In this document: positions 1 through 38,345 of the stretch, piece by piece | How positions within the stretch are numbered: position 1 is the stretch's first letter | Layout of the letters: every line of letters starts with the position of its first letter | Assembly (NCBI GenBank): GCA_019192485.1 | Contig: JAHCMJ010000006.1 | Location: 1-38,345, forward strand | Direction: 5' to 3' | Source of the DNA: Cyclobacteriaceae bacterium HetDA_MAG_MS6 | Lineage (GTDB): Bacteria; Bacteroidota; Bacteroidia; Cytophagales; Cyclobacteriaceae | DNA length: 38,345 nucleotides | Translations under genes and position numbers: made by a program | The notes under the pieces: model-generated | Seen by the model: the letters and a program-made list of their open reading frames with translations, nothing else | Told to the model about the DNA's origin: nothing | Databases searched by the model: none

Positions 1-449
1 TGAGGTCACAGATATTTGCCAAGTCTCTACCTATGCCTCTGGTAATAGGAAACCTGAAAAGGCTTGAGTTACTAAGGTCACAACCTGAGCACAAAGAAAA
101 ACTGTGGACGATTGTCAATGCTATTCAAAACGGATTGAAGGAGAAAGGCTTCAATATTGGGACTACTCAATCACCAGTGACTCCGGTGCTCCTTAAGGGT
201 GGAACTTACGAAGCTGCCAATCTGGTGCGTGACCTTCGATTCAATTTTAACATCTTCTGCTCCATAGTCATCTATCCGGTAGTACCCAAAGATGTGATCA
301 TGTTGAGGATCATACCTACTGCCTCACATTCGTTGTCAGATGTGTCTCAAACCATTGATGCTTTCGAGACAATCAAGGTGAAATTGGATGATGGTGTCTA
401 CGAGAAAGAGGGTGAAGAAGCGGCTATTTTAGCCAAATCAAGTATTTAA
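1..449 (+). CDS. Alpha-oxoamine synthase family PLP enzyme, probably serine palmitoyltransferase (3' end)
   Basis: Only the last 148 codons are in the window; the reading frame is open from base 3 and stops with TAA at 447-449. These enzymes condense an amino acid with an acyl-CoA; serine palmitoyltransferase makes 3-ketosphinganine, the first step of sphingolipid synthesis, in the cytoplasm. The visible part is the C-terminal small domain. It opens with a segment containing KSLPMPLVIGNLKRLELLR, continues with SPVTPVLLKG, and ends with MLRIIPTASHS, the family's usual R-x-x-x-T-A-x-H-(S/T) strand. The PLP-binding lysine lies upstream of the window. The KSLPMP segment fits the Bacteroidota serine palmitoyltransferase-like subgroup better than BioF or KBL, but without the N-terminal domain the substrate is inferred. 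The next gene, a histone-like protein, lies 82 bp downstream and looks independent. Confidence 0.75.
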   Translation, partial: RSQIFAKSLPMPLVIGNLKRLELLRSQPEHKEKLWTIVNAIQNGLKEKGFNIGTTQSPVTPVLLKGGTYEAANLVRDLRFNFNIFCSIVIYPVVPKDVIMLRIIPTASHSLSDVSQTIDAFETIKVKLDDGVYEKEGEEAAILAKSSI

Positions 450-531
450 TGCCGCTTTTTACTTTTTGTTATCACAATTTATTTAAATTGCCAGTTCTTA
501 TAATTATCAGTAACCTTAAAGCATTTTTAAT

Positions 532-708
532 ATGAAAAGATTCGAACAACTAAAGGATTTGGTTATGTCACTTGAAGGAGATTTTGAGAAATTCTACGAC
601 AAGGAAAATCAGGCAGCAGGTACAAGAGTGAGAAAAGGAATGCAAGATCTCAAAAACATAGCCCAAGAAATCCGAATTGAAGTTCAGGATATCAAAAACA
701 AAGGTTAA
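532..708 (+). CDS. Histone H1-like small DNA-associated protein
   Basis: A 58-codon gene with ATG at 532 and TAA at 706-708. The product begins MKRFEQLKDLVMSLEGDF and contains AAGTRVRKGMQDLKNIAQEI, which I recognise as the highly conserved core of the Bacteroidota 'histone H1-like Hc1' family. Members are 55-65 residues, mostly helical and usually encoded alone. The protein has many Lys and Arg residues balanced by Glu and Asp, so it is less basic than chlamydial Hc1. Nucleoid association is assumed from the family name; direct evidence is thin. A strong intrinsic terminator begins 31 bp after the stop, so this is probably a single-gene transcript. Confidence 0.85.
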   Translation: MKRFEQLKDLVMSLEGDFEKFYDKENQAAGTRVRKGMQDLKNIAQEIRIEVQDIKNKG

Positions 709-738
709 TTCCAGACTAAGAATAACTTATTAAAAGGA

Positions 739-765
739 GGGTGTCCATTAGGTCACCCTTTTTTT
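739..765 (+). terminator. Rho-independent terminator of the histone-like gene
   Basis: GGGTG at 739-743 pairs with CACCC at 754-758. Inside, CC (745-746) can pair with GG (751-752) across a T-T mismatch, leaving the loop ATTA. Seven T residues follow at 759-765. On the minus strand the run after the hairpin is only TCCTTTTA, so it would be a weaker terminator for dapA. The right arm and T-run overlap the last codons and stop of dapA. Confidence 0.85.
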
Positions 766-1634
766 ATGACTGCTAGTTCAGATTTCAGTTGAGTCATGAG
801 TCCATCTGTGCCTTTAGTCAAAGGTAACCGTACGTCACCCCTGCATAACTTGACTACCTCCATAGCCGCTTTTATTGAGGTAGGATTCCCTTCGGTTGCA
901 AGGAGCTTAAATATCGGGGTTAGTTGCTGATGTATTTCTGAGGCGGTATGGAAGTCATTTTCCTGCGCAGACTTTACCATTTGACAAAATAGTTCGGGAA
1001 TACAGTTTGCCGCCACAGAAATGATGCCATCGCCTCCCAGAGATAGAATAGGTAGGGTCTGAGCGTCATCACCGGAAATAAGTAAAAAATCCTGATCTTT
1101 TCCAGCTGCGATTTCACTGCATTGCATCATATCACCTGATGATTCCTTGGTGCCGATAATATTGTCGTGCCTGCTAAGCTCTAAAGTGGTCTCTGTAGAT
1201 AGATTAGAAGCCGTTCTATGTGGTATATTATATAGTATAACAGGGACCTTCGATATGTCTGCAAGTGCCTGGTAATGTAAAATAATTCCCGCCTGGGACG
1301 GCTTGTTATAGAACGGACTGGCTGAAAGTATAGCATCAAATTGATACGACTCTATTTTACTATACTTTTCCAATAATTCGCTGGTATTGTTACCTGCTAA
1401 ACCCAAAACCAGTGGTATATCACCTTTTCGGTCCTGGACAAAGGTCAATATATCCAGCTTCTCTTGCCAGGTAAGTGTGGGAGATTCGGCAGTTGTACCG
1501 TGAACTACCAGGTAGTCTACACCTCCATCGACCACATGATTCAGTATCTTTTCGATACCGGGATAGTCTATCGTGTTTTCTTTGGTAAATGGCGTAACTA
1601 ACGCTACCCCCGTTCCTTTAAATCTTTTCGACAT
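753..1634 (-). CDS. dapA: 4-hydroxy-tetrahydrodipicolinate synthase
   Basis: Condenses pyruvate with aspartate semialdehyde in the first committed step of lysine and diaminopimelate synthesis, in the cytoplasm. At 293 residues it has the normal family length and is a single TIM-barrel domain. Visible active-site residues are Thr47-Thr48 in HGTTAESP, Tyr109 in SPFYNKPS, Tyr135 and Arg140 in YNIPHRT, and the Schiff-base Lys163 in IIGTKESSGD. The ATG start is 2 bp after the stop of the DUF6913-like gene, so it is the last gene of a ligA > DUF6913-like > dapA operon. The final Lys-Lys-Gly-stop codons lie inside the opposing terminator hairpin and T-run. Confidence 0.97.
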   Translation of the reverse strand: MSKRFKGTGVALVTPFTKENTIDYPGIEKILNHVVDGGVDYLVVHGTTAESPTLTWQEKLDILTFVQDRKGDIPLVLGLAGNNTSELLEKYSKIESYQFDAILSASPFYNKPSQAGIILHYQALADISKVPVILYNIPHRTASNLSTETTLELSRHDNIIGTKESSGDMMQCSEIAAGKDQDFLLISGDDAQTLPILSLGGDGIISVAANCIPELFCQMVKSAQENDFHTASEIHQQLTPIFKLLATEGNPTSIKAAMEVVKLCRGDVRLPLTKGTDGLMTQLKSELAVIKKG

Positions 1635-1636
1635 TT

Positions 1637-4202
<2,566 letters not shown>

Positions 4203-4220
4203 TTATATTTTCGGTTTTAC

Positions 4221-4228
4221 TAAGTTTG
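4221..4228 (+). promoter_or_regulatory. Bacteroidota -7 promoter element for tetR-cca
   Basis: TAAGTTTG is an exact match to TAnnTTTG. It lies 25 bp upstream of the GTG start at 4254, giving a predicted leader of about 20 nt. No TTTG is evident at the -33 spacing, so the call rests on the -7 element and its position in a divergent 60-bp gap. Confidence 0.45.
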
Positions 4229-4253
4229 CAATTTATTTTATTACCCTGGGAGA

Positions 4254-4922
4254 GTGAGTGAAGTAGATAAGAAATTTTCGGTATTCTGTCATGCCGAAAA
4301 ACTTTTTTGTGAAAATGGGATCAAAATGACAAGGGTCCAGGACATTGCCACTGCATCGCAAACTAGCAAAAAGACTATATATCAGATTTTTAGGAGCAAA
4401 GATCGCCTGGTAGAAGAGTTGTATTTGCTGAAGATGCAAAAAATAGGCTCTACAGCTGAAAAAATCATAAATGGTAAGGGTTCTTTCGACTTGCTTCTCG
4501 CCAACTATGTTGTACTAATCAATGAGGAGTTTAAATACTTCTCTTTCAAGCTAGTTCAAGAGCTGCGACTCGATTATCCATTAGTAGCTGATACGGCAAA
4601 TAACCATTTGAAGGAGGCCATCTTTAATCGGTTTCAGCGACTATTGGAGATTGGGAGGAAAGAAGGACGGATGCGGCCTGATATTTCTATTGAGGCTATT
4701 ATGATGTCCTATAGAGGAGCTCTGGAAGACTTTCTCCTAGGTCGCTACCTACGATCGTTGCCAGAAGACTTTTTGTTGAAAAGGAGCCTGCTATCGATGC
4801 TTGTTGAGGGCTTGATCACCATGTTTAGAGGTATACTTACAGATGAGGCAGAAAAATCTTTTAACAAAAGGATTAGCGCTATTGATAGCCTTAAACCCTA
4901 TCTTTCTGAAGTCCGGTCATGA
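4254..4922 (+). CDS. TetR/AcrR family transcriptional regulator
   Basis: 222 residues, typical of TetR repressors. The N-terminal DNA-binding domain covers roughly residues 8-55: NGIKMTRVQDIA, then the turn and recognition helix SQTSKKTIYQIFRSKDRL. The remainder is an all-helical ligand-binding domain. The start is GTG at 4254, preceded by GGGAGA; an in-frame TAA at 4221 rules out a longer form, and the next ATG (within NGIKM) would cut off part of the DNA-binding domain. The stop overlaps the start of cca by 4 nt (ATGA), so the pair is translationally coupled. The ligand is unknown. Likely targets are its own promoter or divergent ligA, but I see no clear palindromic operator in the 60-bp gap. 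Confidence 0.9.
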   Translation: MSEVDKKFSVFCHAEKLFCENGIKMTRVQDIATASQTSKKTIYQIFRSKDRLVEELYLLKMQKIGSTAEKIINGKGSFDLLLANYVVLINEEFKYFSFKLVQELRLDYPLVADTANNHLKEAIFNRFQRLLEIGRKEGRMRPDISIEAIMMSYRGALEDFLLGRYLRSLPEDFLLKRSLLSMLVEGLITMFRGILTDEAEKSFNKRISAIDSLKPYLSEVRS

Positions 4923-6346
4923 TAACTGAATCCTTATATCACCAAGTGATAGCGGATACTCCTGCACTCAAGGTAGTGGCCGCGGTTGCACAGCAGATGG
5001 AGACTCCGACTTATGTTGTGGGAGGGTTTGTGAGAGACTTGATCTTAGGGAGAAAGTTGAAGGATATAGACATAGTTTGTGTGGGGAGTGGTATTCAACT
5101 GGCTAAGACTATTGGAGAATCCATCGGCGCAAAGCCTGTGGTACACAAGAATTTCGGTACTGCGGCACTGAAAATTGAGGGTGAGGAAGTGGAGTTCGTA
5201 GGGGCCAGAAAAGAGTCTTATAGGTCAAACTCCCGAAAGCCAATCGTAGAAGATGGCAACTTGGCTGACGATCAAAATAGACGAGATTTTACGATCAATG
5301 CATTAGCCATCAGTCTCAATAAGGATGATTTTGGACAGCTTTTGGATCCTTTTGGAGGTATGCAATCTCTTGAGGATAAGCTTATCCAAACACCGCTGGC
5401 GCCCGATGAGACCTTTTCCGATGACCCTTTACGGATCATGAGAGCCATTCGCTTTGCTTCGCAATTGTCCTTTGACATAGAAGCTGATACCTTCAATGCT
5501 ATCAAGGAAATGAAAGGCCGTTTGGAAATTGTGTCTCAAGAGCGAATTACTGACGAATTGAATAAGATAATACTCTCGCCTAAGCCATCCTATGGATTTA
5601 AACTACTGTTTCATTCCGGGGTTTTAGCTCACGTTTTCCCTGAGATGGTCAAACTCCAGGGTGTAAAAGTGATAGATGGGAAGGCCCACAAAGACAATTT
5701 CTATCATACACTACAAGTACTTGACAATGTTAGCGAAGTCACAAATGATCTTTGGCTACGCTGGGCTGCTATTTTACATGATATAGCTAAGCCGGCAACA
5801 CAGCGGTTTCATAAAAAGGCTGGATGGACCTTTCATGGTCATGAAGATTTAGGTGCCAGGTGGGTGCCGCGCATTTTCAAGCAGTTGAAGCTACCTCTGA
5901 ATGATAAAATGAAATACGTACAAAAACTTGTAAGGCTTCATTTAAGACCCATTGCATTGGTCAGCGAAAAAGTGACGGAATCTGCAGTAAGGAGGTTGCT
6001 TTTTGAGGCTGGAGATGATATTGAGGACCTCATGAAATTGTGCAAGGCAGATATCACTTCGAAGGATCACAACCGCGTCAGAAGGTACTTGTCCAACTTT
6101 AAGAAAGTTGAGGAAAAGATGATAGAGGTGGAGGAGAAAGACCACTTACGCAATTTCAAACTACCGGTAACTGGAGAGCTTATTATGGAAACCTTTGAAA
6201 TCAAACCCTCCAGAGTGGTGGGAGATATCAAAAACGAAATCAAGGAGGCTATTTTGGAAGGTACCATCGAAAACGATTATGATCAAGCTTTTCAGCTTAT
6301 GCTAGATCTCGGTCAAAAGAGAGGGCTGTCTCGAAGTGGAAACTAA
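4919..6346 (+). CDS. cca: CCA tRNA nucleotidyltransferase / poly(A) polymerase family, with HD domain
   Basis: Adds or repairs the 3'-CCA end of tRNAs. At 475 residues it is the Bacteroidota form with a C-terminal HD domain. The class II nucleotidyltransferase head is at the N-terminus: GGFVRD (residues 35-40) and the metal-binding pair Asp49 and Asp51 in KLKDIDIV. RRDFTINALA and DPLRIMRAIRFASQL follow, as expected for the nucleotide-recognition and neck domains. The HD domain is marked by LRWAAILHDIAKP and HGHEDLG. Distinguishing CCA-adding enzyme from poly(A) polymerase by sequence alone is imperfect; the HD-type architecture and lack of another candidate in view favour CCA addition. It overlaps tetR by 4 nt. 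Confidence 0.93.
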   Translation: MITESLYHQVIADTPALKVVAAVAQQMETPTYVVGGFVRDLILGRKLKDIDIVCVGSGIQLAKTIGESIGAKPVVHKNFGTAALKIEGEEVEFVGARKESYRSNSRKPIVEDGNLADDQNRRDFTINALAISLNKDDFGQLLDPFGGMQSLEDKLIQTPLAPDETFSDDPLRIMRAIRFASQLSFDIEADTFNAIKEMKGRLEIVSQERITDELNKIILSPKPSYGFKLLFHSGVLAHVFPEMVKLQGVKVIDGKAHKDNFYHTLQVLDNVSEVTNDLWLRWAAILHDIAKPATQRFHKKAGWTFHGHEDLGARWVPRIFKQLKLPLNDKMKYVQKLVRLHLRPIALVSEKVTESAVRRLLFEAGDDIEDLMKLCKADITSKDHNRVRRYLSNFKKVEEKMIEVEEKDHLRNFKLPVTGELIMETFEIKPSRVVGDIKNEIKEAILEGTIENDYDQAFQLMLDLGQKRGLSRSGN

Positions 6347-6350
6347 TTTC

Positions 6351-6358
6351 TATTTTTG
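6351..6358 (+). promoter_or_regulatory. Bacteroidota -7 promoter element for the TPR gene
   Basis: TATTTTTG matches TAnnTTTG exactly, 37 bp upstream of the ATG at 6396 and just after the cca stop. This gives a predicted leader of about 30 nt and suggests the TPR gene can be transcribed separately from tetR-cca. No clear -33 TTTG at the expected distance. Confidence 0.45.
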
Positions 6359-6395
6359 CGCGAATTAATATGATGATTAAAGTAAGCTTTTTAAG

Positions 6396-7091
6396 ATGAG
6401 AAGATTAGTCGTAGTGTTAGCACTTGCCATGTTAGCCTTCAATGCAAAGAGTCAGGAGTCTGCATCCTCTGCAGATAGTATTCCGACTGACATACAAAAA
6501 CAAGGTCTGATTTACAGCCTAGCCAAGCGATACAATGACCCTGACGTGGCAAAAATGGCGCTTTACAATGTAATTGCCTTTAATCCTCAAAATCTTGCTA
6601 TTCGTGATTCTCTGGCATTATTGTATTTTGAAGATAGAAAATACGCGTCGGCTGCCATTGTTTCGCAGGATATTCTTGCTGTCAATGGCAATGATCCCTT
6701 AGCTACTGAAATAGCTGCCCTCAGCTTTGAAAATCTCGGTCTCAAAGCCAAAGCCATTACTTACTACGAGAAGCTTTATTTACAAAACAATGATATTGGA
6801 ACGTTGTATAAAACAGCTTTTCTGCAGTATGAAGTAAAGCGATACAATGAAGCGAATACTTCTATCGACATTGTCATAGAAAGTCAGGAGGCGGATGAGA
6901 TCAAATTCTATTTCCCCAAAAGCCAAACCGAGAACCAAGAGGTGACACTAAGGGTTGCTTCGTATCGAGTGAAAGCATTGATTGCTAAGGAGCAAGGGAA
7001 TACTGATCAAGCTAAGGAGTATTTCAACAAGGCATTGGAGATCATACCTGATTTTCAGGTGGTGATTGATGAAATGAAGACCTTAGAATAA
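6396..7091 (+). CDS. Secreted tetratricopeptide repeat protein
   Basis: 231 residues with a signal peptide (MRRLVVVLALAMLAFNAKSQ), so it is probably periplasmic. Degenerate TPR units run through the protein: residues around 40-75 (VAKMALYNVIAFNPQN), 75-110 (ALLYFEDRKYASAAIVSQDI), 110-145 and 145-165. A last clear unit is at the C-terminus (AKEQGNTDQAKEYFNKALEI). TPRs mediate protein-protein contacts; no catalytic domain is present and the partner cannot be named. It follows cca by 49 bp, with its own apparent -7 element. It converges on the SRPBCC gene with only one base between stop codons. Confidence 0.85.
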   Translation: MRRLVVVLALAMLAFNAKSQESASSADSIPTDIQKQGLIYSLAKRYNDPDVAKMALYNVIAFNPQNLAIRDSLALLYFEDRKYASAAIVSQDILAVNGNDPLATEIAALSFENLGLKAKAITYYEKLYLQNNDIGTLYKTAFLQYEVKRYNEANTSIDIVIESQEADEIKFYFPKSQTENQEVTLRVASYRVKALIAKEQGNTDQAKEYFNKALEIIPDFQVVIDEMKTLE

Positions 7092-7092
7092 G

Positions 7093-7539
7093 CTAATCTC
7101 CTTCAGATTTCTTTTTGAGCTGTGTCAGCCAATTGATCAGATTAGAATGTAGCCTTCGATGCCCAATAATAATGGTCATTAGGCCCTGTATCGATTCTTC
7201 TGCCGATACGATGGTTTGATCTTCATCGGTTTTTTCTAATGACCAAACATGAATGGCTTTGACCATCAAGGCCTTACCGGTCCATGACAGTAGCGTAGGC
7301 TTAGTTTTCGAAGCAAAGGTTGATCTTATCTTTGTCCCACCAAGGTGCCAAGTAAATGTGCCATCCTGATGTTGTTCGGTTGAGGCGATGTCACCATTCC
7401 ATTCCGGCCACTTGGACACATCCACCAGAATATCCCAAACCTTTTCAATAGGGGCATTGATGATAATTGACTGGCGGTCTCTTACGCTAGCGTTTTCATT
7501 GATTTTTCCTTCTTGGGCAAGGTCGATCAGACGATTCAT
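7093..7539 (-). CDS. SRPBCC (START-like) family protein, polyketide cyclase/dehydrase type
   Basis: 148 residues. It shows the pattern typical of this helix-grip fold: an opening strand (RQSIIINAPIEKVWDILVDVSKWPEWNGDI), then a beta-sheet with TFTWHLGGTKIRSTF and LLSWTGKALMVKAIHVW, and a long C-terminal helix (HSNLINWLTQLKKKSEGD). The fold forms a hydrophobic pocket for a lipid or other small ligand; the ligand is not predictable. It lies 50 bp downstream of the MATE exporter on the same strand and is probably the last gene of that unit. A link to the exporter's substrate is possible but unsupported. Confidence 0.8.
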   Translation of the reverse strand: MNRLIDLAQEGKINENASVRDRQSIIINAPIEKVWDILVDVSKWPEWNGDIASTEQHQDGTFTWHLGGTKIRSTFASKTKPTLLSWTGKALMVKAIHVWSLEKTDEDQTIVSAEESIQGLMTIIIGHRRLHSNLINWLTQLKKKSEGD

Positions 7540-7589
7540 AGGTTGTTGTGATCTAAAGTAAACATAGCATTATTTTTCATATTCTTTAG

Positions 7590-8945
7590 TTAATCAGCAT
7601 TTGAAAATCCCTTGCTGATCTTTGATACATACTTCTTGTTCAGCACAATTGAGATCAATCCACCGACAATGTAAGTGATGGACAGCGCCATGAAAATTCC
7701 TGGGATTCCATACCACTTCGACCCGAAGTAAAGAACAGGTATTCCAAAGATCAGCATTTGAAAAATGATAATAACAGATGCTTCAATCGGTTTGTTGAGG
7801 GTGTTAAGGTTGCTATTGACGTTTTGAACAATACCCTGTAAACCAAAGGCTATTGGGATAATTTGTAGATAGAGTACTGTGTGTTCAATGACCGCTGAAT
7901 CCTCGGTAAAAACAGCAGCTAGGGGTCTGGCAACGAAAAATAAGATTGTGGCCATGAGTAGTCCCCAAATGATGGAAAATTGATTTGCATATTTGAGAGC
8001 AGATGTGATGCGGTCAAACTTCCCAGCGCCAAAGTTCTGACCAGTAAAAGGACCTATGGAAAATGATAGGGCGAAAAGCAGACTCATGGCAAGAAACTCT
8101 ATCCTTGATCCAACACCAAATGCCGCCACCGCCTCATCTCCATGCATGGCTAGTAAGGCGGTGACTACTCCAGTAGCCAGGGGGATAACCATTTTAGAAA
8201 AACCTGAAGGAAGACCAATGAACAAGATGGCCTTCCAACAGCTTGAAATGACTCTCCATGTCGGAATTTTTGTGACCAGCAGTTTTTCACGGACAACTAG
8301 TACCCAAATAGAAAGTATCATTGTCATCCCTCTTGAGATGGCCGTCGCAAGGGCTGCTCCCTTTAGGCCCATTGCTGGAAATGGTTCATAACCAAAAATG
8401 AGTAGGGGATCAAGAACTGCGTTGATGATGACGGCAAATATCATGATAAGACTTGGTGTTTTTGCATCACCTGTAGCTCTGATGGCACTATTACCAATAA
8501 ATGGTGTAATCACAAAAAACAAAGCGAAGTACCATATAGTCATGTACTCAGATACGTATGGCAAGATGTCCGTACCTGCACCTAACAGCTCAAATGTTGG
8601 CTTGACAGTGAATAAACCTATAACAATAAAGAAACCGGAAATAACCAAGGAGAGTACAAGGCTATCGGTAGTCTCGCGTGCTGCTTTTTCCCGATCATTT
8701 TTCCCAATGGATTTAGATATCAAGGCCGTAGCTCCAATACCCAGACCTTGCATGAGACTAAATATCACCATAATTACCGGGAAGGTGAAGCTCAATGCGG
8801 CCAATTGCGTTTTCCCCAGTTTGCCAACGAAATAGGTATCCACAAGATTGAAGGCTACCATACTAATCATGCCCAACATCATAGGGATTGTGAGTGATGT
8901 GAGCGTTTTAGGGATCGATCCCTGAGTCAAGTCGTTTTTACTCAA
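7590..8945 (-). CDS. MATE family efflux transporter
   Basis: 451 residues with about 12 hydrophobic segments in two halves, as expected for a Na+- or H+-driven drug/metabolite exporter of the inner membrane. It begins with the family's usual opening (LTQGSIPKTLTSLTIPMMLG), and FNLVDTYFVGKLG marks the first transmembrane helix. The start codon is TTG at 8943-8945. It overlaps the TGA stop of the outer-membrane barrel gene in a TTGA arrangement, and the N-terminus aligns with the family only from this codon, so the rare start is well supported. The substrate is unknown. Pairing with a barrel protein in one operon may reflect envelope function but does not prove a tripartite pump. Confidence 0.95.
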   Translation of the reverse strand: MSKNDLTQGSIPKTLTSLTIPMMLGMISMVAFNLVDTYFVGKLGKTQLAALSFTFPVIMVIFSLMQGLGIGATALISKSIGKNDREKAARETTDSLVLSLVISGFFIVIGLFTVKPTFELLGAGTDILPYVSEYMTIWYFALFFVITPFIGNSAIRATGDAKTPSLIMIFAVIINAVLDPLLIFGYEPFPAMGLKGAALATAISRGMTMILSIWVLVVREKLLVTKIPTWRVISSCWKAILFIGLPSGFSKMVIPLATGVVTALLAMHGDEAVAAFGVGSRIEFLAMSLLFALSFSIGPFTGQNFGAGKFDRITSALKYANQFSIIWGLLMATILFFVARPLAAVFTEDSAVIEHTVLYLQIIPIAFGLQGIVQNVNSNLNTLNKPIEASVIIIFQMLIFGIPVLYFGSKWYGIPGIFMALSITYIVGGLISIVLNKKYVSKISKGFSNAD

Positions 8946-10045
8946 AATGCTTCGTTGATGTTTAGATAAAAGCCTTGTGAATTCCGGCCTATGGCATAAT
9001 CTATTCGTATTCTTATCTTTTCCTTTTTGTTAAGTTCAAAACGTAATCCAGCTCCCGCACTTGGTAGAATGCGCTGGTAATCCAGCAACTCTGATGTAAC
9101 AGATCCAGCTCCTGCAAATGCTGCTAATAGAAACCGCCTATGGACATAGGCTCTGAATTCTCCCTGAAGCACTGAAAAGTGCTTGTCCCTATATGCCCCT
9201 TGGAAATACCCTCGTAAATACCTATGCCCGCCTAACCGTGCAAGATTATAAAACGGCACTCTACCGGCAGTGGATTGATGATAAAGCTGAAAGGCAAGTT
9301 CTGTCTTCGTGGTCGGAGAATAAAACTTGCGAAGGTCAACTTGATAGTCCGTAAAGTTGTAATCTCCTGTCAAGTAACCCCCGTAGTGTACCCAGCTTGC
9401 TTCCAGATAGTGGCCTTTACTGGCACAGAACACATTGTTGCGGCGATCAAGTATAAGTCCAAGACCTGCGCCAGCGACTATACCTTTTTGAAAACCGGTA
9501 ACATTTTCCGTCAAAATGCCTCGTTCGGAATCGGCCGTAAGTGAAAAATAGTTTTCATATCTGAATCTTGCTCCAATATAGAAATCCTTATCTACCTTCT
9601 GCATGGCATCCATGAAGAAACGGAAGTATTTGGCTGTGTACGAATCAAACCTATCAAGATCGATCTGTGAACCTTGTCCGTAATATTGAAAAGGGTATAT
9701 GAAGTAGCTGGTCTCTCCGAATAACCAGATATCGTCATTTTTGAAATATAGTGTGAAAGGAAACTGACTAATGATCTGATCCTGTAGGGTATATATAAAA
9801 ACACCTCTGAAATTTGATGGTTTTTCCTGCAATGAGTCCATTCTGAAGTAATACATAGCAGCACCACCAAAACCTACGCTGGTCTCTGGAGATGAAAACA
9901 TGACCGGCAGGAATATAAACCCTTTGTCTTTATCTTTCTGTCCGATGAGTGGCATGGAAAGAATAAGAATGAGGACCAGAAGGAAAGGCTTCAGATATTT
10001 CACTGGTATGAGATCAAGAACTTCGAATATAGGGATATCTGGCAT
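8942..10045 (-). CDS. BamA/TamA (Omp85)-family outer membrane barrel protein without POTRA domains
   Basis: A secreted beta-barrel of about 350 residues after signal-peptide removal. Visible features are alternating aromatic strands, the segment LGLILDRRNNVFCASKGHYL (matching the Omp85 'D.R......G' strand), LARLGGHRYLRGYFQGAYRD (like the family's conserved 'lGG...lRGy' lid-loop region), and a C-terminal Phe typical of outer membrane proteins. No POTRA domains precede the barrel. Family members act in protein or lipid export, or as simple pores. The longest ORF starts at ATG 10043-10045. However, a GTG at 10001-10003 gives a cleaner signal peptide (Lys-rich start, hydrophobic LLVLILILS, then PLIGQ), so the true start may be there. 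It overlaps the MATE gene by 4 nt. Confidence 0.82.
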   Translation of the reverse strand: MPDIPIFEVLDLIPVKYLKPFLLVLILILSMPLIGQKDKDKGFIFLPVMFSSPETSVGFGGAAMYYFRMDSLQEKPSNFRGVFIYTLQDQIISQFPFTLYFKNDDIWLFGETSYFIYPFQYYGQGSQIDLDRFDSYTAKYFRFFMDAMQKVDKDFYIGARFRYENYFSLTADSERGILTENVTGFQKGIVAGAGLGLILDRRNNVFCASKGHYLEASWVHYGGYLTGDYNFTDYQVDLRKFYSPTTKTELAFQLYHQSTAGRVPFYNLARLGGHRYLRGYFQGAYRDKHFSVLQGEFRAYVHRRFLLAAFAGAGSVTSELLDYQRILPSAGAGLRFELNKKEKIRIRIDYAIGRNSQGFYLNINEAF

Positions 10046-10110
10046 GTGAAGGAGAAAACATATTTTGAAATTGAACTATCAGCAAGTGATCTGGGTTAAA
10101 ATGGAGATTT

Positions 10111-10118
10111 TAGATTTG
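10111..10118 (+). promoter_or_regulatory. Bacteroidota -7 promoter element for msrA
   Basis: TAGATTTG matches TAnnTTTG exactly and ends 5 bp before the ATG at 10124. If used, transcription would begin at or next to the start codon, giving a leaderless mRNA. The in-frame GTG at 10118 overlaps the last base of the element, so ATG is the better start. The -33 element is not evident. Confidence 0.4.
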
Positions 10119-10123
10119 TGCAA

Positions 10124-10669
10124 ATGGAAAAAGCAACGTTTGGTTCAGGATGCTTCTGGTGTACAGAAGCCATCTTTCAGAGATTGGAAGGTGTACAATC
10201 TGTAGTTTCAGGATATTCGGGAGGAAAAAGGGATAATCCCACCTACGAGCAAATTTGTAGCGGAGCTACCGGACATGCTGAAGTAGTACAAATTACTTTT
10301 GATCCATCCAGCGTTACTTACGCTGAACTTTTGGAGGTTTTTTGGAAAACTCATGATCCAACCACATTGAACCGTCAGGGAAATGATGTGGGAACACAAT
10401 ATCGGTCTGTGATATTTTATCATTCCGACTGGCAGCAGGAACAAGCGCTTGCCTACAAAGGGAAGTTGGATCAATCTGGGGCTTGGGGAAATCCCATTGT
10501 GACTGAGATAGCCCCATTTGAGAAGTTTTATCCGGCAGAAAACTACCACCAGGATTACTACAATCAGAACGGATCGCAACCCTATTGCTCTTTTGTGGTA
10601 GCACCGAAAGTTGAAAAATTCAAATCAGTATTTGGCCATAAGCTGAAAAAGTCTCCCCTTACTCCGTAA
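10124..10669 (+). CDS. msrA: Peptide-methionine (S)-S-oxide reductase
   Basis: Reduces methionine S-sulfoxide in proteins, repairing oxidative damage. 181 residues from the ATG chosen here. The catalytic motif GSGCFWC sits near the N-terminus, with the first Cys as the nucleophile. Conserved segments follow: GVQSVVSGYSGG, YEQICSGATGHAEVV, DPTTLNRQGNDVGTQYRSVIF and NYHQDYYNQN. No MsrB domain is fused and no signal peptide is present, so it is cytoplasmic. The C-terminus overlaps the convergent tandem-domain gene by 11 bp. An in-frame GTG six bases upstream is possible but overlaps the promoter element. I see no regulatory site for oxidative stress. Confidence 0.96.
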   Translation: MEKATFGSGCFWCTEAIFQRLEGVQSVVSGYSGGKRDNPTYEQICSGATGHAEVVQITFDPSSVTYAELLEVFWKTHDPTTLNRQGNDVGTQYRSVIFYHSDWQQEQALAYKGKLDQSGAWGNPIVTEIAPFEKFYPAENYHQDYYNQNGSQPYCSFVVAPKVEKFKSVFGHKLKKSPLTP

Positions 10670-11564
10670 AAGCTATTTCTTGGGATCCTTGGATGTGTGG
10701 TTCCCAGATTTCATCTACTAAAATAGTATCAGTCGGTTTTTTAGCCTTGTCTAATACTGGTGCATATCCGAAGTGTTTCCACATGTGATCTTCCAGTACA
10801 ATATCAAAATCAATTGTTGTACCTACCTGACCACTATTGGAAGGAAAAACCATTTCCAGGTTTTCAACGTACTTCTGTCCATCATATTGGTAGGTTCCAC
10901 TTCCGGCAGCATAGATTTGATCGCCCTCTTTGTCATATTTGATCCAGACAAAGTTTGTGGGTGTTATCAACTTGATATATCCGATGAACTCTGGGTATTT
11001 CTCATAGGAATCTTCTTTATCATCTCTGTACTTACTTAAGTTCCAGCAATTGACCAATTTTTTGTTGCTGGCCCCAACCTGATCTACAGGAAGCCATACC
11101 TCTTCAATTTTTGAAGATCCCACTACCTTAATCTGCCCCTCCTCATTAATCTCCATCTTTTTAGCATAACCCGTATGATACCATTTTCCCTTTTTCATTT
11201 TCACCATAAAAGGAATAGCCTGTCCAAGCTCACTTGATCCTGGTGGAAAGAAAAACTCTATATTCTCAATATACTTGCCTTCTTCTATCTTGTACGTGCC
11301 TCCTCCCATACCTAGGAGTTTATCTTGTTTCTGGCTGTACTTAATCCAAGTGAAGTGGCTATTGGTAATGTGCTTTTGATATAAGATATCCTCACTATAC
11401 TTTTTCCAACCTTGCTCATTATTCTGATGATCTACATATGATATCAGCTGCCATGACCCCACTACACTGGGCTGTTCTTTACTTTTCGATTGATATACGG
11501 GCCAATGGGTAGATGTCAAAACCACTATGGACAATAGTGCTGGTAGAATTGCTAAACTTTTCAT
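10659..11564 (-). CDS. Secreted protein with two tandem lipocalin-like (DUF4488-type) domains
   Basis: 301 residues with an N-terminal hydrophobic signal (LAILPALLSIVVLTS). The mature protein is an internal duplication: residues about 35-155 and 170-292 repeat the same order of motifs. Repeat one has VGSWQLISYVD, HFTWIKYS, GGGTYKIEEGKYIENIEF, GKWYHTGYA and IEEVWLP. Repeat two has VNCWNLSKYRD, NFVWIKYD, GSGTYQYDGQKYVENLEM, HMWKHFGYA and VDEIWEP. This pattern resembles small lipocalin-like DUF4488 proteins, usually single-domain, found in Bacteroidota. The ligand is unknown. It overlaps msrA tail-to-tail by 11 bp; the convergent arrangement implies no functional link. Confidence 0.75.
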   Translation of the reverse strand: MKSLAILPALLSIVVLTSTHWPVYQSKSKEQPSVVGSWQLISYVDHQNNEQGWKKYSEDILYQKHITNSHFTWIKYSQKQDKLLGMGGGTYKIEEGKYIENIEFFFPPGSSELGQAIPFMVKMKKGKWYHTGYAKKMEINEEGQIKVVGSSKIEEVWLPVDQVGASNKKLVNCWNLSKYRDDKEDSYEKYPEFIGYIKLITPTNFVWIKYDKEGDQIYAAGSGTYQYDGQKYVENLEMVFPSNSGQVGTTIDFDIVLEDHMWKHFGYAPVLDKAKKPTDTILVDEIWEPHIQGSQEIAFTE

Positions 11565-11786
11565 TTTTTGGGGGGATTAATGCTATAATAATTTAGAATA
11601 TTATACGGTCATTATCAATGCAAACGGAAGATAATAGGGTAGGGATGTGTGGAATTAATAGAATTGTACAAAAGATTATTAAAAACTTATCGTTTTTGAT
11701 AGAGAAGTAGGATTGAAATTTTGATTAACTTTTCCACCTGACATGTAGGTAGTGATAGCAATTTCCAAAACAGCAGGTCCGAAGTA

Positions 11787-12575
11787 ATGTATTACAGCAT
11801 ACTGCTTTTTCTATTTTTGGGGGTACAACAGCCTCCGGCACCGAAGAACGAAACAACCCTAATAGGTGTATTTCAGGGTGTTTCCTTATTTATACAGAAC
11901 CCCTATAATTCTGATTCCAAGGAGTTTTGTGTGAAAAAGGTTTATGTCAATAATCAACTGCAACCGCTCAACTATAAGTTGAGTGCTCTAAAGCTGGACT
12001 TTCTTCAATCTGATCTATACACACCCGTTACCATCAAGATCGTGGCACGAGATAGTATATGCCAGCCACAGATTATCAATCCTGATGCAGTATTGTTTCA
12101 TACGAGCTATAAGTTTACTAGCATGTCCCTGTCTGATTCGGTTTTCACCTGGCAAACAGAAGGGGAGAGGGAGTCCGGCACTTATTTTATCGAGAAACTA
12201 CAAACCGGAATATGGGTGACAGAGGAGGAGATACCTGCTCAAGGGAGATTTGAAGAGGCTAAATACCTATATTTCCCTGCATTGGACGAAGGGCCTAATA
12301 AATACCGAATTAAGTATGAATTTGGTAATGGCAAGTACCTGTATTCGCAAGAGATAGAATACGAGTTTTACCCCGAGCCAGTGAAGTTTAAACCTCAAGC
12401 TACCAATACGACGATCTACTTATCTCGAGCTGCTGCTTATGAGGTCTACAATCAGAAGGGAAACCTGGTGCTTTCTGGTCGAGGACTGGAGATTGATGTG
12501 CGAAGGATTCGCCCTGGTGAGTACATTGTTTACTTTGACGGAAAGGATCCCGGGGTCTTTCGGCGAGAGTATTAG
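11787..12575 (+). CDS. Secreted protein of unknown function with degenerate type IX sorting-like C-terminus
   Basis: 262 residues; I do not recognise a named family. A short signal peptide (MYYSILLFLFLGVQQ) is followed by a beta-rich body. Residues about 110-190 look like an immunoglobulin or fibronectin-type module (DSVFTWQTEGERESGTYFIE, then GIWVTEEEIPAQG), a pattern common before sorting domains. The last 45 residues (AYEVYNQKGNLVLSGRG, IDVRRIRPGEYIVYF) resemble a shortened T9SS type A sorting domain. Export to the surface by type IX secretion is therefore possible, but the terminal strand is not canonical. A 222-bp gap precedes it, in which I see no clear promoter. Its stop codon abuts that of the sodium symporter. 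Confidence 0.6.
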   Translation: MYYSILLFLFLGVQQPPAPKNETTLIGVFQGVSLFIQNPYNSDSKEFCVKKVYVNNQLQPLNYKLSALKLDFLQSDLYTPVTIKIVARDSICQPQIINPDAVLFHTSYKFTSMSLSDSVFTWQTEGERESGTYFIEKLQTGIWVTEEEIPAQGRFEEAKYLYFPALDEGPNKYRIKYEFGNGKYLYSQEIEYEFYPEPVKFKPQATNTTIYLSRAAAYEVYNQKGNLVLSGRGLEIDVRRIRPGEYIVYFDGKDPGVFRREY

Positions 12576-13967
12576 CTATAAAAGGTTGATGCCAAAGAAA
12601 TTGTTTAAGAACACCAGTACGAACAATATAGCCAGGAGGACAGGACATACGTAGCTTATAGCGAAGTCAATAAATGTTTTGACAAAACTTGCATGATAGC
12701 CATCGAAGCCTTCTGCTAATTCCTCATGTAGATTCTCTTTTTTCCAGACATAGGCAGCGAATGTCACGATAAAGAATCCGCCAAATAGCAGTAAAGTATC
12801 TGCCGAGAGGGCAGCAAGCGACAAGAAATCCGTTGATCCACCTGGCATAGTAAACGACCCGGAAAAAAAACCAGAAGCACCATTAGCCAGCATAGAGGGA
12901 AGACCAATAATGAAGATCAAGAGAGCAACTGCTCCGACTGCTACTTTTCGATCCAACTTCCATTCATCAACGACATAAGATACAGGTACTTCCAATAACG
13001 ATACTGTGGATGTCAAGGCCGCAAAGGATAGTAGTAAAAAGAAAAATGCACCGACGAACGCCCCAAGTCCTGCTCCCAGTGTTTCGAAGACACCTGGCAG
13101 CGTGACAAAGATAAGTGCCGGACCTGCTTGGCTTGATTGCACCAGACTCATATCACCACCATTATTAAACGCTACCAAAGGGAATATCATAAGACCAGCA
13201 ATAAAGGCTATTCCTACATCAGCTAGCGTGATGAAAGCGGCTGAGGAAACAATGTTGTCAGATTTGGATAAATAACTACCGTATGTGATTAGTGCGCCCA
13301 TGCCGAGCGAAAGTGAGAAAAAGGCTTGCCTCAAAGCGCCTCCTACCGTGCTCATAGTGATCTCAGATAGATCGGGGACCAGATAAAACTTGATGCCTTC
13401 GAAGGCATTTGGAAGTGTCAGCGCATAACCTACCAGGCAGAAGATCATGAAGATAAGTGAGGGCATCAGGATTTTAGCCAATCTTTCGATACCTCCGGAA
13501 ACACCTTTAGAAACAAAAAATGCCGTAAATAGCATAAAGACTACAGCGTACGCTCCTACTTTCAATACATTGGAGGTGTATACTCCGAAGTTTTGACTGA
13601 TAGAAAAATTGCCTACCGCCATTTCAAAGAAATAGCCAAACGCCCAACCGGCAATGACATTGTAAAAAGACAGGATCAGGATACCGCAAAAAATCCCAAG
13701 CTTGCCAATAAAGTTCCATTTCTTAAACCCAAGACTATTGAACGCACCAATTGCATTTTTTTGAGTCTTGCGACCTATAGCGACCTCTGTGACCATAACA
13801 GGAAAACAAAGCAAAAAGCAGAAGAGCAAGTACATGCCAACGAAAGCCGCGCCACCACCTAGACCTACCTCAAAGGGAAACTTCCAGATATTGCCAAGAC
13901 CCACAGCTGATCCAGCTGCTGCTAATATGAAACCCAGTCTATTAGAAAATGCGCCTCTTGCCGCCAT
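12576..13967 (-). CDS. Neurotransmitter:sodium symporter (SNF) family transporter
   Basis: 463 residues from the ATG chosen here, with 11-12 hydrophobic segments. The first helix has the family signature NRLGFILAAAGSAVGLGNIWKFPF (two overlapping blocks), including the unwound segment that binds substrate and Na+. Later segments give VMVTEVAIGR, SLGMGALITYGSYL and SFAALTSTVSLLEVPV, as in LeuT-type bacterial members. These import amino acids with Na+ across the inner membrane; the substrate is not predictable. A longer ORF begins at a TTG at 13989-13991, but that codon lies within the apparent -7 promoter element, and families usually start at MAxRGxFSNR, so ATG 13965-13967 is preferred. It abuts the previous gene's stop with no gap (TAGCTA). 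Confidence 0.93.
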   Translation of the reverse strand: MAARGAFSNRLGFILAAAGSAVGLGNIWKFPFEVGLGGGAAFVGMYLLFCFLLCFPVMVTEVAIGRKTQKNAIGAFNSLGFKKWNFIGKLGIFCGILILSFYNVIAGWAFGYFFEMAVGNFSISQNFGVYTSNVLKVGAYAVVFMLFTAFFVSKGVSGGIERLAKILMPSLIFMIFCLVGYALTLPNAFEGIKFYLVPDLSEITMSTVGGALRQAFFSLSLGMGALITYGSYLSKSDNIVSSAAFITLADVGIAFIAGLMIFPLVAFNNGGDMSLVQSSQAGPALIFVTLPGVFETLGAGLGAFVGAFFFLLLSFAALTSTVSLLEVPVSYVVDEWKLDRKVAVGAVALLIFIIGLPSMLANGASGFFSGSFTMPGGSTDFLSLAALSADTLLLFGGFFIVTFAAYVWKKENLHEELAEGFDGYHASFVKTFIDFAISYVCPVLLAILFVLVFLNNFFGINLL

Positions 13968-13988
13968 AGTTTCTGTACATTTTGCGGC

Positions 13989-13996
13989 CAAATATA
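13989..13996 (-). promoter_or_regulatory. Bacteroidota -7 promoter element for the SNF transporter
   Basis: On the minus strand this reads TATATTTG, an exact TAnnTTTG match, 21 bp upstream of the ATG at 13967. It sits in the short gap after the 480-residue gene, so the transporter is likely transcribed independently. Its overlap with the alternative TTG start argues against that start. Confidence 0.5.
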
Positions 13997-14024
13997 AGAG
14001 AAAAATGTAACTGGTCGAGCTACC

Positions 14025-15467
14025 CTAATCCGATACCATATCTTCCTCCTCGTCGACCTTCAACTCGTAAGGATAATTAAACATATGGTCTTTTTTGATG
14101 ATATCTGCTACTCTACGAGGCACTTGGTCTTCCCAACCTGACTTTCCGCTGCCGATCTGCTCCAGGACATTGTCCGAAATAATATGTAGTAGATCTACGT
14201 TTGCCCCTTCGAGATTAGCGACTTTATTGTTGTCTAACAAATGCTGATACAGATGCGTAAGATGTTTTGGTGGTTCGAACTCCGCAGAGGTGAGGACAGT
14301 TTTGCCGTCTTTGGCAACAGAAGGGTACACATAGAGCTTCACATTGCTTCCGAATAGTCTGCTAAAGGACTCGAAAATCCCACCACTGAGGTTTTGGTAA
14401 TAGCTCTCGTCGAAGATTCTAGCCAGATTGTTGATACCAAGGATGATCCCCATTTTGCATCCTTTGGTAAATTTGCTAAGGTAGGAAGCTAGTTTGTAAT
14501 GTTCCTGATAGTTAGAAATCAATACGGTCTGACCTAAAGAACAGAGCAAATCAACGCGATCGAGAAAATCAGTTTCGTCAACATGTCCCTCTTCCAGCGT
14601 GAGATCATTTAAGGTGAGTTCGGTCAAGGCAACGGTGTCCTTCATATCCACATCCTTTTCCTTTTTAATGGCGCGGAGCCCGCAGATCATCATATCGACA
14701 TTGACGTTGGTGACTGGCCTGAACCGACCTCTCAGGACCATTACATTCTTCTTATAGAGTTTTTCTGAAGCCTGTAGTACGTTGCCCTTCAGATCAAACA
14801 TGGTAGCATGTGTCAGGCCATTTTTTACAAGTAGCAAACTCATCAGACGGTTATCGACGTGATGAAAATCAGGCCCCTCGATCCGAAACATGTCAATCTC
14901 CAGTCGATCGGAGTGGAGATTGTCTCTAAGTGAATTGATAATATCCTCTGGCTCTGTATAAAAGTAGCAGGCATGGATCAGATTCACACCGACGATACCC
15001 AGAACTTGCTGCTGCCATAATGTATCATTATCCTTCAATATTACATGGATCACACAGTCATTCGGTTCGGAGTTGGGATGCTTTTGAAAGCGAGTACCGA
15101 TCCAGCCATGTCCTTCATTTGTTTTCTTGTAGTTGATGGTCTCTACCGTGTTGGCAAATGCGAAGAAATGCGACCTTTTTGTGCGATGAGTTAGTCGCTG
15201 AGACAGTAGGTTATACTCCTTGGTCAGCATTTTGTGGAGCTTGTCCTCGCAGACGTAGCGCTTGGTCTTGCCATAGATAGCATCACTAAAAGTCATGTCA
15301 TAGGCTGACATCGTCTTAGCGATGGTGCCAGAGGCTGCACCAGCTTTGAAGAAATAGTCCGCTACTTCCTGTCCTCCTCCGATTTCAGCGATAGTGCCGT
15401 ATATCCTCTCGTCCAGGTTGAGTTGTAATGCCTTTTCCTTAGTAGTTAGTTTCTTGAATGCTTCCAC
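14025..15467 (-). CDS. Conserved cytoplasmic protein of unknown function (480 residues)
   Basis: 480 residues, no signal peptide or membrane helix. I recognise it as a family widespread in Bacteroidota but cannot assign a function; names attached to relatives in databases are inconsistent. Highly conserved-looking segments are IYGTIAEIGGGQEVADYFF, AASGTIAKTMSAYDMTFSDA and IYGKTKRYVCEDKLHKML near the N-terminus. HFFAFANTVETINY, GHGWIGTRFQ, LGIVGVNLIHACYF and the central RLMSLLLVKNGLTHATMFD follow. The C-terminal third (KMGIILGINNLARIFDESYY) contains Gly-rich strands and ends in a Glu/Asp-rich tail. No classical nucleotide-binding motif stands out. The start is GTG at 15465-15467. It lies 149 bp downstream of the acyl-CoA dehydrogenase, separated by a terminator, so it is probably its own unit. 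Confidence 0.8.
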   Translation of the reverse strand: MEAFKKLTTKEKALQLNLDERIYGTIAEIGGGQEVADYFFKAGAASGTIAKTMSAYDMTFSDAIYGKTKRYVCEDKLHKMLTKEYNLLSQRLTHRTKRSHFFAFANTVETINYKKTNEGHGWIGTRFQKHPNSEPNDCVIHVILKDNDTLWQQQVLGIVGVNLIHACYFYTEPEDIINSLRDNLHSDRLEIDMFRIEGPDFHHVDNRLMSLLLVKNGLTHATMFDLKGNVLQASEKLYKKNVMVLRGRFRPVTNVNVDMMICGLRAIKKEKDVDMKDTVALTELTLNDLTLEEGHVDETDFLDRVDLLCSLGQTVLISNYQEHYKLASYLSKFTKGCKMGIILGINNLARIFDESYYQNLSGGIFESFSRLFGSNVKLYVYPSVAKDGKTVLTSAEFEPPKHLTHLYQHLLDNNKVANLEGANVDLLHIISDNVLEQIGSGKSGWEDQVPRRVADIIKKDHMFNYPYELKVDEEEDMVSD

Positions 15468-15542
15468 AAATGACCGTTTCCCTAAAATTAGAGCGAATAG
15501 GCGTCAAGGAAAAGAGGATAATCAATAATTTGGAACAATGGT

Positions 15543-15587
15543 AAAAATAAAAAGCCTCACGTCTGCCAAGTGGTTTTCGAGAGGCTT
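15543..15587 (-). terminator. Rho-independent terminator of the acyl-CoA dehydrogenase gene
   Basis: On the minus strand, AAGCCTC (complement of 15581-15587) pairs with GAGGCTT (complement of 15552-15558) across a 22-nt loop that can form a small inner CCA/TGG stem. The hairpin is followed by the T-rich run TTTTTATTTTT (complement of 15543-15553). It starts 28 bp after the acyl-CoA dehydrogenase stop. Confidence 0.8.
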
Positions 15588-15615
15588 AGAATTTATACTT
15601 CTTCGACTTCAATTT

Positions 15616-17424
15616 TTATCCGTAAAGCGAGTAAAGGAATTTGTTCTGTTCGATCATGCTATCTGCTATGTTCCTTCTCAGGTTTTTGCTATTGATAGGG
15701 TTGACCTTGGTAAACCTTTTCATACCCATCAACATCACTTTAAGCTCATCACCTTCTGTAAAGCAGGCAACGGCTTCATCGCCAGCGGCTTTTATCTTCT
15801 GCACGGCATGTGAAAGATACAGTTTGGTTATATCTGTGAATACGCTATTGGCTTCCTCGCCGGTTTGACTGATAAGTTTTTGAGTACGTAGTATGGTGGA
15901 TTCCGCTACGTAGACCTCGATGATCATATCAGCTATGTTCATTAAAACCTCTTGTTCCTGCTCCATTTTCGGTCCAAAGATTTGAGCTGCTTTGCCTGCG
16001 ACCATCAGAATAGCCTTCTTTAGCTTTTTCACTACATCCATTTCTTCTGCAAGAGGCTGCGTGAAATCAGGTGTCTCGAAAGATGGTATTCCTGTAAGCT
16101 CTTTGCCTACTGCCATTGCTGGTTCCATTAGGTTGAGCTCTCCTTTCATAGCTCTCTTAAAGATCATGCCTACGAGGAGCATTCTATTGATTTCGTTGGT
16201 TCCTTCGTAAATACGTGTAATTCTGGCGTCGCGATAAGCTCTTGCCATCGGTGCTTCCTCGGAAAATCCCATGCCACCGTATACCTGTACACCTTCATCC
16301 ACGACATAGTCTAAAGCCTCAGAGCCGTGTATTTTGATGATTGCACATTCTATCGCAAATTGCTCAACGCCTTTGAGTTTGGCTTGGCTTTCGTCCATAC
16401 CTTCAGCGATAAGCGCTTCAATTTTGTCGTCTATATTTTGTCCTGCGCGATACGATGCGGATTCGATAGCAAAGGTTTTAACGGCCATCTCTGCTAACTT
16501 GTATTTGATAGCACCAAATGACGAGATAGATACTCCGAACTGCTTGCGTTCGTTGGCGTAGTTAACGGACTGCGATGCTACGGCTTTGCATCCTCCGATC
16601 ACGCCACAACCCAATTTGATTCTACCAATATTTAATATGTTAACTGCAATTTTAAATCCATTCTCTCTTTCTGAAAGCATGTTTTCTACCGGAACCTTGG
16701 TATCATTGAAGAAGACCTGTCTGGTGGAGGAGCCTTTGATTCCGAGTTTTCTTTCCTCGTCATTCATGGTGATGCCACCAAAATCTTTCTCTACCAGAAA
16801 AGCAGTCAAGTTTTTGTCATCGTCAATTTTGGCGAACACAATGAAAAGGTCTGCAAATCCCGCATTGGAAATCCACATTTTCTGGCCGTTGATGATGTAG
16901 TGGTTACCATCCTCAGTCAGTTTGGCTTTTGTTTTTCCTGAATTGGCATCAGATCCAGCATCAGGTTCGGTTAAACAGTAGCAAGCTTTCCATTCTCCTG
17001 AAGCCAATTTTGGAAGGTATTTAGATTTTTGCTCTTCAGAGCCATAGTAAAGTATAGGTAAAGTGCCAATACCAGTGTGTGCTCCATAAGCAGTAGAAAA
17101 TGAACCAGAGGAAGCTACGATGTCAGCGATCAACATACCTGTATTGAAACTCATGCCTAGCCCTCCGTACTCTTCCGGGATATTTATGCCAAGTAACCCT
17201 AGTTCTCCTGCTTTAGTCATCAGGTCAGGCATAAGACCCGTTTCCAAACTGTCAATACGCTCGATATTAGGGGTGATCTCGGTATCAATAAAATCTTGTG
17301 TGGCTGCTGCCATCATTTTTTGCTCTTCACTAAATTCCTCGGGAATGAATACTTCCTGGTATTCGGACTCTCTGATGAGGAATTCACCACCCTTGATGGC
17401 TTCTTTTTGTGCTACTGCTTCCAT
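15616..17424 (-). CDS. Acyl-CoA dehydrogenase with C-terminal extension (602 residues)
   Basis: FAD-dependent first step of fatty acid beta-oxidation. The classical fold occupies roughly residues 25-420. FAD and substrate motifs are CYCLTEPDAGSDANSGKTKA and IINGQKMWISNAG; the catalytic base Glu is in RITRIYEGTNEINRM. About 180 extra C-terminal helical residues follow, as in very-long-chain enzymes and the common 600-residue Bacteroidota form; long-chain preference is an inference. The ATG start gives the usual N-terminus (GGEFLIRE ... EVFIPEEFSEEQ). It is not next to thiolase or hydroxyacyl-CoA dehydrogenase genes, with which it often clusters. Its promoter carries two 16-bp boxes around the -7 element, suggesting repression by a fatty-acid-responsive regulator. 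Confidence 0.95.
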   Translation of the reverse strand: MEAVAQKEAIKGGEFLIRESEYQEVFIPEEFSEEQKMMAAATQDFIDTEITPNIERIDSLETGLMPDLMTKAGELGLLGINIPEEYGGLGMSFNTGMLIADIVASSGSFSTAYGAHTGIGTLPILYYGSEEQKSKYLPKLASGEWKACYCLTEPDAGSDANSGKTKAKLTEDGNHYIINGQKMWISNAGFADLFIVFAKIDDDKNLTAFLVEKDFGGITMNDEERKLGIKGSSTRQVFFNDTKVPVENMLSERENGFKIAVNILNIGRIKLGCGVIGGCKAVASQSVNYANERKQFGVSISSFGAIKYKLAEMAVKTFAIESASYRAGQNIDDKIEALIAEGMDESQAKLKGVEQFAIECAIIKIHGSEALDYVVDEGVQVYGGMGFSEEAPMARAYRDARITRIYEGTNEINRMLLVGMIFKRAMKGELNLMEPAMAVGKELTGIPSFETPDFTQPLAEEMDVVKKLKKAILMVAGKAAQIFGPKMEQEQEVLMNIADMIIEVYVAESTILRTQKLISQTGEEANSVFTDITKLYLSHAVQKIKAAGDEAVACFTEGDELKVMLMGMKRFTKVNPINSKNLRRNIADSMIEQNKFLYSLYG

Positions 17425-17459
17425 GAGACTATTGGGTATCGTTTATTCTAAATTACTGA

Positions 17460-17488
17460 AATTAATATGCTCTGCATGCATACTAATT
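17460..17488. promoter_or_regulatory. Imperfect palindrome overlapping the predicted acyl-CoA dehydrogenase transcription start
   Basis: AATTAATATGC at 17460-17470 is the inverted complement of GCATACTAATT at 17478-17488 with one mismatch, separated by 7 bp. It contains the proximal 16-bp box and covers the expected transcription start of the minus-strand promoter. This is consistent with a dimeric repressor site; the regulator is not in the window or is not identified. Confidence 0.5.
17473..17488. repeat. 16-bp box, proximal copy (putative operator)
   Basis: TGCATGCATACTAATT, identical to 17510-17525. The two copies are direct repeats 37 bp apart start-to-start. TGCATGCA within the box is self-complementary. 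This copy lies just downstream of the -7 element, over the predicted transcription start. Confidence 0.75.
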
Positions 17489-17496
17489 CAAATATA
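17489..17496 (-). promoter_or_regulatory. Bacteroidota -7 promoter element for acyl-CoA dehydrogenase
   Basis: On the minus strand this is TATATTTG, an exact TAnnTTTG match, 64 bp upstream of the ATG. It starts at the base after the proximal 16-bp box. The expected -33 region (about 17516-17520) falls inside the distal box and does not read TTTG, so the core promoter may be weak. Confidence 0.55.
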
Positions 17497-17509
17497 GAGA
17501 TAAATGTTA

Positions 17510-17525
17510 TGCATGCATACTAATT
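17510..17525. repeat. 16-bp box, distal copy (putative operator)
   Basis: TGCATGCATACTAATT, an exact copy of 17473-17488. It includes the palindrome ATGCATGCAT (17509-17518) and covers the -33 position of the acyl-CoA dehydrogenase promoter. The two copies in a 53-bp span are far beyond chance for this window size. Confidence 0.75.
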
Positions 17526-17650
17526 TTTTAATATTTTTTTTCAGAGTATGTGGAATTAATACGGTTCAGTAAGGATATCTAACAATTCATCAGCAAACAT
17601 CATTGTCATTCATGAGTTTCGGGCAATATTTGAAGACAAATCATTGATGT

Positions 17651-18046
17651 ATGAATATAGCCGTATTACTGTTGACCTTGTGGTCTTTCACAGGTGAAAG
17701 TGAGGCCAGGATACAACTTACATTTCCTGATGACGAAGGTAAAGTGAATATCGCCTTTTATGCCGCAAAGGACCTATTCCTAAAAGAGGCCTCTCATACG
17801 CTCAGCGTCTCTATATCAGATACGAACATGAGTGTTGATCTTGAAAGTGTCCCAGATGGTTGGTATGCCGTGGCTGTCTTTCAAGATAAAAATGAAAACA
17901 GTGAACTTGACAAAACTTTTGTAGGGATACCCAAGGAGCCGTATGGTTTTTCTAACAACGCCAGAGGTTTGTTTGGTCCACCTAGCTTTGAGAAATGCCT
18001 CGTACATGTCAAAAGTGGATGCGTGATTGAAATCAGCTTGTTGTAA
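17651..18046 (+). CDS. Secreted DUF2141 family protein
   Basis: 131 residues with a short signal peptide (MNIAVLLLTLWSFTGESEA). The family's conserved strand pattern is present: a beta-sandwich with KVNIAFYAAKDLF, then the signature WYAVAVFQDKNENSELDKTF (residues about 72-91) and IPKEPYGFSNNARG followed by FGPPSFEKC. The Asp/Asn-rich DKNENSELD loop looks like a calcium-binding loop. DUF2141 proteins are extracytoplasmic and of unknown role. Its TAA overlaps the ATG of the LytS-type kinase by one base, so it is the first gene of a three-gene unit with a two-component system. It could be an accessory or sensed envelope protein. Confidence 0.88.
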   Translation: MNIAVLLLTLWSFTGESEARIQLTFPDDEGKVNIAFYAAKDLFLKEASHTLSVSISDTNMSVDLESVPDGWYAVAVFQDKNENSELDKTFVGIPKEPYGFSNNARGLFGPPSFEKCLVHVKSGCVIEISLL

Positions 18047-19086
18047 TGGATATCACGCAAATCAGCTTCCGCAAAGAGTTTATACAAATCATTTTGATTT
18101 TTATATTGGGAGGGGTTTTACAGCAAATGGCCTTTAGCGGACTTTGGTTTGATAATTGGCATGAGAGAATTGATGATATCATTTTGACGGGCACATTTTG
18201 GGTGGTGATGTGGAAAGGCAATCAGTATATTGTCTTTACACTTAACTATTATCACGTAGATTGGCTAACGAATCCTGCTAAACGCTTCGCTATTGGGTTG
18301 GTGCTTACCGTATCATTCACCTTACTGGCTACTTTTTCCATCTACTACTTGTTTTATACCGTGATAAAGGGTTTGTCTTTGACTTACTGGTCCTCGCAGT
18401 TGGGCTCGAGACCTTATGTTTTTGCGCTACTTTTGACTCTGCTCATAGGTACTTTCTTTCATGGAAGGGCATTTCTGCTGGCCTGGAGACAGACCGCTAT
18501 TGACATGGAAAAGTTGAAGAATGAGCAACTTATTACTCGATTCGAAAGCCTCAAAAACCAAGTCAATCCACACTTTTTGTTTAACAGTCTGAATGCCCTA
18601 AGCTCCTTGGTTTATGAAAATCAGGAAAAGGCAGTGGACTTTATTAGGAAACTTTCTGATGTATATCGGTATGTATTGGATCAGCGGGACAAAGAAGTGG
18701 TCCCGATTACTAACGAGCTTATTTTTTTAGAAGCATATGTTTACCTTCAAAAAATCAGATTTGAGGACAGTCTAGAGTTTTCTTTAGATCAAGAAGACAT
18801 GAATGGCACTATGGTAATACCACCTATGTCCTTGCAAATGCTGGTGGAAAATGCCATCAAACACAATATCGTATCGGAAGACGATCCTTTAAAAATCGAA
18901 GTTTATCTGCAAAACCAATATCTGGTAGTCGAAAACAATTTGCAAGTGAAGAAAGTCAAAGACTCAACAGGTATTGGACTTCAAAACATTAAATCGAGGT
19001 ATCAATATCTTAGTGATCGCCCGATAGAAGTTAACAAGGATGACAAAAAGTTTGTCGTGAAGTTGCCTGTATTAAAAATGTCCTGA
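18046..19086 (+). CDS. LytS/YehU-type sensor histidine kinase
   Basis: 346 residues. Four hydrophobic segments (about 11-30, 44-64, 82-105, 123-143) form a membrane sensor module without an obvious periplasmic domain. The His_kinase domain follows with the phospho-acceptor His176 in NQVNPHFLFNSLNAL. A shortened HATPase region has the N-box MLVENAIKHNI and the G-box STGIGLQNIKSR. This is the class normally paired with LytTR regulators, and one is encoded 7 bp downstream. The signal is unknown. The ATG overlaps the DUF2141 stop by one base. Confidence 0.94.
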   Translation: MDITQISFRKEFIQIILIFILGGVLQQMAFSGLWFDNWHERIDDIILTGTFWVVMWKGNQYIVFTLNYYHVDWLTNPAKRFAIGLVLTVSFTLLATFSIYYLFYTVIKGLSLTYWSSQLGSRPYVFALLLTLLIGTFFHGRAFLLAWRQTAIDMEKLKNEQLITRFESLKNQVNPHFLFNSLNALSSLVYENQEKAVDFIRKLSDVYRYVLDQRDKEVVPITNELIFLEAYVYLQKIRFEDSLEFSLDQEDMNGTMVIPPMSLQMLVENAIKHNIVSEDDPLKIEVYLQNQYLVVENNLQVKKVKDSTGIGLQNIKSRYQYLSDRPIEVNKDDKKFVVKLPVLKMS

Positions 19087-19093
19087 GTCCATC

Positions 19094-19852
19094 ATGAAAT
19101 ACCTCCTTATCGAAGATGAAAGAATAGCCTCTGAACGGTTGCAGGGACTGATAGCAGATATCCGACCCAACTATGAGTTTTTCGGTAGAGCGGACTCGGT
19201 GAAAAAAGCAGAGATGCTGTTATCAGTTTCACATGATATTGATCTGATTTTTTTAGATATACAACTATCTGATGGGATTAGTTTTGAAATATTTGATCGC
19301 GTGAATATAGACGTACCTATCATATTTACCACCGCTTATGATCAGTATGCTATCAAAGCTTTCAGGTTGAATAGTATTGACTATTTACTCAAACCGATTG
19401 ATCCGGGTCAATTGGAAGAGGCTTTGCTGAAATTTGAGAAGTTTGGAGGAAGCAAACCTTCGTCGTCTTATATCAACAATTTTGAAAACTTTTTGAATTC
19501 GTTCAATCACAACTATAAGGAGCGTTTTGTTATCAGGGTAGGAGAGCATTTGAAAACTGTTCCTACGGAAATGGTGAATGTATTTTTTAGTCAGGATAAG
19601 ACGACCTATCTACAAACTTCTGATGGCAAAAGATTCATTATTGACTATTCGCTAGATAAGATAGAAGCTATGCTGGATCCGAAGGCTTTCTATCGAGTAT
19701 CTCGTAAGTATATCATCAAACTAGATGCGATTGGAGACATTATTTCATTTTCAAATTCTCGTCTCAAACTTGTGATCAATCAATTTGCAGAAGACGATGT
19801 TATTGTAGCTAGGGAACGTGTCTCTGAGTTTAAGTCCTGGCTAGATAGATAA
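19094..19852 (+). CDS. LytTR family response regulator
   Basis: 252 residues. The receiver domain covers about 1-120, with acidic residues Glu7-Asp8, the phospho-acceptor Asp55 in LIFLDIQLSD, Thr80 in FTTAYDQYA and Lys100 in DYLLKPID. The LytTR DNA-binding domain covers about 145-250 (FVIRVGEHLKTVP, FYRVSRKYIIKLDAI, VIVARERVSEFKSWL). It is the partner of the preceding kinase (7-bp gap). LytTR sites are usually imperfect direct repeats about 21-22 bp apart; I did not find a convincing pair upstream of the operon. It converges with the next gene with a 5-bp gap. Confidence 0.95.
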   Translation: MKYLLIEDERIASERLQGLIADIRPNYEFFGRADSVKKAEMLLSVSHDIDLIFLDIQLSDGISFEIFDRVNIDVPIIFTTAYDQYAIKAFRLNSIDYLLKPIDPGQLEEALLKFEKFGGSKPSSSYINNFENFLNSFNHNYKERFVIRVGEHLKTVPTEMVNVFFSQDKTTYLQTSDGKRFIIDYSLDKIEAMLDPKAFYRVSRKYIIKLDAIGDIISFSNSRLKLVINQFAEDDVIVARERVSEFKSWLDR

Positions 19853-19857
19853 AGGAA

Positions 19858-20751
19858 TTAGGTGTTGAGCCAGTTCCAGAAGCGCTGGAAAGCATTTCTT
19901 TTCTTGGGCTGGACCTTAACTTTATACTCTTTTTTGATTGGCTGCGCAGCATGTATCGCCGGCTGTTTTTCTTTTCTGTCCTTGATTTTTGGCTCTTGCT
20001 TGGTATGGTAGTTTTCTAGGTAATGTTTCTTTTTTTGAGCCTTTTGCTTCTTTTTCTTCTTTCGCCTTTGCTGCTCTTCTTCGCGTGCTTCCCGCTGTCG
20101 TCGTGCCGCGATAGGATTGTAATCAGGTTTGCCGTTCTTGGCATTTCTTCGGTTTTTGCTGCCGTTCCTTTTAGCTGACTTCTTAGAGAGGTTATCTGCA
20201 CTCTTTTCCTCTTCGGGTTCGTCCTCTTGTTCTATCTTTTTGGGTTGCGGCAGGTCAATTTTTCCTTTTACAGTCAATCCTGGCAGCTTGATCTTGGGAG
20301 CTTTGATGAGCTCAACTTCTTCCTCAGCCTCAATCAGTTGTTCTATAGCATCTTCATTTATTTCTTCCAGGGGATCTGTTTCGATCACTGGATCGCTTGG
20401 TTTTTCAACTGGGGATTCTTCAATAAATTCTTCGATTAGCGCCTCATTTTCAATCGGCTCAGTTGGGATTTCTTCGGAGATTATTGGTTCTGGAGATGCG
20501 GTGCCTGTCTCAGCTTCTTGGTTATCAGGCAGGGCGGTGCTATTTTCAGCCTCTGTACTTGCTGTTTCGGCGGCCCTTATCGCTTCTTCAGGATCCGCCC
20601 AGGATCCGAATTCTTCTTGAATCAGGGAAAGAGTATCTTCTGTTAATTTCGAATTGCCATCCCAATCTGTTTCGGGATTTGAATCCTTTAGAAATGTGAT
20701 AAGTTCTGATGGTTTGACTTGTAGCTTTTTTGCTATCTGCGAAAGCCTCAT
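19858..20751 (-). CDS. IF-2 N-terminal-domain-like, highly charged protein downstream of smc
   Basis: 297 residues in three parts. Residues 1-50 (MRLSQIAKKLQVKPSELITF, ending with a KLTEDTLSLIQEEFG helix) resemble the small N-terminal domain of Bacteroidota IF-2. Residues 50-160 are very rich in Glu, Pro and Ser. A short ordered stretch LPGLTVKGKIDLPQPKK (about 153-169) recalls a GKIDL motif in the IF-2 linker. The rest is strongly basic (runs of RRKKKKKQK) and ends with an aromatic tail, FQRFWNWLNT. There is no GTPase or C-terminal IF-2 domain, and no truncation scar. It lies 43 bp after smc on the same strand, so it is probably co-transcribed. Function is unknown; RNA, ribosome or DNA binding is plausible from the charge. 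Confidence 0.7.
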   Translation of the reverse strand: MRLSQIAKKLQVKPSELITFLKDSNPETDWDGNSKLTEDTLSLIQEEFGSWADPEEAIRAAETASTEAENSTALPDNQEAETGTASPEPIISEEIPTEPIENEALIEEFIEESPVEKPSDPVIETDPLEEINEDAIEQLIEAEEEVELIKAPKIKLPGLTVKGKIDLPQPKKIEQEDEPEEEKSADNLSKKSAKRNGSKNRRNAKNGKPDYNPIAARRQREAREEEQQRRKKKKKQKAQKKKHYLENYHTKQEPKIKDRKEKQPAIHAAQPIKKEYKVKVQPKKRNAFQRFWNWLNT

Positions 20752-20794
20752 GTGATCAGGTAGATTTAAGCTATTAACAAAATAGAATGCTAAA

Positions 20795-23700
20795 CTAAGC
20801 TAGCTCTCGCAAATCTACAGGTACTACTCGTGAAATTCCTTGCTCAACCATTGTAATTCCGTAGATAACGTCGGTGCTGGCCATAGTTCGCTTGTTGTGA
20901 GTAACGATGATAAACTGAGATTCATTCGAAAACTTTCGAATAATTTGATTGAATTTATCGATGTTGGCATCATCAAGAGGAGCATCAACCTCATCAAAGA
21001 TACAAAACGGAGCTGGCTTGATCAGATAGATCGCAAATAGGAGAGAAGTAGCCGTAAGTGTCTTTTCTCCTCCTGATAGCTGATTGATCGTTAGGGGGCG
21101 TTTTCCTTTTGGTTTGGCAATGATATCAATGGATGAATCAAGCGGGTTTTCTGGATCTGTCAAACGTATATCGCAGTCGTCTTCGTCAGTAAATAGTGTT
21201 CGGAAAACTTGAATGAAGTGACCTTTTATTTGTTCAAAAGCTTTGAGGAAAGTTTCCTTGGCAACTTCATCGATCTCCTGGATTGTCATCAGTAGAGACT
21301 CTTTGGCTTTGATGAGATCTTCTTTTTGCTCCGTAATGAAGTCATGTCGTTCTTTGATCTCTTCATAGGCTTCCATAGCCATGGGGTTGATCGGCCCCAT
21401 GTTTTCCATTCTTTGATTGAGCTTTTCAACGACGTTTTTCAGTTCCTCTTCAGATTTATTGATGAAGTCCTCAGCGATCTCCTCGTTTAAGGCATCAGCA
21501 TCAATGTTGAACTCTACTGAGAGTCGTTCTTTGATTGAGTTGAGTTGCAGCTTAGTTTCATTGAGTTTGTTTTGCCACTCCATGAGCACCTGGTCTACTC
21601 TTTCTCTTTGATGTTGTATCTCCCTAAGGAGTTTTTCCTCTTCATCGATGCTGGCCCGGTTTTGATAGTATTCCCGCTCGGCCTCATTGACTCCCTGCTC
21701 TATGGATTCTTTTTCATCATACATGCCAACAAGGTCGTTATCGTTGTCAGCGGATTTTTTGGCTAATTCATTGAGGTCTTTTTCTGTGATCTGTAGTTCC
21801 TCCAGGTTTTTTTCTATTCGCTCTAGACTGTTCTGAAAGGCTTCATCTTTGTAACCAATCTCCTGATTGATACTGCTAAGCTTGTTTTGCTGTCTGTGGA
21901 ACAGGACATTTTCTTCATTGAAAGCGGTTGATTTTTGAGCCAACAACTCGTTCAGTGCTTCCAATTCCTGTTTTCGCTCGCCAACTTGTTCCTCCAGATC
22001 ACCTAATGTGTTGGATTCTCGACCATGCAGAGGTCTAAGTTCTTCAATTTCTCTTTCCAGGATTTCAATTTGCTCGACAATATCTTCTTTTCTGGTGGTA
22101 TTGGAAGTCAACAAGCTAGTAAACTGTTCTTGCTTGGTGGAAATGGATACATAGGTTTCATTGAGTTGCACCAGTTTTTCTTTCAACTCTTCTTGCAGAG
22201 TCGCTTGTGAAGCGGTTTGATACTGTGTGACCAGGGCTTGGTTTTCATTGAGATTCTTCTCTGTTACCTGTTGTTTTTTAGTCAGTGATTTGATCTCTAC
22301 TTCCAGTTTTTCCAGGTTTTTGGCCCTTCCGATTCGTTTTCCCTCAAACAACCCCACCGAACCACCAGTGATGCTAAATGATCTCTTAATCATTTTTCCA
22401 CTTTTGGAAATCAATGTGACTTCCTCCTGCGCTTCGTGATCTAATTGGCCCTCATGGATGTAGACGTCATGCAATAGATAAGATATCAGTCTATGATACT
22501 TGTCATCAAACTCTACTACCTCTGTTGCTGGTCGAGCCTGCGTTACGATACTTGTTGATGAGGATTGAAATTGCGCAAGTCTTTCTAAAATGAAGAAATT
22601 TGCTTTACCCTGGCTAGACTCACTCAAGAGGTTTACCGCGCTCAGCGCATCCTCTGTCTTGTCTACTACATAGTAGTTCATGTAGGGCTCAAGGTAATTC
22701 TCTATGCAAATCCTGTATTCTTCTGCGCAGGTAAGGATGTCTGACAATAGGGGAGCATCCTTCCAGTTGGTCTTTTTCTTTAAAAACTTGATCGCTTCCG
22801 GGAAGCCTTCCAGGTTTTCAACCAGTGATTTGGTAAGGTTAAATTCATTTTGTTTGGCATCGAGTTTACGGTTGATCTGGTTGATTTCATCGCGAAGTAA
22901 ATCTGCCTTTTGCTGAAATGAGGCAATCTGTTCGTTGTTCTTCTCTTCGCCTTCCTTGACTTGATTAAATTGGTTTTGAAGATGAGCTTTCTGCTCTTCT
23001 ATTTCTTTGAGTTTGCCATCAAATTCCTGCAAATTGGCCGAATGCTCCGTAGAGTCTTGACTAGTTTTGACCAATTCTTGTTTCAATGTCTTGAGTTGGA
23101 TCTCCTTGATCTCAAGGTCTTTACTATGCTGAAATAAAGACTCTCTCTGCGAAACCAACTTTTGATTGAGCTCATTCAGGATTTCTGTAGCCTCGGTGGT
23201 CTTGTTTTTTTGCCCATCATAGTCCTCTTTCAAAAGATCCAGGCGGCGAGACACTTCATGTAGGATCGTTTGAGCAGTCTCTTTTTCCTTGTCCAGACTT
23301 TTGAGTGAAAATGAAGCTCTTTCGTTGCTTTGCTTATCTTGCGATATCTGTTCTTTCAGATTTTGAACTTTGTCCTGCAAAAAACGCTGCCTTTCATTTT
23401 TTATTTTTTTGTCGCTTTCATATTGCCGTATTTTGTGGACGTGTTCATTGAGTGTTTTTTGTCTTGAACTCAGGAGCTTCTCTTTGCTGACTAACTCTGA
23501 TTTGTATTTTTCAAGCCGCGCCTCTTTTTCAGTAAGCTGGGTAGAGAGCGAGCTTTTCTGATCGTTCTGCTGGGTGATTTGCTCCTCAATGTTGGTCTGG
23601 ACCTCCTGTTGTGTGGCGATGGTTTTTTGTGCCAATGCGACACTTGAGCCTTTGTATTCTTCTTTGATTTCGTAGTACCTTTTTGCTTGCTTGGCCTGTC

Positions 23701-24319
23701 TTTCCAGGGACTTTAGGTTCTTTTCTATCTCAAATAAAAGGTCTTCTACTCTGTCGAGATCAGCATCGGTATCATTAAGCTTCCGAAGGGTTTCTTTTTT
23801 TCGGATTTTAAATTTTGATATACCGGCGGCTTCTTCAAACAAGGCTCTTCTGGAGTTGTCCTTATCGTTTAGGAGGTCGTCTACCATCTTTAATTCGATG
23901 ATGGCATAGCTATTGGAGGCTATTCCTGTATCCAGAAATAAGTTGGTGATGTCTTTGAGTCGGCAACTCACGCCATTGAGGAGATATTCACTTTCACCAG
24001 TGCGATAGTACCTTCTGGTAATGGTTACCTGAGAGTATTCAGTTGGGATCAGGTTTTTCGTATTGTTGAATGTGAGTGAAACCTCTGCCGATTGAGTTTG
24101 CTTACGGTTCTTCGTTCCATTGAAAATGACATTTTCCATTTTCTCGGATCGCAAAACCCTGGTTTTTTGCTCACCAAGTACCCATCTGATCGAGTCCACG
24201 ATGTTGGACTTTCCACAACCATTAGGTCCCACAATCCCGGTGATGCCTTCATCGAAATTTATGGTAACTTTGTCCGCAAAACTCTTGAATCCTTTAAGTT
24301 CTAAACGCGTTAGTTGCAT
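20795..24319 (-). CDS. smc: Chromosome segregation ATPase SMC
   Basis: 1174 residues from the start chosen here; this is the normal length. The N-terminal ATPase lobe starts MQLTRLELKGFKSFADK and has the Walker A GPNGCGKSN. Two long coiled-coil stretches flank a hinge (about residues 520-680, near FPEAIKFLKKKTNWKDAPLL). The C-terminal lobe has the ABC signature LSGGEKTLTATSLLFAIYL and Walker B/D-loop FCIFDEVDAPLDDANID. SMC with ScpA/ScpB compacts and individualises chromosomes. The open frame continues to 24454, but those 45 extra residues do not resemble SMC. They also run through the -7 promoter element and into the divergent gene, so ATG 24317-24319 is the start. Confidence 0.98.
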   Translation of the reverse strand: MQLTRLELKGFKSFADKVTINFDEGITGIVGPNGCGKSNIVDSIRWVLGEQKTRVLRSEKMENVIFNGTKNRKQTQSAEVSLTFNNTKNLIPTEYSQVTITRRYYRTGESEYLLNGVSCRLKDITNLFLDTGIASNSYAIIELKMVDDLLNDKDNSRRALFEEAAGISKFKIRKKETLRKLNDTDADLDRVEDLLFEIEKNLKSLERQAKQAKRYYEIKEEYKGSSVALAQKTIATQQEVQTNIEEQITQQNDQKSSLSTQLTEKEARLEKYKSELVSKEKLLSSRQKTLNEHVHKIRQYESDKKIKNERQRFLQDKVQNLKEQISQDKQSNERASFSLKSLDKEKETAQTILHEVSRRLDLLKEDYDGQKNKTTEATEILNELNQKLVSQRESLFQHSKDLEIKEIQLKTLKQELVKTSQDSTEHSANLQEFDGKLKEIEEQKAHLQNQFNQVKEGEEKNNEQIASFQQKADLLRDEINQINRKLDAKQNEFNLTKSLVENLEGFPEAIKFLKKKTNWKDAPLLSDILTCAEEYRICIENYLEPYMNYYVVDKTEDALSAVNLLSESSQGKANFFILERLAQFQSSSTSIVTQARPATEVVEFDDKYHRLISYLLHDVYIHEGQLDHEAQEEVTLISKSGKMIKRSFSITGGSVGLFEGKRIGRAKNLEKLEVEIKSLTKKQQVTEKNLNENQALVTQYQTASQATLQEELKEKLVQLNETYVSISTKQEQFTSLLTSNTTRKEDIVEQIEILEREIEELRPLHGRESNTLGDLEEQVGERKQELEALNELLAQKSTAFNEENVLFHRQQNKLSSINQEIGYKDEAFQNSLERIEKNLEELQITEKDLNELAKKSADNDNDLVGMYDEKESIEQGVNEAEREYYQNRASIDEEEKLLREIQHQRERVDQVLMEWQNKLNETKLQLNSIKERLSVEFNIDADALNEEIAEDFINKSEEELKNVVEKLNQRMENMGPINPMAMEAYEEIKERHDFITEQKEDLIKAKESLLMTIQEIDEVAKETFLKAFEQIKGHFIQVFRTLFTDEDDCDIRLTDPENPLDSSIDIIAKPKGKRPLTINQLSGGEKTLTATSLLFAIYLIKPAPFCIFDEVDAPLDDANIDKFNQIIRKFSNESQFIIVTHNKRTMASTDVIYGITMVEQGISRVVPVDLRELA

Positions 24320-24354
24320 GGAAGAAAAGAGGGTTTTAAAACAATCGAAGCCGA

Positions 24355-24362
24355 CAAATTTA
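24355..24362 (-). promoter_or_regulatory. Bacteroidota -7 promoter element for smc
   Basis: On the minus strand this is TAAATTTG, an exact TAnnTTTG match, 35 bp upstream of the ATG at 24319. It predicts a leader of about 30 nt and supports the shorter smc start. No -33 TTTG is evident. Confidence 0.5.
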
Positions 24363-24390
24363 GAATTAATTTTAAACTTTCCTTGAGATA

Positions 24391-24927
24391 ATGGACGATA
24401 TTCAATTTTGGGTTTATGTGGTGTTTGCAGTGATCTGGGTAGTAGCTCGTGCACTTAGGAAAAAGTCTCGCGAGACCACCAAGAGTAGACCAAAATCGCC
24501 GTTGGAAACAGAGGATAGCCAAGAGGCCCCGGTATCATTCGAAGAATTGCTCGAGGAGATCACTGGAAGAAAGTCGCTGAAAGAGGAACAAAAACCAATC
24601 GAAACATATCAAGAGGATGTAGGGCATAATTCTGGACCTTATGGGGAAGAAGAAGACAGGGCGGAAAAATCTATTAAGAGCGAAGGAAGTAAGAGACACT
24701 TTGCTGATGACGAAAGCAGACGAGTTTATGAGGAGTCAATCAAACGAGCTGAGCAGCAAGAGGAATTCGAGCCTGCAGAGGGCTATCAGTCCATCAAGCT
24801 GGTGAGCAGGAAAGAAGAGGAAGAAGAAAGTAGTGGATTTTCCAAGGAGATAGCAGAGATGTTTTCAGATACTGATGGAGCCAGAAAAGCAGTAATACTG
24901 GGCGAAATACTCAACAGGAAGTATTAG
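24391..24927 (+). CDS. Small membrane-anchored protein with acidic cytoplasmic region
   Basis: 178 residues; no named family recognised. One hydrophobic helix at residues 5-22 (FWVYVVFAVIWVVARAL) is followed at once by basic residues, so the C-terminal part should be cytoplasmic. A middle section is disordered and Glu/Lys-rich; it contains SFEELLEEITG (about 49-59), a short conserved-looking block. The C-terminal 24 residues (MFSDTDGARKAVILGEILNR, then KY) resemble the terminal motif of many Bacteroidota hypothetical proteins. It is divergent from smc across 71 bp and converges on gltA with 149 bp between. Possibly a membrane adaptor; this is only a guess. Confidence 0.7.
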   Translation: MDDIQFWVYVVFAVIWVVARALRKKSRETTKSRPKSPLETEDSQEAPVSFEELLEEITGRKSLKEEQKPIETYQEDVGHNSGPYGEEEDRAEKSIKSEGSKRHFADDESRRVYEESIKRAEQQEEFEPAEGYQSIKLVSRKEEEEESSGFSKEIAEMFSDTDGARKAVILGEILNRKY

Positions 24928-25024
24928 GATTTTGACTCTACTTTTTCAATGATCTGAGCTAAGACTTTGCAGTCAGAGTTTCACTTTTCCGAAGGAGCAT
25001 GCTTTTCCTGTATTCAGTTTAAAC

Positions 25025-25051
25025 AAAAAAGGGTCACACTTCGTGCAACCC
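25025..25051 (-). terminator. Rho-independent terminator of gltA
   Basis: Read on the minus strand, GGGT (complement of 25048-25051) pairs with ACCC (complement of 25031-25034). An inner CAC/GTG stem closes on a GAA loop, with two mismatched bases on each side. The hairpin is followed by TTTTTTGTTT. It starts 25 bp after the gltA stop. Confidence 0.75.
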
Positions 25052-25076
25052 ATATTCAAGTTAATTCTACTTTGCT

Positions 25077-26363
25077 TTACCGAGCTGAAAGCGGTTTGTA
25101 ATCCCTCTCGTTTTCTCCAGTATATATCTGTCTGGGGCGACCAATAGGCTCTTTATTCTCTCGCATTTCTTTCCACTGTGCTATCCAGCCTGGCAGTCTT
25201 CCCAACGCGAACATTACGGTAAACATTTCTGTCGGTATACCAAGTGCTCGATAAATAATTCCGGAGTAAAAATCTACGTTAGGATAAAGTTTGCGGTCAA
25301 CAAAGTACTGATCCTCCAACGCCTCTTGTTCCAATCCCTTGGCAATGTCCAATACTGGGTCTACTACTCCTAGAGCTTCCAGTACTTCATCAGCGGCTTT
25401 CTTAATGATTCTTGCCCTCGGGTCAAAGTTTTTGTAGACCCGGTGCCCAAATCCCATCAATCTGAATGGATCATTTTTGTCTTTGGCCTTGGCCATCCAT
25501 TTCTTGGTGTCACCTCCATCAACTTTGATGTTTTCGAGCATCTCAATAACAGCTTGATTAGCTCCACCGTGTAAAGGCCCCCAAAGGGCGTTGATGCCAG
25601 CGGAAAGCGAGGCGTACAGGCTTGCCTGTGATGAGCCTACTATTCTGACTGTAGAAGCAGAGCAGTTTTGCTCATGGTCGGCGTGAAGGATAAGCAGTTT
25701 ATCTAATGCCTTGGCAACGATAGGGTTCACTTCGTATTCTGTGGAAGGCAGACCAAACATCAGATGAAGAAAATTGCTACAATAGTCCAAATTATTGTTC
25801 GGGTACATCACCGGATGGCCCATTTGATTTTTATAGGACCATGCTGCAAAAGTTGGCATCTTGGCAATGATCCTGATAATGCTCAGGTTGACCTCTTCCC
25901 AGGATCTATTTGGATCCAGACTCTGAGGATAGAAGGCTGTCAGAGCGGTAACTAAAGAAGATAAGACACCCATAGGGTGAGCGGTAGACGGGAACCCGTC
26001 CAAAATCTTTTTGAAATCCTCATGAACTAGGGTGTGTTGTGTGATCCGACCCTGAAATTCAGCCAATTCCGTAGGAGAGGGAAGATCACCATAGATCAAA
26101 AGATACGACACTTCTAAAAAACTCGACTGATCTGCTAGTTGCTCGATAGGATATCCTCTGTACCTAAGTATACCTGTTTCACCATCTAGAAAGGTGATAG
26201 CACTTTTTGTTGACCCGGTGTTTTTGAAACCAGGATCAATGGTAATTACTCCCGTTTGGGCTCTAAATGCGCTAATATCAATGGCTGTTTCCTGCTCGGT
26301 TCCTTCAATTACAGGTAGTTCGTAGGATTGTCCATTGACTTTTACTTCAGCTGAATTTGGCAT
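25077..26363 (-). CDS. gltA: Citrate synthase
   Basis: Condenses acetyl-CoA and oxaloacetate, the entry step of the TCA cycle. At 428 residues it matches the hexameric Gram-negative (type II) form, with the extra N-terminal beta domain (residues 1-50, including YELPVIEGTEQE). Active-site regions are GPLHGGANQ (His), MGFGHRVYKNFDPRA (His) and DFYSGIIYRALGIP (Asp). The N-terminal CSASTVRIVGSSQASLYASL helix is also characteristic. It has its own terminator downstream. The prohibitin-like gene lies 73 bp upstream on the same strand. No strong promoter motif is seen in that gap (nearest is TAAGTTTC), so read-through from upstream is possible. Confidence 0.98.
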   Translation of the reverse strand: MPNSAEVKVNGQSYELPVIEGTEQETAIDISAFRAQTGVITIDPGFKNTGSTKSAITFLDGETGILRYRGYPIEQLADQSSFLEVSYLLIYGDLPSPTELAEFQGRITQHTLVHEDFKKILDGFPSTAHPMGVLSSLVTALTAFYPQSLDPNRSWEEVNLSIIRIIAKMPTFAAWSYKNQMGHPVMYPNNNLDYCSNFLHLMFGLPSTEYEVNPIVAKALDKLLILHADHEQNCSASTVRIVGSSQASLYASLSAGINALWGPLHGGANQAVIEMLENIKVDGGDTKKWMAKAKDKNDPFRLMGFGHRVYKNFDPRARIIKKAADEVLEALGVVDPVLDIAKGLEQEALEDQYFVDRKLYPNVDFYSGIIYRALGIPTEMFTVMFALGRLPGWIAQWKEMRENKEPIGRPRQIYTGENERDYKPLSAR

Positions 26364-26436
26364 TTGTTTGACGCTATATTTTTGATTTACAATTGAAACT
26401 TAACTTTCTGACGATAAAATTCGGCAGTATCCCTGG

Positions 26437-27261
26437 CTAATTGCCTCCTAAAATAAGAGGAAGTCCATCGCTACCGTTCCCGATGACAATAACTTTGGTA
26501 TTGTCCGAGTTGGATAACTGTTGAGTGGCTTCGATGCCTCTCATTTTTAAAAGTTTTTCTGATAGACTGCTGTTGATAATGTCATTGGCCCGGGCCTCAC
26601 CTTCGGCAGCAATTCTTTTACGCTCTGCTTCACTCTTTTCTTTCTCTAGTCGAAATTGATAAGCCAGCGCTTCTTGCTCTTGCTGTAGCTTATTTTCAAT
26701 AGCACTTTTGATATTGGCAGGTAGATTGATTGATCTGATCAAAAGCGCATTCATGAGAATGTTGTTTTTTTCACTGCTAAGTGTTGCCCCCGTCTCCTGG
26801 ATAATGGAGGCTTCCACCTCAGCCCTCTTAGTAGAGTATATTTCCTCTGCCGTAAAACGTCCCATTACCTGTCTCACAGCAGATCTTACTTCAGGTACTA
26901 CGAGAGAGCCAATGTAAGCCTTTCCAAATCGCTCATGTAAGAATCCTATTCTGCTTGGGATGGGGTTAAACCTGAGAGTAATATCCACGCTAATAGACAG
27001 ACCATTTTTATCAAGGATATCCATGGATTCCTCAGCTTTCTGCTCCTTGACGTTGTAAACGTACATCGTATTCCAAGGCGCAATTACGTGAAAACCTTGA
27101 CCGTAGACTGTTTCTTTATCTAGTCCTTTTCCAAAGGGTCGAAAGATGACACCTGCTTCACCTGCTTCGATCGTCAGGAACATTCGGTTTGAAAAAGTTA
27201 TGACTACTATCAAACCAATGATCAACAAGATAATAAGAGGCAGGTATTTACGGTTATCCAT
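26437..27261 (-). CDS. Prohibitin/SPFH-domain membrane protein
   Basis: 274 residues. An N-terminal membrane anchor (residues 6-26, YLPLIILLIIGLIVVITFS) precedes an SPFH/prohibitin domain (about 27-205), with the family-like stretches VIFRPFGKGLD, YGQGFHVIAPWNTMYVYNV and GLSISVDITLRF. A coiled-coil segment rich in Glu, Lys and Ala (KLQQEQEALAYQFRLEKEKS) follows. Members oligomerise into membrane rings, and bacterial ones often associate with FtsH-type proteases. No protease or NfeD partner is adjacent. The ATG start places the anchor at the very N-terminus. It is divergent from ppc. Confidence 0.92.
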   Translation of the reverse strand: MDNRKYLPLIILLIIGLIVVITFSNRMFLTIEAGEAGVIFRPFGKGLDKETVYGQGFHVIAPWNTMYVYNVKEQKAEESMDILDKNGLSISVDITLRFNPIPSRIGFLHERFGKAYIGSLVVPEVRSAVRQVMGRFTAEEIYSTKRAEVEASIIQETGATLSSEKNNILMNALLIRSINLPANIKSAIENKLQQEQEALAYQFRLEKEKSEAERKRIAAEGEARANDIINSSLSEKLLKMRGIEATQQLSNSDNTKVIVIGNGSDGLPLILGGN

Positions 27262-27326
27262 TGCGATTTTCTTTTAGACTGGCGTAAAGATAACAAGTGC
27301 TTTCGTACTGATGTTCCGACAATTCT

Positions 27327-27334
27327 CAAATTTA
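27327..27334 (-). promoter_or_regulatory. Bacteroidota -7 promoter element for the prohibitin gene
   Basis: Minus-strand TAAATTTG, an exact TAnnTTTG match, 65 bp upstream of the ATG in the 185-bp gap divergent from ppc. No -33 TTTG at the expected distance. Confidence 0.4.
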
Positions 27335-27446
27335 CTTTTTAATATTGCTGACCCCTTTGAACATTTCCTCCCAACAATGATTACTGCACTTGAAAGAGAG
27401 TGTATTTTTTTGAGTTAATAATCCACTGTTACAGTTAGAAATATTT

Positions 27447-30215
27447 ATGAAGGATGTACTGAATACGGTCAAAACCGAACTTGGAAAACCCTATGAAGAC
27501 CTGGAGTTTTTACTTCATGCATTGAAGTCGGTCCTGGAGGAAAATGGTGAAATGGAGATGGCTTCACAAATCCCATGGATCAATGATCTACCAGATTTGT
27601 CTGCCACTACGATCACCACTAAGCATATCCAGCTGTACTCCTTGATTTTCCAATTGGTCAACATGATTGAGATCAATGGTGCTGTTCAAAATCGACGAAG
27701 GATAGAAAATGAGGTGTCACTTGAAGGAGTCAATGGGCTTTGGGCGAGTAACTTAAAGGGCTTACTGGATCAGGGTATCAAACCAGAAGTTATCCTGGAA
27801 GAGATGCACAACATATTTGTAGAGCCGGTGCTAACAGCCCATCCTACAGAAGCTAAGCGTGCGACCGTTCTGGAACATCATCGGGAGCTATACCTACTGC
27901 TGGTTCAACGAGAAAATAGTATGTACACCAGCCAGGAGCAGGATAACATTCAGCATAATGTTGAGCAAACCCTTTACAGGCTGTGGAAAACGGGAGAAAT
28001 ATTTGTTGAGAAACCCGATGTGCCATCAGAGTTAAGAAACATATTACACTATCTGGTGAATGTATTTCCAGAGGTGATTCCGGTATTGGACAGAAGACTC
28101 GTCCAGGCCTGGGAAAGCCTCGGGTTAGACAAGCAGCAGATATACGATCATCATGCATTTCCGACAATTACTTTTGGCAACTGGGTAGGAGGAGATAGGG
28201 ATGGTCATCCCCTGGTCACTTCGGAGGTGACCAAATCTACCCTCATGGCGTTGAGGCTCAATGCATTCGTGGTTATCAAACGTAAATTGACGAATCTTGT
28301 ACAACGATTGAGTTTTACCTGTGACTTGGAATCTGCGTACGAACCTCTTAGGAATAGGACCTATGAGATGATGATTGAGCTGAAGGGTAAGGGAGAAGAG
28401 ACAATCAATAGAAACAAAGGAGAGGCTTTCAGGCAGTTTATCAATTTGATGTTGGCCAAGTTGCCCGTGGATATACAAAGGGGACATGCTACACAATTAG
28501 CCGAACATGATGGCACCTATATACACTCCATTCAACTGATCAATGACTTAAAGTTATTGCAAAAAGCGTTGGTGGATTTCGGCGCAAAAACCATAGCCTT
28601 TGATGACGTCAATATCGCGATTAGAAATGTTCAAACTTTTGGTTTTCACTTAGCAAAACTTGATGTCCGTCAAAACAGCGCTTTCCATGATAAGGCAATC
28701 GAACAGCTACTGACTGCTGCATCAGCTAGTGAAGTGAATTTTGGTGACTGGGACGAAGAAAAAAGGTTGAGTTTCCTCAATGAAGAACTTAAATCCAACA
28801 GACCATTTACGCATCAGAATACACCGTTGGATCACAATGCCAAGACTGTTGTCGAATGTTATCGGGCTGTGGAGGAGCATACTTCCAAGTATGGGGTAAA
28901 CTGTATTGGTTCTTTCATCGTGAGTATGACCAGGTCAGTTTCAGATCTCCTTTCTGTTTATTTAATTGCCAGAGAGGCAGGTCTCACGATCCAGACGGAG
29001 GAGGGTCTGGTCTGTAAATTCCCGGTTGTGCCATTGTTGGAGACCATCGATGATCTTGAGAATGGTCCTGAAATATTAAGTGGCTTCCTATCACATCCGT
29101 TTACCCAGAGAAGCATTAAGTATCTGAAGGAGCAAAACGGCCTGGCAAAGCCTATTCAGCAAGTTATGGTGGGCTATAGTGATAGTAATAAAGATGGAGG
29201 CATCATGGCTAGCCAGTGGCACTTGTATAAAGCGCAATCTAAACTCAGTGAAGTAGGAGAGGACTTTGGAGTGAAGATCCGGTTTTTTCATGGTAAAGGT
29301 GGTTCGATTAGTAGGGGCTCGGGGCCAACACATTATTTCATCAAAGCACTACCTCATTCTGCTATTAATGGTGATATACGGCTTACAGAACAAGGCGAAA
29401 CTATTGCGCAGAAATATGCAAATAAGGTGAATGCAGAGTACAACCTGGAGCTTTTAGCGGCGAATACGTTAGCTAAAACTATTCGTAATAAGCATTCTGA
29501 GAAAACCTTTCACCCTTTGGCAGAAATTCTGGAGAAGCTGGCTAATACAGCTAAAAAGCATTATGAAAACCTGATGCACGAAGAGGGTTTTATCCAGTTT
29601 TTCCGACAAGCAACCCCAATAGACGCTATTGAATCAAGTAAGATTGGTTCCAGACCTGCCAAGCGTACCGGAGCTAATACACTGGAAGATCTGAGGGCCA
29701 TTCCATGGGTCTTTTCATGGAGTCAGTCGCGCTATCATATGACCAGTTGGTTTGGTATCGGCTCTACACTTGATGAATTGAAAAAAGAGAATCCTAAAGC
29801 CTATGAAGAGTTTAAGGTGGCTATTAAAAATGATTCTTTCATCCGGTATGTGCTTACCAATGTAGATACAAGCCTGGCGGCGACAGATGAAATGGTGATG
29901 CGTGAATATGCCGAACTGGTGGATGATAAAGAGCTCCGTGAAAAGTTTTTATCCAAGTTTATCGAAGAACTTAACCTGACCAGAGCATATTTATTAGATC
30001 TACTGGGTAAAGGGATTGAGGATCGTAGGAGAAACCATCATTTTTCAAATCAGCTCCGTGCCTCGCTTATGATCCATCTGCATCGTAAGCAAATACACTT
30101 ACTAAAAACATGGAGGAAGCAAAAAGCCGAAGGCAAAGGACCAATTGAAGATACCTTGATACAGCTACTGCTGACCATTAATGCTATTGCTGGTGCTATG
30201 AGGAATACAGGCTAA
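27447..30215 (+). CDS. ppc: Phosphoenolpyruvate carboxylase
   Basis: Carboxylates PEP to oxaloacetate, replenishing the TCA cycle. At 922 residues it is slightly longer than the E. coli enzyme. Catalytic regions are VLTAHPTEAKR with His132, NWVGGDRDGHP, GYSDSNKDGG and the mobile loop FFHGKGGSISRGSGP. The last has Lys and Ser where the E. coli-type loop has Arg and Gly. The C-terminus is the invariant-type NTG. All regions needed for activity are intact. It is divergent from the prohibitin gene. A possible but imperfect promoter (TATTTTTTTG, wrong spacing) lies upstream. gltA, which uses its product, is close by but on the opposite strand. Confidence 0.97.
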   Translation: MKDVLNTVKTELGKPYEDLEFLLHALKSVLEENGEMEMASQIPWINDLPDLSATTITTKHIQLYSLIFQLVNMIEINGAVQNRRRIENEVSLEGVNGLWASNLKGLLDQGIKPEVILEEMHNIFVEPVLTAHPTEAKRATVLEHHRELYLLLVQRENSMYTSQEQDNIQHNVEQTLYRLWKTGEIFVEKPDVPSELRNILHYLVNVFPEVIPVLDRRLVQAWESLGLDKQQIYDHHAFPTITFGNWVGGDRDGHPLVTSEVTKSTLMALRLNAFVVIKRKLTNLVQRLSFTCDLESAYEPLRNRTYEMMIELKGKGEETINRNKGEAFRQFINLMLAKLPVDIQRGHATQLAEHDGTYIHSIQLINDLKLLQKALVDFGAKTIAFDDVNIAIRNVQTFGFHLAKLDVRQNSAFHDKAIEQLLTAASASEVNFGDWDEEKRLSFLNEELKSNRPFTHQNTPLDHNAKTVVECYRAVEEHTSKYGVNCIGSFIVSMTRSVSDLLSVYLIAREAGLTIQTEEGLVCKFPVVPLLETIDDLENGPEILSGFLSHPFTQRSIKYLKEQNGLAKPIQQVMVGYSDSNKDGGIMASQWHLYKAQSKLSEVGEDFGVKIRFFHGKGGSISRGSGPTHYFIKALPHSAINGDIRLTEQGETIAQKYANKVNAEYNLELLAANTLAKTIRNKHSEKTFHPLAEILEKLANTAKKHYENLMHEEGFIQFFRQATPIDAIESSKIGSRPAKRTGANTLEDLRAIPWVFSWSQSRYHMTSWFGIGSTLDELKKENPKAYEEFKVAIKNDSFIRYVLTNVDTSLAATDEMVMREYAELVDDKELREKFLSKFIEELNLTRAYLLDLLGKGIEDRRRNHHFSNQLRASLMIHLHRKQIHLLKTWRKQKAEGKGPIEDTLIQLLLTINAIAGAMRNTG

Positions 30216-30262
30216 CGAAATCAGGTAAAAAGGGATTTATTGAAGAGTTGTTTATCAAAAAA

Positions 30263-30293
30263 TTTGGAGGAGATGTAGTTGGTTCTTAATTTG
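30263..30293 (+). promoter_or_regulatory. Bacteroidota-type promoter for the DUF3857 gene pair
   Basis: TTTG at 30263-30266, a 19-bp spacer, then TTAATTTG at 30286-30293 (one mismatch from TAnnTTTG). The spacing fits the -33/-7 arrangement. The predicted start is about 40 nt upstream of the ATG at 30340. Confidence 0.55.
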
Positions 30294-30339
30294 GGAGGCC
30301 AATTACTTTTTCGCCTTCATTCAAGACAACTTTTTAATC

Positions 30340-32214
30340 ATGAAACCTGCAATCACCTATCTTTTAGTCCTATTTTCAATTATTTCTGCTATCCAGGCAC
30401 AAGACAAAGTCAAGTTTGGCAAAGTCTCCGAGGCCGAGGTGAAGATGACTACTTATGCAGCGGACACTTCTGCTGTAGCTGTCATTTTATACGACAAAGG
30501 TTATTTCAATGCCTCAGACTTCAAGTTTTATCGACATAAACGTATCAAAGTACTTAAAAATGCGGGTACATCTTATGGGAATATTACCCTGAATGTGCCT
30601 AGCAAAGGCTTTTTCAAGGCTTTAGTGTTCAACTATGAGAATGGAGAGGTTATCAAGGAAAAACTTGAACGTTCTTCCGTATTTGAGGAAGAACTTTATG
30701 AGGGAGACTTCTCATACAAGCTATTTCTACCTAATGTAAAAGTAGGTAGTGTGATTGATCTGCAATACTCGCACTTTTCGTTACCAGGGGAGTGGCGCTT
30801 CCAGGACCTAATTCCTGTGGCATACAGTGAGCTTATTCTTGAGGAATCCCAATATGTTGTTTATAAGAAAGTGCAAATGGGTTTTGAGCCCATCACGCAG
30901 GTAAAATCCAACCAATGGGTATCAACAAATGTACCTGCATTTAACCCTGAACCGTACCTGAGTCATTACAGCAACTATGTTTCCAAGTTTGAGTTTCAGA
31001 TCTCATCCATCAATGTACCCGGAGTATTTTATAGGGAGTATAGTACTACATGGGAGATTGTTGGTAAGCGCTTACTGCAGAGTGATTACTTCGGTGTAGT
31101 CATCAACTCTTGCTTATTCCTTAATGAGAAAGCCAAAGAACTCAAAAGTAATGCGGAAATGAGTGTAGAGGAGAAAGTGACAGCGGCTTACGATTACATC
31201 AAAGAAAACATTAAATGGAATGACTATAATGGCGTCTACGCGAGTAGAGCGTTTAGAGAGAATTTTAAGAAAAATCATAGCGGCAGTGTAGCAGATATCA
31301 ACCTCATGTTGATTGCACTGCTTCGCAAATTAGATATTAGAGCCTATCCGGTCATCATGAGTACTCGAGCCAATGGTTTTATTAATCCATTTAGTGCCAA
31401 TAGTCAGAAGATCAACTATGTCGCTGCATACGTGGAGCATGGAGACTATACGAAAGTGTTGGATGCTTCAGGTAGTAAGCTTGTACCTGGGGTACTGCCA
31501 GCAAAATGTCTGAATGGACGGGGGTGGGTGATTACAGGGGTTGATCAAGGCAAATGGATCGACCTCAACCCAGCCAAAACCTCTGAAAAGAAGCAGCTAA
31601 TTCAGATCAAACTAGATGAAAACGGTGCTCACACCGCAACAGTGTCTCAGTCGAACACGCAGTATGAGTATTTGAAATGGACATCTCGATTTGATGCAGC
31701 TGGATCAGAAGAGGATTTCGCCAGGTATATTGAAGAGTCATATGGTGACTTGACTGTTGAGGAATATCATGTCAAGAAGAATGATGCCGCAGCACTGAAA
31801 TGCTCGGAGGTCATGCAGGTGAATCTGGAAGAGTATGTAGATGATCTGGGTAATGAACTGATCCTGAACCCGTATATCATGAGTAACATGCTCAAAAACC
31901 CTTTTAAAACCGAAGATCGCAAGTATCCTGTAGATCTCAATTATCTTACTAAAAATAGTTCGATCATTTCCGTGGAGCTACCGGAGAGCTTTAGTATCGA
32001 TAAACTCCCGCAATCTATCAGCATGAAAACACCAGATGGAGGGGCAGTATTTGTGTTTCGGTGCAATCAAATGGCCAACAAGATACAGATCCAATATCAG
32101 GTTAACCTGAAGAAAACCATTTTCAGCGAGGGTGAGTATCCAGCGCTCAGGCAGTTCTATAGTGTGGTAGTAGATAAGCTTAGTGAATCGATACAGATAA
32201 CGAAAAGAACTTAA
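30340..32214 (+). CDS. Secreted DUF3857 / transglutaminase-fold protein lacking the catalytic Cys and His
   Basis: 624 residues with a signal peptide ending IQAQ (residue 21). The DUF3857 domain covers about 45-225 (FKFYRHKRIKVLKNAG, VIKEKLERSSVFEEEL, YKLFLPNVKVGSVID), and a transglutaminase-like domain about 270-390. The segment matching the family GxCxD motif reads HSGSVADIN, with Val317 in place of the Cys. The His strand reads NYVAAYVE with no His; the Asp-bearing VLDASG is kept. It should therefore be catalytically dead and may act as a binding scaffold. The final third is beta-rich. It overlaps its active paralogue by one base, so the two are probably made together and may form a complex in the periplasm or on the surface. 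Confidence 0.88.
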   Translation: MKPAITYLLVLFSIISAIQAQDKVKFGKVSEAEVKMTTYAADTSAVAVILYDKGYFNASDFKFYRHKRIKVLKNAGTSYGNITLNVPSKGFFKALVFNYENGEVIKEKLERSSVFEEELYEGDFSYKLFLPNVKVGSVIDLQYSHFSLPGEWRFQDLIPVAYSELILEESQYVVYKKVQMGFEPITQVKSNQWVSTNVPAFNPEPYLSHYSNYVSKFEFQISSINVPGVFYREYSTTWEIVGKRLLQSDYFGVVINSCLFLNEKAKELKSNAEMSVEEKVTAAYDYIKENIKWNDYNGVYASRAFRENFKKNHSGSVADINLMLIALLRKLDIRAYPVIMSTRANGFINPFSANSQKINYVAAYVEHGDYTKVLDASGSKLVPGVLPAKCLNGRGWVITGVDQGKWIDLNPAKTSEKKQLIQIKLDENGAHTATVSQSNTQYEYLKWTSRFDAAGSEEDFARYIEESYGDLTVEEYHVKKNDAAALKCSEVMQVNLEEYVDDLGNELILNPYIMSNMLKNPFKTEDRKYPVDLNYLTKNSSIISVELPESFSIDKLPQSISMKTPDGGAVFVFRCNQMANKIQIQYQVNLKKTIFSEGEYPALRQFYSVVVDKLSESIQITKRT

Positions 32215-34061
32215 TGATGAGATATCTACTGCTCACACTTGTTTTGATATCCTGGTTTTCAGGACATTCCCAAGCATATGCTACAATCAACTCTTTCAAG
32301 CAATCCGTTGTAGTCAAAAGTCCCAGTAAGGCTGAGGTGATGGAGACTATCAGCATTACAGTACATCAAGAAAAAGGTTATGACTTATCAGTGTATTTCG
32401 AGACGTACGACAAATTCAACAAAGTCCAGAGTCTCACCATGGTTATTAAAGATCGCAATGGTAAAAAAGTCAAAAAACTGAATAAGGAAGATGCTCACGA
32501 CTATGCCTATAATGAGGATTATGAAACGGATGATTCCAGAAATCTATACCTGGAACCAGACTACAAGCAGTATCCATTTACAGTAGAAATACAATCTAAA
32601 GTTGAAAGGAAAGGGTTTTTAAACCTCGCATGGTGGAATCCGCAGCATGCCTATAATATGGCTGTAAAGCATGCAGAACTTGAGGTGAAAGTGCCGCAGG
32701 GTTATGAGTTTCGCCAATGGCAAAAGTTTGTCAATGAACCGGAGGTCGGAACAGATCAAAAAACTGGAGATAAAAGATTTTTTTGGTCTGTGAAGGATTT
32801 GCCGCCAGTTAAAAATTCTGTTGATCGAAGTGTATTCCTCCAAAATCGACCAATGGTTATTTTGGTTCCTAACCAATTTGAGTACGGTGGATACGCTGGC
32901 CAATTCGAGACTTGGGAGCAGTTTGGCAATTGGTTTCTGGAAGTCAATAGTGGTTTTGAAGATATTGGGGAAGAGACTAAGGAGTTTTTAGACGGACTTG
33001 ATTTTGCTAATAAGCGACAAGCTATCAACAAGGTCTATAGCTATATGCAAAACAGGACTAGATACGTATCCATTCAGCTGGGAATAGGCGGATTCCAAAC
33101 TTTGCCTGCAAGTCTGGTAGATAGTAAAGGCTATGGTGATTGCAAGGCATTGACCAACTATATGAAAGCCATGTTGAGTTATAAGAATATCCCTTCGAAT
33201 TATATACTCGTCAGGGCAGGGGAGGATGAACCGGATTGGGCGACAAACTCTTTTCCCTTTGATCCTTTCAACCATGTTTTCCTCGGAGTCCCATTGGATG
33301 AAGATACCATTTACTTGGAATGCACCAGCCAAACATCACCACCAGACTTTGTGGGTACCTTCACCGATGACCGAAACGTTTTGTGGGTGGCAAAAGATGA
33401 TAGTAAGCTAGTACACATGCCGATCTACAGTGAGGAAGACAATGTTATTAGCAAGAATGCCAAGCTTAATGTTGATGAGTTAGGAAATGGTGCGATGGAT
33501 CTGCACGAAATAAGGAAAGGTATCTATTATAGCAATATTCGCTCTTATAAGTCGCTTGGTGCGAAAAGGTTAGAGCGCTACAACTACAAATTATTTACCT
33601 ATAAAGATTTTACCATTTCTAGCTTTGACTACGAAGAAGAAGAGGGACTTCCAGCGTATGAAAGCAACTTTAAGCTGCAGGTAAATAACCTGGCTAAAAA
33701 TACAGCTAGCAAACTGTTGCTGCCTATCAATACGCTACAGCCTATTGACCATTATATTGATTTGAATCGTTACACCAAGTTCTCTGAAATCAAGCGAGGG
33801 TTTACCATTGAGGAAAATGTTGAGGTATTGTTACCCGAAAACTATTGGATCCAGAGACTACCCGAAAGCAAATCTCTAGACTCAGATTTTGGAAACTATC
33901 AGATATCTGTTGATTATGAGGGGGATATACTCAAAATCAGGAGAAAAGTAATTATCAAAAAGGGGAGGTACGAGCAGGATGACTTTGATCCATTCTATGA
34001 CTTTGTTCAGCAAATCAGGCGAACAGATGGTAGCAAACTAGTTATGGAATCGAAGACCTAA
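32214..34061 (+). CDS. Secreted DUF3857 / transglutaminase-like protein with intact Cys and His
   Basis: 615 residues, signal peptide MMRYLLLTLVLISWFSGHSQ. Same architecture as the preceding gene: DUF3857 (about 40-215), transglutaminase core (about 265-395) and a beta-rich C-terminus. The core has Cys310 in GYGDCKALTNYMKAML and His354 in FNHVFLGVP; the third position reads IYLECTSQ, with Glu where Asp is usual. It could be a cysteine peptidase or amide-bond enzyme outside the inner membrane; the substrate is unknown. The first ATG overlaps the upstream stop by one base. A Met-Met start leaves a one-codon uncertainty. Confidence 0.9.
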   Translation: MMRYLLLTLVLISWFSGHSQAYATINSFKQSVVVKSPSKAEVMETISITVHQEKGYDLSVYFETYDKFNKVQSLTMVIKDRNGKKVKKLNKEDAHDYAYNEDYETDDSRNLYLEPDYKQYPFTVEIQSKVERKGFLNLAWWNPQHAYNMAVKHAELEVKVPQGYEFRQWQKFVNEPEVGTDQKTGDKRFFWSVKDLPPVKNSVDRSVFLQNRPMVILVPNQFEYGGYAGQFETWEQFGNWFLEVNSGFEDIGEETKEFLDGLDFANKRQAINKVYSYMQNRTRYVSIQLGIGGFQTLPASLVDSKGYGDCKALTNYMKAMLSYKNIPSNYILVRAGEDEPDWATNSFPFDPFNHVFLGVPLDEDTIYLECTSQTSPPDFVGTFTDDRNVLWVAKDDSKLVHMPIYSEEDNVISKNAKLNVDELGNGAMDLHEIRKGIYYSNIRSYKSLGAKRLERYNYKLFTYKDFTISSFDYEEEEGLPAYESNFKLQVNNLAKNTASKLLLPINTLQPIDHYIDLNRYTKFSEIKRGFTIEENVEVLLPENYWIQRLPESKSLDSDFGNYQISVDYEGDILKIRRKVIIKKGRYEQDDFDPFYDFVQQIRRTDGSKLVMESKT

Positions 34062-34141
34062 CACAGCGTATACCATTATCTGGAATTTGCTTTTATCCTC
34101 AATTCTAAGTAAATTCTAAATCACTATTTTTTTAATCTGTC

Positions 34142-34603
34142 ATGGTAAAAAGCTTTCAGGGCCATCTTGCGGCCGTTCCAACAATTGGTTTAAATTCAAT
34201 CCAGGTCAGTGACTATATGGCTACGAAGCTGATCACCTTCTGTCCCGAGCAGACTATCTATGAAGTCATGAATACGCTGCTTTCTAACAAGATCTCAGGA
34301 GGACCTGTTGTCAATGCCAATCAGGAGTTGGTCGGTGTCATCTCAGAAGGAGATTGCCTTAAAGAGGTAGTCAAGGGAAAATACCATAACCTTCCAGTGA
34401 TGTCAGGGACTGTGAAGGAGCATATGGTGACGGATGTCGTGACCCTTCCACCGGATACCAATATTCTTGAAGCTGCCAATATGTTTTTACAAAAACGGTT
34501 AAGACGATTTCCTGTGATTAAGGATGGAAAACTCATTGGCCAGATTAGCCAAAAAGATGTGATGCGTGCCGTCAGCAATATGAAAAGTAGCACCTGGCAC
34601 TAA
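34142..34603 (+). CDS. Two-CBS-domain protein
   Basis: 153 residues made almost entirely of a CBS pair (Bateman module). CBS1 covers about 22-78 (VSDYMATKLITFCPEQT, SGGPVVNANQELVGVISEGD) and CBS2 about 92-150 (VKEHMVTDVVTLPPDTN, RFPVIKDGKLIGQISQKDVM). Such modules bind adenosine nucleotides or SAM and report energy state. Here there is no attached catalytic domain, so it should act on a partner. The C-terminus overlaps pgl tail-to-tail by 4 bp. Its location beside pgl-zwf invites a regulatory link to the pentose phosphate pathway, but the genes converge and nothing shows it directly. Confidence 0.92.
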   Translation: MVKSFQGHLAAVPTIGLNSIQVSDYMATKLITFCPEQTIYEVMNTLLSNKISGGPVVNANQELVGVISEGDCLKEVVKGKYHNLPVMSGTVKEHMVTDVVTLPPDTNILEAANMFLQKRLRRFPVIKDGKLIGQISQKDVMRAVSNMKSSTWH

Positions 34604-35313
34604 CCAGGAGTAGCAGATTCATCCAAAAACCAATGTAGATCGCCACGAGTAGGACGGATATGTGCCGCAGGGTAAGTCTTGTAGTTTGCTTTATGGCCAA
34701 AAATTTCCGTTGTTTTAGGTTTTTTACTCTCACCGGTTACGAGAAAGGCAATGTTGCGGGCATTGTTGATCACTGGTCCGGTTAATGTTACCCTCTTTTG
34801 GCCGCTATCGGGATGAGTAGCTACTTCGCATACTTTATTGGAGTGCAGTAGCGACATTTCATGGGGAAAAATAGATGCCGTATGACCGTCAGATCCCATA
34901 CCTAAAATGATGAGGTCAAATTGAGGTAAGCTGTTTGCGGATGGTAAGTTTTCTCGAATCAGCTTACCATATCGGCCAGCTTCATCCACTGGATCATTTT
35001 CACCCAAAACCCTATGAATATTACCTACTGGCACCGATACCTTGGAGAATAGATGCTCCTCGGTCATTTTGTAGTTACTCTCCTCATGTTTAGGAGGGAC
35101 ACAACGCTCATCTCCCCAGTAAAAATGAATGTTGTTCCAGTCGATAGCCTCGGAAAATTCGGCAGCCAGCAAGTCAAAAAGTATCTTTGGTGTTGACCCT
35201 CCGGAAAGTGCAACGGTGAATGATGCGTTGTTTTCAGCTAATTGAGTGAAAAAAGTGCTGAAATCGCACGCAACAGCTTGAGGGTTTTTGGAGGTATGTT
35301 TGTGATATGTCAT
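34600..35313 (-). CDS. pgl: 6-phosphogluconolactonase
   Basis: Hydrolyses 6-phosphogluconolactone to 6-phosphogluconate, the second step of the oxidative pentose phosphate pathway. 237 residues, DevB-type. Family motifs are FTVALSGGSTPKILFDLL (residues about 32-49), IHFYWGDERCVPP, then LILGMGSDGHTASIFP and RVTLTGPVINNARNIAFLV. It follows zwf by 6 bp, an operon in pathway order. Its stop overlaps that of the CBS gene. Confidence 0.97.
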   Translation of the reverse strand: MTYHKHTSKNPQAVACDFSTFFTQLAENNASFTVALSGGSTPKILFDLLAAEFSEAIDWNNIHFYWGDERCVPPKHEESNYKMTEEHLFSKVSVPVGNIHRVLGENDPVDEAGRYGKLIRENLPSANSLPQFDLIILGMGSDGHTASIFPHEMSLLHSNKVCEVATHPDSGQKRVTLTGPVINNARNIAFLVTGESKKPKTTEIFGHKANYKTYPAAHIRPTRGDLHWFLDESATPG

Positions 35314-35319
35314 TGAGCT

Positions 35320-36840
35320 TTACAATTCGCAGTAATTTCCGTCGTCTGTAAGATTTTTACAAGGGTACCGCCAGATCATATTTTTACCTTCAATCAAGTC
35401 ATCAGAATTTTCCGGGCCCCAGGTGCCAGCTGGATAGCCAAAGATGGGGATGCTATGATCCTCTTCCCATGCTTTGAGAATTGGATCAATAAATTGCCAT
35501 GCTGCCTCCACAGAGTCGCCCCGTGCGTACAGCGTAGCATCTCCTTGCATGCAGTCCAAAATCAACCTTTCGTAGGCGTCAGGTACGTAAGCATCTGTGA
35601 GGTCATCGTAATGGAAATCCATATTGACCGTTTCCACGTCAAATCCAGTACCTGGTACTTTAAGCCCAAACTTTAGTAAGACCCCCTCATTTGGTTGTAT
35701 CCTGAAAACCAACATGTTTTGTGAGTTAGTCACCCGACTCTTTTTGAATAGATGATGATGGTTAGGTTTGAAGTGGATCACGACCTCTGATACACGTGTA
35801 GGTAAACGTTTACCTGATCGAATATAAAATGGTACATCTGCCCATCTCCAGTTGTCCACAAAAAACTTAAGCGCTACAAATGTCTCTGTTCTGGAATCGG
35901 GATTTACACCTTCCTCTTCCCGATAACCAGGCATATGCTGATTTCTTATGTGAGATTCCAGGTATTGTCCTCTAATGACGTGCTTTTTGATCTTATCTAG
36001 AGGTATAGGTCGAAGCGCCTGAAAGAGCTTTACCTTTTCATTTCTAATAGCATTGGCATCCATTCTGGCAGGAGGCTCCATCGCAACGAGAGAGACTAGT
36101 TGGAGCAAATGATTTTGTACCATGTCGCGTAGCGCTCCTGCGCCATCGTAGTATCCTCCTCTTTTCTCAACTCCGACGCTTTCTGCGGAGGTGATCTCCA
36201 CCCGATGAATATAATTTCTATTCCATAGGGGTTCGAAAATACTGTTTGCAAAACGAGTGACGAGCAAGTTTTGCACCGTTTCCTTACCAAGATAGTGGTC
36301 TATTCTGTAGATCTGATCCTCTTTGAAGCAACCTAGAAGTTCTCTATTCAAGGCTAATGCAGACTGCAAGTCGTAGCCAAATGGCTTCTCAATAATGAGC
36401 CTTTTCCATCCATCATCTTCATGACTAAGACCAATGTGCGCAAGGCTTTTAGCAATGGTAGCATAGAGGCTAGGAGGGGTAGAAAGGTAAAAGATGCAAT
36501 TCTGCTTTGATTTCGTCGGCCCGGACATATTGGCCAACCGGTCTTTGAGGGCACCGTAAGTCGAGGTATCAGACGTATCGATGGACTGGTAGTGTATCAA
36601 ATCGGCGAATGCGGTCCTTTTCTCAGCAGATATATCGTCTTTTAAATGAGGATTGTCGTAAACAGCCTTTTTTCGATAATCTTCATCTGAGTATGCAGTT
36701 CGACTCACTCCGATGATCTTATAGTTTTCTGGTAGATAGTCTCGACAAAAGAGGTTGAATACTGCAGGAATCAGTTTTCGTATGGTCAGGTCACCGGAGG
36801 CACCAAAAATGATCAGCACCTGGTCTTCAATTTTCTTCAT
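35320..36840 (-). CDS. zwf: Glucose-6-phosphate 1-dehydrogenase
   Basis: Oxidises glucose 6-phosphate to 6-phosphogluconolactone with NADP+. 506 residues, full length. Nucleotide-binding GASGDLTIRK (residues 13-22), EKPFG (151-155) and the active site RIDHYLGKE (179-187, His182) are intact, as are NWRWADVPFYIRSGKRLP and the C-terminal YERLILDCMQGD. pgl follows by 6 bp. gnd is divergent across a 122-bp gap. No exact TAnnTTTG is present for either; the best zwf match is TAGATTCG on the minus strand. Confidence 0.98.
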   Translation of the reverse strand: MKKIEDQVLIIFGASGDLTIRKLIPAVFNLFCRDYLPENYKIIGVSRTAYSDEDYRKKAVYDNPHLKDDISAEKRTAFADLIHYQSIDTSDTSTYGALKDRLANMSGPTKSKQNCIFYLSTPPSLYATIAKSLAHIGLSHEDDGWKRLIIEKPFGYDLQSALALNRELLGCFKEDQIYRIDHYLGKETVQNLLVTRFANSIFEPLWNRNYIHRVEITSAESVGVEKRGGYYDGAGALRDMVQNHLLQLVSLVAMEPPARMDANAIRNEKVKLFQALRPIPLDKIKKHVIRGQYLESHIRNQHMPGYREEEGVNPDSRTETFVALKFFVDNWRWADVPFYIRSGKRLPTRVSEVVIHFKPNHHHLFKKSRVTNSQNMLVFRIQPNEGVLLKFGLKVPGTGFDVETVNMDFHYDDLTDAYVPDAYERLILDCMQGDATLYARGDSVEAAWQFIDPILKAWEEDHSIPIFGYPAGTWGPENSDDLIEGKNMIWRYPCKNLTDDGNYCEL

Positions 36841-36962
36841 CTTTAGATAGGAATAGTCGGCTTTTGATTAAATAATATCCTATTTTCGATCGCGCAACGA
36901 ATCTACGACAAGATAGCAACTAACAACATTTTATTGGAAGATTTAAATTATTCATAACAGAT

Positions 36963-38345
36963 ATGGCAGGAAATTATGACTTTGGATTGGTGGGTTTAGG
37001 TGTGATGGGTCGAAACTTTATCCTCAATGTAGCTGACCACGAGTTTTCAGCTTTTGGATTAGACACAGACGAGGAGAAGGTGTCTGCGTTGAAAGAAGAG
37101 GGTGCTGGAAAACCCGTAGATGGCACTACTGATAAAAAGGCTTTCGTCTCGCAGTTGAAAACGCCCCGAAAGATCATGTTGCTGGTACCTGCCGGAGGCC
37201 CTGTGGATGCTGTGATTCAGGACTTACTGCCTCTGCTGGATCAAGGTGATCTGATCATTGACGGTGGCAACTCCTTTTTCGAAGATACTGATCGGCGTTA
37301 TGAGTCTCTCCATGCCAAAGGCATCAAGTTCATTGGGTCGGGTGTTTCTGGCGGAGCGAAAGGAGCCAGGTTTGGGCCAAGTATCATGCCTGGCGGTGAT
37401 CCGGAGGCTTATGCGTTGGTGAAACCAATATTTGAAGCTGTATCTGCTAAAGTGAGTGGGGAGCCTTGTGTAGCTCATATGGGTCAAAAGTCAGCAGGCA
37501 ATTATGTGAAAATGGTCCATAATGGTATTGAATATGGACTTATGCAGCTCATATCTGAGTTGTATGGGGTTATGAAAACGGGACTTGGGTATTCTAATGA
37601 GCAGCTTCAAAAAACTTTTGAGGATTGGAATGGAGGTAGATTGCAGTCCTTTCTCGTCGAGATCACCGCGGAGATCTTTGCAAAGAGCGATGATTTGGCG
37701 GAAGGTCTGCTGGTAGATCAGATATTGGACAAAGCCAAGCAAAAAGGAACAGGAAAATGGACCTCCCAAAATGCTATGGATCTTGGGATCCCGATTCCCT
37801 CTATTGACTCTGCTGTCAGTATGCGTGCTATTTCTGCCGTAAAAGGTACCCGAAAACGGGCTCAAGCGCTTTATGGGGAACAGCGGGCAGCGGCTTTGGA
37901 TATCTCTACCGAAGAGCTTGAAAGTGCATTATATTTTGCCTTCATCGTAACCTACGCTCAAGGTATGAGTCAGTTAGCTGCTGCCAACAAAGAATATGGT
38001 TATGAGTCAGATCTGGCCACCATTTCCAAGATTTGGCGTGGTGGTTGCATTATTCGAGCAGCATTGCTAGAAGATATGTACCAAGCCTATCAACGAAATG
38101 CTGATTTGGAAAATCTGCTGCTGGATGTTGAGTTTGTTAAGAAAGTATCTGAGAGTGTTCTTTCAGCAAGGAAAGTACTAGGGTTTGCCGTAGCTAATGG
38201 CATACCCGCATTGAGTCTGGGAGCTTCCGTAGGCTATTTTGATGCTTTTAAGTCAGGTCGTCTACCACTCAATCTCATCCAGGCACAGCGAGATCATTTT
38301 GGCTCTCACACTTACGAGCGAGTCGACAAGGAAGGAATCTTTCAT
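36963..38345 (+). CDS. gnd: 6-phosphogluconate dehydrogenase, decarboxylating (3' end cut by the window)
   Basis: Open from ATG 36963 to the last base with no stop; 461 codons, so only a few C-terminal residues are missing. Converts 6-phosphogluconate to ribulose 5-phosphate with NADP+. The Rossmann motif is LVGLGVMGRNFILN (residues 9-22), then DGGNSFFEDTDRR, GPSIMPGGD and the catalytic KMVHNGIEYGLMQ. Next come GTGKWTSQNAMDLGIPIPSI and WRGGCIIRA. The substrate loop reads SGGAKGAR where the usual form is SGGEEGAR; Ser-Gly-Gly is kept. The C-terminal HTYERVDKEGIFH is the normal tail just before the end. Divergent from zwf. Confidence 0.97.
   Translation, partial: MAGNYDFGLVGLGVMGRNFILNVADHEFSAFGLDTDEEKVSALKEEGAGKPVDGTTDKKAFVSQLKTPRKIMLLVPAGGPVDAVIQDLLPLLDQGDLIIDGGNSFFEDTDRRYESLHAKGIKFIGSGVSGGAKGARFGPSIMPGGDPEAYALVKPIFEAVSAKVSGEPCVAHMGQKSAGNYVKMVHNGIEYGLMQLISELYGVMKTGLGYSNEQLQKTFEDWNGGRLQSFLVEITAEIFAKSDDLAEGLLVDQILDKAKQKGTGKWTSQNAMDLGIPIPSIDSAVSMRAISAVKGTRKRAQALYGEQRAAALDISTEELESALYFAFIVTYAQGMSQLAAANKEYGYESDLATISKIWRGGCIIRAALLEDMYQAYQRNADLENLLLDVEFVKKVSESVLSARKVLGFAVANGIPALSLGASVGYFDAFKSGRLPLNLIQAQRDHFGSHTYERVDKEGIFH

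Follow-up and report, generated by a model that had tools for sequence, protein, structure and literature searches.

Twin boxes at a fadE promoter of a Cyclobacteriaceae bacterium are probably tandem operators of an autoregulated MarR-family repressor of beta-oxidation

Introduction

Autoregulated MarR repressors of a metabolic pathway are a kind of regulator that is already known, and the nearest analogues of the system described here are FabT and CouR. FabT of streptococci, enterococci and lactococci is a MarR-family repressor of fatty-acid metabolism that is autoregulated and heads its own operon (PMC13046290). The candidate regulator in the present study, encoded on contig C36, resembles FabT in belonging to the MarR family, in its association with fatty-acid metabolism, and in being the first gene of an operon that is probably under its own control. 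FabT represses fatty-acid synthesis with the aid of acyl-ACP, whereas the genes at issue here serve degradation, and the C36 operon contains fadB and fadA rather than the fab genes of a synthesis operon. Because the targets are degradation genes, release by acyl-CoA would be expected.

CouR (Rhodopseudomonas, Rhodococcus) shares the MarR fold. Its structures bound to a 23-mer operator (6c2s) and to p-coumaroyl-CoA (5cyv) set a precedent for a regulator that a CoA thioester releases; however, CouR governs p-coumarate degradation rather than beta-oxidation and has ~16–24% identity across the aligned region. MarR of E. coli and MepR of S. aureus are likewise winged-helix dimers, and their structures (5h3r and 4lln, respectively) were among the closest fold matches, but these proteins control drug efflux and stress through another operator and other targets. 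E. coli MarR, too, has two operator sites, over and after its own promoter; a literature search on marO returned no match. FadR (a GntR protein in E. coli, a TetR protein in Bacillus and Sulfolobus) and PsrA are functional counterparts that act on the same enzymes and respond to acyl-CoA, but they belong to different protein families and have different operators.

In the literature that we searched, we found neither a description of the present regulon or operator nor a dedicated regulator of fatty-acid degradation in Bacteroidota, and the sole match to the operator core TATGCATGCATA concerned nematode genome editing; the search was limited in scope, and absence from it is not proof. The regulon and operator, which seem to be common in Bacteroidota, are apparently undescribed.

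Results

Twin operators at the fadE promoter

We analysed the genome through pattern searches and individually retrieved regions. The window, meaning the whole stretch of 38,345 nucleotides under analysis, is contig C406 of a 4.69 Mb genome in 460 contigs. Only two 16-mers are present twice in the window, and one of them, TGCATGCATACTAATT, lies at 17473–17488 and 17510–17525. A preliminary description of this DNA had reported a 16-bp box exactly twice, 37 bp apart; searches of the window and of the genome confirmed the 37 bp start-to-start spacing and found no other exact copy genome-wide. Among genome-wide matches with 1–3 mismatches, several formed overlapping pairs on opposite strands, indicating a palindrome of which the 16-mer forms one side. 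Each box belongs to a 24-bp palindrome, wTTAGTATGCA/TGCATAMYAAw, which is plain in the sequences upstream of marR orthologues. The features of the promoter, in window coordinates, are as follows.

15616–17424, minus strand: fadE, acyl-CoA dehydrogenase of 602 aa, the controlled gene (NCBIfam NF058590 FadE, 787 bits; cut-off 600)
17465–17488, minus-strand sequence AATTAGTATGCATGCAGAGCATAT: proximal operator, imperfect 24-bp palindrome containing the box at 17473–17488 (26.6 bits)
~17484, minus strand: predicted transcription start of fadE, ~60 bp before the start codon (from TAnnTTTG at −12 to −5)
17489–17496, minus strand: −7 element TATATTTG of the fadE promoter, between both operators (from the sequence; consensus TAnnTTTG, PMC9723704)
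17502–17525, minus-strand sequence AATTAGTATGCATGCATAACATTT: distal operator, full 24-bp palindrome containing the box at 17510–17525 (33.9 bits)

The bit scores come from a symmetrised weight matrix (28.7 bits) built on 39 marR promoters of other genomes, with the genome under study left out. The third-best position in the window scored −3.0 bits, and 200 Markov-1 resamplings of the full window gave at most 16.8. The proximal box had been described as forming an imperfect palindrome with 17460–17470. The palindrome is indeed imperfect, but its second arm is 17465–17476. This arm, TGCAGAGCA on the minus strand, appears off-consensus; the TCTGCA/TGCAGA type of arm recurs in sites of relatives (both fadE boxes of G035, and G002, G012, G017, G027, G030 and G033).

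The TAnnTTTG element was mapped to −12 to −5 in F. psychrophilum (PMC9723704), which places the fadE +1 near 17484. The promoter geometry otherwise agrees with the preliminary description: TATATTTG directly adjoins the proximal box on the minus strand, the computed start falls inside the proximal operator (−4 to +20), and the distal palindrome, predicted at −41 to −18, covers the −33 region. The position of the distal operator relative to the −7 element matches that in marR promoters. Control of the divergent DUF2141 gene (17651) was considered and rejected, the distal box being ~125 bp from its start and the best −7-like sequence ~100 bp from the box. On the same strand as fadE and ~150 bp downstream lies a gene for a 480-aa protein (14025–15467, minus) with no Pfam or NCBIfam match, which may share a transcript with fadE.

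The marR gene and its own promoter

Among the closest operator copies outside the window was one before a MarR-family gene on contig C36 (7649–8119, minus). The preliminary description had noted that the regulator does not adjoin fadE, and this candidate indeed heads an operon elsewhere, in the order marR, a FadB-like 3-hydroxyacyl-CoA dehydrogenase/enoyl-CoA hydratase (799 aa), and a FadA-like thiolase (391 aa). Its product contains the MarR winged-helix domain (PF01047, 48.1 bits; cut-off 24.6), and its nearest named relatives are in Cyclobacteriaceae MAGs, Marinoscillum and Ekhidna, with 73% identity to the MarR of Marinoscillum furvescens. The predicted structure of an orthologue was a confident MarR fold (mean pLDDT 93.0) that matched DNA-bound MepR (4lln), MarR with its operator (5h3r), CouR with its 23-mer operator (6c2s), and CouR with p-coumaroyl-CoA (5cyv).

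At E 0.001, 48 of 59 genomes contained relatives of this MarR, 45 of them with a strong match (E below 1e-30). The operator was present in the marR promoter of 42 of the 45 Cytophagales relatives with a strong match, and in 37 of those 42 promoters a −7-like element begins 15–18 bp from the operator centre. The exceptions were G014, whose operator is changed (see below), and G046 and G050, which have no clear box at marR though fadE is boxed in both. One group of marR promoters has an alternative tandem form, with boxes 29 bp apart that both lie upstream of the −7 element. A wider set of named Bacteroidota loci comprised Cytophagales, Flavobacteriales and others (including Dyadobacter, Larkinella, Flavobacterium and Flavobacteriaceae MAGs), with MarR identity down to 42%. 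In all 50, the operator stood upstream of marR, in its promoter (scores of 13.8–34.2 bits); a few of these loci share species with the genomes behind the matrix. A TAnnTTTG-like element nearly always follows the operator in this set, and fadB follows marR. A palindrome of 24 bp in the regulator's own promoter agrees with the operators of about 16–24 bp expected of the MarR family. We consider it very likely that the C36 MarR binds the operators; its co-occurrence with the fadE boxes and the concerted operator change in G014 (both below) support this indirectly.

Conservation of the bracket at fadE

The marR-fadB-fadA operon ends with fadE in many relatives. Genomes were compared by gene arrangement. 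Where MarR was present and fadE lay outside its operon, fadE operators occurred in 13/13 genomes, so that the boxes are kept upstream of orthologous fadE genes, the comparison proposed in the preliminary description. The boxes were found in 0/10 genomes with no strong MarR match and in 0/16 with fadE inside the marR operon. Fisher values for these contrasts (9e-7 and 1.5e-8) are indicative only, since related genomes are non-independent. A double bracket around the −7 element was seen in 10 of the 13, with spacings of 37 bp (G000, G007, G028, G032, G058), 32 bp (G035), 39 bp (G039), 41 bp (G012, G025) and 45 bp (G005). The remaining three had a single box near the start (G046, G050) or a box only at about −228 (G056).

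Across the order, the tandem pattern was seen in 104/391 genomes (40/131 genera), and a reversed-pattern control gave zero matches in the same 391. Inspection of 66 tandem loci placed 44 before fadE, 19 before marR or fadB, and 2 before a DUF4442 gene, with 1 left unassigned. Spacing ranged from 37 to 51 bp in the 39 tandem loci with a recognisable −7 element between the boxes; thus, the element is bracketed without fixed helical phase, as plain occlusion predicts. A stricter tandem pattern applied phylum-wide matched 5/396 (4 marR promoters, 1 fadE), a figure that is not a rate because this pattern fails even on the window's own pair and is too strict. Duplication could yield two nearby exact 16-mers, and the boxes might then reflect chance or local duplication with no regulatory role. 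Given matrix scores far above those of resampled sequence, a place at the −7 element that is conserved across genera, and the empty reversed-pattern control, we regard that account as exceedingly improbable.

The preliminary description had named MarR- and TetR-family fatty-acid regulators as candidates. In other phyla, beta-oxidation is usually regulated by TetR proteins (e.g. PMC6449355), and the window itself contains a TetR gene (4254–4922, plus) that matches Bacillus FadR weakly (E 1.6e-5; 24.8 bits, cut-off 200). Hence the boxes could be operators of a TetR-family regulator of the FadR/PsrA type, such as this one, with the link to MarR fortuitous. However, the window holds no further copy of the box within three mismatches and so none at the TetR gene, which is thus not tied to the operator. 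Furthermore, the operator sits in the marR promoter in nearly all genomes that have it, and fadE lacks it where MarR is missing. The MarR part of the earlier proposal is favoured, because the operator tracks marR; the TetR part found no support from the operator, and we judge a TetR regulator very unlikely.

A concerted operator change in G014

A pattern search of G014 failed to find the ordinary operator. Instead, the TATGCATGCATA core is replaced by TCGGCATGCCGA at both the marR promoter (two copies, 30 bp apart) and the Fe-S gene described below (one copy), and outer bases of the usual type flank each copy. Within one mismatch, that genome has no further match to TCGGCATGCCGA, and the TCGGCATGCCGA operator was absent, within one mismatch, from five other genomes. 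If separate loci share one regulator, their operators should change in concert, as they do here. No recognition-helix residue that would account for the switch was found: the helix barely changes, from the usual EARSLTRMLK to ESRSLSRMLK in G014, and G039 has the similar EARSLSRMLK with an ordinary operator.

Other operator sites in this genome and its relatives

The operator targets in the genome under study were fadE (window), marR-fadBA (C36), a second acyl-CoA dehydrogenase (C59), and an Fe-S protein gene (C20/C403). A genome search, as the preliminary description had suggested, thus located further copies before beta-oxidation genes, namely the last three of these. Operators before multiple beta-oxidation genes are a feature of FadR-like regulons. 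The C59 enzyme (379 aa) has the −7 element TATATTTG 16 bp from the operator centre, and genes of its type carry the operator in just ~8 of 30 genomes. For the Fe-S protein, Pfam gives 4Fe-4S domains only; we assign it to the ETF:quinone-oxidoreductase kind.

The Fe-S gene stands at the start of contig C403, across a contig break from its operator on C20 (G000 C20:12790–12813). C403 opens with 34 bases that duplicate the C20 end, and this overlap falls within a tRNA-Phe gene. Relatives display the intact order of operator, antisense tRNA-Phe and Fe-S gene, with the operator in 22/29 (the changed one included) and tRNA-Phe in 28/29. A transcript from a promoter under operator control here would be antisense to tRNA-Phe, which is encoded on the opposite strand. 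One could imagine that the MarR operator drives the Fe-S gene across the antisense tRNA-Phe and that a long, fatty-acid-induced leader complementary to tRNA-Phe couples fatty-acid use to translation, in an arrangement kept across Cytophagales, but we think this unlikely.

The distance from operator centre to −7-like element is ~25–28 bp at several Fe-S genes, compared with 15–18 bp at marR. Some MarR proteins are activators. MarR could be an activator, or have a mixed role, at promoters such as that of the Fe-S gene, where roughly one extra helical turn separates the operator from the −7 element downstream. Against this idea, one of the fadE operators lies over the start site and the marR operator over the −33 region, both of which suit blocking, and bracket spacings that vary from 37 to 51 bp are unsuited to a fixed contact with polymerase. 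An activating role is therefore unlikely, and MarR likely acts by repression rather than activation.

Two further matches in this genome had no clear fatty-acid gene among their neighbours: L034 at 5175–5198 of C224 (30.8 bits), which neighbours a TonB-like gene and one with a fasciclin domain, and L035 at 2910–2933 of C267 (30.0 bits), which neighbours recJ and a gene without Pfam matches. In some relatives (L319, L320, L328), a DUF4442 gene has a tandem operator before it and, in one case, fadB after it; this gene is a possible additional member of the regulon. Single operators in relatives (L153, L155, L160) stand before a ceramidase-like gene (G032) and alpha/beta-hydrolase genes (G030, G027), whose products are possibly lipid-releasing enzymes.

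Discussion

We propose, with a probability of roughly 0.84, that the twin boxes serve as tandem operators for a single autoregulated MarR protein, which represses beta-oxidation by blocking RNA polymerase and is probably released by acyl-CoA. Computation established the operator, showed that it recurs at the named genes and is conserved, and tied it to MarR; binding by this MarR, repression and the ligand are inferred. These results support the original reading of the bracket as a probable block of RNA polymerase at both ends. Points that count against the proposal are the lack of a clear marR box in G046 and G050, the sparse operator at C59-type dehydrogenases, the C224 and C267 matches, and a recognition helix that does not visibly follow the changed operator.

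The proposed mechanism is as follows. The candidate MarR, which heads the marR-fadB-fadA operon, would also control that operon, and each 24-bp palindrome would take one MarR dimer. At fadE, one dimer would sit on the −33 region and a second on the transcription start, and RNA polymerase would thereby be denied the −7 element between them. Once fatty acids have been taken up, the dimers would be freed by a CoA thioester, probably a long-chain acyl-CoA; we hold acyl-CoA to be the likelier inducer with some reserve. Dimer release would then jointly induce fadE, fadBA, the second acyl-CoA dehydrogenase and the Fe-S (ETF:quinone oxidoreductase-like) gene.

In our judgement, the finding is broad and predictive but introduces no new principle. 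The lack of boxes where fadE lies in the operon, together with the concerted change in G014, offers a clean case for the study of regulon rewiring. A MarR with a strongly conserved operator, from Cyclobacteriaceae to Flavobacterium, provides a predictive regulon for fatty-acid degradation in Bacteroidota. Fish mucus and plasma strongly induce beta-oxidation genes in F. psychrophilum (PMC9723704), and the MarR regulon could bear on this induction.
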